A stretch of 64,000 nt of DNA from Vagococcus luciliae (GTDB taxonomy: Bacteria > Bacillota > Bacilli > Lactobacillales > Vagococcaceae), in assembly GCF_024637875.1 (NCBI RefSeq), contig NZ_CP102451.1, positions 685,001 to 749,000 of the forward strand, in the 5' to 3' direction. The translations under genes and the position numbers were made by a program. The notes below the pieces were generated by a model. It searched no databases and was not told where the DNA came from. It saw nothing but the letters and a program-made list of their open reading frames with translations. Below, in pieces: positions 1 to 64,000 of this stretch. How positions within the stretch are numbered: position 1 is the first letter of the stretch; each line of letters opens with the position of its first letter.

Positions 1-150
1 GAAATAGCAAAGGGCAAGTCGGTTAAAGAAGCTATACAAATTGCCAAAAGTTTTATTCAAGGAGCGATTGAACAAGAAATTTTTGTTGGTCATGGTCATG
101 GGCCAACAAATCATTGGGCAATACCTGCACAAGATATTTTAATTGATTAA
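1..150 (+). CDS. C-terminal end of a ThiD-like (hydroxymethyl)pyrimidine/pyridoxine kinase, partial
   Basis: The first 49 codons are open from base 1 and end in TAA at 148-150. The encoded tail contains GHGHGPTNHWA, typical of the C-terminus of ThiD/PdxK-type ribokinase-fold kinases that phosphorylate hydroxymethylpyrimidine (thiamine salvage) or pyridoxine. Only the last helix and tail are present, so substrate choice (HMP phosphate or pyridoxal) cannot be decided. The start lies outside the window. Confidence 0.6.
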   Translation, partial: EIAKGKSVKEAIQIAKSFIQGAIEQEIFVGHGHGPTNHWAIPAQDILID

Positions 151-175
151 CTATTTTTCAAAAGAATGTTTATTA

Positions 176-204
176 TTGTCTGTATAACGAATAAATGTTA
201 CAAT
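176..204 (+). promoter_or_regulatory. Sigma-A type promoter of the LPxTG protein gene
   Basis: TTGTCT (176-181) and TACAAT (199-204) are separated by exactly 17 bp and lie about 55 bp ahead of the ATG at 259. No experimental support. Confidence 0.55.
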
Positions 205-258
205 TATATTACAAATAGTAATGGTGTTGTAACATTTTGTTTTATAGGAGGGAATCAT

Positions 259-1008
259 ATGAAAAAGTTAGTATTAGGTACAGTGATTATGGCTAGTTTG
301 TTGGTAGGACAAATGGGTTATGCATCTGAATCAACCTCTACATCAAGTACAGATAATTCATCGAGTAAAGTACTAAGTTCCGAAGTAAATGATACAACAG
401 AAACAACAACAGATGAATCAATTCCGGATGCATTAGCGATGACAAAATCTGATATTTTTTTATTAATGAATGACATGGTAAATGAGGGGAAACTCTCTCA
501 ATTTCAATATGAAGGATTGATTTCACGTTTAGAGAAAGTTAACACAGTAGAAGAGGCTACACTTGTTTATTCAGATGCAAATGATTTAGCAAAACAAAAT
601 AAAGAATTGTATCAATCATCATTTGATGAAAAAGTATATAATACCAAACATCAATTAGAGCTATTAGTTCAAGCTGGTCGATTAACACAGAAACAAGCGG
701 ATGAATTTGTTGCAAAAGTTGATAGTAGTAAAACGATTGATGCATTAGATGATATATGGGCTGAGATTGAAAAAGCGGTAGATAAAATATCAACAAAAGC
801 CACAAGTACAATAGAAACGAATATAACAGAAACGAGTACAACAGAAAATGATAAAAAAACAGAAACAGTAGCTAAAATACCTAATTCTAGTGATAAACAA
901 TCAGCTAGTTTACCTAAAACAGGTGAAAAAAAATCTAGTGTTGGGCTACAATTAAGTTTAGTTGCTTCATTGTTCTTAGTAAGTATATTGATGAAAAGAA
1001 AATTATAG
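259..1008 (+). CDS. LPxTG cell-wall-anchored surface protein with two helical repeats
   Basis: A 249-residue secreted protein. The ATG at 259 follows a clear AGGAGG-type site; an upstream in-frame ATG at 166 would overlap the promoter and is rejected. Residues 1-22 form a signal peptide. Residues 23-53 and 180-215 are Ser/Thr-rich linkers. LPKTG at 218-222, a hydrophobic segment and the KRK tail form a sortase anchor signal. Residues about 68-109 and 131-172 are diverged copies of one helical module (pattern hydrophobic helix, G-K/R-L-S/T-Q-x-Q, then T-V/I-x-x-A). The spacing recalls three-helix GA-type albumin-binding modules, but that is weak. The ligand is unknown. A bidirectional terminator follows. 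Confidence 0.85.
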   Translation: MKKLVLGTVIMASLLVGQMGYASESTSTSSTDNSSSKVLSSEVNDTTETTTDESIPDALAMTKSDIFLLMNDMVNEGKLSQFQYEGLISRLEKVNTVEEATLVYSDANDLAKQNKELYQSSFDEKVYNTKHQLELLVQAGRLTQKQADEFVAKVDSSKTIDALDDIWAEIEKAVDKISTKATSTIETNITETSTTENDKKTETVAKIPNSSDKQSASLPKTGEKKSSVGLQLSLVASLFLVSILMKRKL

Positions 1009-1014
1009 CAATAT

Positions 1015-1056
1015 AAAAGAGTGTCACCAAAATAAAGGTGGCGCTCTTTTATTTTT
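1015..1056. terminator. Bidirectional intrinsic terminator
   Basis: Inverted repeat with AAAGAG-G-CACC on the left arm and GGTG-C-CTCTTT on the right (loop about 1029-1036). It has a T-run on the right and an A-run on the left, so it can serve both the LPxTG gene and the convergent minus-strand gene. Confidence 0.8.
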
Positions 1057-1684
1057 TATTAGAAAAGATAATAGACAGGGATGCTTCGGGGTCAATACTA
1101 GTTAGTATTTTTTGATAATAATCAGTTGCTTGTTCTTGTAACCAATCGTGATTTGTATCAATATATTTAATTAATGTTTTATTACTCATCGCGTTGTTTA
1201 TTAACTCATGAGTGTCGATGTCTTCAGTAATAAAACTCAAAAACTCGCCTTTGCTATTAACCACCTCAAACTTTGGATTTCTAATACCAACAACAATAAA
1301 TTCTGGAATAGAAATATTATAAGTATTTGAAGAATGACTTGCCTTATTAATGGTTACATGACTGCCATCAAAACCAAGTTTAGCTTCAAAAGTTCCTTTA
1401 ATATAAGCTGTTTTTTCGCTAAATGGAATTTCCATTCCCAAAAATGTTTTAACCTGACTCTTGTCATAAATATCAGTCACGCTTAGCCCTAATATAGCAA
1501 CGTGGCTGTGCTTAGTCATCGCATTGACAATTTGTGTTTCATTAATTTTAGATTTAGTATGCTATATGTCACGATTGCCAGTAAAAATATCAAAAACCCA
1601 CATACTTATTAATAAAAGGGTTAAACAGATAACTATCCATATGTGAATTTTTAATTTACCAAACTTTCGAATAATATTAGTCAC
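1049..1684 (-). pseudogene. Membrane-anchored extracytoplasmic protein (DUF4230-like), interrupted by an in-frame amber codon
   Basis: Reading the minus strand from GTG at 1684, the first 40 codons give a basic N-terminus and one hydrophobic helix (IHIWIVICLTLLLISMWVF). A TAG stands at 1562-1564. The same frame then continues without a break through the 156-residue ORF beginning at ATG 1519 to TAA at 1049. Anchor and extracellular domain are therefore in one frame, separated by a single stop codon. The body has the beta-rich, Lys/Ser-rich look of DUF4230 proteins, but that assignment is uncertain. AAAGGAG precedes the GTG with unusually short spacing, so the exact start is unsure. Translation from 1519 alone would give a cytosolic fragment without its anchor. 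A sequencing error remains possible. Confidence 0.6.
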
Positions 1685-1868
1685 TCTCCTTTTTATTTTT
1701 AGTGTACTATAATAATAACGTGATGTAGATGAAAATTACGAAAAAATTATACTACAAATTAATTATTTCTGTATTAATCATTAGGTGTTATGAAGCAGTT
1801 TAATGAATTAATAGTTAGGTTAAAATATATTTTCTCATTTTTTTATTAGATAACTTTTTAGTTTTTAC

Positions 1869-1897
1869 TTGTCATGGATGATATGGTTTGCTATAAT
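1869..1897 (+). promoter_or_regulatory. Promoter of the lysine biosynthesis operon
   Basis: TTGTCA (1869-1874), 17-bp spacer, TATAAT (1892-1897). Transcription would start near 1904, just ahead of the lysine riboswitch. Confidence 0.75.
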
Positions 1898-1921
1898 CGT
1901 AAAAAATAATTAAATAAGTAT

Positions 1922-2104
1922 TAGAGATGAGGCGCATTGATCATTATTAGATAAAGTTTTGGAATCTGCAAATAACTTTATTGAAAGGGTGATATGCCGA
2001 AATATCCATGTTGTTGCAGTAGCATGGGTGTTGGATTTGTAGTTAATAGCTATAAGTCTGTCATTATTTTAAAAAAATAATGGGGTGCATCGCTTGTAGA
2101 TAGT
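1922..2104 (+). promoter_or_regulatory. Lysine riboswitch (L box)
   Basis: The stretch carries the conserved L-box core in order: AGAGATGAGGCGC (1923-1935), AAAGGGTGATATGCCGAA (1984-2001), and near the 3' end CTGTCATTATTTT followed by TGGGGTGCATCGCTTGT (about 2058-2097). It is followed at once by an intrinsic terminator. Known action of this class: lysine binding favours the terminator and shuts the operon off. The downstream gene content (lysC, dapA to lysA) agrees. Confidence 0.93.
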
Positions 2105-2105
2105 T

Positions 2106-2141
2106 AAGACAAGTTCATGCCCGTGAACTTGTCTTTTTTAT
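2106..2141 (+). terminator. Riboswitch-controlled terminator ahead of lysC
   Basis: Perfect 12-bp stem, AAGACAAGTTCA (2106-2117) with TGAACTTGTCTT (2124-2135), 6-nt loop, then a T-run. This is the expression platform of the lysine riboswitch; read-through occurs when lysine is low. Confidence 0.9.
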
Positions 2142-2172
2142 TTTTTCGATGCCGATTAGGAGGAAAAATAAA

Positions 2173-3375
2173 ATGACAAAACGAAGTGTCATTAAATTTG
2201 GTGGAACGTCGGTTGGAGATTTTTCAAAAATTAAAAATATAGCTAGTTATCTAGCAACCCGGGTAGAAAAGGTAGAAGAATTAGTTGTTGTCGTCTCAGC
2301 TATGGGAAAAACTACAGATGAATTATTAAAAAATGTCGATATGTTATCTAAAGAGCCTGATCAACATGATTTAGCCTTACTTTTAACCACTGGAGAACAA
2401 CAAACTATTTCTTATATATCTATTGCATTAAAAGCATTAGGAATAAACACTAAAGCTATGACAGGGTTTCAAGCAGGGATAAAAACTAAAGGAAATTATA
2501 TGAAAAGTAAAATATTAGAAGTGGATAATAATGTGTTTGAAAAAGCTTTTGAATCAAATAACGTGGTCGTAGTAGCTGGATTTCAAGGAATGAATGAGGC
2601 GGGTGAATTAACAACACTAGGTCGGGGGGGAAGTGATACCACGGCTGTTGCAATTGCGTCTTCTCTTGGCACACCGTGTGAAATTTATACAGATGTAGCA
2701 GGCGTTTATGGTACTGATCCACGATTATATTCTGCTAAGCGTTTAGATGTTGTCAGTTTTGAAGAAATGATGGAGATGAGTGCATTAGGTGCAGGAGTAC
2801 TGGAAACAAGAAGTGTCGAAATTGCTAAAAATTACAATGTACCCATTTATTTAGGGCAAACACTATCAAATGAAAGAGGGACTTGGATTATGCCACAAGA
2901 AGATATTTTAGAGCAAAAAGCTGTGACAGGAGTAGCACTAGATAAAGACATGCATTATGTTACATTTAGTTACCCAAAAAATGATGCTACGTTATTAAAA
3001 CAATTATTTACTCAATTAGAAAAAGAAGAAATTAATATTGATATGATTTCTCAAATTGTCAATACGGAAGGTTTACAAATTTCATTTACGATGAAAGATA
3101 CAGATACGTTAGAGTTAAAACATATTTTTGATACCTTATATCAAGAATTTGCTGAATTGAACTATGTGGTGAAATCAGAATATGTTAAGGTGTCTGTCAT
3201 TGGGTCAGGAATGCGTGATATGTCAGGAGTAGCTAGTAAAGTATTTATGACTCTGTTAGAAAATGATATCGAGTTTTATCAAGTCACGACATCTGAAATT
3301 AGTATTTCGTATGTAGTGGATAAGGCAAATGGTGTTTTAGCTGTTGGAAAATTATGTGCAGTGTTCGGTTTATAA
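2173..3375 (+). CDS. lysC: Aspartate kinase (monofunctional)
   Basis: Phosphorylates L-aspartate with ATP, the first step from aspartate to lysine. The ATG at 2173 follows AGGAGG (2159-2164); the longer reading from 2149 begins inside the terminator region and is rejected. The 400-residue protein shows IKFGGTSVGD at about 7-16 (ATP/aspartate site), TTGEQQT, and GRGGSDTTAVAIA at about 150-160. Two ACT-type regulatory regions fill about 260-400. There is no homoserine dehydrogenase domain. Its place directly behind a lysine riboswitch marks it as the lysine-pathway isozyme. The next enzyme, aspartate-semialdehyde dehydrogenase (asd), is not in the operon. Confidence 0.93.
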   Translation: MTKRSVIKFGGTSVGDFSKIKNIASYLATRVEKVEELVVVVSAMGKTTDELLKNVDMLSKEPDQHDLALLLTTGEQQTISYISIALKALGINTKAMTGFQAGIKTKGNYMKSKILEVDNNVFEKAFESNNVVVVAGFQGMNEAGELTTLGRGGSDTTAVAIASSLGTPCEIYTDVAGVYGTDPRLYSAKRLDVVSFEEMMEMSALGAGVLETRSVEIAKNYNVPIYLGQTLSNERGTWIMPQEDILEQKAVTGVALDKDMHYVTFSYPKNDATLLKQLFTQLEKEEINIDMISQIVNTEGLQISFTMKDTDTLELKHIFDTLYQEFAELNYVVKSEYVKVSVIGSGMRDMSGVASKVFMTLLENDIEFYQVTTSEISISYVVDKANGVLAVGKLCAVFGL

Positions 3376-3390
3376 AAGAGAGGAGAAAGA

Positions 3391-4272
3391 ATGATGACTC
3401 AATTATTTAAAGGATCAGCCGTTGCTATCACAACACCATTTAGTCATGATGAAGTAGATTATGATACATTTGAAAGACATGTTAATTTTTTAGTAGATGA
3501 AGGAGCTCAAGCATTATTTGTTAATGGAACAACAGGAGAAGGGTCTACTTTAACAGAAGAAGAACGTTTAAACTTAATTCGGTTGTCAGTTAAAGCCTCT
3601 GATGGACGCGTACCAATCATTGCGAATACTGGAACAAATGATACCAAAGCATCTTTATCTCATTCTTTAAAAGCCAAAGAAGCTGGAGCTAATGCAATCA
3701 TGTTGATTACACCTTATTATAATAAAACGAGTCAACGTGGATTGATTAAACACTTTAATTTAATAGCTGATGCTGTCGAATTACCAGTTGTATTATATAA
3801 TGTTCCGTCTAGAACCAATATGACGATTGATGTTGAAACATTGGTTGAACTAGCTAAACATCCTTACATTGTAGCATTAAAAGATGCAACAGGTGATATG
3901 GAATATCTTAGCCAATGTAAGGCACAATTACCAAATGATTTTTCTATTTACAGTGGCAATGATGATTCAATTATTCCTTTTTTTGAGCGTGGTGGAGATG
4001 GTGTGATTTCTGTTATTGCTAATGCTACACCAAAAGCATTTCAAGACATTTATACAACCTATCAAACAAATCCAAAAGAAGCAAAAGCCTTATTTGAAAA
4101 AATTAAACCATTAATTAATAGTTTAAGCATCGATATTAATCCCATGCCAATTAAAGCATTAGTTAATTATGTAGGATACGCTGAAAACGAGATTCGCTTA
4201 CCATTAGTTGAACTAGAAGAAGACGTGCGACAACCTATAATACAGGCATATCAAGAATTTAAAGGAGTGTAA
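3391..4272 (+). CDS. dapA: 4-hydroxy-tetrahydrodipicolinate synthase
   Basis: Condenses aspartate semialdehyde with pyruvate, committing carbon to diaminopimelate and lysine. Class I aldolase barrel of 293 residues. Visible catalytic features: Schiff-base Lys at about 164 in ALKDATGD, Tyr at about 136 in YNVPSRT, and the Thr pair in [10 protein letters not shown] (about 45-54). AGGAG at 3381-3385 serves ATG 3391, or ATG 3394 three bases on. The gene lies 15 bp after lysC and 4 bp before dapB. Confidence 0.96.
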
Positions 4273-4276
4273 GCTT

Positions 4277-4996
4277 ATGGATATTATATTAGTTGGGTAT
4301 GGAGCAATGAACCAGCGAGTGGCACACTTAGCAACGTATCGTGGACATAACATCGTAGGAATAGTGACACCAGCTGAAAGGGAACATCCTTATCCAGCAT
4401 TTCAAATCGAAGATGATTTACCTCAAGCAGACGTCATGATTGATTTTTCTCATCCGGATTTGAGTTTACCAATGATTAAAAAAAATACAGGCATTCCATT
4501 AGTTGTCGCAACGACTGGTCAAAAAGAAGAGATTATCAGTGCCTTAGCAGACATATCAACCACAACTCCCGTTTTCTTTAGCGCCAATATGAGTTATGGT
4601 GTCCATGTGTTGACGGAAATTATAAAATACAGTGTGCCATTACTTAAAAATTTTGATATTGAATTAACCGAAAAACATCACCGTAAAAAAGTCGATGCAC
4701 CAAGTGGCACTCTCGTGAAATTGTATGATGCGATTAAAGAAATCAAAAAGAATTCTTATCCAGTTTATGATCGACATGAAAAACATACACCAAGAGATGA
4801 TGATGAAATTGGCATTAGTGTGATTCGTGGTGGCTCGATTGTTGGAGAACATGAAGTGTTATTTGCTGGTGAAGAAGAAACAATTCAAATTATTCACCGA
4901 GCACAGAGTAAAGATATTTTTGCTAATGGTAGTTTAGATGTAGCAGAAAAATTAATACATCAACAATCAGGATTTTATACATTTGATAACTTATAG
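4277..4996 (+). CDS. dapB: 4-hydroxy-tetrahydrodipicolinate reductase
   Basis: Reduces the DapA product to tetrahydrodipicolinate with NAD(P)H. The 239-residue protein has an N-terminal Rossmann motif [10 protein letters not shown] (the second Gly of the usual G-x-x-G-x-M-G is replaced). It also carries the family hallmark [14 protein letters not shown] at about 132-145, with the catalytic His and substrate-binding Lys, and a conserved GEHEVLFAG near the C-terminus. The start ATG at 4277 sits 7 bp after GGAG at the dapA stop. Confidence 0.94.
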
Positions 4997-5011
4997 AAAG
5001 AAGGGGTATTT

Positions 5012-5731
5012 TTGGAATTACAATCAGCTCAAGAGATTATTCAATATATTAGCGATAGTAAAAAGCAAACACCAGTAAAAGTTTACGCCAATGGAGAGTT
5101 TAAAGGAGTCGAATTTCCAGAAAGTTTTAAAGTGTTTGGTTGCAAATACTCAAAAACAATCTTTGCAGATTTCAGTGAATGGAAAGTATTCTATGAAGCT
5201 AACAAATCACTTTTTAAAGAGATTGAGATCGAATATGACAGACGCAATTCAGCCATTCCTCTGATTGACCAAACAAAACTAAATGCCCGTATTGAGCCAG
5301 GTTCATTTATCCGTGAACATGCGGTGATTAAAGATGGGGCAGTTGTCATGATGGGAGCTACAATTAATATTGGAGCGGTCGTTGGCGAAGGAACGATGAT
5401 TGATATGAACGCAACACTTGGTGGACGTGCAACAACAGGAAAAAATGTTCACGTTGGAGCCGGCGCAGTATTAGCTGGCGTGATTGAACCACCTAGCGCG
5501 CAACCAGTTGTGGTAGAAGATGATGTGTTGATTGGGGCGAACGCCGTTATCTTAGAAGGCGTTAGAGTTGGCAAAGGAGCGGTTGTGGCTGCAGGCTCAA
5601 TCGTGACTGAAGATGTCCCTGCAGGAAGTGTCGTTGCAGGTATTCCTGCCAAAGTGATTAAAAAAGTCAGTGATGTGAACGAATCTAAAATAGAAATCGT
5701 TCAAGCACTCAGAAAATTAAATGAAGAATAG
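5012..5731 (+). CDS. dapH: Tetrahydrodipicolinate N-acetyltransferase
   Basis: Acetylates tetrahydrodipicolinate from acetyl-CoA, the first step of the acetylase branch of the diaminopimelate pathway. It starts with TTG at 5012, five bases after AAGGGG; no ATG is better placed. The 239 residues comprise a short alpha domain (about 1-85) and a left-handed beta-helix of hexapeptide repeats (about 90-210: [19 protein letters not shown] and similar), ending in [11 protein letters not shown]. Presence of dapL next door supports the acetyl rather than succinyl variant. Confidence 0.93.
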
Positions 5732-5761
5732 TTGATAGTATAAATAACAGGAGATGATTGT

Positions 5762-6907
5762 GTGGTAGAAGAGTATTTGGTTAAAACGCGTCGCTGGTTG
5801 CATCAACACCCAGAATTAAGTTTGCAGGAATTTGAAACAACTGCTTTTATTAAAAAAGAGTTGGATAAAATGGGTGTAGCATATGACACGCCACTTGAAA
5901 CAGGCGTTGTGGCTTATATCAAAGGAAGCGGAGATAAAAGTATTGCGTTTCGAGCAGATATAGACGCGTTACCCATTCATGAAGAAAATGAGGTAGAGTA
6001 TCGCTCACAAGTAGATAATGTCATGCATGCATGTGGACATGATGGTCACATTACTATGCTACTTGCGTTTATTCAACGTGTAAAAGAATTATCTGAAAAA
6101 AGCCCATTAAAATCAACTGTTTATTTTATATTTCAACCAGCAGAGGAAACATATGGTGGGGCAAATATCTTACTAAACCAGTATCAGTTTGATATGACAC
6201 CATCGTTTGTTTTTGGTTTACATATGATGCCAGACGAAAATGAAGGAATCATATTGTCCAAACCAGGTCCAATTACTGCTAGTGCAACAGAATATCGTTT
6301 TTTTATTAACGGATTGTCAGCCCATGTTGCTAATAAAGAACAAGGATACTCTGCAGGAGAAGCCTTGCTAACCGTATTGAATCAATTATCACAATTACAG
6401 CATTATCATCTTGCCGGGTTACACCAAAATATCATTCACATAGGTTCATTTAAATCAGGAGAAGCCATTAACACTGTTCCGTCAAAGGCTTATTTAGAAG
6501 GGACGATTAGAACATATAGCCAAGACGATTTAGACATTGTGAAAGAACAAATGACACGAATAAAAGAGGCAAGTGAGTTATTAACAAATTGCTCAATTGA
6601 GCTTGTTTTTTCTGAAGGGTACCCGTCGACTATTAACGACCCAGTTGCATATGAATTAATGAAAAAAGCAAGTATGGAGACTAGTTTAACTTGGATTGAA
6701 AAAGATGAGCCTTATTTATTTGGTGAAGATTTTTCATTTTATCAACAAATTGCCCCAACTTCTTTTGCTTTTTTAGGTTGTCGAAATGAGGAAAAGGGAT
6801 ATGTAACAGGGTTGCATACATCGACACTTAATTTTGATGAGCGAGTACTAGCAAAAGGTGTTGAGTTATATGAATCGATACTAACACAATTTGAGGAATG
6901 TTTATGA
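5762..6907 (+). CDS. dapL: N-acetyl-diaminopimelate deacetylase (M20 amidohydrolase)
   Basis: Removes the acetyl group from N-acetyl-LL-diaminopimelate. The GTG start at 5762 follows AGGAG. The 381-residue M20 enzyme shows HQHPELS near the N-terminus, the metal-site motifs DIDALP and MHACGHDGH at about 90, QPAEE, and GEDFSF near the C-terminus. Homologous hippurate or aminoacyl hydrolases look alike, but the operon fixes the role. Its TGA overlaps the next ATG by 4 bp. Confidence 0.9.
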   Translation: MVEEYLVKTRRWLHQHPELSLQEFETTAFIKKELDKMGVAYDTPLETGVVAYIKGSGDKSIAFRADIDALPIHEENEVEYRSQVDNVMHACGHDGHITMLLAFIQRVKELSEKSPLKSTVYFIFQPAEETYGGANILLNQYQFDMTPSFVFGLHMMPDENEGIILSKPGPITASATEYRFFINGLSAHVANKEQGYSAGEALLTVLNQLSQLQHYHLAGLHQNIIHIGSFKSGEAINTVPSKAYLEGTIRTYSQDDLDIVKEQMTRIKEASELLTNCSIELVFSEGYPSTINDPVAYELMKKASMETSLTWIEKDEPYLFGEDFSFYQQIAPTSFAFLGCRNEEKGYVTGLHTSTLNFDERVLAKGVELYESILTQFEECL

Positions 6908-7971
6908 CAGCAACTTTGACAGTAAATAAATCAATTTTTAAAGAGAATATCAAACAAGTAGTTGGAGATACTCCAGTGATGGCTGTGGTAAAAAATAATG
7001 CTTATAATTTTGGATTGGACTTTGCAATTGAGGTTTTTTTAGAAGTTGGAATAGAGATGTTTAGTACAACGTCTTTACGTGAAGCTATTAAAATTAGGAA
7101 AGTAGCACCGAAAGCAATGATCTTTTTAATGAATCCAGGTATTGAATTTGAAATATTAAGAAAATATGACATTCAAATGACTCTACCTTCTCTATCTTTT
7201 TATCATCAATACAAGGATGAGTTATCTGGGATTAAAGTCCATCTAGAATATGAGAACTTACTTCATCGATCAGGCTTTCATACGTTTGAGGAGATGAAGC
7301 AAGTTATACAAGAAAACAGTCAACTACCGAAAAAACAGCAACTCAATATTACGGGAATTTGGACGCATTTTGGTTATGCTGATGAATTTGATGTGAGTGA
7401 ATATGAGATAGAAAAAGAAGCGTGGTTAACAGGGTTAAACGAGATGTTAACACAATACAATTTTCAATATATCCACGCACAAAATAGTGCGAGCTTTATG
7501 CGTGATGACTTGTTTGAGCATCATACCCATGTTAGATTAGGTATTGTTTTATATGGTTGTCGACCATATTCTAGTTTGCCAGAAAACGCCGTGAAACAGT
7601 CGTTGACCCTTAGTGCAAATGTTATCCAATGTCGCGAGTTAAAAAAAGGTGATTCGGCTGGTTATAGTTTTGCTTATACAGCGAAGACAGATACAACGGT
7701 TGCTGTAGTGGATATTGGATACGGAGATGGCGTATTGCGGGCACGAAGTCAATATGACTGTTTGATTAATGGAAAAAGATATCCCATACGAGCTCTTATG
7801 ATGAGCCATTTATTAGTGGAAATTGATGAAGCAGTTAAACCGCAAGATAATGTGATTTTATATGGTGAAGATATCCGTATAGATGAGTATACATTTAAAG
7901 GAGTCGGAGCGAATTCGGAACAAATCAGTGCGTTGAACCACTGTTCTTTAGAAAGGAAGATAATTGGATGA
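6904..7971 (+). CDS. Alanine racemase-like PLP enzyme inside the lysine operon
   Basis: A fold-type III PLP enzyme of 355 residues. The start ATG 6904 gives an ATGA overlap with dapL and good spacing from GAGG; ATG 6898 is only one base from that site. PLP-binding Lys is about residue 30 in AVVKNNAYNFG, a variant of the usual AVVKANAYGHG. RLGIVLYG and AGYSFAYTAKTD...VDIGYGDG match the C-terminal racemase regions, including the candidate catalytic Tyr. From memory, the Staphylococcus aureus dap operon carries an alr2 gene at this same position. No dapF (diaminopimelate epimerase) is present here, so this enzyme may make D-Ala or act on diaminopimelate. That second role is inference. Confidence 0.8.
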   Translation: MTATLTVNKSIFKENIKQVVGDTPVMAVVKNNAYNFGLDFAIEVFLEVGIEMFSTTSLREAIKIRKVAPKAMIFLMNPGIEFEILRKYDIQMTLPSLSFYHQYKDELSGIKVHLEYENLLHRSGFHTFEEMKQVIQENSQLPKKQQLNITGIWTHFGYADEFDVSEYEIEKEAWLTGLNEMLTQYNFQYIHAQNSASFMRDDLFEHHTHVRLGIVLYGCRPYSSLPENAVKQSLTLSANVIQCRELKKGDSAGYSFAYTAKTDTTVAVVDIGYGDGVLRARSQYDCLINGKRYPIRALMMSHLLVEIDEAVKPQDNVILYGEDIRIDEYTFKGVGANSEQISALNHCSLERKIIG

Positions 7972-9230
7972 CACTAACTTATACAAATGGAGAACTAACT
8001 TTACATGGTCATAAATTAACAGATATTGCTAAAGAATACGGCACGCCTTTGTTTGTTTATGATGAAGTGGCAATTCGTAATCAGTGTCGGAGATTTCATA
8101 CAGCACTGAAAGAATCAGGTTTATCTTATACTATTTCTTATGCCTCAAAAGCTTTTTCAGCTATTCAACTATTTAATCTAATGGCTGAAGAAGGGATGGG
8201 GCTAGATGTGGTGAGTGAAGGTGAATTGTATACTGCGTTGCAATCTAAGGTATTACCAGACACAATTCATTTTCATGGAAATAATAAAACTGATCGAGAA
8301 ATTCGCTATGCGATTGAGTCTGGAGTAGAGTATTTTGTGGTAGATAGTTTATCAGAAATTGAACGACTAAACGAGCTAGCAACTAAAAAAGTTAAAGCAT
8401 TGCTTAGAATCAATCCAGGTGTTGAAGCTCATACGCACGAATTTATTCAAACAGGACAAGAAGATAGTAAATTTGGGTTAAGTATTCAAAAAGGTTTAGC
8501 ACTTGACGGTGTAAGAAAAATTGAGGATGCTGAAAATATTGAATTTATGGGTGTTCATTTCCATATAGGTTCTCAAATTTTTGAATCAACAGGAACGGTT
8601 GCCACCATTGAACAGGTGATAACTTGGTTATCTGATAATCATATTCAAGCTCAAGTATTAAATATTGGTGGTGGGTTTGGTATCAAATACACAGATGAGG
8701 ATGTTAGCTACCCTATCGAAGAGGGGATAAAAATCATTACTGATACACTTAAGTCAGCCTGTCACGCAGTTGGTTATCCTGTTCCAGCAATTTCTTTGGA
8801 ACCAGGTCGCTCAATTGTTGGTGAAGCAGGTGTTACACTTTATGAAGTAGGAACGGTGAAAGATATCCCTGAAACGAATTATTATGTATCGATAGATGGT
8901 GGGATGAGTGATCATATCAGAACGGCACTTTATGGAGCAACCTACGATATACTGCTAGCAAACCGAGCGGAAGAATATGATAAATTGATGACAGTGGCTG
9001 GAAAACTGTGTGAGTCAGGTGATATCATAAGACGTGACATAAAATTACCGTCAAGTGTTCACCGTGGGGACTTACTTGTGGTATTATCAACTGGTGCCTA
9101 TCATTATAGCATGAGTTCGAATTATAATCAGATGTTAAAACCCGCTGTGGTATTTGTGACACCAGAAAAAGTTCGTTTAGCGGTGCGACGTCAGACACTA
9201 GAACACCTTATCGCACAAGATGTAAGATAA
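7968..9230 (+). CDS. lysA: Diaminopimelate decarboxylase
   Basis: Converts meso-diaminopimelate to L-lysine, the last step. The 420-residue fold-type III PLP enzyme has Lys at about 61 in SYASKAFSA. It also shows HFHGNNKTDREI, VHFHIGSQIFE, the glycine loop NIGGGFGIKY, LEPGRSIVGEAG, and CESGDIIRRD (Cys of the active site contributed across the dimer). It overlaps the preceding gene by ATGA at 7968, so the two are translationally coupled. Confidence 0.95.
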   Translation: MTLTYTNGELTLHGHKLTDIAKEYGTPLFVYDEVAIRNQCRRFHTALKESGLSYTISYASKAFSAIQLFNLMAEEGMGLDVVSEGELYTALQSKVLPDTIHFHGNNKTDREIRYAIESGVEYFVVDSLSEIERLNELATKKVKALLRINPGVEAHTHEFIQTGQEDSKFGLSIQKGLALDGVRKIEDAENIEFMGVHFHIGSQIFESTGTVATIEQVITWLSDNHIQAQVLNIGGGFGIKYTDEDVSYPIEEGIKIITDTLKSACHAVGYPVPAISLEPGRSIVGEAGVTLYEVGTVKDIPETNYYVSIDGGMSDHIRTALYGATYDILLANRAEEYDKLMTVAGKLCESGDIIRRDIKLPSSVHRGDLLVVLSTGAYHYSMSSNYNQMLKPAVVFVTPEKVRLAVRRQTLEHLIAQDVR

Positions 9231-9248
9231 ATGAAAGAAGAGAAAATA

Positions 9249-10424
9249 ATGGAAGAAACAAGATTTAATACACGAGCAACCAATTTAGAGGTACCAGGGA
9301 CGAGAAAGTTTTCTAATCAAGTTAAAAAATACGATGATGGTGTTGATTTAACATTGGGACAATCAGGTTTTGATACACCAGAATATATTAGAGAAGCTAT
9401 GATTGAAGCCATTAATCAAAATAAATTACGTTATACACATAATAGAGGTTTAATTGAATTAAGGGAAGCTATCTCGCAATATAATAGGAAACGATTTAAT
9501 GTGACATATGACGCTGAGACAGAAATTATTGTGACTAACGGTGGATCTGAAGCGATTGATAGTGTGTTACGAACAATTCTTGAAGACGGGGATGAAGTAA
9601 TTATTCCTTGCCCAACGTATTTAGCATATGAGCCAATTACTAAACTTCAAGGTGCAAAAACAGTTTTAGTTGATACAACAAAAACAAATTTTGTTTTGAC
9701 AAAAGAAGCATTAGCTGATGCTATCACACCGAAAACAAAAGCCATTATCTTTAATTACCCAACAAATCCAACAGGGATGATTCCATCATTGGAACAAATG
9801 AAGGAATTAGTTGATGTATTGAAGGAGACAGATATATTCATTTTAACTGATGAAATTTATTCTGATAATGTGTATGATGGAGAGTTTCATTCTTTTATGG
9901 AGTTTTCAGAAGTTAGAAATCAATTATTTGTGATCAATGGATTATCAAAATCTCACGCTATTACTGGAGGAAGAATCGGATATATTCTAGCCCCACCTCT
10001 TGCAACGGAACATGTGACAAAAGTTCATTTATATAACTCTGTGTGTGTAGCTACTCCGTCACAGTATGGAGCAATTGCAGCTTTTACAGATGCAACAGGG
10101 CCAGTAATCTTATCGAAAATGAATGAAGCTTATAAAGAGCGTCGTGATTTTGTTTATAAACGTTTAAAAGAGATGGGATTATCAGTTGAATTACCTAAGG
10201 GAGCATTCTACATTTTCCCTGATATTTCTGAGTACAATAATGATTCTTTTGAATTTGCAGCAGAATTATTAGAAGCAGAACATTTAGCTGTAGTACCTGG
10301 GAAAACATTTTCTATTTATGGAGAAGGTCATATTCGTTTGTCTTTTGCATGCACAATGGAAGAATTAGTAGATGGTTGTAAACGACTTGAAAGATTTCTA
10401 TCAACATATAGAAAAAGAAGCTAA
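9249..10424 (+). CDS. patA: Pyridoxal-phosphate aminotransferase, probable N-acetyl-LL-diaminopimelate aminotransferase
   Basis: Class I/II aminotransferase, 391 residues from ATG 9249; this ATG has AAGAAGAG at a workable distance. The in-frame ATG 9231 directly abuts the lysA stop and has no site. Motifs: TNGGSEAIDSVLR, FNYPTNPTG, ILTDEIY, and the PLP-lysine region NGLSKSHAITGGRIGY. The family includes aromatic aminotransferases, but the acetylase-branch operon lacks any other aminotransferase. Conversion of N-acetyl-amino-oxopimelate to N-acetyl-LL-diaminopimelate is therefore the likely role. Last gene before a strong terminator. Confidence 0.85.
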   Translation: MEETRFNTRATNLEVPGTRKFSNQVKKYDDGVDLTLGQSGFDTPEYIREAMIEAINQNKLRYTHNRGLIELREAISQYNRKRFNVTYDAETEIIVTNGGSEAIDSVLRTILEDGDEVIIPCPTYLAYEPITKLQGAKTVLVDTTKTNFVLTKEALADAITPKTKAIIFNYPTNPTGMIPSLEQMKELVDVLKETDIFILTDEIYSDNVYDGEFHSFMEFSEVRNQLFVINGLSKSHAITGGRIGYILAPPLATEHVTKVHLYNSVCVATPSQYGAIAAFTDATGPVILSKMNEAYKERRDFVYKRLKEMGLSVELPKGAFYIFPDISEYNNDSFEFAAELLEAEHLAVVPGKTFSIYGEGHIRLSFACTMEELVDGCKRLERFLSTYRKRS

Positions 10425-10456
10425 ACAGAATCATACTGTTTAGCTTCTTTTTTTTT
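10415..10456 (+). terminator. Terminator of the lysine operon
   Basis: 14-bp stem AAGAAGCTAAACAG / CTGTTTAGCTTCTT with a 7-nt loop and a run of T. The stop codon of the aminotransferase gene lies inside the left arm. Confidence 0.92.
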
Positions 10457-10484
10457 ACATATACATAGTGGTTAAAAGGAGTTG

Positions 10485-10508
10485 TTTACTTATTATTAAA
10501 TAAGTAAA
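10485..10508. repeat. Inverted repeat, possible operator
   Basis: TTTACTTATT (10485-10494) and AATAAGTAAA (10499-10508) are perfect 10-bp arms around a 4-bp centre. No T-run follows. Purpose unknown; it lies about 310 bp before the PRD regulator gene. Confidence 0.4.
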
Positions 10509-10521
10509 TAAAAGTTTGCTA

Positions 10522-10554
10522 GGGTTACTTCGTTAGTACACTAACATTATATAG
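10522..10554 (+). promoter_or_regulatory. Palindrome GTTAGTACACTAAC in a promoter-like spacer
   Basis: A perfect 14-bp palindrome (10532-10545) sits between a weak -35 (TTACTT, about 10525) and a TATATA element (about 10548) with 17-bp spacing. No gene starts within 250 bp downstream. The rest of 10457-10760 shows no ORF of note. It may be a remnant of a lost gene or a distal operator for the PTS operon. Confidence 0.3.
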
Positions 10555-10760
10555 TGAAAATGTGATGAAATTATGAAGAATAGTTTCAGAATAAGAATTT
10601 CTACCTAATGCTATTTATATTGATACTATCAGATAGAGAGATTAAAAGCAGTTTTTTTAAATCTTTATTTTGTGAAAAAATATTTTAAAATATTGTTTAT
10701 CAAGGATACTTATTTAAAACAACTGCACAATTTGATTTTTTTGATTAACTAACTTTGTGT

Positions 10761-10774
10761 TGAAAGCGTAAACA
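10761..10774 (+). promoter_or_regulatory. cre site (CcpA) upstream of the PTS operon
   Basis: TGAAAGCGTAAACA matches the cre consensus TGWAANCGNTNWCA at every fixed position but one. It overlaps the -35 zone of the promoter with TATAAT at 10793, so CcpA binding there should repress the operon in the presence of glucose. Confidence 0.7.
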
Positions 10775-10792
10775 AAAAAACGCTATGTCCTG

Positions 10793-10798
10793 TATAAT
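10793..10798 (+). promoter_or_regulatory. -10 element of the PTS operon promoter
   Basis: TATAAT lies about 28 bp ahead of the regulator start. At 17-bp spacing the -35 position reads AAACAA, which is poor, so the promoter probably needs an activator. Small arms AGCGT (10765-10769) and ACGCT (10780-10784) flank that position. Confidence 0.45.
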
Positions 10799-10825
10799 AA
10801 AATCAGAAACAAGGGGGTAATGATG

Positions 10826-12883
10826 ATGGATGATCGAACTAAGATGATTTTAAGTGAGGTCATAAAAAATAAATCATTAACAGTGGAGGGGATAGCTAAC
10901 AATAATGGATTAACACGTTATCAAATAGAACATGTTTTATATAAAACTAATATTCTTTTACAGGGTAAAGGGTTAGGAAACATTATCATCAACGATCAAG
11001 ATAAGTTAGATTTTCCAAATGAATTTGATCATTTTTTAGTGGAATATAATATATTGTTAGATGATATGTATTTCATTTCTAGTCCAAAAGAAAGAGCACA
11101 TATGTTAATTATTATTATGTGTACAGTTTCGGAAGATCTATCAGCAAATTATTTTTCAGAAGAATTTAGGGTGAGTAATAATACGATATTTAATGATTTA
11201 AAAAAAGCTAAGGAAGAAGTTAACCATTTTGAATGTTCTATAGAATATTCTAGAAGATCCGGATATGAAATAAGAGGAACAGAATGGAATATCAGAAATT
11301 GTATGTTACAATCTATTAATTTTATGATGAGAAATAAACGAGGAGCATTACTTTTAAAGCATTATATGAAAATAACGGTTACTGAATTTAATTTATTACA
11401 GATGCGTATAAAAGCGATTGAAAGTGAGTTAAAACTGTATTATGCAGAAGAAAGTTATCATCATTTAGTTTATTTTTTTATTGCAATTTTTAGAAGGTTT
11501 AATCAATTTTCTACCTTAGAAGATATTTTTTTTGTTGGTTATGAAGAGTTGTTGGATACTAGAGAGTTTTTGTTGATGGATGAATTTACTGAAAATTTAG
11601 AATTATCAAAAAGTGAAAAGATGTATATGGCACTACATTTGTTATCTAGCAATATCTATCATATTGAAAAAAAAGTTGATGATGAATTACCAGAACTAAC
11701 ACGTGCTATTGAAATGTTTTTAGATGAATTTCAAAGGAAATCTTGTATAGTATTTAAAAATAAAAATGAATTAATTAGTCGGATATTTTTTCACTTAAAA
11801 CCTGCTTATTATCGAATTAGATATCGATTAAGTACACCATATAAAATTATACCAACTATAGCACGTGAATATAGTCATATATCGGTATTAGTAGAAAAAT
11901 CAATTCAACCGATTGAAAGTTTTTTAGAAAGTGATATTCCAGAGATAGAAATAGATTTTTTATCAATTTTAGTTGCAGCGTATATAGATGAAAAATCAAA
12001 TCCCAAATTTACAGAAACAAGAGCAGTTATTGTCTGTCAAAATGGAATTTCTATGTCAGTTTTATTTTCTAGTATATTAAAAAAAATGTTTCCACAATTT
12101 TATTTTTATGAAGTGATGAGTATTAAAGATTTTGAATTATTGGATAGTAAGTCTTATGATATTGTTTTTACAACGACTTTTTTAAAGAATGAAAAACCTA
12201 TTTATTTGATTAAAAATCTAAATACAATCGATGACTTTAATGATTTACGTAATAAGGTGATACTCGATTTTTATAAGATTGGAAATTCAGAAGTCATGTT
12301 ATCACAGATTGTCAATTTAATAGAGAAACATACAGATAGTTTTGACAAAATTAATTTTATACCCAGTATATTATCATTATTCGGGGAGTATGATAATAGC
12401 TTTGGTATGAATCACTTTGTCCCGGCTACAAAGAATATTACAGATATATTAACGCCATCAAATATCATAAAAGTTAATCATCATCTAAGTTGGCAAGAGG
12501 GGTTAGAAATAGCAGGTAATAATTTACTTTTAAAAAATAAAATATCACCTGAATATTTAAAAAAAGTTACAGATAGTTATAAAGAATTAGACAGCTCGAT
12601 TGTATTAAGAGGAAATATTGCTATTCCACATAGTATTCCTGATTACAAGTCTACTTTATCAATGTCTTTAGTTATTTTAGAACAACCAATAGTATATGAA
12701 GATGGAAAAGAAGTACATTTTATTTTATTTATATCTACTCCTAATAAAGAAGAGCATATCAATGCTTTATTACAAGTATATGAGTTGGCGGGGGATGATA
12801 GTTTTTTAGAAGAAATACAAAAAATGACTTCAGAAGAAATATATGAAAAATTAGAAAAATATAAATTTATAGAAAGAGAGTGA
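10826..12883 (+). CDS. PRD-containing transcriptional activator of the PTS operon (MtlR/BglG type)
   Basis: About 685 residues. AAGGGGG at 10811-10817 suits ATG 10826 (or 10823) better than ATG 10820. Domains in order: N-terminal helix-turn-helix (about 5-50), Mga/HTH region with SNNTIFNDLKKAKEEV (about 120-140), two PTS regulation domains (about 175-400), a GatB-like IIB domain with Cys in VIVCQNGISMS (about 405-490), and a IIA domain (about 540-680) with phosphorylatable His in NIAIPHSIP. Such proteins sense PTS flux by phosphorylation and activate their own sugar operon. It overlaps the IIA gene by 4 bp, and the promoter has a weak -35, which fits activation. Confidence 0.85.
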   Translation: MDDRTKMILSEVIKNKSLTVEGIANNNGLTRYQIEHVLYKTNILLQGKGLGNIIINDQDKLDFPNEFDHFLVEYNILLDDMYFISSPKERAHMLIIIMCTVSEDLSANYFSEEFRVSNNTIFNDLKKAKEEVNHFECSIEYSRRSGYEIRGTEWNIRNCMLQSINFMMRNKRGALLLKHYMKITVTEFNLLQMRIKAIESELKLYYAEESYHHLVYFFIAIFRRFNQFSTLEDIFFVGYEELLDTREFLLMDEFTENLELSKSEKMYMALHLLSSNIYHIEKKVDDELPELTRAIEMFLDEFQRKSCIVFKNKNELISRIFFHLKPAYYRIRYRLSTPYKIIPTIAREYSHISVLVEKSIQPIESFLESDIPEIEIDFLSILVAAYIDEKSNPKFTETRAVIVCQNGISMSVLFSSILKKMFPQFYFYEVMSIKDFELLDSKSYDIVFTTTFLKNEKPIYLIKNLNTIDDFNDLRNKVILDFYKIGNSEVMLSQIVNLIEKHTDSFDKINFIPSILSLFGEYDNSFGMNHFVPATKNITDILTPSNIIKVNHHLSWQEGLEIAGNNLLLKNKISPEYLKKVTDSYKELDSSIVLRGNIAIPHSIPDYKSTLSMSLVILEQPIVYEDGKEVHFILFISTPNKEEHINALLQVYELAGDDSFLEEIQKMTSEEIYEKLEKYKFIERE

Positions 12884-13353
12884 AAAATTTGAATTTTTAT
12901 TTATCTGAAGAATTAATTTTGAAAAATGAGACATATGACGTTCAAAAAGATTTGTTTGAAAATATAGGTAATTATTTATCTTTAAAAGGATATGTTAAAG
13001 ATAGTTTCATTAATGAAATACAAAAAAGAGAAGAAAATTTTCCAACAGGATTAGAACTTGATGGTTATGGTGTTGCTATACCACATACTGACCCAGAACA
13101 TATAAAAAGAGAATTTTTATGTCTAGTAACGTTAGAAAAACCAATTGTATTTCAATCTATGGCAGATAAAAATAAAGATGTTTTGATAAATACTGTCTTT
13201 GTATTGGGATTTAAAAAAGCTGAACATCAGCTTTTGATGCTTCGAACATTGATGAATCTAATTCAAGATAAAACTTTTATTGAGAATCTTAATAGTAAAG
13301 AAAAACATGAAATTATTAAATTAATAGAAAATACAGAGGAGAATGTAAAATGA
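12880..13353 (+). CDS. PTS system galactitol/pentitol-type IIA component
   Basis: 157 residues, fructose/mannitol-IIA fold (PTS_EIIA_2). The phospho-accepting His is about residue 69 in GVAIPHTDPEHI. It passes phosphate from HPr to the IIB subunit. The GTG start at 12880 overlaps the regulator stop; an in-frame TTG at 12889 is an alternative with more normal spacing. Overlap with the IIB gene (ATGA) shows tight coupling. Confidence 0.88.
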   Translation: MKNLNFYLSEELILKNETYDVQKDLFENIGNYLSLKGYVKDSFINEIQKREENFPTGLELDGYGVAIPHTDPEHIKREFLCLVTLEKPIVFQSMADKNKDVLINTVFVLGFKKAEHQLLMLRTLMNLIQDKTFIENLNSKEKHEIIKLIENTEENVK

Positions 13354-13628
13354 AAAAACGTGTATTAGTAGCTTGCGGAGCAGGTATTGCAACATCAACA
13401 ATTGTAATGGATCGTATTGAGAGATTACTAAAAAGAGAAGGAATTGAAGCTGATTTAATGCAGATTAAAATTGTTGAAGCTAAAAAGTTACAATCAGAAG
13501 CGGATATATTAATATCTACTACTATACTGCCTACAACGTACGATATTCCTGCTATTGTAGCTACGTCATATATCACTGGTATTGGAATAGAAGACATCGA
13601 TAATCAAATTATTGATATTTTAAAATAA
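13350..13628 (+). CDS. PTS system galactitol/pentitol-type IIB component
   Basis: 92 residues, GatB-like IIB fold. Cys at residue 9 in VLVACGAGIATSTIV is the phosphorylation site, followed by the usual P-loop-like turn. It relays phosphate to the incoming alcohol at IIC. Start ATG 13350 overlaps the IIA stop, with GAGGAG upstream. Confidence 0.9.
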   Translation: MKKRVLVACGAGIATSTIVMDRIERLLKREGIEADLMQIKIVEAKKLQSEADILISTTILPTTYDIPAIVATSYITGIGIEDIDNQIIDILK

Positions 13629-13647
13629 CAAATAAAGGAGATTAATT

Positions 13648-14919
13648 ATGGAAAAAGGGTTAGAAATTATTCAATATGTTTTAGGTTTAGGGCCTACTGT
13701 AATCTTACCTATCGCAATCTTTTTCATAGGTTTATTTTTTAGGGTTAAGCCAGGTAGGGCTTTTCAATCTGCCATCACAGTAGGAATTGGTTTTGTTGGT
13801 ATTAATTTAGTTATTGGGTTACTTTCTGAGAATTTAGGTGTAGCTTCACAACAAATGGTTGAAAGATTTGGACTGGAGTTAACTGTTATTGATGCAGGTT
13901 GGCCTTCAGCAGCAGCAGCAGCATGGGCCTCACCAGTAGCTGCGATTTTAATTCCAATAATTATAGCAGTCAATTTATTTTTAATTTTTATTAAATTTAC
14001 TAAAACATTAGATATTGACATTTGGAATTTTCATCATTTTATGGGAGTTGGAGCAGTAGGCTATATTGTAACTGGTAATATTTTTTGGGCAATTTTTGTA
14101 GCGGTATTGATGGAAGTCATTGTTCTTAAAGTAGCAGATATGTTTGCGCCGACAATACAAGAATTTTATGGTTTACCAGGCATTTCATTACCTACAGGAG
14201 CAACAGTGTCTTATGGATTAATAGGTGTACCAATTGGTTGGTTGATTAGTAAAATACCAGGAATAAAAAACATTGAAATATCACCTGAGACGATTCAAAA
14301 AAGATTTGGTGTATTTGGTGAACCAATGATTATGGGATTAATTATTGGTATAGTGATTGGATTATTAGCTGGATATGATGTTGGATCAGCATTTCAATTA
14401 GGTATTTCTTTAGGTGCTGTGATGTTATTGATGCCACGTATGGTAAAAATTTTAATGGAAGGGCTTTTACCAATATCGGAAGGAGCTAGAACTTATTTAC
14501 AAACTCGATACAAAGATCGTGAAATTTATCTAGGGTTAGATGCTGCTTTAGCCATAGGCCATCCTGCTAATATATCTGTAGGATTAATCTTAGTACCAAT
14601 TACTTTATTTTTAGCAGTTATTATACCTGGTAATAAAGTATTACCATTTGGAGATTTAGCAACGATACCTTTTTATACTGCTTATATTACAGCTTCTAGG
14701 AAAGGAAATATTTTTCATTCAGTAATAGCTGGGGCTATAGTTATTTCTTTAGGATTATTAATGGCAACTAATTTTGCTCCGGTCCATACAGAAATGATGC
14801 AAGGATTGGATCAATTTACAAAATTAGGCAGTGATATTAGTTCTTTAGATACAGGAGGAGCTTCTCTTAAATGGTTAATATTAAAATTATCACAATTAGT
14901 TGCTCCACTATTTAATTAG
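13648..14919 (+). CDS. PTS system galactitol/pentitol-type IIC permease
   Basis: 423-residue polytopic membrane protein with about ten hydrophobic segments, GatC family. It moves and phosphorylates a sugar alcohol across the membrane together with the IIA and IIB proteins encoded just upstream. The AAAGGAG site precedes ATG 13648. Family membership does not tell galactitol from arabitol or ribitol; the dehydrogenases and transketolase downstream are the better clue. Confidence 0.9.
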   Translation: MEKGLEIIQYVLGLGPTVILPIAIFFIGLFFRVKPGRAFQSAITVGIGFVGINLVIGLLSENLGVASQQMVERFGLELTVIDAGWPSAAAAAWASPVAAILIPIIIAVNLFLIFIKFTKTLDIDIWNFHHFMGVGAVGYIVTGNIFWAIFVAVLMEVIVLKVADMFAPTIQEFYGLPGISLPTGATVSYGLIGVPIGWLISKIPGIKNIEISPETIQKRFGVFGEPMIMGLIIGIVIGLLAGYDVGSAFQLGISLGAVMLLMPRMVKILMEGLLPISEGARTYLQTRYKDREIYLGLDAALAIGHPANISVGLILVPITLFLAVIIPGNKVLPFGDLATIPFYTAYITASRKGNIFHSVIAGAIVISLGLLMATNFAPVHTEMMQGLDQFTKLGSDISSLDTGGASLKWLILKLSQLVAPLFN

Positions 14920-14929
14920 GAGTGAATTT

Positions 14930-15967
14930 ATGAAAGCATTGATGAAAAAATCTCCAAGTATAGGTGATTTAGAGCTAGTTGAAGTTTCAGAGCCTTCATT
15001 ATGTAGTAATCAAGTAAAAATAAAAGTAATGTACACAGGGATTTGTGGCTCAGATATTCATACTTATAAAGGTGAATACAACAATGCTAATCTACCATTA
15101 GTTTTAGGACATGAGTTTTCAGGTCAAGTAGTTGAAGTAGGTGATCATGTTTCTAGGATAAAAGTAGGAGATTTGGTAACCAGTGAGACAACTTTTTCTA
15201 CTTGTGGAAAGTGCACATACTGTTTAACAAAAAATTATAATCTTTGTGATAATAGAAAAGGGATTGGTACGCAGATATCAGGAAGTATGTCGGAATTTGT
15301 TGTTACTAGAGAAGAAAGTTGTCATAGATTGCCTGATAACGTTAATTTACGAGCGGGTGCACTAACAGAACCCTTAGCATGTTGCGTGCATGCAGCTTTT
15401 GAAAAAACAACAATTCAAAATGATGACTATGTTTTAGTCATAGGACCAGGTCCTATCGGGTTATTAATGACTCAAGTGATAAAGTCTGCAGGAGCTAAAG
15501 TTATATTAACTGGTATAGATCAAGATAAAGATAGGCTAAGTTTAGGTTTCGAACTAGGCGCAGATATTGTAGTGAACACATCACAAGAAAATTTAGAAGA
15601 AATTATTTTTTCGAATACAGTTTATGGGGTAGACAAAGTATTTGACTGCTCAGGCTCAATTTATGCAGTAAATGAAGCCTTACCATTATTAAAAAAGAAG
15701 GGGATTTTTATACAAGTTGGATTGTTTGCTCAAAAGTATAATAACTTAGACTTGGAGTCAATTATTCAACGCGAGTTAATATACATAGGTAGTAGGTCAC
15801 AAAAACCTAGTTCATGGATCAAGGCTTTGAAATTATTATCTGATAGAGCCATTGATGTAGATAAAATAGTTACGCAAGTTTATGATTTAAAAGATTGGGA
15901 TAAAGCTTTTAAATCAGTTTTATCAGGAAATGAATGCAAAGTATTAATTCAATCTAATCATCAATAG
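14930..15967 (+). CDS. Zinc-dependent medium-chain alcohol dehydrogenase (polyol-phosphate type)
   Basis: 345 residues from ATG 14930, preceded by TTAGGAG; a longer reading from 14900 lies inside the IIC gene. Catalytic zinc ligands appear in GICGSDIHT and LGHEFSG. Structural zinc Cys residues are in CGKCTYCLTKNYNLC, and the NAD site is VIGPGPIGLL. It probably oxidises the phosphorylated polyol delivered by the PTS to a ketose phosphate. Paralogue of the next gene, 59 bp downstream. Confidence 0.85.
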   Translation: MKALMKKSPSIGDLELVEVSEPSLCSNQVKIKVMYTGICGSDIHTYKGEYNNANLPLVLGHEFSGQVVEVGDHVSRIKVGDLVTSETTFSTCGKCTYCLTKNYNLCDNRKGIGTQISGSMSEFVVTREESCHRLPDNVNLRAGALTEPLACCVHAAFEKTTIQNDDYVLVIGPGPIGLLMTQVIKSAGAKVILTGIDQDKDRLSLGFELGADIVVNTSQENLEEIIFSNTVYGVDKVFDCSGSIYAVNEALPLLKKKGIFIQVGLFAQKYNNLDLESIIQRELIYIGSRSQKPSSWIKALKLLSDRAIDVDKIVTQVYDLKDWDKAFKSVLSGNECKVLIQSNHQ

Positions 15968-16026
15968 CATACAGTGTTATTTTTAACATAATTTATTAAA
16001 CGTCAGGTTAACGAGGGGAAAAAATA

Positions 16027-17094
16027 ATGAAGTCGTTAAGATTATATGATAAACAAGATTTAAGATATGAAGAAGTAGATGAACCAGTCATTAATAGAAG
16101 TGATATGGTAAAAATTCAGGTGAAATCAGCAGGAATTTGTGGGTCGGATTTATCTAGGTATAAAAAGTTAGGACCGTATGTTTCTGGTATGGTATTTGGC
16201 CATGAATTTTCAGGTGAGGTAGTAGATATAGGAAGTGATGTAACAAATGTCAAAGTGGGAGATCGAGTAGCATGTTCTCCAAGTTTGATATGTAGGCATC
16301 AAGGCAAAGATGAATGTCAATATTGTAAAAAAGCAGAATTTGCTCGATGTGAAAATCTAACAGTTCTGGGAGCTATTTACCCAGGTGGATTTGCAGAATA
16401 CACAGTACTGCCAGCTGAGAATGTTGTTCGTTTAACTGATAATGTTTCTTATGAGGAGGCGGCTATGATAGAGCCATCTTCTGTTGTGCTACATGGTTTA
16501 TATAAATTAAATTTTAAAGTAGGGAATCAAGTTGTTGTAATCGGATGTGGAAATATTGGGTTGATGGCAATAAAATGGTTGAATATAATGGGGGCTTCCA
16601 AAATTATTGCTGTTGATATTAACGATGATGCTTTAATAAGAGCAAAAGAAACAGGGGCAACAGATACTATTAATTCAATGAAGTCTAAAACAGAATTAGA
16701 AATAAAAGAATTAACAGGAGGCTTAGGAGCGGATCATGTTGTAGAAGCAGCAGGATCCCCAGTAACATCCGTACATGCCTTTTCATATGCTAAAAAGGGT
16801 GGAGAAATAGTTTATTTAGGTATACCGTATAGTGATATAAATTTTGAGAGATATTATTTTGAAAAAATAGTTCGTAGTGAATTAACTGTTTATGGTTCAT
16901 GGAATTCTGTATCTGGAGTATATCCGGGTAATGAATGGACTACTACAGTAGATGCATTAAGCTCCGGCCTTTTGAAGTTAGAAGATTTGATTACCCATCG
17001 TTTAGAACTATCAGATGGCGAACAAGTATTCCACAAAATGACCAATAGAAATTTATCTGACGAACGTTTTGGTAAAGTTATGTTTAGTATTTAA
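16027..17094 (+). CDS. Zinc-dependent polyol-phosphate dehydrogenase, GatD-like
   Basis: 355 residues, start ATG 16027. It resembles galactitol-1-phosphate 5-dehydrogenase: GICGSDLSRYK, FGHEFSGEVVDIG, a Cys cluster around residues 95-115, the NAD motif VIGCGNIGLM, and the GatD-like stretch VYGSWNSVSGVYPGNEW. Together with the preceding dehydrogenase it could handle two different alcohol phosphates. Tagatose-6-phosphate kinase and aldolase, needed for galactitol, are absent nearby, so a pentitol phosphate is at least as likely a substrate. Confidence 0.82.
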   Translation: MKSLRLYDKQDLRYEEVDEPVINRSDMVKIQVKSAGICGSDLSRYKKLGPYVSGMVFGHEFSGEVVDIGSDVTNVKVGDRVACSPSLICRHQGKDECQYCKKAEFARCENLTVLGAIYPGGFAEYTVLPAENVVRLTDNVSYEEAAMIEPSSVVLHGLYKLNFKVGNQVVVIGCGNIGLMAIKWLNIMGASKIIAVDINDDALIRAKETGATDTINSMKSKTELEIKELTGGLGADHVVEAAGSPVTSVHAFSYAKKGGEIVYLGIPYSDINFERYYFEKIVRSELTVYGSWNSVSGVYPGNEWTTTVDALSSGLLKLEDLITHRLELSDGEQVFHKMTNRNLSDERFGKVMFSI

Positions 17095-17157
17095 GTAGTT
17101 ATTTTCTTTAGGTATATTATAAAAAAAAAGAAAAATATATTTATAGGAGGGCGTTAT

Positions 17158-19158
17158 ATGTTATTTGATCAAACAGATCAGTTAGGTGTGAATACAATTC
17201 GTACACTTAGTTTAGACATGGTTCAACAAGCAAATTCAGGACATCCAGGATTACCAATGGGGGCAGCTCCAATGGCTTACACTCTTTGGACAAAATTTTT
17301 AAAGGTCAATCCTAAAACATCAAGACAATGGGCAGACCGTGACCGTTTTGTGTTATCGGCAGGACATGGTTCCGCAATGCTTTATAGTTTACTTCATTTG
17401 TCAGGTTATAACTTACCAATGGAGGAATTAAAAAAATTCCGTCAATGGGATAGTTTAACACCAGGACATCCTGAAGTTCATCATACAGATGGGGTAGAAG
17501 CAACAACTGGTCCATTAGGTCAAGGAATTGCGATGAGTGTTGGATTTGCGATGGCAGAAGCGCACCTCGCTGCAACATATAACAAAGATCAATTTAATAT
17601 CGTTGACCATTACACGTATGCTTTATGTGGTGATGGTGATTTAATGGAAGGTATTTCTCAAGAAGCAATCAGTTTAGCTGGTCATTTAAAACTTGGTAAA
17701 TTAATTGTGTTATATGATTCAAATGGTATTTCATTAGACGGACCATTAGATAAGTCATTTACGGAAGACGTTAAAGGTCGTGTTGAATCATCAGGATGGC
17801 AACACATTTTAGTCAAAGACGGCAACGATTTAGAAGAAATTGCGAATGCTATTGAAGCCGCACAAAAAGAAACTACAAAACCAACCATGATTGAAGTCAA
17901 AACAGTGATTGGATTTGGTGCTGAAAACGAAGGAACAAACAAAGTTCATGGTGCACCACTTGGAGTTGACGGTGTGGCGTTTGCTAAAAAATCTTACGGT
18001 TGGGATTACCCAGCATTTACTGTACCAGAAGAAGTGGCAACACGTTTCCACGCTGATATGGTAGAAAAAGGTGAAAAAGCAGAAGCAGAGTGGCAAAAAC
18101 TATTTGCTGATTATAAAGCTACTTATCCAGAACTAGCGAAACAATTTGAAGAAGCCTTCAAAGATGACGTGACAGTTGATTTGGAATCTGTTTTACCAAC
18201 ATATGAACTTGGTGAAAGTGCTGCGAGTCGTGTGACAAGTAAAGAAGCCATTCAAGTCTTATCAAAAGAAATCCCATCATTCTGGGGAGGATCAGCCGAT
18301 TTATCATCATCAAACAATACAATGGTGGCAGCTGAAAAAGATTTTGAACCAGGACAATATGAAGGCCGTAATATTTGGTTTGGTGTTCGTGAATTTGGTA
18401 TGGCAGCAGCAATGAATGGGATTGCTTTGCATGGTGGAACCCGTGTGTATGGTGGAACATTCTTCGTATTTGTCGACTACTTACGTCCAGCATTGCGTTT
18501 ATCAGCGATTCAAAAAGCACCTGTAACATTTGTGTTAACACATGACTCTATTGCAGTTGGTGAAGATGGTCCAACGCATGAGCCAATCGAACAGTTATCA
18601 AGCTTACGTGGGATACCAAATGTAAACTTAATTCGTCCAGCTGATGGCAATGAAGTATCAGCAGCATGGAAATTGGCTGCAACATCAACAGAAACACCAA
18701 CTGTTTTAGCTTTATCAAGACAAAACTTACCAGTTCTTGAAGGAACAAAAGAAAAAGCCTATGAAGGGGTTGCACGTGGAGCCTACGTATTATCTCCATC
18801 AAAACGTGACACACCAGACGGAATCTTGATCGCGACTGGATCAGAAGTGAAATTAGCGATGGATGCACAAAAAGCGTTGTATGAAAAAGAAGGCGTGGAT
18901 GTGTCAGTCGTTTCAATGCCATCGACTACTTTATTTGACGCACAAGATACAGCTTATAAAGAAAGTGTGTTACCTTCATCAGTGAGCAAACGCGTGTCAA
19001 TCGAAATGGGCGCAACATTTGGTTGGGAACGTTATGTTGGATTGTCTGGAAAAGCGATGGGCATTGATCGTTTTGGTGCCAGTGCGCCAAATATGAAAGT
19101 TATTGAAGAATTTGGTTTCACAGTAGAGAATATTGTGAATACTTTTAAAGAATTATAG
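17158..19158 (+). CDS. tkt: Transketolase
   Basis: Thiamine-diphosphate enzyme that moves two-carbon units between pentose and hexose phosphates. 666 residues, the usual length. Visible motifs: GHPGLPMGAAPMAY, GDGDLMEG (ThDP/Mg binding), the pyrimidine-domain stretch FWGGSADLSSSN, and REFGMAAAMNGIALHGG. A strong AGGAGG precedes ATG 17158. Codon use is more biased than in the PTS genes just before it, as in highly expressed genes. No terminator separates it from the dehydrogenases, so co-transcription is possible. It would feed xylulose-5-phosphate from pentitols into central metabolism. Confidence 0.95.
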   Translation: MLFDQTDQLGVNTIRTLSLDMVQQANSGHPGLPMGAAPMAYTLWTKFLKVNPKTSRQWADRDRFVLSAGHGSAMLYSLLHLSGYNLPMEELKKFRQWDSLTPGHPEVHHTDGVEATTGPLGQGIAMSVGFAMAEAHLAATYNKDQFNIVDHYTYALCGDGDLMEGISQEAISLAGHLKLGKLIVLYDSNGISLDGPLDKSFTEDVKGRVESSGWQHILVKDGNDLEEIANAIEAAQKETTKPTMIEVKTVIGFGAENEGTNKVHGAPLGVDGVAFAKKSYGWDYPAFTVPEEVATRFHADMVEKGEKAEAEWQKLFADYKATYPELAKQFEEAFKDDVTVDLESVLPTYELGESAASRVTSKEAIQVLSKEIPSFWGGSADLSSSNNTMVAAEKDFEPGQYEGRNIWFGVREFGMAAAMNGIALHGGTRVYGGTFFVFVDYLRPALRLSAIQKAPVTFVLTHDSIAVGEDGPTHEPIEQLSSLRGIPNVNLIRPADGNEVSAAWKLAATSTETPTVLALSRQNLPVLEGTKEKAYEGVARGAYVLSPSKRDTPDGILIATGSEVKLAMDAQKALYEKEGVDVSVVSMPSTTLFDAQDTAYKESVLPSSVSKRVSIEMGATFGWERYVGLSGKAMGIDRFGASAPNMKVIEEFGFTVENIVNTFKEL

Positions 19159-19167
19159 TATAATTTG

Positions 19168-19206
19168 ACCTCAAACTCTTAGATATATTGTTTGGGGTTA
19201 TTTTAT
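19168..19206 (+). terminator. Probable terminator after transketolase
   Basis: ACCTCAAAC / GTTTGGGGT stem (one G-T pair) with a 13-nt loop, followed by TTATTTT. Moderate strength. Confidence 0.55.
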
Positions 19207-19296
19207 ATTGATTTATTTTTATAAATAACTCATTAATTGAAATATACTTTATAATTTGTTTAAATAAATTTATCAAATAAAATTACGGAGGTTTAT

Positions 19297-19923
19297 ATGA
19301 AAACACAACGAGAGCGTATGATTAATGGAGAACTGTACTATCCTGGTAGTGGTGAGACAGAGTTAAGAGAGTTATTTATGAGAAGTCGTCGTTTAATGCG
19401 TGAATACAACCAAACAAGTGAATTGGAAGCAGAAAAAAGAGCCGCTTTACTGAAAGAATGGTTAGGAAAAACAGGAGAAAAAGTCTATATAGAACCTAAT
19501 TTTAAATGTGATTATGGCAAACATATTTCAGTTGGAGAAAGGTTTTACGCTAATTTCGATTGCATTATGTTAGATGTTTGTCCTATTACTATTGGGGATC
19601 ATACGATGTTTGGGCCACGCGTTAGTTTATTGACAGCTTCACACCCAATTGATGCACAAGTAAGAGTATCTGGATTAGAGTTGGGATCACCTATAACGAT
19701 TGGAAGTAATGTGTGGTTAGGTGGTGGGGTTATTGTTAATCCTGGTGTGACGATTGGAGATAATTGTGTCATAGGATCGGGTGCAGTAGTGACAAAAAAT
19801 ATTCCACCTAATACTGTTGCAGCAGGGAATCCTTGTAGAGTAATCCGTCCCATCACAGACGAGGATAAATCTTATTGGGAAAAACAAGCGAGTTTATATT
19901 GGGCAGAGGTTGAAGGAAACTAG
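19297..19923 (+). CDS. maa: Maltose/galactoside O-acetyltransferase family enzyme
   Basis: 208 residues. The start follows ACGGAGG. It has the N-terminal Mac domain (ERMINGELYYPG, typical of maltose O-acetyltransferases) and a left-handed beta-helix. The catalytic His is in LLTASHPID and the C-terminal loop is GNPCRVIRPI. It acetylates the 6-hydroxyl of sugars from acetyl-CoA, often regarded as a detoxification of non-metabolised sugars. Stands alone between the transketolase terminator and the ABC operon. Confidence 0.88.
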   Translation: MKTQRERMINGELYYPGSGETELRELFMRSRRLMREYNQTSELEAEKRAALLKEWLGKTGEKVYIEPNFKCDYGKHISVGERFYANFDCIMLDVCPITIGDHTMFGPRVSLLTASHPIDAQVRVSGLELGSPITIGSNVWLGGGVIVNPGVTIGDNCVIGSGAVVTKNIPPNTVAAGNPCRVIRPITDEDKSYWEKQASLYWAEVEGN

Positions 19924-19998
19924 TCATACTATGGTATATTATGATATTTTGTGATATTTTATACTAGTAGATAAATAGTGATAAGGGAGTTTTTTTCA

Positions 19999-20967
19999 TT
20001 GAAGAAGAAGTTAGGTTGGGTTAATTTAGTATTAGCTATGGTTCTGGTTTTATTAGTAGGTTGTGGCACCAAAGAAAGCGTAAACAAACAATTGACTAAT
20101 GAGCCAGATCGAAAAGAATCTTTAGCATTAAGTTTTGGAGCTATGCCAGCAGTAGATAGTTTACCAGTTTATATTGCTGAAAAAGAAGGATATTTCAAAG
20201 AAGAAGGACTTAATTTAGAATTAAATAGTTTTAAATCACCAAAAGATCGCGATGCAGCTTTAACAAGTGGTCATCTAGATGGAGCCAATACAGATTTAAT
20301 CGCATTGAGTGCATATAGACAAGGTGATATGGATATCAAAGTGGTTAGCCAATCAATCGGTACTTTTTCTGTTTTAACAGGAAATGATAGCATTAACACA
20401 ATAAATGATTTAAAAGGAAAAAAAGTGGGTTACGCTAAAAATCAAGCACCTTATTATTTTTTAGATGAAGCATTAAAAACGCATGACTTATCTGTTAATG
20501 AAGTCGGGTTTGAAGAAGTACCGCAAATTCCAGTCAGAGTTGAGTTAACACTAAATCATAAAATAGATGCTACAGTGGTACCTGAACCTTTTAGAACGAT
20601 TGGTTTGTCGCAAGGATTAAAAGAATTAACGAATAGCCAAGAGTTAGGTATTCAGTCAACTGTTTTTGGTTTTACAAACGAAGCACTAACCAATAATAAA
20701 GAAGCCATTGAAGCTTTTTACCGTGCCTATAATAAAGGTGTTGATTATGTTAATGAGCATGATTTGGATGATTATTATGATGTGTTAAAAGAAAAAATTG
20801 GTTTTATGGATGACATTAAAAAAGATGTAACATTACCTAAGTATGTTCATGCCGAACAAATAGATGATAAACAAGTAGAAAAGGCATTTAACTGGTCAAA
20901 ACAAGAAGGTATTTATAAAAAAGAGTACAATCAAAAAGAGGTTATGAGTGATTTACTCGTTAAATAA
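19999..20967 (+). CDS. ABC transporter substrate-binding lipoprotein (NMT1/SsuA-like)
   Basis: 322 residues from TTG 19999, nine bases after AGGGAG; the longer GTG reading at 19978 would place residues before the signal peptide. A signal sequence with lipobox LLVGC gives a lipid-anchored protein. The body is a type II periplasmic-binding fold of the NitT/TauT/thiamine-precursor group (FGAMPAVDSLPVYIAEKEGYFKEEGL). No TPP riboswitch or other ligand clue is visible upstream, so the substrate could be a sulfonate, thiamine precursor or similar. Confidence 0.85.
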   Translation: MKKKLGWVNLVLAMVLVLLVGCGTKESVNKQLTNEPDRKESLALSFGAMPAVDSLPVYIAEKEGYFKEEGLNLELNSFKSPKDRDAALTSGHLDGANTDLIALSAYRQGDMDIKVVSQSIGTFSVLTGNDSINTINDLKGKKVGYAKNQAPYYFLDEALKTHDLSVNEVGFEEVPQIPVRVELTLNHKIDATVVPEPFRTIGLSQGLKELTNSQELGIQSTVFGFTNEALTNNKEAIEAFYRAYNKGVDYVNEHDLDDYYDVLKEKIGFMDDIKKDVTLPKYVHAEQIDDKQVEKAFNWSKQEGIYKKEYNQKEVMSDLLVK

Positions 20968-20984
20968 GTATAGAGGTGAAAGAG

Positions 20985-21725
20985 ATGTTAACCATTGAAA
21001 ACGTCAGTGCGTCTTATGAAGGAGCACCGTTGATTTTAGATGACATCTCTTTTACTGTTTCTAAGGGAGAAGTTGTTGCGTTAATTGGTCCAAGTGGAAC
21101 GGGAAAATCGACGTTACTTAATGCCATTACAACGCTGCACCAACAGTATCAAGGAACGATTACATTGGATGGGAAAGAGATTAACCCAAAACATCATAAG
21201 ATAGCCTGGATACCACAAAATTATGGATTATTACCTTGGGAAACAGTAAAAGAGAATATATTGCTTGGAGTATCTGTTAGAAAATTATCTGTAAAAACGA
21301 TATCTAATCGGTTAGATCATTTGGTAAATGAATTAGGATTGGAGGAATTACTATTACGTTACCCTAATCAACTGAGTGGTGGACAACAACAACGCGTTGC
21401 TATTGCTAGAGCGATGCTTGTGACACCAGACATTTTTTTATTAGATGAGCCTTTTTCTGCTCTAGATGCACTAACACGAGAACACATGCAAAGTTTATTT
21501 TTAACTCAGTGGGATAAAGAAAAAGCCCCAGCTATTTTAATTACTCACGATGTAGAAGAGGCTGTATTTATGGCAAGTAAGATAGTCTTATTATCTGGTA
21601 AACCAGGAAGAGTATCAGCTGTTATAGAGAATAGTAGCTTTTCGATTCCGTTGAAAGAAAAAAGGTTATCACCACTATTTTATGACATCATCAAACAAGT
21701 GAGAGGAGCAATGGAAAAAGCATGA
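20985..21725 (+). CDS. ABC transporter ATPase (NitT/TauT-type importer)
   Basis: 246 residues from ATG 20985, seven bases after AGAGG; the GTG at 20976 overlaps that site. Walker A GPSGTGKST (about 34-42), Q-loop region WIPQNYGLLPW, signature LSGGQQQRVAIARA, Walker B IFLLDEPFSALD, and switch His in LITHDVEEA are all intact. It energises uptake through the neighbouring permease and overlaps it by ATGA. Confidence 0.93.
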   Translation: MLTIENVSASYEGAPLILDDISFTVSKGEVVALIGPSGTGKSTLLNAITTLHQQYQGTITLDGKEINPKHHKIAWIPQNYGLLPWETVKENILLGVSVRKLSVKTISNRLDHLVNELGLEELLLRYPNQLSGGQQQRVAIARAMLVTPDIFLLDEPFSALDALTREHMQSLFLTQWDKEKAPAILITHDVEEAVFMASKIVLLSGKPGRVSAVIENSSFSIPLKEKRLSPLFYDIIKQVRGAMEKA

Positions 21726-22474
21726 GAAAAAGTGTATCAAAAGTGACACATGCGATTCTAGCATTTATTTTTTTAACTATTTTATGGTGGCTAGCAAGTA
21801 AGGTATTAAATAAAAATATGTTACCCACACCGTTTGCGGTGTATCGACATTTAATGGCTATCGAGCCACAAGTATTATGGCTACATACATATAATAGCTT
21901 GATTCGCCTGTTTTGGGGTATGTTGATTGCTGTTTTGATAGGATTAATCATAGGGCTTTTGATGGGACGTTTTCCCAAAATAAATCAATTGTTAGATCCA
22001 ATTGTTTATTTGACTTATCCCATTCCTAAGATTGCATTGTTACCCATTATTATGTTGTTATTTGGATTAGGAAATGCCTCTAAAATTATCTTATTAGTGT
22101 TGATTATTGTGTTTCAAGTTATTTTGTCTGTGAGAGATAGTGTTAAGTCGATTCCAAAAAGTTATTACCATCATTTGTATGTACTAGGTGCGAGTCAATT
22201 TCAACAGTTTTATAAAATTACGTTACCTGCAGCATATTCTGCTATTTTAAATGCCGTAAGGATAGCGTTAGGAACAGCGATTGCCATTTTATTTTTTACA
22301 GAAGTATATGGGACAAGTTATGGATTAGGTTTTTTCATTATGGATGCATGGGGAAGATTAGATTATTTAGATATGTATAGCGGAATTTTAGTGCTAAGTT
22401 TGGTGGCCTTTATTTTATTTCAAATGATTGATTTTGCTGAAAACAGAACAAATAAATGGCGTAAAACGTATTAA
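21722..22474 (+). CDS. ABC transporter permease (NitT/TauT type)
   Basis: 250 residues with about six membrane segments. A cytoplasmic coupling loop (LGASQFQQFYKITLPAAYSAILNAVRIALG) matches the EAA motif of this permease family. The ATG overlaps the ATPase stop by 4 bp. It ends four bases into the convergent prepilin peptidase gene, leaving no room for a terminator between them. Confidence 0.92.
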   Translation: MRKSVSKVTHAILAFIFLTILWWLASKVLNKNMLPTPFAVYRHLMAIEPQVLWLHTYNSLIRLFWGMLIAVLIGLIIGLLMGRFPKINQLLDPIVYLTYPIPKIALLPIIMLLFGLGNASKIILLVLIIVFQVILSVRDSVKSIPKSYYHHLYVLGASQFQQFYKITLPAAYSAILNAVRIALGTAIAILFFTEVYGTSYGLGFFIMDAWGRLDYLDMYSGILVLSLVAFILFQMIDFAENRTNKWRKTY

Positions 22475-23031
22475 ATTATTAATAGCACAATAGTTAAAGC
22501 AATTGTTAAAAATGGAACAAAAGCTATTTTTATAAGAGGGTTGCTTGTTAATAAATGATATAAAATAATATAGAGTATTCCTATAAATGAAGCAATAAAT
22601 ATTAACCATATAAGTTGTATTGGAGTTAAAAAGATTGACCAGTAGACAAGTAATTTGATATCACCAAATCCTAACTTTTTTGGCATCAAATAACTAAGTA
22701 GTAAAAAGAATAATAAGACACATACAGGTAATAACTTATTTATTGATGGGTAAAGAGTGAGTAATCCTATTAGAAATAAGACAGATAGATAAGGATCAAC
22801 GATATAGTAGTAAAGATCAATAATAGATAAATAAAATCCCATAATGATGAGTAGAATCGTTACCATAGATAATTTTGTTGTTAGCAATAATAGATAAATA
22901 ATCGAACTTCCAAGAAAAAACAAGTAGCGAGTATGTTTATTAAAGATGTTTATCTTTTTGTCAGTTGGTAAAAATAATACGTATGTTAAAAAGATATACG
23001 ACATTATATTGATGAATAAAAAAAATATCAT
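22471..23031 (-). CDS. Short A24 prepilin peptidase (ComC/PilD-like) without the N-terminal domain
   Basis: 186-residue, strongly hydrophobic protein. The two aspartates of type IV prepilin peptidases are present: SIIDLYYYIVD and the GxGD motif in LGFGDIKLL. The usual N-terminal methylase/Cys region (a GSF...R.P stretch) is missing, yet AAAGGAGGTG stands five bases before the ATG. The short form is therefore probably genuine. It may process competence pseudopilins (ComGC and relatives), which are not in this window. Convergent 4-bp overlap with the ABC permease gene. Confidence 0.75.
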   Translation of the reverse strand: MIFFLFINIMSYIFLTYVLFLPTDKKINIFNKHTRYLFFLGSSIIYLLLLTTKLSMVTILLIIMGFYLSIIDLYYYIVDPYLSVLFLIGLLTLYPSINKLLPVCVLLFFLLLSYLMPKKLGFGDIKLLVYWSIFLTPIQLIWLIFIASFIGILYIILYHLLTSNPLIKIAFVPFLTIALTIVLLII

Positions 23032-23136
23032 ATAAGCACCTCCTTTAAAAAGATACGAATTAAATAAAAAATCCTTTTTTAGGAGATATATGGTAAACTA
23101 ACAATAAAAGAATGTAAGTAATAGGAGTGAAAAAGC

Positions 23137-23880
23137 ATGTTTAAAGACAAAAGACGCTGGTTTTTATTGTTAAGTACACTATTGCTATTCTTTCTTTCTA
23201 GTTGTTCTTCTAATAAGGATAACGCAGACGAGGTAGCTACTTTATTTGCTAATCGACTTTTATACAATACCGATTTGGATGAATACAAAGAAAAATTTTC
23301 TGATAGTAAACGATTTAATGAACGATCAAAAGAAGTTGAAGAAGATTTAGAAAATAATTTTGCAACAGTTTTTGAACCAATATCAGGAAAATTATCTCAA
23401 AGTGAAAGAGAAGATATATCGAAATCATTAATTGATAAAGTGAGAGAAACAACAAGTTATACATATACCATTGATGAACAATCAAAAGGTGAACTTAAAG
23501 TAATGTATCATATTAAGGGATTTGATTATGCTCGACTTGTTGCAATGATGATGGCTAAATTATTGGATAATCAAGATAAAATTGATATAGGTTCGGTTAA
23601 TGCAAAACATCTAGTGACGACAGCTTATTACGAATCATTAGAGAAATCAATGAGTATCATAGAACCTGTAAGCATTAATATTTACTTTAAAAAAGATAAT
23701 GATAAAAAGTGGTTAATTGACACTAAGAAAACGGATGAAACGGATATTCAAAATTTGTTATTTGTTTTTATGACAGGGAAAGTTCACGATGAAGATTACG
23801 AGAAAAGTATGTTAGAAGAGATTAATCAAATTATTGCTAGAGAAAAAGAAAAAGACAACAAAACATCCTCTCCAAACTAA
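23137..23880 (+). CDS. Lipoprotein of unknown function (DUF5105-like)
   Basis: 247 residues. ATG 23137 follows AGGAG. Signal peptide with lipobox FLSSC (Cys about residue 23), then an acidic helical domain. The layout (Cys-SSN..., repeated YKEKF-type helices) resembles the DUF5105/DUF4878 lipoproteins of lactic acid bacteria, but this is a weak match by eye. Function unknown. Its 3' end forms part of a terminator shared with the convergent yfhO gene. Confidence 0.7.
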   Translation: MFKDKRRWFLLLSTLLLFFLSSCSSNKDNADEVATLFANRLLYNTDLDEYKEKFSDSKRFNERSKEVEEDLENNFATVFEPISGKLSQSEREDISKSLIDKVRETTSYTYTIDEQSKGELKVMYHIKGFDYARLVAMMMAKLLDNQDKIDIGSVNAKHLVTTAYYESLEKSMSIIEPVSINIYFKKDNDKKWLIDTKKTDETDIQNLLFVFMTGKVHDEDYEKSMLEEINQIIAREKEKDNKTSSPN

Positions 23881-23897
23881 TGGAAAGGATGTTTTTT
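23861..23897. terminator. Terminator between lipoprotein and yfhO-like genes
   Basis: AACATCCT-TCCA / TGGA-AGGATGTT stem with one mismatch, six-base loop and seven T. The left arm lies inside the lipoprotein coding end. Confidence 0.75.
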
Positions 23898-23910
23898 TAA
23901 TCCTATTTAA

Positions 23911-26526
23911 TTAAAGGTTTCTTCTTTTTTTTGCTTTTTTTGTTAAACGGTAGTATAAAATAAAAAGCCCAGTAGCACTAATAAAACATATGACACCAAT
24001 TATAAAGCCTGGAGGTAGGAAACTTAGCTCAATCTCATGGTTACCTTTTGGTACAGTAAATGTCAGAAAACCGTCTTGAAAATCTTTTATGGCTACTTTC
24101 TTGTTGTCTATTTTTACTGTCCAACCTTTATCATAAGGAATAGTTGTAAATACAACTTGCTCTTCAGGCGTTTCTACATGAGCTGTGGCTTTTCTACCGT
24201 TAACTTTGAAATCCACTCCTTTTGTTTCCATAGATTTAATAGCAGCATCAAATTTAGGAATATCTAGTAAGACAACAGGTGGATTGATTAATTCAATGGT
24301 ATCTGTACCATAAAAAGAAACTGAGAATTCGACAATGGAATCTTCTTTGAAATACCCTAAATTGTAATATTGACCTGTGATACCAATTTGTGTTTCATAG
24401 CTAACGTTTTGAGTAGTGATTTTAGCATTAGAACTTTTTAAGTCACCAAAATTATTTGGAAATAGGCTAAAATAAGCTTGTTTTCCAGCTGGGACACTTA
24501 CTTGATAAGTGATGGTTTTAGCTTCATTTGGTTTTTGTTCTTTAATTGAGACTCGATTATTTGGTAAATTGGTAATCAGTGCATTTTGTGTGGTCATAAC
24601 TGTCGGAGTTGTAAAGGTATAATAAACATCATTTAAATCAGCTAACTGGTTAATCAGTGTAGTCTGAGCTCCAAGATTATCGTGGATAGGGAGTTTTAAT
24701 TTATACAAATCATTATTGGTTAATATACCTAGTGGTAGAGCATTATCATTTGTGTAAAGGGTATATTTTCCTTGGCTGTTTGTTGGATTGAATCCATATT
24801 TTAAGACATCTTGATTACTGATATTATATTTAATTCCCATTAGACTATCCATTAACAGTGTATTATTTTGATATCGTATGTTTAAACTAGTTCCTCGAGA
24901 ACGAAACCCTAGTTCATTTAGTAAGGCAGAAGAATGTCTATTTCTAATAGAAGAAAACATGCTAATACCACTATAGCCATAATTAAAACTATCATTGCTT
25001 GAAATGGGTGAAAGAGATTCTAAACGACTAAATGATTTTTTATTAGAATTATTGACTTTGTCAACTAGTACCTTATAATCTGGATAAGGTTCTGAATACA
25101 AGCTCCGAGAAGCATAATTCCAATCGTTTAAAATACCATTTAGCATAAAAGATGTATTAATATAAGCTTCACCAGCCACTATTAGAAGAAGCAAAAAGAC
25201 GAATGTATTTTTAGGTAACTGATTTCCGTAATAAAAATACATACTTACTAAATACAATCCTAAAAATAGAATGGTTAAGATATATTGTCCTAGAGTAACA
25301 TAAGTGTAACTATCTTTACTTGATGCAAAGAAAGCGATAGAAAATAACACTGCTAAAGAAAGGACGATAACAATCATTAAGGGCATATCTGATTTAGAAA
25401 ATTTTTCCCAACCATATCCAGCTAGTATGACGACAAGGGATGAAAATAAAAAACTGTATCTAAATAAAAACATGTTAGGAGCATGCATACCATGCCAAAA
25501 TAAATTAAGAGGTTCAATATAAAAGCTTAAGATTAGAATAATAAATAAACTTGCATAAGCTATTTTATTTTTTGTTTGATTTTTTTCGCTACAAAAATAA
25601 AAGATGCAAAAAATTAATGGTAATAGACCAGCATAAATAAAAGGAATTGAGCCATATTTTGTGGTATCAAAAACTCCAATCATATTTTTAATCACGATAT
25701 CCCAAAAAGCAGTTGCTTCTGTCTTAAGGTTGAGAACGGTAGATAACGTTTCACCATTAGATTTCAAATCAAAAATAGCAGGTAAAATCATCACCATTGA
25801 GGCAATTCCGGCTAATAAAGAAGTTGTTAGGTAAGGAATAATTCGTTTCTTGTAAGAAGAACTATTTATAACAACACGAACTACGAAATAAAGGAAAGAA
25901 AACAAACCAATCATAAAACCAAAGTAAAAGTTAGAAACAAATAATAGAAAATATGCGACAAATAATAAAGCTGATTTTCCCTTATCTAGTATTCGATTAA
26001 TTCCTAAAAAGATAAGAGGAATGTACATAAAAATATCTAGCCACATAATCAATTCAGAGTGTGCTGTCGCAAATGACATAAGAGAATAACAAATAGCTAG
26101 TATAACATGTGACAAATCAGGTAATTTGTAAGTTTTTTTTGAGTAGTACCAAAAGGATAATCCAGCTGTTCCTATTTTTAATAAAGTTAATAAATAAAGA
26201 GCATCTGGAATATTTTGATTATTAAAAAAGAAAACAATCGGTGTAAATATACCACCCAAATAGTAAGAAATAAGAGACCAGTAATTGAGTCCTAAAGAAG
26301 CATTCCAAGTATAAAAGATACTCTGTTTACCATGTAGAACGTTGTTAAAACTAGCATGAAAATTAGAAAATTGTGAAAAAGCATCGCTAGCCAAGACACT
26401 TCTGGTACTGCCTGGATAAATACCTAAACTCAAATAAACGCCAATCATAACCAAAACTGGGATACTAAAAGCAAGAAGTCCGAATTTACCACTTTTTTTA
26501 AATTTTTTTTTCATGTTTGATAACAT
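23911..26526 (-). CDS. yfhO: YfhO-family membrane protein, probable glycosyl transfer enzyme
   Basis: 871 residues. Residues about 15-470 contain twelve or more membrane helices, followed by a large extracytoplasmic beta-rich domain (about 480-840), one last helix and a basic tail KKAKKRRNL. YfhO proteins have GT-C-like topology; from family knowledge they glycosylate wall or lipoteichoic polymers using lipid-linked sugar. Near the start ASDAFSQF matches the conserved luminal loop. AGGAGG lies 14 bases before ATG 26526, longer than ideal. It follows proA on the same strand by 29 bp, so it may be co-transcribed with proBA. Confidence 0.88.
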   Translation of the reverse strand: MLSNMKKKFKKSGKFGLLAFSIPVLVMIGVYLSLGIYPGSTRSVLASDAFSQFSNFHASFNNVLHGKQSIFYTWNASLGLNYWSLISYYLGGIFTPIVFFFNNQNIPDALYLLTLLKIGTAGLSFWYYSKKTYKLPDLSHVILAICYSLMSFATAHSELIMWLDIFMYIPLIFLGINRILDKGKSALLFVAYFLLFVSNFYFGFMIGLFSFLYFVVRVVINSSSYKKRIIPYLTTSLLAGIASMVMILPAIFDLKSNGETLSTVLNLKTEATAFWDIVIKNMIGVFDTTKYGSIPFIYAGLLPLIFCIFYFCSEKNQTKNKIAYASLFIILILSFYIEPLNLFWHGMHAPNMFLFRYSFLFSSLVVILAGYGWEKFSKSDMPLMIVIVLSLAVLFSIAFFASSKDSYTYVTLGQYILTILFLGLYLVSMYFYYGNQLPKNTFVFLLLLIVAGEAYINTSFMLNGILNDWNYASRSLYSEPYPDYKVLVDKVNNSNKKSFSRLESLSPISSNDSFNYGYSGISMFSSIRNRHSSALLNELGFRSRGTSLNIRYQNNTLLMDSLMGIKYNISNQDVLKYGFNPTNSQGKYTLYTNDNALPLGILTNNDLYKLKLPIHDNLGAQTTLINQLADLNDVYYTFTTPTVMTTQNALITNLPNNRVSIKEQKPNEAKTITYQVSVPAGKQAYFSLFPNNFGDLKSSNAKITTQNVSYETQIGITGQYYNLGYFKEDSIVEFSVSFYGTDTIELINPPVVLLDIPKFDAAIKSMETKGVDFKVNGRKATAHVETPEEQVVFTTIPYDKGWTVKIDNKKVAIKDFQDGFLTFTVPKGNHEIELSFLPPGFIIGVICFISATGLFILYYRLTKKAKKRRNL

Positions 26527-26555
26527 AGTCGTTTTCTATCCTCCTAGATAAGATT

Positions 26556-27803
26556 TTAACGTCTAGTTTGTCCTTCCCCAAAGATGATATATTTTGTGGT
26601 AGTTAATTCGTTTAATCCCATTGGACCTCTAGCGTGTAATTTTTGTGTGCTAATGCCAATTTCTCCACCAAATCCAAATACGCTACCATCAGTAAAGCGA
26701 GAAGATGCATTGACGTAAACAGCGGCTGCGTCAATTTGTTGCATAAATTTTTGAGAGTGCTGATAGCTGTCTGTTACAATCACTTCGGAATGTTTCGTTC
26801 CGTAATGGTTAATATGTTGGATAGCTTCATCTAGATTATTGACGATTTTTACAGATAAGATTAGGTCATTAAATTCTGTGGCAAAATCTTCCTCTGTTGC
26901 AAGTGTAGCAGAAGGTAGGTAAACCAAAGATGCTTGATCCGCTCTTAATTTAACATGATTGGCTTCAAGTTCAGGGTAAACCAGTTCAAAAAATTCCTTA
27001 GCAATAGTTGCGTTCACTAAAAGTGATTCTGTCGCATTGCATACTGAAGGACGTTGACACTTACCGTTAATCACAATATCTTTTGCCATAGTTAAATTGG
27101 CGTGTTCATCAACATATACATGACAGTTTCCAGTTCCAGTTTCAATAACAGGGACAGTGGCATTTTTAACCACAGATTGAATTAAGTTCGCACCACCACG
27201 AGGGATTAGAACATCTAGATAATCTGATAACTGCATGAATTTTGTTGCTGTTTCTCTTGAAGTATCATCAATGAATTGAACACAATATTTTGGAAAATCA
27301 ACTAGCTCTAAAGCCTGTTGAATCGATTGAACAAGTGCTCGATTAGAGTAAAAAGCTTCTTTTCCGCCGCGTAAGATGATGGCATTACCTGATTTTAGAG
27401 CAAGAGCTGATGCATCAGTTGTAACGTTAGGTCTTGATTCATAAATCATACCAATAACGCCTAATGGAACTCGTTGTTTTCCAATTAATAAATTATCCTC
27501 GTTTCGCCACATATGATCAACTTTTCCTATGGGGTCGTCTAAATCAATGGTTGTCTGAATGTCGTGTTGCATCGTATTAATTCGTTCTTTTGTGAGAAGT
27601 AGCCTGTCAATCATGGTTTCAGGAATCCCATTTTTATTAGCTAATTCAATATCTTTTTCATTTGCTGCCAAGATAATCTCCATATCTTTATCTAGCATTT
27701 TGATGATAGATTTTAGTGCATTATTTTTTTCTTTTGTTGTGGCATTATTCAAGAAAAAGGCCGATTTAGTTGCTTGTTTACCCAATATTTCTAATAGTGT
27801 CAT
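26556..27803 (-). CDS. proA: Glutamate-5-semialdehyde dehydrogenase (gamma-glutamyl phosphate reductase)
   Basis: Reduces gamma-glutamyl phosphate to glutamate semialdehyde, second step of proline synthesis. 415 residues, aldehyde dehydrogenase fold. Catalytic Cys lies in GKCQRPSVCNATESLL (about 252-258), with the NADP region IYESRPNVTTDAS and the C-terminal signature FGFGGEIGISTQKLHARGPMG. A GGAGG site precedes the ATG. It lies 27 bp after proB on the same strand. Confidence 0.96.
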   Translation of the reverse strand: MTLLEILGKQATKSAFFLNNATTKEKNNALKSIIKMLDKDMEIILAANEKDIELANKNGIPETMIDRLLLTKERINTMQHDIQTTIDLDDPIGKVDHMWRNEDNLLIGKQRVPLGVIGMIYESRPNVTTDASALALKSGNAIILRGGKEAFYSNRALVQSIQQALELVDFPKYCVQFIDDTSRETATKFMQLSDYLDVLIPRGGANLIQSVVKNATVPVIETGTGNCHVYVDEHANLTMAKDIVINGKCQRPSVCNATESLLVNATIAKEFFELVYPELEANHVKLRADQASLVYLPSATLATEEDFATEFNDLILSVKIVNNLDEAIQHINHYGTKHSEVIVTDSYQHSQKFMQQIDAAAVYVNASSRFTDGSVFGFGGEIGISTQKLHARGPMGLNELTTTKYIIFGEGQTRR

Positions 27804-27830
27804 TTAAAACTCCTCCTTTATAAGTTCTAG

Positions 27831-28634
27831 CTAATTTGAAAATAGTGTACCTACTTCTTTTCCCTCTAAAATGTCGAATAAAATAGCAGGATCTTTACCG
27901 CTAGCTAAAATCATTTGTGATTGATTGTCTAACACACGCTTTGCTGCTTTTAATTTACTTGTCATACCACCAGTTCCAAAAACGCTCCCTTTACCACCAG
28001 CTGCGTCTTCCATCATTTCTGTAATTTTTGTGATATGAGAGTACAATATCGCATCTGGATTAGTATGAGGATTATCACTATAAAAACCATCAATGTCTGA
28101 AAGCATTAGGAGTAGGTCTGCTTGTGCTAATTTACAAACAATAGCAGATAGTTGATCATTATCACCGAATTTTGTTAAGTGATCGAGTTCATCTACTGAG
28201 ACACTGTCATTTTCGTTTACGATTGGGATAACCCCCATAGTTAATAACTCCTCAAATGTATTAATAACATTTTGTCTACTTGTTGGGAAATCGATGACAT
28301 CACGAGTGAGTAATACTTGGGCTGATTGCTGGTGATAAGAAGTAAATCGTTGAGTGTATATCTTGATTAATTCAGATTGACCAATCGCTGCAACAGCCTG
28401 TTGTTTAGCTATAGTCTCAGGTCGTTTTTCTAATCCTAATAAGTTCATTCCAACACCAATTGCACCTGAAGAAACCAAGATAACCTCATATCCAAGTTGT
28501 CTTAAAGAAGATAAGGTAAAAGCTAATTGATCAATAGCACGTAAATTTATTTCAGAATTGGGTAGAACAAGAGAGCTTGTTCCAACTTTTATAACAAGTC
28601 GCTTGCTTTTTTTTAATAATGTTTTTCTGCTCAA
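27831..28634 (-). CDS. proB: Glutamate 5-kinase, short form without PUA domain
   Basis: Phosphorylates L-glutamate, first step of proline synthesis. 267 residues: only the amino-acid-kinase domain is present, without the C-terminal PUA domain of longer ProB proteins; short forms are common in streptococci and relatives. Motifs: VIKVGTSSLV, SSGAIGVGMNLL, NENDSVS, GDNDQLSA and GTGGMTSKLKAA. The start is TTG at 28634, seven bases after AGAGGG. Confidence 0.94.
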   Translation of the reverse strand: MSRKTLLKKSKRLVIKVGTSSLVLPNSEINLRAIDQLAFTLSSLRQLGYEVILVSSGAIGVGMNLLGLEKRPETIAKQQAVAAIGQSELIKIYTQRFTSYHQQSAQVLLTRDVIDFPTSRQNVINTFEELLTMGVIPIVNENDSVSVDELDHLTKFGDNDQLSAIVCKLAQADLLLMLSDIDGFYSDNPHTNPDAILYSHITKITEMMEDAAGGKGSVFGTGGMTSKLKAAKRVLDNQSQMILASGKDPAILFDILEGKEVGTLFSN

Positions 28635-28745
28635 AATAATCCCTCTTTTTTGTTTAATGGCTATTTTTTAAGTGCCTATGCTTGCTATAATAACGCATTT
28701 TTAATTGTGTTTCCACTAATAGAAAATGATTTTTGAAAATTAGTG

Positions 28746-28773
28746 TTGACTTTAAAAAAAATGAGTATATGAT
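28746..28773 (+). promoter_or_regulatory. Promoter of kup
   Basis: TTGACT (28746-28751), 16-bp spacer, TATGAT (28768-28773). It lies downstream of the first in-frame ATG (28733), which excludes that ATG as the start. A second candidate, an extended -10 TGCTATAAT (28683-28691), lies upstream. Confidence 0.65.
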
Positions 28774-28816
28774 TGTCATGAATACTAACTTTTTAAAGAG
28801 AAAAGGAGTGAAAAAG

Positions 28817-30862
28817 GTGAGTCAAAAATGTAATCCACAAGCAATTGATCGATTTACGCTAGGTGGAACGCTTGTTGCAATGGGAGTTGTTTATGGCGAT
28901 ATTGGTACTAGTCCATTATATGTCATGAAAGCCATTGTTGATGGTAATGGCGGGCTAGAGCATGTTTCAGAAACCTTTATTTTAGGTGCGGTATCACTAG
29001 TTTTTTGGACGTTAACTTTATTAACCACAATAAAATATGTCATGATTGCATTAAATGCAGATAACCACGGTGAAGGTGGTATTTTTTCACTCTTCACATT
29101 AGTTAGAAAAAATAGTCGATATTTATTATATCCGGCTATGCTAGGAGGAGCCACTTTACTGGCAGATGGTATATTAACTCCTGCTGTAACGGTCACAACA
29201 GCTGTTGAAGGCCTTCGAGGAATTCCCTCTTTCTATAATGTGTTTGGGGATAGCCAGCAAATCATTGTGATTATAACAGTTATTATTATCTTTTCCCTTT
29301 TTATGGTTCAACGTTTAGGCACTAAAAAAGTGGGGACAGCTTTTGGTCCAATTATGTTTAGCTGGTTTACATTCATTGGTTTGATTGGTTTATCTAATTT
29401 TATGGGGAATTTATCTGTGATTCGTGCATTAAATCCTTATTATGCTGTTCATTTACTATTCTCTGAAGAAAATAAATTAGGTATTTTAATTTTAGGTAGT
29501 GTATTTTTAGCGACAACAGGGGCCGAAGCATTATATTCTGATTTAGGTCATGCTGGTAGAAAAAATATTCGTGTTAGTTGGCCATATATTAAAGTATGTT
29601 TGGTATTAAATTACTTTGGTCAAGCTGCTTGGATTATTCGTGTGAAAGATTTACCGGAATATCAAGATATCGATATGTTGAATCCGTTTTTTAGAATGAT
29701 GCCACAATCATTGACCATTATTGGTGTTATCTTTGCAACAGTAGCTGCTATTATTGCGTCACAATCGTTGATTTCTGGCTCTTATACATTAGCTTCAGAA
29801 GCAATTAAGTTACGTCTATTACCAAGAATGAAGATTATTTATCCGACTGATCAAAAAGGACAATTATATATTCCAGCTATTAATAATATGTTAATGGTGG
29901 GTTGTTTAGCCATTGTTTTTGGTTTCCGGACATCTGCTCGAATGGAAGCAGCTTATGGGTTAGCCATTACGATTACGATGTTAATGACAACTATTTTGTT
30001 ACTTGTATATTTATTGCAAGAGGGAACACCAAAACCTTTAGCGTACTTGATTTTTATCTTTTTTGGAACGATTGAGAGTATCTTTTTTGTTTCTAGTGCA
30101 TCTAAGTTTATGCACGGAGGTTACGTTGCTTTAGGTATGGCGTTAGTTATTTTCTTGATCATGTTAATTTGGCATCGAGGTAATATGATTACAGAGGCAA
30201 CATCAAAACGTATCTCTTTATATGATTATAAAGGACAATTAGGTGAGTTAAGAGATGATACGGATTGGCCACAGTTACAAACAAATTTAGTCTTTTTAAC
30301 TTCTAAAATAAAGGGGCACCTGATTAGTCGAGAAATTATGTATTCAATATTAGATAAAAGCCCAAAACGTGCGAAAGTTTATTGGTTCGTTAATGTCTTT
30401 GTGACAGATGAACCGTATACCAAAGAATATTATGTAGATATGATGGATACTGATTATATTGTCAATGTCCAACTTCGTTTAGGATTTAAAATGCCACAAG
30501 AAGTTAACGTCTATCTAAGACAAATTGTACATGATTTAATGAACGAAGGAAAACTACCGAAACAACCACAAAAATATTCTATTACACCAGGAAGAGATAC
30601 AGGAGATTTTTCATTTGTTTTAATACGTGAAGAATTATCCCGTGTAACGGAGTTGAATTGGTTAGATACTTTAGTGATGCAAGCAAAATTAGGAATCAAA
30701 CGGCGAGCAGTTGATCCTGCTAAATGGTATGGGTTGGAATATAGTGATGTGATTACAGAATATGTTCCACTTGTTATTCAACCTAAGCGAAACAAAGTAA
30801 CATTAAAACAAGTACCAGTTGAAGAATTTGATGAAGATGACGATGAATTACATAATTTATAA
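28817..30862 (+). CDS. kup: Kup-type potassium uptake protein
   Basis: 681-residue K+/H+ symporter. The GTG at 28817 follows GGAG by eight bases and lies about 37 nt after the predicted transcription start; the longer reading from 28733 overlaps the promoter. N-terminal [14 protein letters not shown] is the family signature. Residues about 15-440 carry some twelve membrane helices and the C-terminal about 200 residues are cytoplasmic. Kup proteins in Firmicutes often respond to c-di-AMP, but no ydaO-type riboswitch is visible here. Confidence 0.93.
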
Positions 30863-30865
30863 AAG

Positions 30866-30898
30866 AAAGAGTAAGATTTATTTTTACTCTTTTTATTT
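30866..30898 (+). terminator. Terminator after kup
   Basis: AAAGAGTAA (30866-30874) pairs with TTACTCTTT (30884-30892), followed by TTATTTG. Perfect 9-bp stem. Confidence 0.8.
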
Positions 30899-30950
30899 GT
30901 CTATTTTTCGGTTAGGATTAAAGAAATCAAAAGATAAAGGAAGGTAACAC

Positions 30951-31478
30951 ATGAAGAAAGTAAGAGGATTTGAAAAAGTATCAACATTTGAGAATATCAA
31001 TCTACCAAAAAGAGCAACAAAAAATGCAGCAGGGTATGATTTTGAATCAGCTGTTGATATTGTGATTCCAAGTATTTGGAAACAAGGAATTGCGAAAGTA
31101 TTAAAGGCTATTTTATTAAAAGAAGACATATTTGTTGATGCTGATATGCAAAAAGAATTAAAATCAACACTTGTTCCGACAGGTGTGAAATCTTATATGG
31201 GGGATGATGAGTTTTTACAGATTGCCAATCGATCAAGCAACCCGTTAAAAAATTTTTTAGTTTTGACAAATGGTGTGGGAGTTATAGACAGTGACTATTA
31301 TGATAATCCAGATAATGAAGGACATATCATGATTCAGCTACTAAACTTTGGCTTAACTGATAAGCAGATTAAAAAAGGAGATCGTATCGCTCAAGGCATC
31401 TTTTTACCATTCTTAAAAGCAGACAATGATTTAGTGCAAACAAAGAGAACAGGTGGGTTCGGGTCGTCTGGTAAATAA
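30951..31478 (+). CDS. dut: dUTP diphosphatase family protein
   Basis: 175 residues. It hydrolyses dUTP to dUMP, keeping uracil out of DNA. Trimeric dUTPase motifs are visible: AAGYDFESA (motif 1), IANRSSNPLKN (motif 2), NGVGVIDSDYYDNPDNEGHI (motif 3), KKGDRIAQGIF (motif 4) and the glycine-rich C-terminus RTGGFGSSGK (motif 5). An insertion around residues 40-65 makes it longer than the minimal enzyme. GGAAGG precedes ATG 30951. RadA follows. Confidence 0.88.
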   Translation: MKKVRGFEKVSTFENINLPKRATKNAAGYDFESAVDIVIPSIWKQGIAKVLKAILLKEDIFVDADMQKELKSTLVPTGVKSYMGDDEFLQIANRSSNPLKNFLVLTNGVGVIDSDYYDNPDNEGHIMIQLLNFGLTDKQIKKGDRIAQGIFLPFLKADNDLVQTKRTGGFGSSGK

Positions 31479-31587
31479 TTCTTTAAAGAGTCACAGTTTT
31501 TATTAGAATCGGACAATTTATGTTAAAATACGTTTATAAGTATTTTATTTTATAAAGAACTAAAAATTGTAAGATAAGGATGATTTT

Positions 31588-32958
31588 GTGGCAAAAAAAA
31601 AGAGAAATGAGTTTGTTTGTCAAACGTGTGGTTATATCTCTCCAAAGTATCTGGGTCGTTGTCCTAACTGTGGTGAATGGAATACATTAGTGGAAGAAAT
31701 TCCTTCAGATACCCCCACTAGACATAGTCGAGTAAGTTTGACGGGTGAAATGAGCAAACCTCAAAAGTTAAAAGAAGTCGCTACACAAAAAGAACGGCGT
31801 ATAAAAACACAATTAGGTGAATTAAATAGAGTATTAGGCGGGGGTGTTGTTCCAGGATCAATGGTCTTAATTGGTGGAGATCCTGGTATTGGAAAATCAA
31901 CACTATTACTACAAGTATCTCAACAACTTAGCCTGTTAAAAGGAAATGTGTTATATGTATCTGGTGAAGAGAGTTCGCAACAGATTAAAATGCGTGCAGA
32001 ACGCTTGGCTGATGGGACAAATGATTTTTATGTTTATCCAGAAACGGATATGGGTCGCATTAAACAAGTTATCGAGCAATTGACACCAGACTATGTGATT
32101 ATTGATTCGATTCAGACAATGGTTCATCCGGAAACGGAAAGTGCTGCAGGAAGTGTCAGTCAAGTGCGTGCTAACACTGCTGAATTAATGCAAATAGCTA
32201 AGACTAATAATATTGCCATTTTTATTGTAGGGCATGTGACAAAAGAAGGCTCGCTTGCTGGACCAAGAATGTTAGAGCACATGGTTGATACAGTACTTTA
32301 TTTTGAAGGAGATAGACATCATACATTTAGAATATTGCGTGCTGTAAAAAATCGTTTTGGTTCAACGAATGAAATAGGTATTTTTGAAATGAGACAAGCT
32401 GGTTTAGTGGAAGTGTTAAATCCATCTGAAGCTTTCTTGGAAGAGAGAATTGATGGGGCAACTGGTTCAGCGATTGTCTGCTCAATGGAAGGAACGCGAC
32501 CTATCTTAGCTGAAATTCAATCACTTGTAACGCCATCTGTTTTTGGAAATGCGAAACGAACAGCAACAGGTCTTGACTATAATCGTGTTTCACTGATTAT
32601 GGCTGTATTAGAAAAACGTGCCGGATTATTGTTACAAAATCAAGATGCTTATCTGAAGGCTGTGGGGGGCGTAAAACTGGATGAGCCAGCAATTGATTTA
32701 TCAATTGCAGTTAGTATTGCCTCAAGTTATAAAGATAAAGGCACATCTCCACAGGACTGTTTCATCGGTGAAATTGGGTTGACTGGTGAAATTAGACGAG
32801 TGAATCGTATAGAGCAGCGTGTAGGAGAAGCACAGAAATTAGGATTTAGACGAGTCTTTATTCCTATTAATAATCTACAAGGGTGGACACCACCAACTGG
32901 AATTGAAGTGATTGGTGTCGAGACACTATCTGAAACATTATTTAAAGTATTTTCCTAA
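31588..32958 (+). CDS. radA: DNA repair protein RadA (Sms)
   Basis: 456 residues, GTG start at 31588 behind AAGGATG. It has an N-terminal zinc finger ([18 protein letters not shown]), a RecA-like ATPase with Walker [11 protein letters not shown] (about 95-104), the RadA signature [11 protein letters not shown], and a C-terminal Lon-protease-like domain. It drives branch migration during recombination and acts in natural transformation in some Gram-positive bacteria. Followed after 20 bp by yacL, as in many Firmicutes. Confidence 0.96.
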
Positions 32959-32978
32959 GTAAAGGAGGAAAGATAAGT

Positions 32979-34064
32979 ATGCAGAAAAAAATATATGCGA
33001 TGGTGATGGCTATTGTTGGATTTAGTTTAGGTGTGGCATTATTCCCATTACTATGGAAAGCGACAAATCAAGAAACACTCAGTTGGTTAAATAACGATAT
33101 TACTAACGGAATTATTGGTGCTATTATTTTTGTAATTATTGCGACTTTAACTGAGCGATACTTGGTATCAGGTTTAAAAAAAATAGAAAAATTTATTACA
33201 GAACAAAGTCTATCAGATTTGTTATTTGGAAGTATTAGTACAATTATTGGATTACTCTTAGGGGCACTTATTTCTGTTCCATTTTATTCATTGCCACTTA
33301 TTATACCGGCAATTATTATGTTAATTACAGGATATTTAGGTTTTAGAGTTGGAACAATGAAAACTGAAGATTTTAAAAAACTTTTTATGCCAAAATCAAA
33401 AAAAGTATCAGAGGACATCTTAGACCGTCGAGTTGATGATTATTTTCATAAATACAAAGTATTAGATACTAGTGTTATTATTGACGGGCGTATTTATGAT
33501 ATAGCTAAAACTGGGTTCATTGAAGGAACATTGTTAATTCCAAATTTTGTTTTATATGAATTACAATACATTGCGGATTCAGGCGATAGTATGAAACGCG
33601 TTCGCGGGCGTCGGGGGTTAGATATCTTAAACGCCTTACAAAAAGAAGAAAATATCTCGGTTGAAATGTATGAAGGCGATTTTGAAGATATTCAAGAAGT
33701 TGATAGTAAATTGATTAAGTTAGCTAAATTGTTAGATGGAATTGTCGTGACAAATGACTACAATCTTAATAAAGTCTGTGAATTTCAAAATGTGCCAGTA
33801 TTTAACATTAACGCGTTAGCTAACGCGGTTAAACCAGTTGTCATACCTGGTGAAACAATGGATGTTGTTGTAATGAAAGATGGAACAGAACGACAACAAG
33901 GTGTAGCATATTTAGATGATGGGACAATGGTTGTGGTTGAAGATGGTAAACACTTTATGAATAAAAAAATTAACGTCATCGTGACCAGTGCACTACAAAC
34001 AGCAGCGGGTCGAATGATTTTTGCTAAGCCTAGTCATTCCCAAACAACATTAAATGCTGATTAA
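32979..34064 (+). CDS. yacL: PIN/TRAM-domain membrane protein YacL
   Basis: 361 residues. Four N-terminal membrane helices (about 1-125) precede a PIN-like nuclease domain with acidic residues in VLDTSVIIDGRIYDI and VTNDYNLNKV. A C-terminal TRAM domain (VVMKDGTERQQGVAYLDDGTMVVVEDG) binds RNA in related proteins. The cellular role of YacL is not established. AAAGGAGG precedes the ATG; the gene lies between radA and gltX, its normal neighbourhood. Confidence 0.93.
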   Translation: MQKKIYAMVMAIVGFSLGVALFPLLWKATNQETLSWLNNDITNGIIGAIIFVIIATLTERYLVSGLKKIEKFITEQSLSDLLFGSISTIIGLLLGALISVPFYSLPLIIPAIIMLITGYLGFRVGTMKTEDFKKLFMPKSKKVSEDILDRRVDDYFHKYKVLDTSVIIDGRIYDIAKTGFIEGTLLIPNFVLYELQYIADSGDSMKRVRGRRGLDILNALQKEENISVEMYEGDFEDIQEVDSKLIKLAKLLDGIVVTNDYNLNKVCEFQNVPVFNINALANAVKPVVIPGETMDVVVMKDGTERQQGVAYLDDGTMVVVEDGKHFMNKKINVIVTSALQTAAGRMIFAKPSHSQTTLNAD

Positions 34065-34091
34065 TTGTTAAAAAAGTCTTAAGAAAGTGCC

Positions 34092-34120
34092 TTTACTATT
34101 TAAGTAAATGAATGTAAACT
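34092..34120 (+). promoter_or_regulatory. Probable promoter of gltX
   Basis: TTTACT (34092-34097), 17-bp spacer, TAAACT (34115-34120), lying between yacL and gltX. Both boxes deviate from consensus. Confidence 0.45.
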
Positions 34121-34164
34121 AAAGGCATAGGAAGCGATAATACGTGAACAAGGAAGGTAATATC

Positions 34165-35640
34165 ATGGGAAATAAAGTACGTGTCAGATATGCACCAAGT
34201 CCAACAGGTCATTTGCATATTGGAAATGCCAGAACAGCATTATTTAATTATTTATTTGCTCGTCATCATGATGGCGATTTTATTATTCGTATTGAGGATA
34301 CAGATCAAAAACGTAACATTGAGGATGGAGAAAAAAGTCAGTTAGATAACTTAGCATGGTTAAATATTGATTGGGATGAGTCACCTGCTAAACCAGGTGC
34401 TTATGGTCCTTACCGTCAATCAGAAAGAAAAGATATTTATCAACCATTAGTCGATCAATTATTAGCTAGTAATTTGGCTTACAAATGCTACTGTACAGAA
34501 GAAGAATTAGAAGCAGAACGTGAAAGCCAACGTAGCCGTGGTCAAATTCCACGTTATAATGGAAAATGTGCTCATTTAACACCAGAACAACAAGCAGCAA
34601 AAGAAGCTGAAGGTATCACACCAGTTGTTCGTTTTAGAGTGCCAAAAGGCGAAGAATACACATTTGATGATATTGTGAAAGGAAATATAACCTTTGAATC
34701 TGATAGTGTTGGTGGAGATTTTGTTATCTTAAAGCGTGATGGCATGCCAACTTATAATTTTGCCGTAGCCGTGGATGATCATTTGATGAAAATCACGCAT
34801 GTTTTACGTGGGGATGATCATATTGCAAACACACCCAAACAATTAATGATCTATGAAGCATTTGGTTGGACACCACCAAGATTTGGTCATATGACATTAA
34901 TCATTAATACTGAAACAGGTAAAAAATTGAGTAAACGTGATGAAACGATTCTACAATTTATCGAACAATATCGTGAATTAGGTTATTTACCAGAAGCAAT
35001 GTTTAATTTCATTAGTTTGTTAGGCTGGTCTCCAGTGGGTGAAGAAGAAATCTTTAGCCAAGAAGAATTGATTAAAATATTCGATGCTGATCGTTTAGGT
35101 AAATCTCCTGCAGCGTTTGATAATAAGAAACTTGAATGGATTAGTAACCAATACATGAAGCAACTTGATAGAAAAACAATGGCAGAGATGGCCTTACCTT
35201 ATTTAATTGAAGCAGGATTAGTAGAAGAAAATCCAACTGCTGAAAAACAAGCTTGGGTTGAAGAATTAGTGAGTCTTTACCAACCACAAATGAGTTATGC
35301 AAAAGAAATCGTTGAATTATCAAGTTTATTCTTTAATGATACATTGTCATTTGATGAATCTGCTAAAGAAGTCCTATCAGATGAACAAGTGTCAGAAGTA
35401 TTAGAAGCATTTAAAGCTCAATTGAATGAATTAGATGAATTTGATGTTCCAACAATTAAGAAAGCCATTAAAGCTGTTCAAAAAGAAACAGGAGCTAAAG
35501 GTAAAAAATTATTTATGCCAATTCGTGTAGCAGTCAGTGGACAAATGCATGGTCCAGAATTAGCAGAAACGATTCTTTTATTAGGTAAAGAGCAAGCAAC
35601 AGAACATATTAATTTAGCATTAAAAGAAATACAAGGATAA
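34165..35640 (+). CDS. gltX: Glutamyl-tRNA synthetase
   Basis: 491 residues. ATG 34165 follows AGGAAGG by eight bases and gives the standard N-terminus [15 protein letters not shown]; the GTG at 34144 is less well placed. HIGH motif is GHLHIGNA (about 14-21) and the KMSKS equivalent is KKLSKRDE (about 252-259). In Firmicutes the enzyme charges both tRNA-Glu and tRNA-Gln, with later amidation (family knowledge). It is followed directly by the cysS T-box. Confidence 0.97.
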
Positions 35641-35650
35641 GAAAAGTAAG

Positions 35651-35868
35651 TGATAAATTGTCTTTAGAGAGCTTGTGGTGGGTGCGAACAAGTGTTAATT
35701 TATCAGTGAAGTGCCTCTTTGAGTAGGATAAGTGAAGTAAGTAGCTTGTCTCGTGTGATAGACGTTATGTTATCAAAAAGATTCACTGTATCAAGTGAAT
35801 GAAGAAAAGTGGAACCACGTGAGAACGTCTTTTAACAAACAATTTGTTAAAAGACGTTCTTTTTTTAT
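35651..35868 (+). promoter_or_regulatory. T-box riboswitch controlling cysS, Cys (TGC) specifier
   Basis: The leader has a stem I base (GATAAATT 35652-35659 with AATTTATC 35697-35704), the conserved AGAGAGC and GGTGGGTGCGAACAAG segments, and a specifier region GTGAAG-TGC-CTC with TGC at 35712-35714. The T-box sequence AAGTGGAACCACGTGAG is at 35807-35823, ahead of a strong terminator. Uncharged tRNA-Cys would pair with the specifier and T-box and allow read-through. No separate promoter is clear, so it may be transcribed from gltX. Confidence 0.9.
35822..35867 (+). terminator. T-box terminator ahead of cysS
   Basis: AGAACGTCTTTTAACA (35822-35837) pairs perfectly with TGTTAAAAGACGTTCT (35845-35860), followed by seven T. 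Confidence 0.92.
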
Positions 35869-35887
35869 CTATGAGAGGAGCAAGTAT

Positions 35888-37306
35888 ATGGGAATACAGA
35901 TATATAATACATTAAGTCGAAAAAAAGAAAATTTTGTACCAATTAAACCAAATGAAGTGAGCATGTATTTGTGCGGTCCGACTGTTTATAATTACATTCA
36001 TATAGGAAATGCTAGAAGTACAGTCGCTTTTGATACAGTTAGACGTTATTTTGAATTTAGAGGATATAAGGTTAATTATGTCTCAAACTTTACAGATGTG
36101 GATGATAAAATCATTAAGACGGCTAACCAGGAAGGAATTTCAACGAAGGAATTAGCAGATAAATATATAGAGGCTTTTAAAGAAGATACGGGAAAACTAA
36201 ATGTTCAACCAGCTTGTTTACATCCACGTGTTGTTGATCATATTGATGATATCATTGAGTTTGTTTCTGTTTTAATTGATAAAGGTTATGCATATGAGTC
36301 ACAAGGAGATGTGTATTACCGCACACGACTATTTAAACCTTATGGACAATTAAGTAATAAAAGCATAGATGAGTTAGAGACAGGTGCTAGTCAAAGAACT
36401 GGTACTGAATCAGCTAAAAAAGAGGACCCATTAGACTTTGCTTTATGGAAAGAAGCAAAAGAGCATGAGGTTTCATGGGATTCTCCATGGGGAAAAGGTC
36501 GCCCAGGATGGCACATTGAGTGCTCTGTGATGGCAACAAAACATTTAGGTGATACAATAGATATTCACGCAGGTGGTCAAGACTTAGAATTTCCTCATCA
36601 TGAAAATGAAATTGCTCAAAGTGAAGCAAAAACTGATCAGACATTTGCTCATTATTGGATGCATAACGCTTATTTAACAGTCGGTGAATCAGGTGAGAAA
36701 ATGAGTAAATCACTTGGTAATTTCATAACGGCACATGAATTGATGAAAGACGTTTCACCAGAAGTTGTGCGCTTTGCCTTATCAACCACTCATTATCGTC
36801 GTCCAATGCCATTTAATGACACCACGATTAAAGAAGCAACGACTAATTTAGGACGTATTAAAAGTAGTTACAATAATGCGAGTTTCCGATTAGAAACGTC
36901 AGTTGATTCTTTAGAAAACGATCATGATTGGTTAAAAGAATTATCTACTTTGATGATGGAATTTGTCACAGAGATGGACGATGATTTTAATGCCGCAAAT
37001 GGTATTACAGTAGTTTATCAGTTAGTGAAACACTTAAATCGTTACTTAGAAGAAGAGATGGTTTCTAAGGAAGTTATATCTGCCTATCAAGAAACGCTAG
37101 AAAAATTAATGCTTATTTTTGGTATTGAACTAGCTAATAGCGAGGATTTATTAGATGAAGATATTGATGCGTTAATTTCTGAGAGAAATACGGCACGTAA
37201 AGAAAAAAACTTTGCTAGAAGTGATGAAATTCGTGATTTATTAAAAGAACAAGGGATTATTTTAGAAGATACCCCTCAAGGAACAAGATGGAGTAGAAGT
37301 GAATGA
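35888..37306 (+). CDS. cysS: Cysteinyl-tRNA synthetase
   Basis: 472 residues. ATG 35888 follows GAGGAG; the frame is open back to 35795 only because the T-box leader lacks stops. HIGH motif is YIHIGNA (about 38-44), KMSKS is [10 protein letters not shown] (about 265-274), and zinc ligands include Cys in LCGPTVYN and [11 protein letters not shown]. Its last bases overlap mrnC (ATGA). The order gltX-cysS-mrnC-rlmB-rae1 is conserved in Firmicutes. Confidence 0.97.
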
Positions 37307-37722
37307 CAAATGAAAAAGACTATACCTTACTAAGTGGATTAACTCTTGCTTACGTGGGGGACGCCATATATGAAACATATATCCGTGATTATTTAGTAAA
37401 AAGTGGACAAACACGCCCCAATCAATTACACCGTTTAGCAACACACTATGTATCAGCTAAAGCACAACATTATTTGATTGAGCAAATGATGGAACAAGGA
37501 CTTTTAACTGATGAAGAACAAGATATGTATCGACGCGGCCGCAATGCCAAAAGCCACACAAGTGCAAAAAATACTTCCGTGTCGGTGTACCGATCATCCA
37601 CAGGTTTTGAAGCATTGATGGGATATTTACATTTAACAGAACAAAAAGAACGCTTAGAAGAAGTCATTGCATGGTGTATTCAAACAATAGGAGAAAAAAA
37701 TAATGAGAAAACCGCAAAATAA
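37303..37722 (+). CDS. mrnC: Mini-ribonuclease III
   Basis: 139 residues, an RNase III catalytic domain without the dsRNA-binding domain. It matures 23S rRNA ends. The signature [17 protein letters not shown] (about 14-30) carries the acidic metal ligand, and [11 protein letters not shown] lies near the middle. It overlaps cysS upstream by 4 bp and rlmB downstream by 20 bp. Confidence 0.93.
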
Positions 37723-38518
37723 ACGCAAGTCAGAGAGACAACGCCCGAAATTTGATAAAAAACATCAACAAGAAGCAGATGTACCAACACCAGAGATGGA
37801 TGATGTGGTATTAGGAAAGCATGCCACAATAGAAGCACTACAAGCTAATCGCGGCAATAAATTATTTTTACAAGAAGATATTAAAGGAAATAAGATTGAA
37901 GAGATTAAGCAACTTGCTCAAGAAAAGATTGTCTCTATTAAATGGGTCCCAAAATCTAAATTAGATGAAATGGTAGATGGATTAAATCATCAAGGGATTG
38001 TCTTAAAAATTACCCCATATGAATACCTATCATTATCTGAATTACTTGAAAAAACAAAAGAAAAAGAAAATCGTTTTTTCTTAATTTTAGATAGTATTAT
38101 GGATCCACATAACTTAGGTTCAATTTTACGGACAGCTGACGCGGTAAATGTTGATGGTGTGATTATTCCAAAACACCGTGCAGTTGGTGTGACACCAGTT
38201 GTGGTTAAAACCTCTACTGGGGCAGTGGAGCACATCCCTATTTCACGCGTGACAAATTTATCTCAAACAGTGAAAGAGCTTAAAAAAGACAATATTTGGG
38301 TATTTGGAACCGATATGGAAGGAACAGACTATACTCAATGGAATGTATCAGGAGATATTGCTTTAATTATTGGTAATGAAGGAAAAGGTATGGGACAAGC
38401 GCTCAAAAAAGAGGTCGATGAAATGATTACTATTCCAATAGAAGGTCATGTACAAAGTTTAAATGCTAGTGTTGCAGCTGGCTTGTTAATGTATGAGGTA
38501 TACAGAAAGAGGAGATAA
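37703..38518 (+). CDS. rlmB: 23S rRNA 2'-O-methyltransferase RlmB (SpoU/TrmH family)
   Basis: 271 residues. A basic N-terminal extension (1-30) and substrate-binding domain precede the SPOUT knot motifs: LDSIMDPHNLGSILRTADA (motif 1), IIGNEGKGM (motif 2) and IPIEGHVQSLNASVAAGLL (motif 3). It methylates the ribose of a conserved guanosine in 23S rRNA. It starts inside the end of mrnC, behind GGAG. Confidence 0.94.
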   Translation: MRKPQNKRKSERQRPKFDKKHQQEADVPTPEMDDVVLGKHATIEALQANRGNKLFLQEDIKGNKIEEIKQLAQEKIVSIKWVPKSKLDEMVDGLNHQGIVLKITPYEYLSLSELLEKTKEKENRFFLILDSIMDPHNLGSILRTADAVNVDGVIIPKHRAVGVTPVVVKTSTGAVEHIPISRVTNLSQTVKELKKDNIWVFGTDMEGTDYTQWNVSGDIALIIGNEGKGMGQALKKEVDEMITIPIEGHVQSLNASVAAGLLMYEVYRKRR

Positions 38519-38535
38519 ACAATGGAGGGCATCAT

Positions 38536-39072
38536 ATGACACGAAAATTAAAACATCAAGTCCTTTTTGTCGATGGTTATAATATGATTGGTGCTTGGCC
38601 TGAATTAAATCGCTTAAAAAAGCTAGATAAATTAGGAGATGCGAGAGATCAGTTATTATTTATTCTATCGAATTATGCTAAATATAAAGGAATCGAAATC
38701 ATCGTTGTATTTGATGCCCAACTTGTTCCAGGTATTCAACAGACGTATGATAAGTATGGATTAACAGTTATTTTTACAAAAGAAGAAGAAACAGCAGACA
38801 CATACATTGAACGGGAAGTTCCCAATAAAATGAATGCTTTATCAACCGTTCGTGTAGCAACGAGTGATTTAGCAGAGCAGTGGGTGGTTTTTTCTCAAGG
38901 AGCGTTACGTGTTTCAGCAAGAGAACTATTTAATTCAATTAAAGAAATGGAAAAAGAAATTAAAACTGATACACAAGATTATAAGTACCAAAATTTAAGA
39001 CGAAATAGTCCATGGAATCAAGAACAAGTTCAAACATTAAAAGAATTATTTGATGAGTTAATGTATCATTGA
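38536..39072 (+). CDS. rae1: Ribosome-associated endonuclease Rae1 (YacP, NYN domain)
   Basis: 178 residues. NYN/PIN-like nuclease fold with the acidic LFVDGYNMIGAWPEL at the N-terminus, VVFDAQ, and VATSDLAEQ. Rae1 of Bacillus cleaves mRNA in the ribosomal A site (family knowledge). ATG 38536 follows GGAGG by a normal distance. Last gene of the block; a bidirectional terminator follows. Confidence 0.92.
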   Translation: MTRKLKHQVLFVDGYNMIGAWPELNRLKKLDKLGDARDQLLFILSNYAKYKGIEIIVVFDAQLVPGIQQTYDKYGLTVIFTKEEETADTYIEREVPNKMNALSTVRVATSDLAEQWVVFSQGALRVSARELFNSIKEMEKEIKTDTQDYKYQNLRRNSPWNQEQVQTLKELFDELMYH

Positions 39073-39078
39073 TATTAA

Positions 39079-39130
39079 GTCACAAAACCCAATGATTTAA
39101 GTAGAATTACTGGGCTTTGTGATTTATTTT
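39079..39130. terminator. Bidirectional terminator
   Basis: CACAAAACCCA (39081-39091) and TGGGCTTTGTG (39111-39121) pair with one mismatch around a 19-nt loop. T-rich on the right, and serves rae1 and the convergent small gene. Confidence 0.65.
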
Positions 39131-39369
39131 TTTGATGAAATAATAATGGCTTCCACTACTGATTTAATAAGATAACCTAAACCTGATATAATAAATCCAA
39201 TAAATAATATACTAGAAACATCTGCAAAAAAGTTTTCTAATTGTGGGTTACCAAATAAACCAATCAAATAAAAAATAATACTTAAACTAAGTAAAATAAT
39301 AGCAATTAAAAAAATAATAGCATTAACAGTTAATTGTTGATTTTCTTGATTATTAAAAAATTTTTTCAT
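39124..39369 (-). CDS. Small two-helix membrane protein of unknown function
   Basis: 81 residues. A short charged N-terminus (KKFFNNQENQ) is followed by hydrophobic helices at about 16-38 and 52-75, ending SSKK. AAAGGAGAT precedes the ATG on the minus strand. No recognised family. It stands alone between two terminators, so it is a monocistronic gene. Confidence 0.65.
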   Translation of the reverse strand: MKKFFNNQENQQLTVNAIIFLIAIILLSLSIIFYLIGLFGNPQLENFFADVSSILFIGFIISGLGYLIKSVVEAIIISSKK

Positions 39370-39457
39370 AATATATCTCCTTTAACAATATGATTTTTAT
39401 TATCATAATATAGATTTCAGTTTGAAGTAAAGAGAAAAAATTGGATAGTAAAAGACC

Positions 39458-39500
39458 AAAAAAGGACGACTATCTTTAAAAAGATAATCGTCCTTTTTTT
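39458..39500. terminator. Strong bidirectional terminator
   Basis: AAAAAAGGACGA-TATCTT / AAGATA-TCGTCCTTTTTT stem, one mismatch, very short loop, with A and T runs on the two sides. It ends the minus-strand MFS-DUF4811 operon at 39499. Confidence 0.88.
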
Positions 39501-40215
39501 ATTTGGTTATGTTTTTAATCATATCAGACATCATTTTTCGTTGGTATTCTGTTGCATAGGCTTGAGATAACTCAGATTGTTTGTCTTTACTTGTTGCTAA
39601 AGTAGGATCTTTAGTGATAGCTTCTTTTAATCTAGAAGAAACATAGTTTTTCGTTTCGGTTTCTAATAAGTCTTTTTTACTAGCCATCTCTTCTCCAAGT
39701 TTTTTTGCTTGGTCTGTGCTTAGCTCTAACCAGTCTTTTGGAATGTAGAAAATATTTTCTTTTGAAACATATTCCTTGTTATTACCAGATATACCAAAAA
39801 GCATTTGATACATAGAGTTTTTATATACCCAACGAGTAGTCTCGGTTTTCAGTAAGGCTTGATTATCGTCGCTTGTTTTAACAATATTGGTTACATGGTT
39901 AGTCCCAGTTTGAGTGAGTTTTTTTTGAGATGGCTTTGTTTTATATAAATAAATTTTTTCATCACTAGTTCCTAATGGTTGATAAAGTAATATATTCACT
40001 TGGTCATTGTCAGTTGAACTGGCAATAGAAATTTCTTTTAGTGTTTTTTCTTCTTTCATCCCAAAATGATGTGAATAGTTCATTCCCATTAGAGTGATAC
40101 TTCCAATAAATAAGATACCAAATACGACAGTTAAAATATATTGCCATGTTGATTTTGCGAAAATAAATGTGAAAGCAAATAGTAACACACTAAGAATAAC
40201 TAAGACAACAATCAT
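39499..40215 (-). CDS. DUF4811 protein, partner of the MFS exporter
   Basis: 238 residues. Two membrane helices at about 1-45, then an extracytoplasmic domain ending in a charged helix. Matches, by recall, the DUF4811 family of Lactobacillales, which is regularly encoded behind DHA2 multidrug transporters. Its ATG overlaps the transporter stop (40212-40215). A supporting role in export or membrane stress is inferred only from context. Confidence 0.75.
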   Translation of the reverse strand: MIVVLVILSVLLFAFTFIFAKSTWQYILTVVFGILFIGSITLMGMNYSHHFGMKEEKTLKEISIASSTDNDQVNILLYQPLGTSDEKIYLYKTKPSQKKLTQTGTNHVTNIVKTSDDNQALLKTETTRWVYKNSMYQMLFGISGNNKEYVSKENIFYIPKDWLELSTDQAKKLGEEMASKKDLLETETKNYVSSRLKEAITKDPTLATSKDKQSELSQAYATEYQRKMMSDMIKNITK

Positions 40216-41687
40216 GATATAACCTCCTTATCTCGAGTTGCTTTTTTTGATGGTTCATGAATGAAAAATGTAATAACTAAACCGATTATACCGAAACAAA
40301 CAGCCACTAAGAAGGCCGCATGATAACCAGTTAAAGTTGCATTGGTAGCTAGTTCTTTATACTCAAGAGGAGCAGATTTTAATAGAGATTCTTTGGGTAA
40401 AGCATTTTTTGTTTGATTTGTTAACACACTGATTAAAATAGCCGTACCAACTGAACTAGCAACTTGTCTAAACGTATTATTTACTGCAGTACCATGTGTT
40501 ATTAAATGTTTTGGTAATGAATTCATTCCCAAGGTGGTTAGAGGCATCATAACCATTGAAATACCAAACATACGTACCGCGTATAACGTAATAATATAAA
40601 TTACAGGAGTTGTTTCAGTTAAAAACATAAAAGGGATTGTGGCACATGTTAATAAGAACATTCCCATAATACCAAGTTTTTTCGCGCCATGTTTATCAAA
40701 AATACGACCAGTTACGGGCATCATAATTCCCATAACTAATGCGCCAGGTAGCAACATTAAACCAGAATGAAAAGCGGATTCACCACGGATATTTTGAATA
40801 TAAAGTGGCAGAACCATTTCTGCACCAATCATTGCCATTGTGGCTAAACTTGAAAGAATGGTAGCGATAGTATATGTCTTTGATTTAAATACTCTAAGTT
40901 CTAAGAAAGGCGTTTTAGTGGTTAATTGTCGCCAAGTGAAAATGATAAGGGTAATAATACCAACGACTAAAAATGCTATCACTTTAGTGCTTCCCCAACC
41001 ATCGTTCCCAACACTAGAGAAACCATAAAGTAGTGAGCCAAATCCTAAAGTAGACAAACAAATTGATAGGACATCAATGGCAGGATTTGATAATTCGAGT
41101 ACACTCTTCATTGCAAAAAATGACAAAATGATCACTAAGACAACAATAGGAATGACCATATAAAATAAGTCACGCCATACGTAATGATCAATGATATAAC
41201 CTGAAAGTGTAGGACCTAATGCAGGGGCTAATCCAATAACAATACCAGCCCCCCCCATAGCTGCACCACGTTTTTCAGGCGGGAAAATATTTAGCATAAT
41301 ATTTTGCATCAAAGGCATGGATACGCCAACACCAGCCGCTTGAACTAATCGACCAATTAATAGCATTGAAAAAGTCGGAGCAATTGCACAAAGAATCGTT
41401 CCAATTAAAAAAATACTCATGGCCCCAATATACAAGTTTTTTGAATTAAATTTATTCATTAACCAAGCTGATATAGGAATCATAATCCCATTAACTAATA
41501 AAAATCCAGTTGTGAGCCATTGAATGATAGCAGCAGACACATCAAATTCTTTCATTAAAGTTGGAAAGGCTGTTGTTAGTAAAGTTTGATTTAATACAGT
41601 ACAGAAAGTCCCGATTAAAAGTACCGCAACGAGTAAGCTGCGTTTATATGTGTTCCCATGAATATCAACGGGTTGTAAGTTTTCCAT
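40212..41687 (-). CDS. DHA2-family MFS multidrug efflux transporter (EmrB/QacA/LmrB type)
   Basis: 491 residues with fourteen predicted membrane helices. Motif A-like LMNKFNSKNLYIGAM after helix 2, and the drug:H+ motif C region GAGIVIGLAPALGPTLSGYI in helix 5. A GGAGG site lies before the ATG. It is transcribed with DUF4811 and divergently from a MerR regulator through a shared symmetric promoter, which implies drug- or metabolite-responsive control by that regulator. Confidence 0.9.
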   Translation of the reverse strand: MENLQPVDIHGNTYKRSLLVAVLLIGTFCTVLNQTLLTTAFPTLMKEFDVSAAIIQWLTTGFLLVNGIMIPISAWLMNKFNSKNLYIGAMSIFLIGTILCAIAPTFSMLLIGRLVQAAGVGVSMPLMQNIMLNIFPPEKRGAAMGGAGIVIGLAPALGPTLSGYIIDHYVWRDLFYMVIPIVVLVIILSFFAMKSVLELSNPAIDVLSICLSTLGFGSLLYGFSSVGNDGWGSTKVIAFLVVGIITLIIFTWRQLTTKTPFLELRVFKSKTYTIATILSSLATMAMIGAEMVLPLYIQNIRGESAFHSGLMLLPGALVMGIMMPVTGRIFDKHGAKKLGIMGMFLLTCATIPFMFLTETTPVIYIITLYAVRMFGISMVMMPLTTLGMNSLPKHLITHGTAVNNTFRQVASSVGTAILISVLTNQTKNALPKESLLKSAPLEYKELATNATLTGYHAAFLVAVCFGIIGLVITFFIHEPSKKATRDKEVIS

Positions 41688-41727
41688 ATAATAATCCTCC
41701 TAAAAATTATTTTTATAACAGTAAAAC

Positions 41728-41756
41728 AATATACACTTCTCTAACGTTGTTGTCAA
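41728..41756 (-). promoter_or_regulatory. Promoter of the MFS-DUF4811 operon
   Basis: On the minus strand TTGACA (41756-41751), 17 bp, TATATT (41733-41728). Near-mirror image of the promoter for the MerR gene. Confidence 0.75.
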
Positions 41757-41767
41757 TGATGTTGACA
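41751..41767. promoter_or_regulatory. TGTNA-N7-TNACA operator covering both divergent -35 boxes
   Basis: TGTCA-ATGATGT-TGACA fits exactly the box known for GlnR/TnrA regulators of the MerR superfamily. Further outer symmetry (TATACACT at 41730-41737 and AGTGTATA at 41781-41788) extends the dyad over about 59 bp. Likely bound by the adjacent MerR protein, or by GlnR. Confidence 0.6.
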
Positions 41768-41790
41768 TGATTGTTAAGTGAGTGTATATT
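41762..41790 (+). promoter_or_regulatory. Promoter of the MerR-family gene
   Basis: TTGACA (41762-41767), 17-bp spacer, TATATT (41785-41790), about 40 bp ahead of the ATG at 41830. Confidence 0.75.
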
Positions 41791-41829
41791 AATGTAGTTA
41801 ACCATTTTATAGAAAGTAGGGCAATTATT

Positions 41830-42267
41830 ATGGTATCTAAATTTAAAGACTGGATAGAACAAGAAGATATTCGTATGGGAATCAGTGAATTAACAAAAAA
41901 AACTGAGACAACGACTAGACAGTTAAGATATTGGGAAAAAAAAGGATATATCCAATCCATTCAGCCGGATCCTAATAGCCCAAGATCATATAAGCTAAGT
42001 GAGATTATTAAAGTGGAATTGATTAAAGAATATCTGGATAGTGGATATAAATTATCTATGGCACACGAAAAAGCAATGGCAAAATTATCTAAAATGAAAC
42101 GATTCCGTGAAGTTTTTTCAAATTACTTTAAAGATGCTGAAATTTTAGATGATCAGTATGAAATATTTACGATTGGACCATTTAGTGAGACAAATGAAAA
42201 AATAACTATTAAGCATGATTCAGTTAATAATACATTAAGTTATGAAATAAAAAAAATAGAGGAATAA
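41830..42267 (+). CDS. MerR-family regulator, divergent from the MFS efflux operon
   Basis: 145 residues from ATG 41830; the longer reading from 41782 overlaps the -10 box. The N-terminal winged helix carries MGISELTKKTETTTRQLRYWEKKGYI (about 17-42), the MerR/GlnR recognition element, and the wing motif SPRSYKLSEI. The C-terminal part is a short helix (about 85-105) and a beta-like tail with no Cys cluster, so it is not a metal sensor. GlnR-like length and the GlnR-type box at its own promoter suggest autoregulation and control of the exporter. Confidence 0.85.
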   Translation: MVSKFKDWIEQEDIRMGISELTKKTETTTRQLRYWEKKGYIQSIQPDPNSPRSYKLSEIIKVELIKEYLDSGYKLSMAHEKAMAKLSKMKRFREVFSNYFKDAEILDDQYEIFTIGPFSETNEKITIKHDSVNNTLSYEIKKIEE

Positions 42268-42377
42268 TAAGGATGAATAGCTATAAAAATATCTAAATGA
42301 TAACAAAAAATTCATATTTTTTTTATAAAAATAACAAATTATTATAAAATAAGGGATGTTATAATAACGAGGAAGAG

Positions 42378-42391
42378 AGATAACGCTTTCA
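42378..42391 (-). promoter_or_regulatory. cre-like site upstream of the ComX-like gene
   Basis: Minus-strand reading TGAAAGCGTTATCT fits TGWAANCGNTNWCA except at the last base. It lies 17-30 bp before the start codon, downstream of a TATAAT at 42360-42365, a position where CcpA would block transcription. Confidence 0.5.
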
Positions 42392-42407
42392 ATAAACAAG
42401 GAGACTT

Positions 42408-42956
42408 ATGATTATGAGAGAGGATATTTTTGACTTATTAAAGGAACGTGCTGTGAAAGGATGTTCCTATTCGTTTGACTATATTTTTGAAACATACAAG
42501 CCTATTGTTTATCGTTCGAAGAAAGTATATCATTTATACCATTATGAGACAGACGATTGGTTGCAAGAAGGAAGAATCGTATGTTTCAAGTCCTTACAAA
42601 CATATGATGTTAAACGTGGAGCAACGTTTGGTAGTTACTTTCGAATGAATTTTAAGAACCATATATTTTCTTTGATAAGGAGACAAGAAGCTCATAAAAG
42701 AAGAGTAGATAAAGAGTGCATCACTTGCGGAGGGGATATTGACATGATGTCTCATGTGATTGAAAATCGCCCACTAGAAACCATTAAATATATATTTTAT
42801 AAAGAAAATACGTTTCTTTTTGCGGAATCATTATCTGATTATGAACGTCAAGTGTTCGTAAAATATACATTAGAACAGGAATGTAAGATGTTAAAAGAAA
42901 AAAGAGCCTTAACTCGAATTAAGAAAAAGTTTGTTCATCACTATATTAACCCATAA
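42408..42956 (+). CDS. ComX/SigH-like alternative sigma factor
   Basis: 182 residues. Region 2 is recognisable: FDYIFETYKPIVYRSKKVYHLYHYE then DDWLQEGRIVCFKSLQTYD (2.2, core binding) and GSYFRMNFKNHIFSLIRRQEAHKR (2.3-2.4). A shortened region 4 (YERQVFVKYTLEQECKMLKEKRALTRIKKKF) follows, as in competence sigma factors of lactic acid bacteria. AAGGAG suits ATG 42408 or ATG 42414. It may turn on late competence genes; a prepilin peptidase gene is also in the window. The induction signal is not visible. Confidence 0.78.
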   Translation: MIMREDIFDLLKERAVKGCSYSFDYIFETYKPIVYRSKKVYHLYHYETDDWLQEGRIVCFKSLQTYDVKRGATFGSYFRMNFKNHIFSLIRRQEAHKRRVDKECITCGGDIDMMSHVIENRPLETIKYIFYKENTFLFAESLSDYERQVFVKYTLEQECKMLKEKRALTRIKKKFVHHYINP

Positions 42957-43052
42957 AAAAATAAAAGTGTTTATCTCTCTTATTAAAAATGTTTAATTAT
43001 TCTTTGAAAAAATGAAAATACTATTGATAAATAAAAACGATTGTGGTAAAAT

Positions 43053-43081
43053 TTGTCTTTTTTGTTCGCCTATGATATAAT
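43053..43081 (+). promoter_or_regulatory. Promoter of veg
   Basis: TTGTCT (43053-43058), 17-bp spacer, TATAAT (43076-43081); the veg start codon is 20 bp further on. Confidence 0.75.
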
Positions 43082-43101
43082 TGGTATAAGAGGTGAATAA
43101 A

Positions 43102-43359
43102 ATGTCTTTAAGTATCTCCACCATAAAAGAAGAATTAGAACATAAAGTCGGTAGTAGAATAAAATTAGTTGCTCAAACTGGTCGTAAAAAGCAGACTGAG
43201 CGTCATGGAGTGTTAGCTGAGTTATATCCATCAGTTTTTATTGTACAACTAGATCAAGATGAAAATTCATTTGAACGTGTGTCATATAGTTATACAGATA
43301 TTTTAACACATTCAGTGGAAGTATTATTTCATGAAAATGAAGAAGAATTAATAGGATAA
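43102..43359 (+). CDS. veg: Veg protein
   Basis: 85 residues from ATG 43102; the upstream GTG at 43093 is part of the ribosome-binding stretch AGAGGTG. The sequence carries the Veg hallmark YPSVFIVQLDQDENSFERVSYSYTDILT. Veg stimulates biofilm matrix production in Bacillus subtilis; its biochemical activity is unclear. It has its own strong promoter, as elsewhere. Confidence 0.93.
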   Translation: MSLSISTIKEELEHKVGSRIKLVAQTGRKKQTERHGVLAELYPSVFIVQLDQDENSFERVSYSYTDILTHSVEVLFHENEEELIG

Positions 43360-43418
43360 GAAAGATATAGAGCCTAGTAGTCCTAAGGCTTTTTATTTTT
43401 GTATAAGGGGGACAAAGG

Positions 43419-43889
43419 ATGAAAAAAGTATTATTTGTTTGTTTAGGTAATATCTGTCGTTCACCTATGGCAGAAGTAGTTTTTAAAGATAAAGTTGAAA
43501 AAAATGGTTTGTCAGATAAGATTGACGTATCTTCTAGAGCGACTGGTAGCTGGAATGAGGGAGATGCGCCGCATAAAGGAACGCAAGATAAATTGAAAGA
43601 AGTTGGTTTGTCTTGTGAGGGGGTACATGCAAAAAAAATTTCCTCTGATGATTTTCATCAGTTTGATTATATTATAGGGATGGATGAAAATAATATTCGA
43701 GATTTAGAAGGATTATCACCTGATATTGAATCATTACATAAAATTCATTTATTATTATCAGAAGAAGTTGGGTTGGATAAAAAAATTATACCGGATCCTT
43801 ATTATACCGGAGATTTTGATTTAACTTATGAGTTGATAGATAAGGGAACAACAAAATGGTTAGAAAAAATTGAACAGGAAATTAGTTGA
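43419..43889 (+). CDS. Low-molecular-weight protein tyrosine phosphatase
   Basis: 156 residues. N-terminal P-loop VCLGNICRSP gives the catalytic Cys (about 8) and Arg (about 14) of the CX5R motif, and the general acid Asp is in IPDPYYTGDFD (about 122-132). It dephosphorylates tyrosine on proteins such as wall or capsule regulators. GGGG-ACAAAGG precedes the ATG. It is followed by a strong terminator. Confidence 0.93.
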   Translation: MKKVLFVCLGNICRSPMAEVVFKDKVEKNGLSDKIDVSSRATGSWNEGDAPHKGTQDKLKEVGLSCEGVHAKKISSDDFHQFDYIIGMDENNIRDLEGLSPDIESLHKIHLLLSEEVGLDKKIIPDPYYTGDFDLTYELIDKGTTKWLEKIEQEIS

Positions 43890-43911
43890 TTTTGTCAAAT
43901 AGTATGCAAAT

Positions 43912-43953
43912 AAAAAGAGTTAGGAGCTAAATGTTCCTAACTCTTTTTATTTT
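43912..43953 (+). terminator. Terminator after the phosphatase gene
   Basis: AAAAAGAGTTAGGA pairs perfectly with TCCTAACTCTTTTT around a 9-nt loop, with flanking T-run. The following 280 bp to the sortase-like gene are AT-rich with no ORF or clear promoter. Confidence 0.88.
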
Positions 43954-44235
43954 AATCTTAATGAGATAATTTGTGAAAAATTAATAAGTATAATCAACAT
44001 TTTTTTAATAAATAGGTCAAAATTTGGTTTCAAGAAATTAAAAGGTGACGATACCAATACGAGATAAATTAGAAACTTGTATATCATAAGATTCTTTTAT
44101 GATGAATGAGTTGGATTTTTATTTTTAGTCAATTTTCGGTTATTTTGTAGTTAGTTTTGAACATTAAAAAAAAATAAAAAGCATCATATACTCATTTTGT
44201 AAGTAACAACAAATTCAAAAAAGGGGTATATAAGG

Positions 44236-45276
44236 ATGACCAATAAAACTAATAAAATACAACCAGAAAATTTAAATAATACAAAATTAAAGAAGAAACG
44301 TAAAAAAAAAAAACATAGACAATCATCTGTTCATTCTGCCTGTTCAACCAAGGCTATAAAAAATGGAAAAGTAGTCGTTAAAAAAAGAAAACAAATAACA
44401 GAACAAGAAATAATTAACGAAAAAAAGGAGTTATCAAATAAAAAGAATATAAAAAGGTTGAGTGTGGGAGCTATTTTGATTGCTACTTTAGGATTAAGTA
44501 CAACAGCTGTTGCTTTAAATCATCATAATTATCATCAGGAAGAACCAGAAATAAAGCAACATGTGGTTACAAAAGAATACAAACCTGGTAGTCTAACGTA
44601 CGAAAAAGTTCAAAAAAATAACGAAAAAAACAATAAAGAGGAAATTAATAAAGAGGAAATTAATAAAGAGGAAATTAATAAAGAGGAAATTAATAAGATG
44701 GAGCCTCAAACTAATAATACAGCGGTTAATGAAGTACAAGAATCTGCAGCATCTCAAGAAGAATTAGTACAAGAAACAGTAATGGAACCAGAATCAATTT
44801 CTGTTTTTAGCCAAGAAAAATCCTCGGGAAGCGATGAATTACATGGTGTTCAGATACAACCAGCTATGACTTTAAATATTTTAGGGGAAATTATTTATTA
44901 TCAAAATGGTGGACAAATAGCAGGACAAAGTATTATTGATGCAAACTCTGATTCTGAAGCATCTACATGGGGGGGAGCTCAAATATTTTCTGGAAATGAT
45001 GGGCTCAACACACATTTTATCGGTCACAATCCTGGAGCATTTAGCATTATTTTTAGTTTATCAATTGGAAATCAAATAGTGGTAACTGATTCCATTGGGA
45101 CATCTCAAACATATGTTGTGGATTCTATTTGTCAAGTAACAGATGATGGTGTAGATACTAATACGGGTACTGACTTATATGATATGATTGCTGGAGAAGG
45201 TGGAGGAGAAAGGATTACTTTACAGTCATGTATTAATGATGAAGTTAACTTAATTATTTTTGCTTCTGCACAATAG
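44236..45276 (+). CDS. Sortase-like membrane protein with long basic cytoplasmic tail and NKEEI repeats
   Basis: 346 residues. Residues 1-75 are extremely Lys/Arg-rich and should stay in the cytoplasm. One membrane helix lies at about 76-96. A linker contains four NKEEI repeats (about 133-152) and more acidic residues to about 200. The C-terminal 145 residues resemble a class A sortase: His264 in HFIGHNPGAFS, and TLQSC with Cys332 in place of the usual TLxTC. The expected catalytic Arg after the Cys (RLxxxA) reads NLIIFA, so an Arg at the normal place is missing. Activity is therefore doubtful or altered. Its terminator and the Mga-type genes follow. No substrate gene is adjacent. Confidence 0.75.
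   Translation: MTNKTNKIQPENLNNTKLKKKRKKKKHRQSSVHSACSTKAIKNGKVVVKKRKQITEQEIINEKKELSNKKNIKRLSVGAILIATLGLSTTAVALNHHNYHQEEPEIKQHVVTKEYKPGSLTYEKVQKNNEKNNKEEINKEEINKEEINKEEINKMEPQTNNTAVNEVQESAASQEELVQETVMEPESISVFSQEKSSGSDELHGVQIQPAMTLNILGEIIYYQNGGQIAGQSIIDANSDSEASTWGGAQIFSGNDGLNTHFIGHNPGAFSIIFSLSIGNQIVVTDSIGTSQTYVVDSICQVTDDGVDTNTGTDLYDMIAGEGGGERITLQSCINDEVNLIIFASAQ
44632..44691 (+). repeat. Four perfect 15-bp tandem repeats inside the sortase-like gene
   Basis: AATAAAGAGGAAATT occurs four times without change (44632, 44647, 44662, 44677) and encodes NKEEI each time; a fifth partial copy follows. The unit is a multiple of three, so slippage changes linker length without breaking the frame. Confidence 0.95.
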
Positions 45277-45279
45277 ATA

Positions 45280-45319
45280 AAAAACACGATATTTGTAGTA
45301 AATATCGTGTTTTTGTTTA
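45280..45319. terminator. Terminator after the sortase-like gene
   Basis: AAAAACACGATATTT and AAATATCGTGTTTTT form a perfect 15-bp stem with a 5-nt loop and trailing T. Confidence 0.92.
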
Positions 45320-45393
45320 CTTTTAGTACCTATATTGCATAAAATATGTTAAAATTTATTTAATTAATTATGTGTTTAAGGAGGATGGGTAGT

Positions 45394-46878
45394 GTGAAAC
45401 ACATTTTGAATAAAGATACTGAAAGACAGCAGCGTTTAATTATGTTGATGTTTAAGGATGATAAATGGAAATCAGCAAAATATATATCAGATACCTTATC
45501 TTGTAATATAAAAACATTAAGACAAGATATTGAATATTTAACAACTACTTACGAGGATGTTTTAATATGTGATTATTCAAAAAATATAGGTTATAAATTT
45601 TTTGTTAAAACAGGACATAGTATACAAGAAATATTTTTGGATTGGATTAACCACTCACTATTTTTTTCGATTATTACTGACGTATTTTATCAAAAAAATA
45701 AAGATGATAAAGATTATTTTTATAATACTTATTTTGTTAGTGAAACAACGTTGAAACGTCAAGTGGCTATTATAAATTATCATTTGAAAGAATTGGGTAT
45801 ATCTCTAAGTTTGAGTCAAATGAATTTTAAAGTAACGGATGAATTTGTTGCTCGGATATTTTTTGGCAATCGTGAAATGGAAAAGCGATCTATTTATGAT
45901 TGGGATGATTCACAAATACAAAATCAACAATATGCCTTTCAAATTATTGAGATTTTAGAAGACTTCCATCAGATTAAATTAACTGTACTACAAAAAAATA
46001 TGATGGCTTATTTTGTCCTTTGTTCAGTCATTCGTTCATCAGGAGGATTTTATTTAGATGAACCTAATATAATTGAGAGTCCATTGATGATTCATAAAAA
46101 CGTTCAAGGTATTTTACGTTCGTTTAAAGACCCTAATAACAATATGAAGTATTTAACTTCTAAGGAGCAGATAAATGATACACTACGGTTTCTTGATAAA
46201 TTTTTTGAAAAATTGAAAGTGACGTATACTTCGAAATTAGCAACAGATATCAGTGAAGAATTGATAGAACTTATTGTGGATAAAATGAAAACAGAAATAG
46301 GCGTTTTTGATAAGACATTATTAGTAAAAGATATTGGTTATATTCTTTTTGTCAAGGAAAATTATCCTTATAAAATGAGCTATATCAATCATAGAGGGTA
46401 CTTTAATTCAGCTGCTATACAGATAAAATACCCTGTTTTTTACCAAGCAGTAATGGATAGTTTTAATCAATTATCTAACGATCATATCTGGTTAGCTACC
46501 TATACTCCTGAATTAATAAATAGTTTATTTAGGTATTGGAACGCACAAGATTATGGATATATCACTAGCATTAATCAGGTGAAAGTATTTATTTCAACCA
46601 CGCTTAATGAAAATCAGGTGAAATTAAATCAATATATTTTTGAGAAAGCATTTAAGAATAAAATGGTTGTTATTGGTTATGAGTGTCAAAAGGCAAGTTG
46701 TAATGTTGATCCAACAAACAAAATATTAGCAGAAGCTGAACTAGTTATATGTAATCATCAATTTTATCAAGGTTTAGATAATATCATTATAGTAGATGAT
46801 ATTATTGATGATGCTAAGTTGTATTATATTAATCAACGACTAAATAAAATTCAAACTGAAAAAATGACAGGACTCTAA
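45394..46878 (+). CDS. Mga/AtxA-type transcriptional regulator, copy 1
   Basis: 494 residues from GTG 45394, nine bases after AAGGAGG. The start aligns with that of the second copy (K-H-I-L-N-K against G-L-I-L-N-K). It has an N-terminal HTH (CNIKTLRQDIEYL, about 38-50), a second Mga HTH (SETTLKRQVAIINYHLKELGISL, about 115-137), PRD-like helical domains (about 175-390) and a IIB-like C-terminal domain (KVFISTTLNENQ onward). Mga-type proteins activate surface and virulence genes in streptococci and enterococci in response to sugar metabolism. Target unknown; the sortase-like gene upstream is a candidate. Confidence 0.82.
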   Translation: MKHILNKDTERQQRLIMLMFKDDKWKSAKYISDTLSCNIKTLRQDIEYLTTTYEDVLICDYSKNIGYKFFVKTGHSIQEIFLDWINHSLFFSIITDVFYQKNKDDKDYFYNTYFVSETTLKRQVAIINYHLKELGISLSLSQMNFKVTDEFVARIFFGNREMEKRSIYDWDDSQIQNQQYAFQIIEILEDFHQIKLTVLQKNMMAYFVLCSVIRSSGGFYLDEPNIIESPLMIHKNVQGILRSFKDPNNNMKYLTSKEQINDTLRFLDKFFEKLKVTYTSKLATDISEELIELIVDKMKTEIGVFDKTLLVKDIGYILFVKENYPYKMSYINHRGYFNSAAIQIKYPVFYQAVMDSFNQLSNDHIWLATYTPELINSLFRYWNAQDYGYITSINQVKVFISTTLNENQVKLNQYIFEKAFKNKMVVIGYECQKASCNVDPTNKILAEAELVICNHQFYQGLDNIIIVDDIIDDAKLYYINQRLNKIQTEKMTGL

Positions 46879-46966
46879 TTTTCTCTTTATAAAACCATTT
46901 ATTGGTTTGTTAAATTTGGATAATTTTCGTTACACTAAACTCTTAAAGGTAGGGTGAGTGGAGAAT

Positions 46967-47119
46967 ATGGAAATAAGAGAACTAATTTCTTATTATGAAA
47001 AGGAAATATATCATTTATTAGAGGATCAACGACGATTTCCTTATGATAATTTAGAAATCAATCAAACGATTACGATTTATCGAAAGTTTATTACTGAATT
47101 AAAACAACTGCTTTTTTAA
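46967..47119 (+). CDS. 50-residue small ORF between the two Mga-type regulators
   Basis: ATG 46967 is preceded by GTGGAG three bases away (and by AGGGTGAG further up). The ORF reads MEIRELISYYEKEIYHLLEDQ and continues to KQLLF, ending TAA at 47117-47119. It is helical and charged with no signal peptide or membrane segment. Its last codons form the left arm and loop of a clean terminator, which argues for a real transcript end. No family recognised. Confidence 0.5.
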   Translation: MEIRELISYYEKEIYHLLEDQRRFPYDNLEINQTITIYRKFITELKQLLF

Positions 47120-47137
47120 TCAGTTGTTTTTTATTTT
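47101..47137 (+). terminator. Terminator overlapping the end of the small ORF
   Basis: AAAACAACTG (47101-47110) pairs with CAGTTGTTTT (47121-47130), 10-nt loop, followed by TTATTTT. Confidence 0.85.
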
Positions 47138-47179
47138 AATAAATTTGTTCAAAAAAGATAGTAAAAAGAGGTGTGTGAA

Positions 47180-48658
47180 TTGGGATTAATCTTAAATAAA
47201 AGTACAGAAAGACAAAGGCAACTTATTTTGTTTATTGCCCGAAATTATGAATGGGTCACAGCACAGGAGTTAGCAGATTATTTAGATTGTAATATAAAAA
47301 CAGTTAGACAAGATATTAGTTATTTGGAAGAAAATTATGCCGATATTATTACAGTAGAATATTCTAAACAATTAGGTTATAGATTTTATACGATGGATGG
47401 ACGTAATGTATTAGAAATTTATTTAAATTGGAGCCAGGAATCTCTTTTTTTCTCTATTTTATCTGATTGTTTTTTTGGAAAGAATACTAGCTTAGATTAT
47501 TTCTATGATACTTACTTTATTAGTGAGACAACGTTAAAACGTCAAATGTCATTGATTAATCGAACTTTAAAAAAATTGGGTATTTCTGTTAGTTCTTCAA
47601 CAGGACAATTGAAAGTAAAGGATGAACGGATATTAAGATTTTTTTATGCTTTATTTATTATTGAAAAACAATCTATTTACGAATGGAAAGATATGGATAT
47701 GAATCAGAAAATATTATTTGACATAATAGGTATCTGTGAGCAATATTTTAATATTAATTTGAGTAATATCCAAAAAAATATTTTTTCTTTTTTTATTTAT
47801 ACATCTGTTATTCGCTCAAGTCAGGACAAGTTTTTAGATTTTGTAACAGCAATACCGTCTGATTTTGAGCAAATTGTGTCTCAATCTTTAAAAATATTAA
47901 AACATGAATCAACTTTTGATGTTTTTTTGACTAGTGAGGCACATTATAGAGATAGTTTACAATTTGTCTATGTGTTATTTAGTCAATTAGCTGATCATTA
48001 TCACTCTCAAGAGGTGGAAGGTTTAACAACACATTTTATTTTCTCTATATCTAGTAAGATGAAAGTTGATGAAAAAGTTCTTGATTATCAGGGGATAAAA
48101 AAAGAATTAGCCTACGTTTCTTTTATGAATGATGTTTATCCTTATCAACTAAATTTGGTTAGTTTACGAAGTGAATTAAATGCTAAATCTATTAAATTAC
48201 AGTATCCAATTTTTTATGATATTGTATCCCAAAGTTTAAAAGAATTAGAAATAAATACTCCTTGGATTCGTTTTTATAAGCCTTTATTGATTAGTCGTGC
48301 CTTTAGGTATTGGGATTATAAGGAATTTGAGAGTCTTACTAAAATTAAGCCTGTTTCAATAGTGGTCTCGACAACTTTAGAGAAAAATCATGCTGAGATT
48401 TTAAGTTATATTTTAAAACAAACATTTCAAGCTAAAATTAGAATTGTAGGATTAGAATATGAAAAGACATTATTTAATAGTAAAGAAACGAGGGATTCTT
48501 TGAATAAAGTCGATATTGTGATAACGAACCACCTCTTTTATCACGACTTAGATAATGTGATTATTGTAGATGACGTTATTGAAAATAATCGATTAGAAGC
48601 TATTAAACGTTTAATAGATGGTATATTAATGAAAAATACTGAACAAGGTTTGGAATAA
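47180..48658 (+). CDS. Mga/AtxA-type transcriptional regulator, copy 2
   Basis: 492 residues. TTG 47180 lies eight bases after GAGG and aligns with the start of copy 1; GTG 47171 is part of that site. Same domain order as copy 1: HTH (CNIKTVRQDISYLEENY), Mga HTH (SETTLKRQMSLINRTLKKLGISV), PRD-like region, IIB-like tail (VSIVVSTTLEKNHAEI) ending near LDNVIIVDDVIENN. The two proteins share obvious sequence along their whole length, so this is a tandem duplication now diverged. Regulatory target not visible. Confidence 0.82.
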   Translation: MGLILNKSTERQRQLILFIARNYEWVTAQELADYLDCNIKTVRQDISYLEENYADIITVEYSKQLGYRFYTMDGRNVLEIYLNWSQESLFFSILSDCFFGKNTSLDYFYDTYFISETTLKRQMSLINRTLKKLGISVSSSTGQLKVKDERILRFFYALFIIEKQSIYEWKDMDMNQKILFDIIGICEQYFNINLSNIQKNIFSFFIYTSVIRSSQDKFLDFVTAIPSDFEQIVSQSLKILKHESTFDVFLTSEAHYRDSLQFVYVLFSQLADHYHSQEVEGLTTHFIFSISSKMKVDEKVLDYQGIKKELAYVSFMNDVYPYQLNLVSLRSELNAKSIKLQYPIFYDIVSQSLKELEINTPWIRFYKPLLISRAFRYWDYKEFESLTKIKPVSIVVSTTLEKNHAEILSYILKQTFQAKIRIVGLEYEKTLFNSKETRDSLNKVDIVITNHLFYHDLDNVIIVDDVIENNRLEAIKRLIDGILMKNTEQGLE

Positions 48659-48674
48659 TATTGCTGAACAGTCA

Positions 48675-48703
48675 TTGAAAAAGATTGTGAAAAATGATAC
48701 ACT
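48675..48703 (+). promoter_or_regulatory. Promoter of rex
   Basis: TTGAAA (48675-48680), 17-bp spacer, TACACT (48698-48703). The spacer begins a TTGTGAA half-site (48685-48691) of the Rex type. Confidence 0.65.
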
Positions 48704-48705
48704 CG

Positions 48706-48723
48706 ATGTGAAAATCATCACAA
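48706..48723. promoter_or_regulatory. Probable Rex operator
   Basis: ATGTGAAAATCATCACAA matches TTGTGAA-N4-TTCACAA at 12 of 14 fixed positions. It lies at the predicted transcription start of rex, so NADH-sensitive autorepression is likely. Confidence 0.6.
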
Positions 48724-48744
48724 TTTTTTTAGGAGGGATGGACT

Positions 48745-49407
48745 GTGGAAAAACACAAAAATATGAGAATGGTCCCTAAAGCAACAACTAAGCGCATACC
48801 ACTCTATTTTAGATATTTAAAAACATTAGATGAAACAGGTGTAAAACGTATTAAGTCAAATGAATTTAGTAAAATGATTCAAATTCCATCGGCAACTATT
48901 AGACGGGATTTTTCTCACTTTGGAGAATTAGGAAGAAGTGGTTATGGCTATGATGTTCCATACTTAATAGAAGTCTTTAGTGAGATATTAAAAACAGATA
49001 TCGAAAAACGAATTGCACTAATTGGCGCTGGTAATCTGGGACGAGCATTGATAAAAAATAATTTTAGACGAGATACGAATTTAAACATTGTAGCAGCTTT
49101 TGATGTCAATCCAGCTATTATTGGGGAAAAAATTAATGGTATTTTTGTAAGAGATATGACTGAATTAAAAAATATTGTAAAAAAAGAAGGCATTACAACA
49201 GTTATTATGACTGTACCAAGCAGTAAGGCACAACAAGTGATTGATGATGTTGTTGATGCGGGAGTAACAGCTATTTTAAATTTTGCCCCCAAGCGATTAA
49301 AAGTGCCATCACATGTTCAAGTTCAATACATTGATTTAACAACGGAACTGCAGACACTCATCTATTATGATGAAAATTACAATCATGCTAATCTTGATTT
49401 AATCTAG
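48745..49407 (+). CDS. rex: Redox-sensing transcriptional repressor Rex
   Basis: 220 residues, GTG start at 48745 behind AGGAGGG. N-terminal winged helix (RIPLYFRYLKTLDETGVKRIKSNEFS then ATIRRDFSHFGELGRSGYGYDV, about 15-70) and a Rossmann domain with ALIGAGNLGRAL (about 91-102) that senses the NADH/NAD ratio. Ends with the family's domain-swapped helix. It controls fermentation and anaerobic respiration genes; a matching palindrome is at its own promoter. Confidence 0.95.
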   Translation: MEKHKNMRMVPKATTKRIPLYFRYLKTLDETGVKRIKSNEFSKMIQIPSATIRRDFSHFGELGRSGYGYDVPYLIEVFSEILKTDIEKRIALIGAGNLGRALIKNNFRRDTNLNIVAAFDVNPAIIGEKINGIFVRDMTELKNIVKKEGITTVIMTVPSSKAQQVIDDVVDAGVTAILNFAPKRLKVPSHVQVQYIDLTTELQTLIYYDENYNHANLDLI

Positions 49408-49425
49408 CTAATTTAAGCATCTATT

Positions 49426-49454
49426 TTGTATATTTTTTGTTATTTCACTATAAT
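49426..49454 (+). promoter_or_regulatory. Promoter of tpx
   Basis: TTGTAT (49426-49431), 17-bp spacer, TATAAT (49449-49454). It excludes the upstream ATG at 49437 as a start. Confidence 0.65.
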
Positions 49455-49484
49455 AAAGGAAGCTCAAACAAAGGATGTGTCGAT

Positions 49485-49976
49485 ATGGAAGTATTGTTAA
49501 AAGGTAACCCAGTTGAATTAGTAGGAACACCACCCAAAGTTGGTGAAAAAGCTCCAACATTTAGTTTAAAAGATTTGTCAGATCATGTAATTTCATTAGA
49601 CGAATTAAAAGGAAAACCAGTTATCATTAGTATTGTGCCTGATATTGATACGAGTGTTTGTGCACTACAGACAAAACACTTTAACAAAGAAGCAGCAACG
49701 ATTGCTGATATTCACTTTTTAACGATTTCAAATAACACAAAAGAGCAATTAGCAAATTGGTGTGCAGCTGAGTCAGTTGATATGACTATGTTAAGAGATG
49801 AAGAGGGTATTGTTGGGAAAGAATATGGTATCTTAATCCCAGAAATTGGTCGCTTAGCACGTTCAATTTTTGTGTTAGACAAAGATGGTGTGATTACTTA
49901 TGAAGAGATTGTACCAGAAGTTTCAACAGAACCAAATTATGTGAAAGCATTAGAAGCAGCGAAAGCTTTAATCTAA
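49485..49976 (+). CDS. tpx: Thiol peroxidase (Tpx, atypical peroxiredoxin)
   Basis: 163 residues from ATG 49485 (AAGGATG upstream). Peroxidatic Cys in DTSVCALQTKHF (about 58) and resolving Cys in WCAAE (about 92) are present. The N-terminal KGNPVELVGTPPKVGEKAPTF is typical. It reduces peroxides using thioredoxin. It has its own promoter; no terminator is seen after it, and the valS promoter begins 3 bp past its stop. Confidence 0.92.
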   Translation: MEVLLKGNPVELVGTPPKVGEKAPTFSLKDLSDHVISLDELKGKPVIISIVPDIDTSVCALQTKHFNKEAATIADIHFLTISNNTKEQLANWCAAESVDMTMLRDEEGIVGKEYGILIPEIGRLARSIFVLDKDGVITYEEIVPEVSTEPNYVKALEAAKALI

Positions 49977-49978
49977 GT

Positions 49979-50007
49979 TTGACGAAATGATTGTACCAAT
50001 GTAAAAT
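49979..50007 (+). promoter_or_regulatory. Promoter of the valS T-box leader
   Basis: TTGACG (49979-49984), 17-bp spacer, TAAAAT (50002-50007), directly after the tpx stop. Confidence 0.6.
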
Positions 50008-50017
50008 GAATGGCATA

Positions 50018-50246
50018 ACCAACCACGATGAACAGGAAGAGTAATACTTGGAGATATATCCAGAGAGAAAATCCATTGGCTGAAAGATTTTCCATTTGAA
50101 AAGTATGAAGGTAGCCTAGGAGTGGGAACCGTATTGTCAACGTTATATGACCTAGAGAGATAAGCGTATTTGTATGCTTATAAGATAGGTGGTACCGCGA
50201 GATAATCGTCCTAAAGTTAGAAATAACTTTAGGGCTTTTTTGTTTT
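50018..50246 (+). promoter_or_regulatory. T-box riboswitch controlling valS, Val (GTA) specifier
   Basis: The leader contains AGTAATACTTGG and CCAGAGAGAAAATCC (stem I). The specifier region ATGAAG-GTA-GCC has GTA at 50111-50113, in the same context as TGC in the cysS leader. The T-box AGGTGGTACCGCGAG is at 50187-50201, ahead of a terminator. It senses uncharged tRNA-Val. Confidence 0.92.
50208..50246 (+). terminator. T-box terminator ahead of valS
   Basis: CCTAAAGTTA (50210-50219), GAAA loop, TAACTTTAGG (50224-50233), extended by two further pairs, then TTTTTTG. Confidence 0.9.
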
Positions 50247-50274
50247 GAAAAATAAAAAATAAGGAGAAATGTAT

Positions 50275-52917
50275 ATGACAGATGAACAACAAAACTTAGC
50301 GCCAAAGTTTGACCCAAAAGCTGTTGAAAAAGGGCGTTATAAAGAGTGGCTAGAAAAAGATTTATTTAAACCAAGTGGGGATGAAAGTGCACCAGCGTAT
50401 TCTATTGTCATTCCACCACCAAATGTGACAGGAAAGCTTCATTTAGGTCATGCATGGGACACAACGCTGCAAGATATGATTATTCGTCAAAAAAGAATGC
50501 AAGGTTTTGATACATTATGGTTACCTGGTATGGATCATGCTGGGATTGCGACTCAAGCGAAAGTTGAAGAAAAATTACGTGGTGAAGGGGTATCACGATA
50601 TGATTTAGGTCGTGAAAAATTCATCGAAACAACGAAAGAATGGAAAGAAGAATATGCTGGACACATTCGTGAGCAATGGGCGAAATTAGGTTTATCTTTA
50701 GACTATTCAAGAGAAAGATTTACTTTAGATGATGGACTATCTGATGCGGTGAAAAAAGTTTTTGTAACACTTTATAACAAAGGACTTATTTATCGTGGTG
50801 AGTACATCATTAATTGGGACCCACAAGCAAAAACAGCATTATCTGATATCGAAGTAATCCATAAAGACATCGAAGGCGCGTTTTATCATATGTATTATCC
50901 ACTTGCTGATGGTAGTGGTCAGTTAGAAATTGCCACAACTCGTCCAGAAACCATGCTTGGGGACACAGCTGTTGCCGTTCACCCTAAAGATGAACGTTAC
51001 CAACATTTAATTGGTAAAACAGTGATTTTACCATTAGTGGATAAAGAAATTCCGATTGTGGCTGATGACTATGTTGATATGGAATTTGGAACAGGTGTCG
51101 TAAAAATTACACCAGCTCACGACCCTAATGACTTTGAGGTGGGTAATCGTCATGACTTACCTCGTGTTAATGTGATGAATGATGATGCGACAATGAATGA
51201 TTTAGCTGGCAAATATGCTGGGATGGATCGCTTCACAGCACGTAAAGAAGTTATTAAAGATTTAGACGAACTAGGATTACTTAAAGGTATTGAAAAAATG
51301 ACTCACAGTGTTGGTCACTCTGAGCGAACTGGAGTAGTTGTTGAGCCAAGGTTATCAACACAATGGTTTGTTAAAATGGCACCACTTGCGAAAAAAGCTG
51401 TCGAAAATCAAGCGACAGATGATGCCGTTGATTTTTATCCACCACGTTTTAATCAAACATTCTTAACTTGGATGGAGAATGTGCATGACTGGGTAATTTC
51501 TCGTCAACTTTGGTGGGGGCATCGAATTCCAGCTTGGTATCATAATGAAACAGGCGAAGTCTATGTTGGAGAAGAAGCACCAAAAGACATTGAAAATTGG
51601 CACCAAGATGAAGATGTGTTAGATACATGGTTTAGTTCAGCTCTTTGGCCATTTTCAACAATGGGTTGGCCTGATACAGAATCACATGACTTCAAACGTT
51701 ATTTCCCAACGAATACTTTAGTAACTGGTTATGACATTATTTTCTTCTGGGTAAGTCGTATGATTTTCCAAAGTTTAGAATTTACGGGTGAACGACCATT
51801 TGAGAATGTGTTGATTCACGGGTTAATTCGTGCCGAAGATGGACGTAAAATGAGTAAATCTCTCGGTAATGGTATTGATCCAATGGATGTGATTGACCAA
51901 TACGGGGCGGACGCATTGCGTTGGTTCTTATCAAATGGTTCAACACCAGGTCAAGACATGCGTTTTAGTTATGAAAAAATGGATGCTGCTTGGAACTTCA
52001 TTAATAAAATTTGGAATGCCTCTCGTTTTGTATTAATGAACGTTGAAGGAATGACGTACGATGATATCTCACTTGTTGGGGATAAAACAGTTGCAGATAA
52101 ATGGATTTTAACTCGCTTAAATGAAACGATTGAAAAAGTAACGAACTTCTTTGACCGCTTTGAGTTTGGTGAAGCAGGTCGTCATTTATACAACTTTATT
52201 TGGGACGATTTCTGTGATTGGTATATTGAGATGAGTAAGGAAGTTCTTTATGGTGAAAATGAAGAACAAAAACAAATGACGCGTAGTATTTTAGTATATG
52301 TATTAGATAACATCTTACGTTTACTACACCCAATCATGCCATTTGTGACAGAAGAAATTTGGGAAAAAATTCCACATCAAGGTGAATCAATTGTAGTGGC
52401 AGCATACCCAACAGTAAATGAAGTTTGGACAGATGAACAAGCGGCAGAAGGTATGGAAGTATTAAAAGAATTAATCCGCTCAGTTCGTAATATTCGCTCA
52501 GAAGTGAATGCACCAATGTCTAAGCCAATTACATTGTTAATCAAAACATCAAAAGATTCAGTTAAAGACTTCTTTGAAGCAAATACTAATTATATCGAAC
52601 GTTTCTGTCATCCAGAAGTGTTAGAAATTAAAGAAGAATTTGATGTACCAGATTTAGCCATGAGTGCAGTGATTACTGGAGCTGAAATCTATTTACCATT
52701 AGAAGATTTAATCAATATTGATGAAGAAATTGCTCGTTTGGAAAAAGAGTTGGATAAGTGGACGTCAGAAGTCGCACTTGTTGAGAAGAAATTAAGCAAT
52801 GAACGTTTTGTTTCAAATGCACCAGAAGCAGTGGTTGCAACAGAACGTGAGAAACAAAAAGATTACTTAGAAAAACAAGCCTCTGTAAAAGAAAGACTTG
52901 CTTCTTTGAAAAAATAA
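50275..52917 (+). CDS. valS: Valyl-tRNA synthetase
   Basis: 880 residues, usual class I length. AAGGAG is seven bases before ATG 50275 and only one base before ATG 50269. HIGH motif is [15 protein letters not shown] (about 45-60), the editing domain lies in the middle ([13 protein letters not shown]), KMSKS is [11 protein letters not shown] (about 522-532), and a C-terminal coiled coil ([18 protein letters not shown] onward) binds tRNA. Controlled by the Val T-box in front. folC follows 19 bp on, a common pairing. Confidence 0.97.
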
Positions 52918-52936
52918 ATAAAGGTGGCTGTACAAG

Positions 52937-54223
52937 ATGGAGTATGGAGAAATCATTTCATGGATACATGAACGCACAAAGTTTGGTATTCGTCCGGGGT
53001 TAACACGAATCAATTATTTATTAGAACAATTAGACAATCCGCAAGATAAGTTAAAAATTGTTCATATCGGTGGAACAAATGGGAAAGGCTCAACGACAAC
53101 GTTTTTACGTTGTCTGTTAGAGCAACAAGGGTTAACAGTCGGTACATTTACCTCACCTTACATTGAGTCATTTAATGAACGCATTGCCATTAATGGCCAA
53201 CCAATTCCTAATGAAGACTTGGTTGAAATATGTGAAAAAGTGATACCTATCGTGGATAAGATGGATGAAGTACCAGAGCTAGCCCACACTGTTGAATTTG
53301 AAGTATTAACTGCCATGATGTTTGATTATTTTGTTGATAAAAAGGTCGATATTGTGTTAGTCGAAGTTGGTTTGGGCGGACGTTTTGACTGTACGAACGT
53401 GATGACTCCACTTGTGTCAGTAATTACGACAATTGGTTTGGACCATGTCGATATTTTAGGAGATACGATTGAACAAGTTGCTAGTCAAAAAGCTGGGATT
53501 ATTAAAGAAGGAAGGCCAGTTATTGTCGGAAATGTTTCAGATGAAGCATTTGATGTGATTAGTAAAGAAGCAAACTCATTACATGCTCCAATCAAACGTT
53601 ATGGAGTTGACTTTGATAGTCAATACTTACAACCAACTGATAATTGGGGAGAAATATTCAATTTTAAATCTACAGATGTTGATTTAAAACAGTTATCCAT
53701 TAATATGGTTGGAAAACATCAAGTAGATAATGCTAGTGTTGCGATAGAAGCATTTAATAAAGTTTCAGAGATATTACACTTACCTGTGGCCAATCGTGAT
53801 TATCAAAAAGGGTTAAAACAAGCTTTTTGGCCAGGACGTATGGAAAAAATTTCCGATGAACCATTTATTGTTTTGGATGGCGCTCATAATGATCATGCAA
53901 TGGAAGTGTTAGTGGATAATTTACAACGTGAGTTTTCTGACCGCCGTATTCATACTATCTTTGGAGCACTAACAACTAAAGACATTAAAGGGATGATAGA
54001 GTTATTACAATCAGTTAATAACCTAGACTTGAAAGTAACAACGTTTGACTACCCGAAAGCTTGTACAAAAGAGTTGTATGAAGAAATGGGATTAACAGCC
54101 TATGATCATTGGCAAGAAGCACTATCTGATACTTTGAAAGAAGTATCAGGAGATGATTTGATTTTAATTACAGGTTCACTGTACTTTATTTCTCAAGTCA
54201 GACAAATTTTATTAGGAGAGTGA
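52937..54223 (+). CDS. folC: Folylpolyglutamate synthase / dihydrofolate synthase
   Basis: 428 residues. P-loop HIGGTNGKGSTTTFLR (about 40-55), folate-site GTFTSPYIESFNERI, VEVGLGGRFDCTNV, and the C-terminal Mur-ligase-like domain with LDGAHNDHAMEVL. It adds glutamates to folates, retaining them in the cell. AAAGGTGG precedes the ATG. Confidence 0.94.
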   Translation: MEYGEIISWIHERTKFGIRPGLTRINYLLEQLDNPQDKLKIVHIGGTNGKGSTTTFLRCLLEQQGLTVGTFTSPYIESFNERIAINGQPIPNEDLVEICEKVIPIVDKMDEVPELAHTVEFEVLTAMMFDYFVDKKVDIVLVEVGLGGRFDCTNVMTPLVSVITTIGLDHVDILGDTIEQVASQKAGIIKEGRPVIVGNVSDEAFDVISKEANSLHAPIKRYGVDFDSQYLQPTDNWGEIFNFKSTDVDLKQLSINMVGKHQVDNASVAIEAFNKVSEILHLPVANRDYQKGLKQAFWPGRMEKISDEPFIVLDGAHNDHAMEVLVDNLQREFSDRRIHTIFGALTTKDIKGMIELLQSVNNLDLKVTTFDYPKACTKELYEEMGLTAYDHWQEALSDTLKEVSGDDLILITGSLYFISQVRQILLGE

Positions 54224-54226
54224 CGT

Positions 54227-54892
54227 GTGAAAAAAATTAGCGGCGTTATTTTTGATATGGATGGTTTGTTGTTTAATACAGAGGCAGTCTATTCAAAAAA
54301 TAATATTGAAATAGCACAACGATTTAATATGCCAGGTTATGATGAAGAGTACTATAAATCAGAAGTTGGTTTAGGTGAGAAAGCTGTTTATGAAAAATAC
54401 ACCAATGATTTTCCAATGCTTGAAAAAAATGATGTGGATCAATTTTTTAAAGAAAGTAGAGAAAGTACTTGGAACGAGTTTAATGAAAAAGGCGCTCCGT
54501 TAAAACCTGGAGTGGAAGAATTATTAACTTATTTGAATCATCATGATATAGCATGTGTGGTTGCTTCAAGTAATAACCGAGTGGCAATTGACTTGTTGTT
54601 GGACAAAGCTCAATTAACTGATAAATTTAAGGGAATCGTAAGTGGTGATGATGTAACACATGCTAAACCACATCCTGAAATTGTCGAAAAAGCTGTATCA
54701 TTACTTGGAACACCAAAGAAAGAAACCATCATGTTGGAAGATTCGCTAAACGGTATTCGGGCATCTTTTTCTGCTGGAGTTCCTGTCATTATGGTGCCTG
54801 ATTTAATTTTATCTAATGATGAAGCAAATGAAAAAACATTAGCCGTCAAAGATGATTTGTTTGCGGTTTTAGACTACATAAAATCAAATTAA
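54227..54892 (+). CDS. HAD-superfamily hydrolase (beta-phosphoglucomutase-like)
   Basis: 221 residues, GTG start at 54227 only three bases after the folC stop. Motif I is FDMDGLLFNTE (nucleophile Asp about 9), motif II is VASSNN, motif III Lys is in HAKPHPEI, and motif IV is LEDSLNGIRAS. The cap type is that of phosphatases and beta-phosphoglucomutases. Substrate unknown. Ends ahead of a wobble-rich terminator. Confidence 0.88.
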   Translation: MKKISGVIFDMDGLLFNTEAVYSKNNIEIAQRFNMPGYDEEYYKSEVGLGEKAVYEKYTNDFPMLEKNDVDQFFKESRESTWNEFNEKGAPLKPGVEELLTYLNHHDIACVVASSNNRVAIDLLLDKAQLTDKFKGIVSGDDVTHAKPHPEIVEKAVSLLGTPKKETIMLEDSLNGIRASFSAGVPVIMVPDLILSNDEANEKTLAVKDDLFAVLDYIKSN

Positions 54893-54893
54893 G

Positions 54894-54947
54894 AAAAACT
54901 CTTTCTTTTTCACGTATGTTTTGAGTGAAGAAGGGAGTGTTTTTTTA
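54894..54947 (+). terminator. Probable terminator whose right arm contains the radC ribosome-binding site
   Basis: The arm at 54894-54913 (ACTCTTTCTTTTTCAC core) pairs with 54925-54944 (GTGAAGAAGGGAGT core) through several G-T pairs and one mismatch, followed by seven T. AAGGGAG (54931-54937), the only ribosome-binding site for radC, is in the right arm. Confidence 0.5.
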
Positions 54948-55640
54948 TTGAAAATTAAATGCCGAGAGCAAGAGTATAAAGATCAATTATTACCTCGTGA
55001 GCGATTAATACAATATGGTTCTGAGGTTTTATCCAATGAAGAGTTATTGGCTATTGTGTTACAATCAGGAAACAAGTCAACACCAGTCATGCAATTAGCA
55101 GAAAATATGTTAAAAGAAGTGGATGGGTTGTACGGATTAAAAACCGTTAAAATAGAGGAATTGATGAATTTAAATGGAATAGGAACAGTGAAAGCGGTAC
55201 AAATAAAAGCTATTGTGGAATTAGGAAAACGATTAGCTTTATCAACACAAGAAAAATATGGAAAAATTTATTCTAGTCAACAAATTGGCGAACGATTAAT
55301 TGAAGAAATGAAGGATTTAACACAAGAACATTTTATGGTATTTTATTTAAATGCTAAAAATGAAATCATTAAAAAAGAAACGATTTTTATTGGCACATTA
55401 AATCAATCGATTGCTCATCCACGTGAAATTTTTCATCTAGCCGTGAGGTATTCGGCCTCTCGTCTTATCATTGTTCACAACCATCCGTCTGGAAATCCAG
55501 AACCGTCAGATCAAGATGAAATATTCACAGAACGTTTGGTTTCTTGTGGTAAAATGATGGGTATAGAGATTTTAGATCATATAATTGTAGGAGAATCCGG
55601 TTACGTAAGTTTTAGAGAAACTAAGAGATTGACATTGTGA
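54948..55640 (+). CDS. radC: RadC-family JAB1/MPN domain protein
   Basis: 230 residues from TTG 54948, ten bases after AAGGGAG. An N-terminal helix-hairpin-helix region (SNEELLAIVLQSGNK, GIGTVKAVQIKA) precedes the JAMM metal motif in VHNHPSGNPEPSDQDE (about 182-197). Once thought to act in DNA repair; its biochemical role remains unsettled. The gene follows a HAD phosphatase and precedes a cold-shock gene. Confidence 0.92.
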   Translation: MKIKCREQEYKDQLLPRERLIQYGSEVLSNEELLAIVLQSGNKSTPVMQLAENMLKEVDGLYGLKTVKIEELMNLNGIGTVKAVQIKAIVELGKRLALSTQEKYGKIYSSQQIGERLIEEMKDLTQEHFMVFYLNAKNEIIKKETIFIGTLNQSIAHPREIFHLAVRYSASRLIIVHNHPSGNPEPSDQDEIFTERLVSCGKMMGIEILDHIIVGESGYVSFRETKRLTL

Positions 55641-55654
55641 AAACGTGTCTTTAC

Positions 55655-55683
55655 TTGCAATTAAAAGAGACATGAGTTATCAT
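55655..55683 (+). promoter_or_regulatory. Promoter of the cold-shock gene
   Basis: TTGCAA (55655-55660), 17-bp spacer, TATCAT (55678-55683). It leaves a leader of about 105 nt, as is usual for csp mRNAs. Confidence 0.5.
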
Positions 55684-55795
55684 GAATATGTAATATGGTT
55701 TTGGATTTCAATAGATGTTGTATGAAACACCCTCTATCGACCGAAAGCAAGTATTACAAAAATTAACATGTGCTACGGCACGAGGAGGAAGTAAC

Positions 55796-55996
55796 ATGGC
55801 TCAAGGAACAGTAAAATGGTTTAACGCAGAAAAAGGATTTGGATTTATTCAACAAGAAGAAGGAAATGACGTATTTGTACATTTTTCAGCTATCGAAGGC
55901 GACGGATTCAAAACTTTAGAAGAAGGTCAAGCTGTAACATTCGAAATCGAAGAAACAGATCGTGGACCTCAAGCAGCAAACGTTGTAAAAGCGTAA
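55796..55996 (+). CDS. cspA: Cold-shock protein CspA family
   Basis: 66 residues from ATG 55796 behind GAGGAGG; the frame extends back to 55715 but that part is untranslated leader. RNP1 KGFGFIQQ and RNP2 DVFVHFSAI are present. The protein is an RNA chaperone binding single-stranded nucleic acid. Codon use is strongly biased, as for an abundant protein. Confidence 0.96.
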
Positions 55997-56016
55997 TTAA
56001 TTCTAATTAAAATTTT

Positions 56017-56052
56017 AAGTGTAAGTGGTTAATCCACTTACACTTTTTTTAT
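56017..56052 (+). terminator. Terminator after cspA
   Basis: AAGTGTAAGTGG (56017-56028) pairs with CCACTTACACTT (56034-56045), five-base loop, seven T. Confidence 0.92.
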
Positions 56053-56081
56053 TAATTTGTTGCATGGTATAAAGTTATCGG

Positions 56082-56089
56082 ATAATATG
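56082..56089. repeat. Left copy of the 8-bp target duplication
   Basis: ATAATATG directly before the left inverted repeat of the ISL3-family element; an identical copy is at 57579-57586. Confidence 0.9.
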
Positions 56090-57578
56090 GGCTCTCCGTC
56101 AAATGATGTGGATGAGTAAAATTTAGTGAATTTAAGCAACGAAAGACAACAGGTTTTCGTTGCTTATTTATTTACCTTGAAAACTAAGTAAAATTCTATA
56201 TTTATAGTTTTGGAAATTTCTATAGCCATAGGCTATTCGTTTGATTAGCTTAATTTTATTGATGGTCCCTTCTAATGGTCCGTTAGAAAATGGAAACTTG
56301 AAAGTATTATTAATTCTTGGAAGATGTTTTTTTAGTGTTCTGATAGATGTTTTCATTGGTTCAGAGATTAACTCATGACTTAATAATAGTAGATCTGAGA
56401 AAGCCTCAAAATCATTGTTTTTACTACAATATAATAAGTTTTGATAGAGTCCGTATGTCTCAGATAGTTCTTTGCTTAAGCTTAGTAAATAATCCATAAT
56501 ATCTGTTTCAGGTAAGATATTTTTAAATAATCGTTGATAACGATAGTCTTTATAATTTAATTCGTTAGAGTCTTTTAAAAATAGCTTCCAATATCTCTTT
56601 AGTTTTCTATAATTCTTTAGATCATTAAGGTTTGATGTCTTAAACTTATTCATTGTTCTAATTCTTGTAATATTTAATGAACGACTAATTAATTGAACTA
56701 AGTGAAATCGGTCAATAACCACTGAAGCATTTGGAAAAAGTTTATTAGCTAGTTTAAAATAGCCAGCATTCATATCAACAACGATCGTTGCGACTTTATT
56801 TCTTACTTTCAAAGGGTATTTTGAAAAGTGTTTTTCTAACGTAATCCTTTTATTATCTGGTAAAATATCAATAATTTTATGTGATAAGGAGTCTGAGTAG
56901 ATAAAACTGTACTTACCTTGATTGTTTTTTACAGATGTAAACTCATCAAAACATAGGTGTTGAGGCAAGTCCGTAAATTTATTTGACAGTTCTTTCCCAA
57001 ATAAATTAAGAATTCTACTGATTGTAGTAGTTGATACAAAATGTCTTTTAGATAAGTCTTTCAATGAGATAGCATCGGATAACTCCATGCCAATAGACTG
57101 TTTCACTCTGTTAGCAATAAAGCAGTGCTTATCAATTTCTAAAGATTCAGCTATAAAAGAGGTGTGACATTTACGACAAAGGAACCGTTGTTTCTTTAGT
57201 GATAGATAGGTTGGATAATGGGCAACACTTAGCCATTTTATTCGAGAAGAAATAAAACCATTTTTTACAATAGAATAGTTTTCATTCTTAATTCCACAAC
57301 AAGGACAAGCCAAAGGCTTATAAGTAAGTGTTCCGCTATAGATTTTACTTCTAACTCCTTTTATCATTTTTTCTTCACAAAAAATAGAATCAAAATAAAT
57401 GTTTGTGTCTTTCAAATCCAGCGACACTCGGATACAATGGTTGTGAGACATATGAATCTTCCTTTCTAAAATTTGGTTTGGTCACTTTAATTTTACCTGG
57501 AAAATTCGTATGTTTCTTTTTTATGTAAAAAAATAGATGCAGATGAATTTCTTCATCCACATCAAAAATTATACAGCC
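56090..57578 (-). mobile_element. Complete ISL3-family insertion sequence, 1489 bp
   Basis: Left end GGCTCTCCGTCAAATGATGT and right end (minus strand from 57578) GGCTGTATAATTTTTGATGT are imperfect terminal inverted repeats that share GGCT and TGATGTGGATGA. The element is flanked by a perfect 8-bp duplication ATAATATG, the size typical of ISL3. One transposase gene with an intact frame lies inside. Intact ends and frame suggest a recent, possibly mobile copy. Confidence 0.93.
56168..57451 (-). CDS. tnpA: ISL3-family transposase
   Basis: 427 residues. An N-terminal zinc finger (CPCCGIKN and CRKCHTSF), an HTH (LKDLSKRHFVSTTTISRILNLFG), and the catalytic DDE domain with FDEF (about 168), VVDMNAGYF, VIDRFHLVQ, and a C-terminal NGPLEGTINKIKLIKRIAYGYRNF. 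The frame is uninterrupted and fills the element between its ends. It catalyses transposition of the surrounding 1489-bp unit. Confidence 0.95.
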   Translation of the reverse strand: MSHNHCIRVSLDLKDTNIYFDSIFCEEKMIKGVRSKIYSGTLTYKPLACPCCGIKNENYSIVKNGFISSRIKWLSVAHYPTYLSLKKQRFLCRKCHTSFIAESLEIDKHCFIANRVKQSIGMELSDAISLKDLSKRHFVSTTTISRILNLFGKELSNKFTDLPQHLCFDEFTSVKNNQGKYSFIYSDSLSHKIIDILPDNKRITLEKHFSKYPLKVRNKVATIVVDMNAGYFKLANKLFPNASVVIDRFHLVQLISRSLNITRIRTMNKFKTSNLNDLKNYRKLKRYWKLFLKDSNELNYKDYRYQRLFKNILPETDIMDYLLSLSKELSETYGLYQNLLYCSKNNDFEAFSDLLLLSHELISEPMKTSIRTLKKHLPRINNTFKFPFSNGPLEGTINKIKLIKRIAYGYRNFQNYKYRILLSFQGK

Positions 57579-57586
57579 ATAATATG
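57579..57586. repeat. Right copy of the 8-bp target duplication
   Basis: ATAATATG directly after the right end of the element; it lies 37 bp before the UPF0316 start codon. Confidence 0.9.
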
Positions 57587-57622
57587 AGGAAACAAAGTTG
57601 TATAAAAAGAGGAGTTTAATAA

Positions 57623-58162
57623 ATGGAATTGAAAACATTACTAATAATTTTTTTAATTAATTTTTGTTATGTTACACTAAATACTATCCGTTTCATGTTA
57701 ACAATGAAAGGGTCACGTGTTATTGCCCCATTACTTAGTATGGTGGAAATTTCCATCTATGTTGTTGGTCTATCTTTAGTATTAAATCAAATTAATAACC
57801 CTGTTAATTTGTTTGTATATGCATTAGGTTATGCTTGTGGAATTGTTTTAGGGATAAAAATTGAAGATTATTTAGCATTAGGCTATATTATGGTGACAGC
57901 TATCGTGCCATTAAATGAAGAAAACAAGGAACTTCCAGACTTGTTAAGAGACGAGGGGTATGGTGTGACGCAAACCATAGCTCATGGACGAGAAGGAGAA
58001 CGATTAGTACTAGAAATTTTATCTGCTAGAAAATCGGAGCGTTCTTTATATAAAGATATTAAGGATTTTAATGACAAAGCGTTTATCATCTCTTATGAAC
58101 CTAAGTACATTTCTGGAGGATTCTGGACGAAAAAAGTACGTGAAAGGAACAAGAGAAGATGA
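57623..58162 (+). CDS. UPF0316 / DUF2179-type membrane protein
   Basis: 179 residues: three membrane helices at about 3-95 and a cytoplasmic C-terminal DUF2179 domain (about 100-175: GYGVTQTIAHGREGERLVLEILSARK, then FIISYEPKYISGGF). Function unknown. AGAGGAG precedes the ATG. An IS element has inserted 37 bp upstream of the start, between the gene and its presumed promoter. It overlaps the next gene by ATGA. Confidence 0.88.
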   Translation: MELKTLLIIFLINFCYVTLNTIRFMLTMKGSRVIAPLLSMVEISIYVVGLSLVLNQINNPVNLFVYALGYACGIVLGIKIEDYLALGYIMVTAIVPLNEENKELPDLLRDEGYGVTQTIAHGREGERLVLEILSARKSERSLYKDIKDFNDKAFIISYEPKYISGGFWTKKVRERNKRR

Positions 58163-58596
58163 TTACATTTGAACAAAAAAGATTTGATCATTTAACCCGA
58201 CAAGAATTATTTTCTATGTATCACCTACGAGTTGCTGTGTTTGTTGTGGAACAAGATTGTCCTTATCAAGAGGTAGATGAGATAGATTTATCAGCTATAC
58301 ATGTTTTAGGAAAAAATGAAGCAGGTGAGTTAGTTGCTTATATGAGGTTGTTTCAAGAAAACCAATCTTGGCATATTGGCCGAGTAACTGTTCGAAAAAG
58401 TGATAGACATCTTCATTATGGAAGAAAGTTAGTTTCATATGGTTTGTCTTGTGTACCAACTAATCAATTAATAAAAGCACAAGCACAGAAGTATTTAAAA
58501 AATTTTTATGAATCATTTGGTTTTGAAGCAACTTCGGATGTTTATCTAGAGGATAATATTCCACATATTGATATGGAATGGATAAAAAAAATATGA
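58159..58596 (+). CDS. GNAT-family N-acetyltransferase, ElaA-like
   Basis: 145 residues. ElaA signature LRVAVFVVEQDCPYQEVDEID (about 23-43), then VAYMRLF and the acetyl-CoA loop IGRVTVRKSDRHLHYGRKL. The acceptor substrate is unknown. Translationally coupled to the UPF0316 gene and ended by a strong terminator. Confidence 0.88.
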   Translation: MITFEQKRFDHLTRQELFSMYHLRVAVFVVEQDCPYQEVDEIDLSAIHVLGKNEAGELVAYMRLFQENQSWHIGRVTVRKSDRHLHYGRKLVSYGLSCVPTNQLIKAQAQKYLKNFYESFGFEATSDVYLEDNIPHIDMEWIKKI

Positions 58597-58645
58597 AAAA
58601 ACCTGTAAATGCTTAATTAGTTTTAAGCATTTACAGGTTTTTAGA
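58597..58645. terminator. Bidirectional terminator between the GNAT gene and rnjA
   Basis: AAAACCTGTAAATGCTTAA and TTAAGCATTTACAGGTTTT form a nearly perfect 18-19-bp stem around a short loop, with A and T runs outside. Confidence 0.92.
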
Positions 58646-58648
58646 TTA

Positions 58649-60328
58649 TTATTTACTGGATGTTTCAAGTACCATTGGCAGAATCATTGGATGACGTTCA
58701 GTTTTCTCAATTAGAAATGGTTGAACAGTGTTAACAATCACTTCATTTAGCATTACTTCATCACACTCGGGATGTTTTAATGCTTTTCTGATAGCGTTAA
58801 ATAATAACCGTTGTGTCTCTTGGATTAATTCACCAGACTCTCTCATATAAATAAAGCCACGAGATAAAATATCTGGACCAGCAACAATCATTTTTGATTG
58901 ATAGTCAACTGTGGCAACAGCTAATACTAAACCATCTTCTGAAAGAATTCGGCGATCTTTTAAAACGATGCTTCCAATATCTCCAATCCCATTACCATCA
59001 ACATAAACATCCTCTGCATTAAAATGTCCGGCTCGTCTCGCACTATCGCTTGTTAGAGCTAATACATCACCGTTTTCTAAAATGAAACAATTTTCTTTAG
59101 GGACACCTGTTGCTTGAGCTAATTTCGAATGGATATTTAGCATACGATATTCTCCATGAACTGGAACGAAGTATTTTGGTTTTAATAAACGTAAAAACAG
59201 CATTTGTTCTTGCTGCCCACCGTGTCCAGATGTATGAATATTATTCACTTTACCATGAATGACATTAGCTCCAGCTTCGGATAATAAATTGATTAAACGA
59301 TTCACACTAGTTGTGTTTCCTGGAATAGGTGAGCTTGAGAAAATCACGGTATCATCAGGTTGAATCGAAATCTGACGATGAGTTCCATTAGCAATACGGC
59401 TTAAGGCAGCCATTGGTTCACCTTGAGATCCAGTACATAAAATCATAATCTCATTAGCTGGGTATTTATTAATATCGCGAGCATCGATAAAGGTATCATC
59501 AGGAACGGTAATATGTCCTAATTCACGTCCATTTACAATGGCATTTTCCATACTACGACCAAAAACCGCAATTTTTCGGCCTGTTTTAACAGCTGCTTGA
59601 GCTGTTTGTTGTAGACGGAAAATATTTGAAGCAAACGTCGCGAAAATGACACGACCTTCAACTTTTTCAACAATTTTTGTAATGGATTCCCCAATTACTT
59701 TTTCAGACTTTGTAAATTCAGGAACTTCAGCATTGGTACTATCTGATAGTAAACATAATACACCTTCTTCACCTAGGCGTGCCATTTTATGTAAATTGGC
59801 CGGCTCTCCAACGGGTGTAAAGTCAAACTTAAAATCACCAGAATACACAATATTTCCTGAAGGAGTTTTAACAACAACTCCATTTGCTTCAGGAATACTA
59901 TGAGTGGTTCTGAAAAAACTAATTTGAGTTTTTCTAAACTTGATCACAGTATCTTCATTCACTTCATGTAAGACAGCGTCACGAAGTAAGCCGTGTTCTT
60001 CTAGTTTATTACGAATCAATGCAAGAGCTAGAGGGCCAGCGTAGATTGGGATATTTGCTTGTCTTAAAAGAAATGGTATCCCACCAATATGATCTTCGTG
60101 CCCATGAGTAATCACTAGTGCTTTGACTTTTTTGATATTTTTAACAATGTATTGGTAATTTGGTATGACATAATCGATACCTAATAAGTCGTCTTCTGGA
60201 AATTTAATTCCAGCATCAACAATGATAATTTCATCTTGAAATTGGACGCCATAAGTATTTTTACCGATTTCCCCTAGTCCACCTATTCCAAAAACACCTG
60301 TTTCATTGTTTTTTATTTGGGGTTTCAT
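58649..60328 (-). CDS. rnjA: Ribonuclease J1
   Basis: 559 residues, metallo-beta-lactamase/beta-CASP nuclease with 5'-3' exo- and endoribonuclease activity; central to mRNA decay. Metal motif [10 protein letters not shown] (about 74-83), the N-terminal family stretch [39 protein letters not shown], and TSGHGG-Q. It starts 2 bp after rpoY, as in Bacillus. Confidence 0.96.
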
Positions 60329-60330
60329 GA

Positions 60331-60546
60331 TTAATTAAAATCCACTAATTCAAAGTTAGTATGTTCTTTTTCATAATCTAAATGGTTTCCTTCTAGGGGT
60401 TGGATAAACTCAATGTTGTAATTAGTGTGCTCAGTAATTAATCGGCGAGCAGTGATAGGTGAATCTGATTCGATGTAAAGAGATTGTGTTTTTTCTCTTT
60501 GTGGGCTAAATTTTTTGTCCTCTTGGTAATATACTTTATAAATCAT
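60331..60546 (-). CDS. rpoY: RNA polymerase epsilon subunit
   Basis: 71 residues, DUF1447 family. The sequence [20 protein letters not shown] and [22 protein letters not shown] are diagnostic. RpoY binds core RNA polymerase in Firmicutes. AAAGGAGAATG precedes the ATG on the minus strand. Operon with rnjA. Confidence 0.94.
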
Positions 60547-60640
60547 TTGACATTCTCCTTTATAATAAATGAAATTTTTATCTTTAATTTGTTAAAACAC
60601 GACAAAATTAGGTGCAAGAAGACACCTTTTTAAAGTAATA

Positions 60641-60669
60641 GTTATCTTAAATCGTTGATTTAAGATAAC
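60641..60669 (-). promoter_or_regulatory. Perfect 13-bp hairpin in the rpoY-rnjA leader
   Basis: GTTATCTTAAATC, three-base loop, GATTTAAGATAAC. It lies between the predicted promoter and rpoY, with smaller hairpins at 60611-60627 (AGGTG/CACCT) and 60724-60741 (TTGGAG/CTCCAA). No U-run follows in the direction of transcription, so it is not a simple terminator. It could be an operator or an RNA decay/control element. Confidence 0.5.
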
Positions 60670-60752
60670 ATGGAATTTTGTCTTATTCCACGAATGTTTA
60701 CTATCTTTTTCACCGTCGTATTTTGGAGTATACAGCTCCAACAATTAGGTTC

Positions 60753-60781
60753 ATTTTATCATAATTGCAAATAATTGTATA
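60753..60781 (-). promoter_or_regulatory. Predicted promoter of rpoY-rnjA
   Basis: On the minus strand TATACA, 17-bp spacer, then extended -10 TGATAAAAT (TAAAAT at 60758-60753). It gives a leader of about 200 nt. The rest of 60547-60926 holds no ORF. Confidence 0.45.
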
Positions 60782-60850
60782 GAAACATTCACTACGCCAA
60801 AAAAGGATATCGTTTTCATAGGTGAAACTTGTTTTATATTTAACTAATCA

Positions 60851-60879
60851 CTGACTTTTTTTGACAAATCAGTTATGAT
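60851..60879 (+). promoter_or_regulatory. Predicted promoter of the ABC exporter operon
   Basis: CTGACT (60851-60856), 17-bp spacer, TATGAT (60874-60879). Arms ACTGA and TCAGT overlap it as a short inverted repeat. Confidence 0.45.
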
Positions 60880-60926
60880 AAAATGGTGTATTAAAGATAT
60901 ATTAAATGAAAAAAGAGGGTGGATAG

Positions 60927-62657
60927 ATGAAAACGATGTGGAATTATGCCATGAAACAAAAAAAATTATTATTATTAAACTTTTTTTGTGTGTTTGGTTT
61001 TATTCTAATAGAATTAGGTCTACCAACTTTACTTGCAAAAATGCTAGATCAAGGTGTGATAAATAATGATATGGCAGTTGTGAAACAAGTTGGGTGGCAA
61101 ATGGTGATTGTGACGGTTGTTGGAATCATTTTAAACTTAAGTTTAGCTGTTGTTGGAGCAAAACTTAACACAGGAATTATTAAACATATGCGTGAGGATA
61201 TGATGGAGAGTATTCAACGCTTTTCTCATAAAGAATATGAAGATTTTGGTATGTCTTCACTTATTACTAGAACAACAAATGATGCCTTTCAAGTAATGAA
61301 CTTTATGGGGATGATTTTAAGAATAGGATTTATTACTCCAATTATGTTTATTGCGAGTTTATATATGATCGTTAGAACAAGTCCTTCGTTGACGATATTT
61401 GTTTTTGTTGGCTTACCATTTTTGATACTAGGTATGTTAGTGATTGCTAAGTTTTCAGAACCTTTATCAAAACGTCAACAAAAAAATCTAGATAATATGA
61501 ATCTAATATTACGCGAAAATTTATCTGGTTTAAGAGTGATTCGTGCGTTTGTTAATGAAACATTTGAAGAGAAACGATTTGATAATGTTAACAATGCTTA
61601 CGCAACAAGCTCAATGAAGTTATTTAAATTAATGGCTTCAGCTCAACCAGCTTTTTTCTTACTATTTAATATTATTATGGTATTTGTTATTTGGTTTGGA
61701 AGTGTTCAAATCAATGCAGGTAGTTTAGAGGTTGGGAATTTAATCGCATTTATCGAGTATATTTTTCATGCGTTATTTTCATTCATGTTGTTTGCTTCTG
61801 TGTTTATGATGTACCCACGTGCAGCAATTTCAGCTACTCGTGTACAAGAAGTCTTAGATGTTAAACCTGCTATTCAAGATAATCAATCTGGTATCACAGA
61901 AACAAAGACACAAGGTGTCATTGAATTTGATAAGGTTTCTTTTGCCTATCCAGGTCATAGTGAAAGTCCTGTGATACGAGATGTTAGTTTTACAGCTAAT
62001 CCAGGAGAAACTGTTGCGTTTATTGGGAGTACTGGTAGTGGTAAGTCAACATTAATTCAATTAATTCCAAGATTTTATGATGTGAGTCGAGGCTCTATAA
62101 AAATTGATGGAGTAGATGTACGAGATTATAAGTTAAAAAGTTTAAGAGAAAAAATTGGGTATATTCCACAAAAAGCGGTTCTTTTTTCTGGCACTATTGC
62201 AGATAATTTGCGTTTTGGTAAGCAAGATGCGACAGAAGAAGAGATGAGAGAAGCGCTGGACATCGCACAAGCAACAGAATTTGTTTCTCAAAAACCAAAA
62301 GGCTTGTTAGAAGTGATTACAGAAGGTGGTTCTAATTTTTCTGGAGGACAAAAACAACGGTTAGCTATTGCGCGAGCGATTATTAGAAAACCAGCTATCT
62401 ATGTATTTGATGACAGTTTCTCAGCACTAGATTATCGAACAGATGCTATGTTGCGTCAGCGACTAAAAAAAGAAACAACAGAATCCACTGTTTTAATCGT
62501 AGCACAACGTGTAAGTACCATCATGCATGCAGATAAAATTGTTGTGTTAAATGAAGGGGATGTTGTAGGTATAGGAACGCATAAAGAGTTGCTGAAAACT
62601 TGTCAAGTTTATTATGATATTGCCTCATCACAATTAACAGAGGAGGAATTAAAATGA
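60927..62657 (+). CDS. efrA: ABC-type multidrug exporter subunit A (EfrA/LmrC-like, half-transporter)
   Basis: 576 residues: six membrane helices (about 15-310) and a nucleotide-binding domain with Walker A GSTGSGKST, signature FSGGQKQRLAIARA and Walker B AIYVFDDSFSALD. The catalytic Glu after Walker B is Asp (D-D-S), as in the degenerate site of heterodimeric exporters such as EfrAB. AGAGGG precedes the ATG. It overlaps its partner gene by ATGA. Confidence 0.88.
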   Translation: MKTMWNYAMKQKKLLLLNFFCVFGFILIELGLPTLLAKMLDQGVINNDMAVVKQVGWQMVIVTVVGIILNLSLAVVGAKLNTGIIKHMREDMMESIQRFSHKEYEDFGMSSLITRTTNDAFQVMNFMGMILRIGFITPIMFIASLYMIVRTSPSLTIFVFVGLPFLILGMLVIAKFSEPLSKRQQKNLDNMNLILRENLSGLRVIRAFVNETFEEKRFDNVNNAYATSSMKLFKLMASAQPAFFLLFNIIMVFVIWFGSVQINAGSLEVGNLIAFIEYIFHALFSFMLFASVFMMYPRAAISATRVQEVLDVKPAIQDNQSGITETKTQGVIEFDKVSFAYPGHSESPVIRDVSFTANPGETVAFIGSTGSGKSTLIQLIPRFYDVSRGSIKIDGVDVRDYKLKSLREKIGYIPQKAVLFSGTIADNLRFGKQDATEEEMREALDIAQATEFVSQKPKGLLEVITEGGSNFSGGQKQRLAIARAIIRKPAIYVFDDSFSALDYRTDAMLRQRLKKETTESTVLIVAQRVSTIMHADKIVVLNEGDVVGIGTHKELLKTCQVYYDIASSQLTEEELK

Positions 62658-64000
62658 AACAATCATTTGGACAATTAAAAAGACTGTATCAATATATTTC
62701 TCCTTATAAATTTAGTTTTATTGGCGCTTTGTTTTTAGCGGTTATAGCAGTTGTGATGAATGCATTGATGCCATTTGTAACAGGGTTACCGACTACTAGA
62801 ATAGCGCAAAATGTAAAAAATGGTGAATCGCTTGATTTTAATTATATTTTTAACGTGTTAATTGTATTATTTATCATCGGACTTGTTTACAGTTTATCTA
62901 GTTTTTTTGCCCAATGGTTTATGACACAAGTTGTGCAACGGTCCATGAAAGATTTAAGAACTGATATTTCGCAAAAAATTAATCGACTTCCCGTCTCTTA
63001 CTTTGACACACATCAATTTGGGGATATTTTATCTCGTGTGACAAATGACGTGGATGCTGTAAGTAATGCGTTGCAACAAGGATTAATCGCTATCGTCAAT
63101 GCCCTTTTAGGGATAACGATGGCTGTTGTGGCAATGTTAACTATCAATGTAAAATTAGCATTGTTGGTTATGTTGATTATTCCACTATCTATGATTATTT
63201 CTAAATTAGTTGTTAATTGGTCTCAACCATATTTTAAACGTCAGCAAGATTCACTGGGTGAGTTAAATGGGTTTGTTCAGGAAAATTTAACAGGGTTTAA
63301 TGTATTGAAGTTATATGGCCGAGAAGAAGAAACCGTTACAGATTTTAAAGATGTCAATCAACGTTTAACAAACAATGGATTTAAAGCAGCAGCAATCTCT
63401 GGGTTGATGATGCCATTAGTTAATTTGACAGCTTACAGTGCTTATATAGGAGTTGCTGTATTAGGATCATTTTATGTGATTTCAGGAACGCTACTTTTAG
63501 GTAATTTACAAGCATTCATTCAATATGTATGGCAAGTTAGTCAACCAATGGGACAAATTACGCAGTTATCTTCTATGTTACAAAGTGCATCTGCTGCCAC
63601 AAAGCGTGTTTTTACGATATTAGATGAACCAGAGTCAATTGAAAATGACGCAGATATTCCACTGCCAGATGTGATTCGTGGTGATGTTGAATTTGATAAT
63701 GTATCGTTTAGTTATCAAGCAGATAGACCATTGATTCAAAATTTTAGTGTATCTGTTAAAAGTGGACAAACAGTGGCAATTGTTGGGCCAACAGGAGCTG
63801 GAAAAACGACATTGATTAATTTATTGATGCGTTTTTACGATGTAACAGATGGTGCCATTAAAATTGATGGAATTGATACGAAAAAAATGAATCGTAGTGA
63901 TGTTCGTTCTCTATTTGGCATGGTACTACAAGATGCTTGGTTGTATAATGATACGATTGCTGAAAATATTCGCTTTGGTAAACTTGATGCGACAGATTTT
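62654..64000 (+). CDS. efrB: ABC-type multidrug exporter subunit B (EfrB/LmrD-like), truncated by window edge
   Basis: Open for 449 codons from ATG 62654 to the end of the window. Begins MKQSFGQLKRLYQYISPYK; six membrane helices, coupling-loop region SRVTNDVDAVSNALQQG, then the nucleotide-binding domain with Walker A GPTGAGKTTLINLL (about 378-391) and Q-loop FGMVLQDAWL. The signature and Walker B lie outside. It pairs with the preceding gene to form a heterodimeric exporter. Confidence 0.88.
   Translation, partial: MKQSFGQLKRLYQYISPYKFSFIGALFLAVIAVVMNALMPFVTGLPTTRIAQNVKNGESLDFNYIFNVLIVLFIIGLVYSLSSFFAQWFMTQVVQRSMKDLRTDISQKINRLPVSYFDTHQFGDILSRVTNDVDAVSNALQQGLIAIVNALLGITMAVVAMLTINVKLALLVMLIIPLSMIISKLVVNWSQPYFKRQQDSLGELNGFVQENLTGFNVLKLYGREEETVTDFKDVNQRLTNNGFKAAAISGLMMPLVNLTAYSAYIGVAVLGSFYVISGTLLLGNLQAFIQYVWQVSQPMGQITQLSSMLQSASAATKRVFTILDEPESIENDADIPLPDVIRGDVEFDNVSFSYQADRPLIQNFSVSVKSGQTVAIVGPTGAGKTTLINLLMRFYDVTDGAIKIDGIDTKKMNRSDVRSLFGMVLQDAWLYNDTIAENIRFGKLDATDF

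Follow-up and report, generated by a model that had tools for sequence, protein, structure and literature searches.

Sortase E1 has its catalytic His after strand 4 and its catalytic Cys at the end of strand 7; strand 8 starts at Y328, with Arg329 as its second residue (PMC5148588). The role of the sortase Arg, oxyanion stabilization or substrate positioning, is debated, and more work has been called for (PMC9520033). In SrtA of Streptococcus pyogenes (SpySrtA), R216 touches the P3/P4 carbonyls and not the P1 oxyanion, the oxyanion hole consisting of T207 plus amides; R216A abolished activity (PMC9520033), and T207A was also inactive. An evolved Staphylococcus aureus SrtA in which this Arg was replaced with Ser is an efficient transpeptidase on LMVGG (PMC9520033), which shows that the chemistry can outlast loss of the Arg. 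The loop between strands 7 and 8 also affects sortase selectivity (PMC8361268).

The window analyzed here is a stretch of 64,000 nucleotides from Vagococcus luciliae (NZ_CP102451.1, positions 685,001 to 749,000). It carries a gene for a sortase-fold protein of 346 aa (P0001), with an ATG start and an AAGGGG ribosome-binding site upstream, and the following features:

44236..45276, + strand: Asn-type sortase-fold coding sequence (P0001), an ORF matching Pfam PF04203, with 57 homologous loci in the genome collection
44236..44463, + strand: Lys-rich cytoplasmic n-region, residues 1-76, net charge +20, kept in three Vagococcus genomes
44464..44514, + strand: signal-peptide or membrane-anchor hydrophobic core, VGAILIATLGLSTTAVA, whose end resembles an A-x-A signal peptidase site
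44632..44696, + strand: 4.3 perfect copies of a 15-bp tandem repeat, which code for (KEEIN)n in the extracellular linker, a variable region
44845..45273, + strand: sortase-fold domain, residues 204-346, by AlphaFold2 model and Foldseek matches to PDB sortases
45025..45027, + strand: His264 codon CAC, at the catalytic His position directly after strand 4
45211..45213, + strand: Arg326 codon AGG, no other Arg occurring past the hydrophobic core; strand 7 starts here in the model
45229..45231, + strand: Cys332 codon TGT, at the nucleophile position, end of strand 7 in the model
45247..45249, + strand: Asn338 codon AAC, where sortases have the catalytic Arg; second position in strand 8
45280..45314, + strand: terminator-like hairpin 3' of the sortase gene, matching in both directions

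The codons were checked in the sequence, and His264 (IGHN), Cys332 (TLQSC), and Asn338 (NLIIFA) lie where the first-pass annotation had put them. The copy number of the KEEIN repeat could vary without a frameshift.

Residues 249-344 of P0001 matched the Pfam Sortase family PF04203 (E 7.5e-8; 32.6 bits, over the gathering cut-off of 26.6), a partial match covering profile positions 31-123 of 125. P0001 had no match in NCBIfam, and searching the PDB by sequence gave none either. Residues 204-346, modelled with AlphaFold2 from 60 homologues, gave a confident structure (pLDDT 95, pTM 0.90), to which DSSP assigned the eight strands of the sortase beta-barrel. Foldseek matched the model to class A, C, D, and E sortases of the PDB at ~16% identity (E down to 2.6e-6, probability 1.00, TM ~0.67); there were 61 matches at E <= 0.001, and the best 50 of the 61 were all sortases. 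His264 and Cys332 are placed as in known sortases, and the start of strand 8 holds Asn338 instead of Arg. Because its strand placement equals that of Arg329 in sortase E1, Asn338 is at the Arg position, and, judging from secondary structure and alignment, it occupies the place of the catalytic Arg in the predicted local geometry. The same column reads R-L/F/Y in ordinary sortases of the same bacterial family and N-L-I-I in P0001, and eight homologues of P0001 have R-L-I-L or a similar string in this very column; at the level of sequence, we regard the alignment with the catalytic Arg as sound. The swap of Arg for Asn proposed in the first-pass annotation is thus real. Structure prediction also placed no substitute Arg in the active site. 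Beyond the hydrophobic core, R326 is the only Arg; it lies six residues ahead of Cys332 on one continuous strand, which by strand geometry would put it ~20 angstroms from Cys332, beyond reach of the active site, and it is absent from 11 of 74 Asn-type members. With a confident fold, a missing Arg, and no replacement available, the proposal of a diverged or differently acting sortase is supported.

The Asn is not peculiar to V. luciliae. Among 60 homologous sequences aligned for residue counts, His264, Cys332, and Gln330 are invariant (60/60 each), whereas position 338 is Asn in 51, Arg in eight, and Leu in one, the Asn-type sequences coming from Enterococcus, Vagococcus, Lacticaseibacillus, Alkalibacillus, and Clostridia. 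The residue preceding the Cys is T, S, or A (A in 5/60). A lone conserved Cys persists in the exported domain through 35-81% identity, which would fit a catalytic thiol. In contrast, Arg stands at this position in all 31 readable ordinary sortases from the same family of bacteria, including three from the V. luciliae genome itself, and the Pfam Sortase score is bimodal, with the Asn family at 31-47 bits and nearly all others at 55-106 bits. Of 398 genomes searched within the order, 58 contained the wider family; among 399 genomes across the phylum, matches besides the window's own were seen in two only, both weak. In a family tree with the Asn column masked, which has few columns and many weak forks, the interchange of Arg and Asn needs at least three changes, with Cys and His retained, and the Arg-bearing members are Lacticaseibacillus and termite-gut/Pilibacter lineages. 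The exchange therefore looks like a conserved trait in a family of dozens, that is, a natural variant with changed specificity and not a broken sortase. A degenerate pseudogene was ruled out by a domain dN/dS of ~0.13 against V. bubulae together with the family conservation. A search of phages and viral contigs for a phage or mobile-element origin gave no match, and the only plasmids matched were E. raffinosus and E. gilvus megaplasmids, about 0.9-1.2 Mb in size. We found no description of an Asn-type sortase family in open-licence papers, and this Lactobacillales-centred family is apparently undescribed.

Several variants were seen at its margins. A second Enterococcus subfamily (loci L106-L125) reads 'CITDTVNRCVLAR', with Asn at the Arg position and Arg one residue on, and has no link to Mga-type regulators; L111, L114, L123, and L116 have the Asn without an Arg behind it. 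In distant relatives (L117-L121), TLQTC is replaced by QYC and the Arg position is taken by Ser or Leu; two of them (L120 and L121) read QYCRW, with an Arg immediately after the Cys. Lactococcus hodotermopsidis has two adjacent Asn-type sortase genes (L058:5848-7267), and Enterococcus florum (L020) and Vagococcus allomyrinae (L022) have two nearby copies each.

As the first-pass annotation reported, P0001 has a strongly basic N-terminus before the membrane helix, here counted as 76 aa. Its further view that such a terminus is unusual for a sortase was right as to length only, since basic n-regions are normal among V. luciliae sortases, two others of which (L072 and L073) carry Lys-rich ones. 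The tail is cytoplasmic according to the positive-inside rule. Compared with V. bubulae, the n-region showed dN 0.31 and dS 1.05, and the sortase domain dN 0.10 and dS 0.79; judging from these rates, the n-region is translated and mildly constrained. It is limited to three Vagococcus genomes plus a remnant in a near relative (G013), and homologues elsewhere are mostly without it; it is a long cytoplasmic n-region and not a family trait. A search of the genus for other proteins carrying the tail, as would be expected of a shared export or targeting module, found none, and nothing supports the suggested binding of nucleic acid. The hydrophobic core ends in TTAVA, TTAAA, or TTAIA in the three species, and TTAVA could be a signal peptidase site at which the protein is cleaved.

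Two regulator genes lie downstream of the sortase gene:

45370..46878, + strand: regulator R1, Mga type (Pfam Mga PF05043, E 1.2e-7)
47171..48658, + strand: regulator R2, Mga type, a paralogue of R1 (Pfam Mga, E 2.4e-12)

With NCBIfam NF053736 (AcpB/EbpR/MafR; cut-off 130 bits), R2 scored 174.8 bits, over the cut-off, and R1 116 bits, under it, whereas the sortase-adjacent regulators of two Enterococcus genomes scored 406-433 bits with the AcpB/EbpR/MafR model. The start of R1 is probably GTG at 45394 behind AAGGAGG rather than the ORF's first ATG at 45370. An Mga-type regulator directly adjoins the Asn-type sortase gene at 35 loci, the window included, namely 32 of the 33 found in Enterococcus plus those of three Vagococcus genomes, and at none outside Enterococcaceae, although the orientation (divergent, convergent, or tandem) and the wider context vary. 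Since Mga-type matches number 31-34 per Enterococcus genome and ~10 in V. luciliae, we put chance adjacency at ~1-2% per locus, related loci not being independent. In the regulator tree, in which three rows tagged 'background' are themselves sortase-adjacent, the sortase-adjacent regulators form one clade containing a single non-adjacent lineage. The top PDB matches of two sortase-adjacent regulators were MgaSpn (5WAY) and AcpB (9ATX); their identity as MafR itself is unsupported, 3SQN not being among the PDB hits of the two tested. In G013, a single deletion from sortase codon ~103 to R2 codon ~308 (L180, G013:C1:1762000-1776000, about 7490) has fused the two genes, taking out R1 together with the sortase domain and over half of R2, with flanks that stay 91-100% identical. 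The module is thus dispensable and was lost as a unit. The linked regulator genes and the conservation of the Asn as a family trait were both overlooked in the earlier reading, whose idea of a regulatory sortase is without direct support, though a dedicated transcription-regulator gene does adjoin. Further upstream, a 182-aa ORF (42408-42956) between a MerR-type regulator gene and veg weakly matched sigma-70 region 2, just under the cut-off (E 9.4e-5) and is kept at 98% in G013.

Taken together, P0001 is most likely an active enzyme outside the cytoplasm, a Cys-His transpeptidase or peptidase whose specificity is not for LPXTG; its catalysis, its changed specificity, and its regulation are what we infer. 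The protein would be exported by its N-terminal hydrophobic segment, either a signal anchor or a signal peptide that is cleaved off, and the variable linker would space the C-terminal domain from the membrane. There, Cys332 and His264 would act as a cysteine transpeptidase or peptidase, with backbone amides and the Ser/Thr that precedes the Cys presumably holding the oxyanion, as in SpySrtA. The canonical Arg serves mainly to clamp the P3/P4 carbonyls of LPXTG; with Asn in its place and a short loop between strands 7 and 8 (Cys to Asn +6, vs. +8 in SpySrtA, +9 in SrtE1, and +13 in SaSrtA), P0001 would have a different, non-LPXTG substrate, and we take Asn338 with the short loop to indicate another substrate rather than lost chemistry. 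Ordinary sorting would fall to the three Arg-bearing sortases of the genome, and expression would be controlled by the adjacent Mga-type regulator(s). We somewhat favor this account of a Cys-His-Asn sortase-fold family of Cys-His transpeptidases or peptidases with a non-LPXTG substrate under adjacent Mga-type regulation. To the proposal of an active, natural Arg-free sortase class, with Cys-His-Asn, a non-LPXTG substrate, a dedicated Mga-type regulator, and a portable module of two or three genes in enterococci and vagococci, we give slightly less than even credence.

Arg loss can simply inactivate a sortase, as R216A does in SpySrtA, and the active-enzyme reading has further points against it: no LPXTG-like substrate gene was seen at the Asn-type loci, and five homologues have Ala before the Cys, where T207A is inactive in SpySrtA. 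The essential R216 thus lends weight to a pseudo-sortase, in which transpeptidase chemistry has been lost, the domain binds peptides or the cell wall, and Cys and His are kept for binding or structure; the Ig-like or SH3b domains on some homologues would suit binding, and the Arg position also varies (S, L) in distant members. We consider this unlikely, since Cys and His are invariant although many positions vary and since it is Asn, not random residues, that is retained over the tree. Improbable in our judgment is a sortase-fold enzyme acting on peptidoglycan or on itself (a hydrolase, a cross-linker, or a self-processing protein) and not on sorting signals: the extra domains are SH3b (SH3_3) in some homologues, some have signal peptides of cleavable appearance and might be released into the wall, and linked substrate genes are missing at the loci, but the linker, only 26% identical between close species, has no conserved cleavage motif. 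As for an ordinary LPXTG-type sortase in which another residue replaces the Arg with little consequence, the fold is clearly that of a sortase and natural Arg-type homologues exist within the family; no other Arg is within reach of the site, however, Asn is kept and not reverted in most members, and the genome already has three Arg-type sortases, so that we think this very improbable.

A family in which Asn is the rule and Lacticaseibacillus and termite-gut lineages bear Arg allows both states to be compared in one scaffold. It could also provide ligases of new specificity, and the substrate of the Asn-type sortases would reveal the cell-surface role of the regulator-linked modules. The family is masked as 'class F sortase' by one annotation pipeline; RefSeq gives this product name to WP_222227096.1 of E. 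raffinosus (another homologue is named 'sortase'). An ordinary class F sortase (NF033748, cut-off 166) was ruled out, as a homologue (L030) scored 20.7 bits and P0001 gave no match.

Compared with sortases of classes A, C, D, and E (PF04203; S. pyogenes and S. agalactiae SrtA, Clostridium perfringens SrtC, Bacillus anthracis SrtD, and Streptomyces coelicolor SrtE1), P0001 has the same eight strands, the His after strand 4, the Cys ending strand 7, strand 8 starting at the Arg position, and an N-terminal hydrophobic segment for export, but differs in the Asn for Arg, in its ~16% identity, and in the invariant Gln two residues before the Cys. With the evolved, LMVGG-specific S. aureus SrtA it shares the absence of the Arg (PMC9520033); that enzyme is engineered and has Ser, whereas the natural family keeps Asn across genera. 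As to gene arrangement, the sortase-linked regulators, R1 with a score under the cut-off, belong to the same family as those of the EbpR/MafR/AcpB systems and are likewise associated with a sortase gene. Regulators of the EbpR/MafR/AcpB type adjoin surface-protein genes, as in ebpR-ebpABC-srtC of E. faecalis. Unlike in that cluster, no pilus genes were recognized beside the module in the flanks read, and the sortase is of the Asn type.
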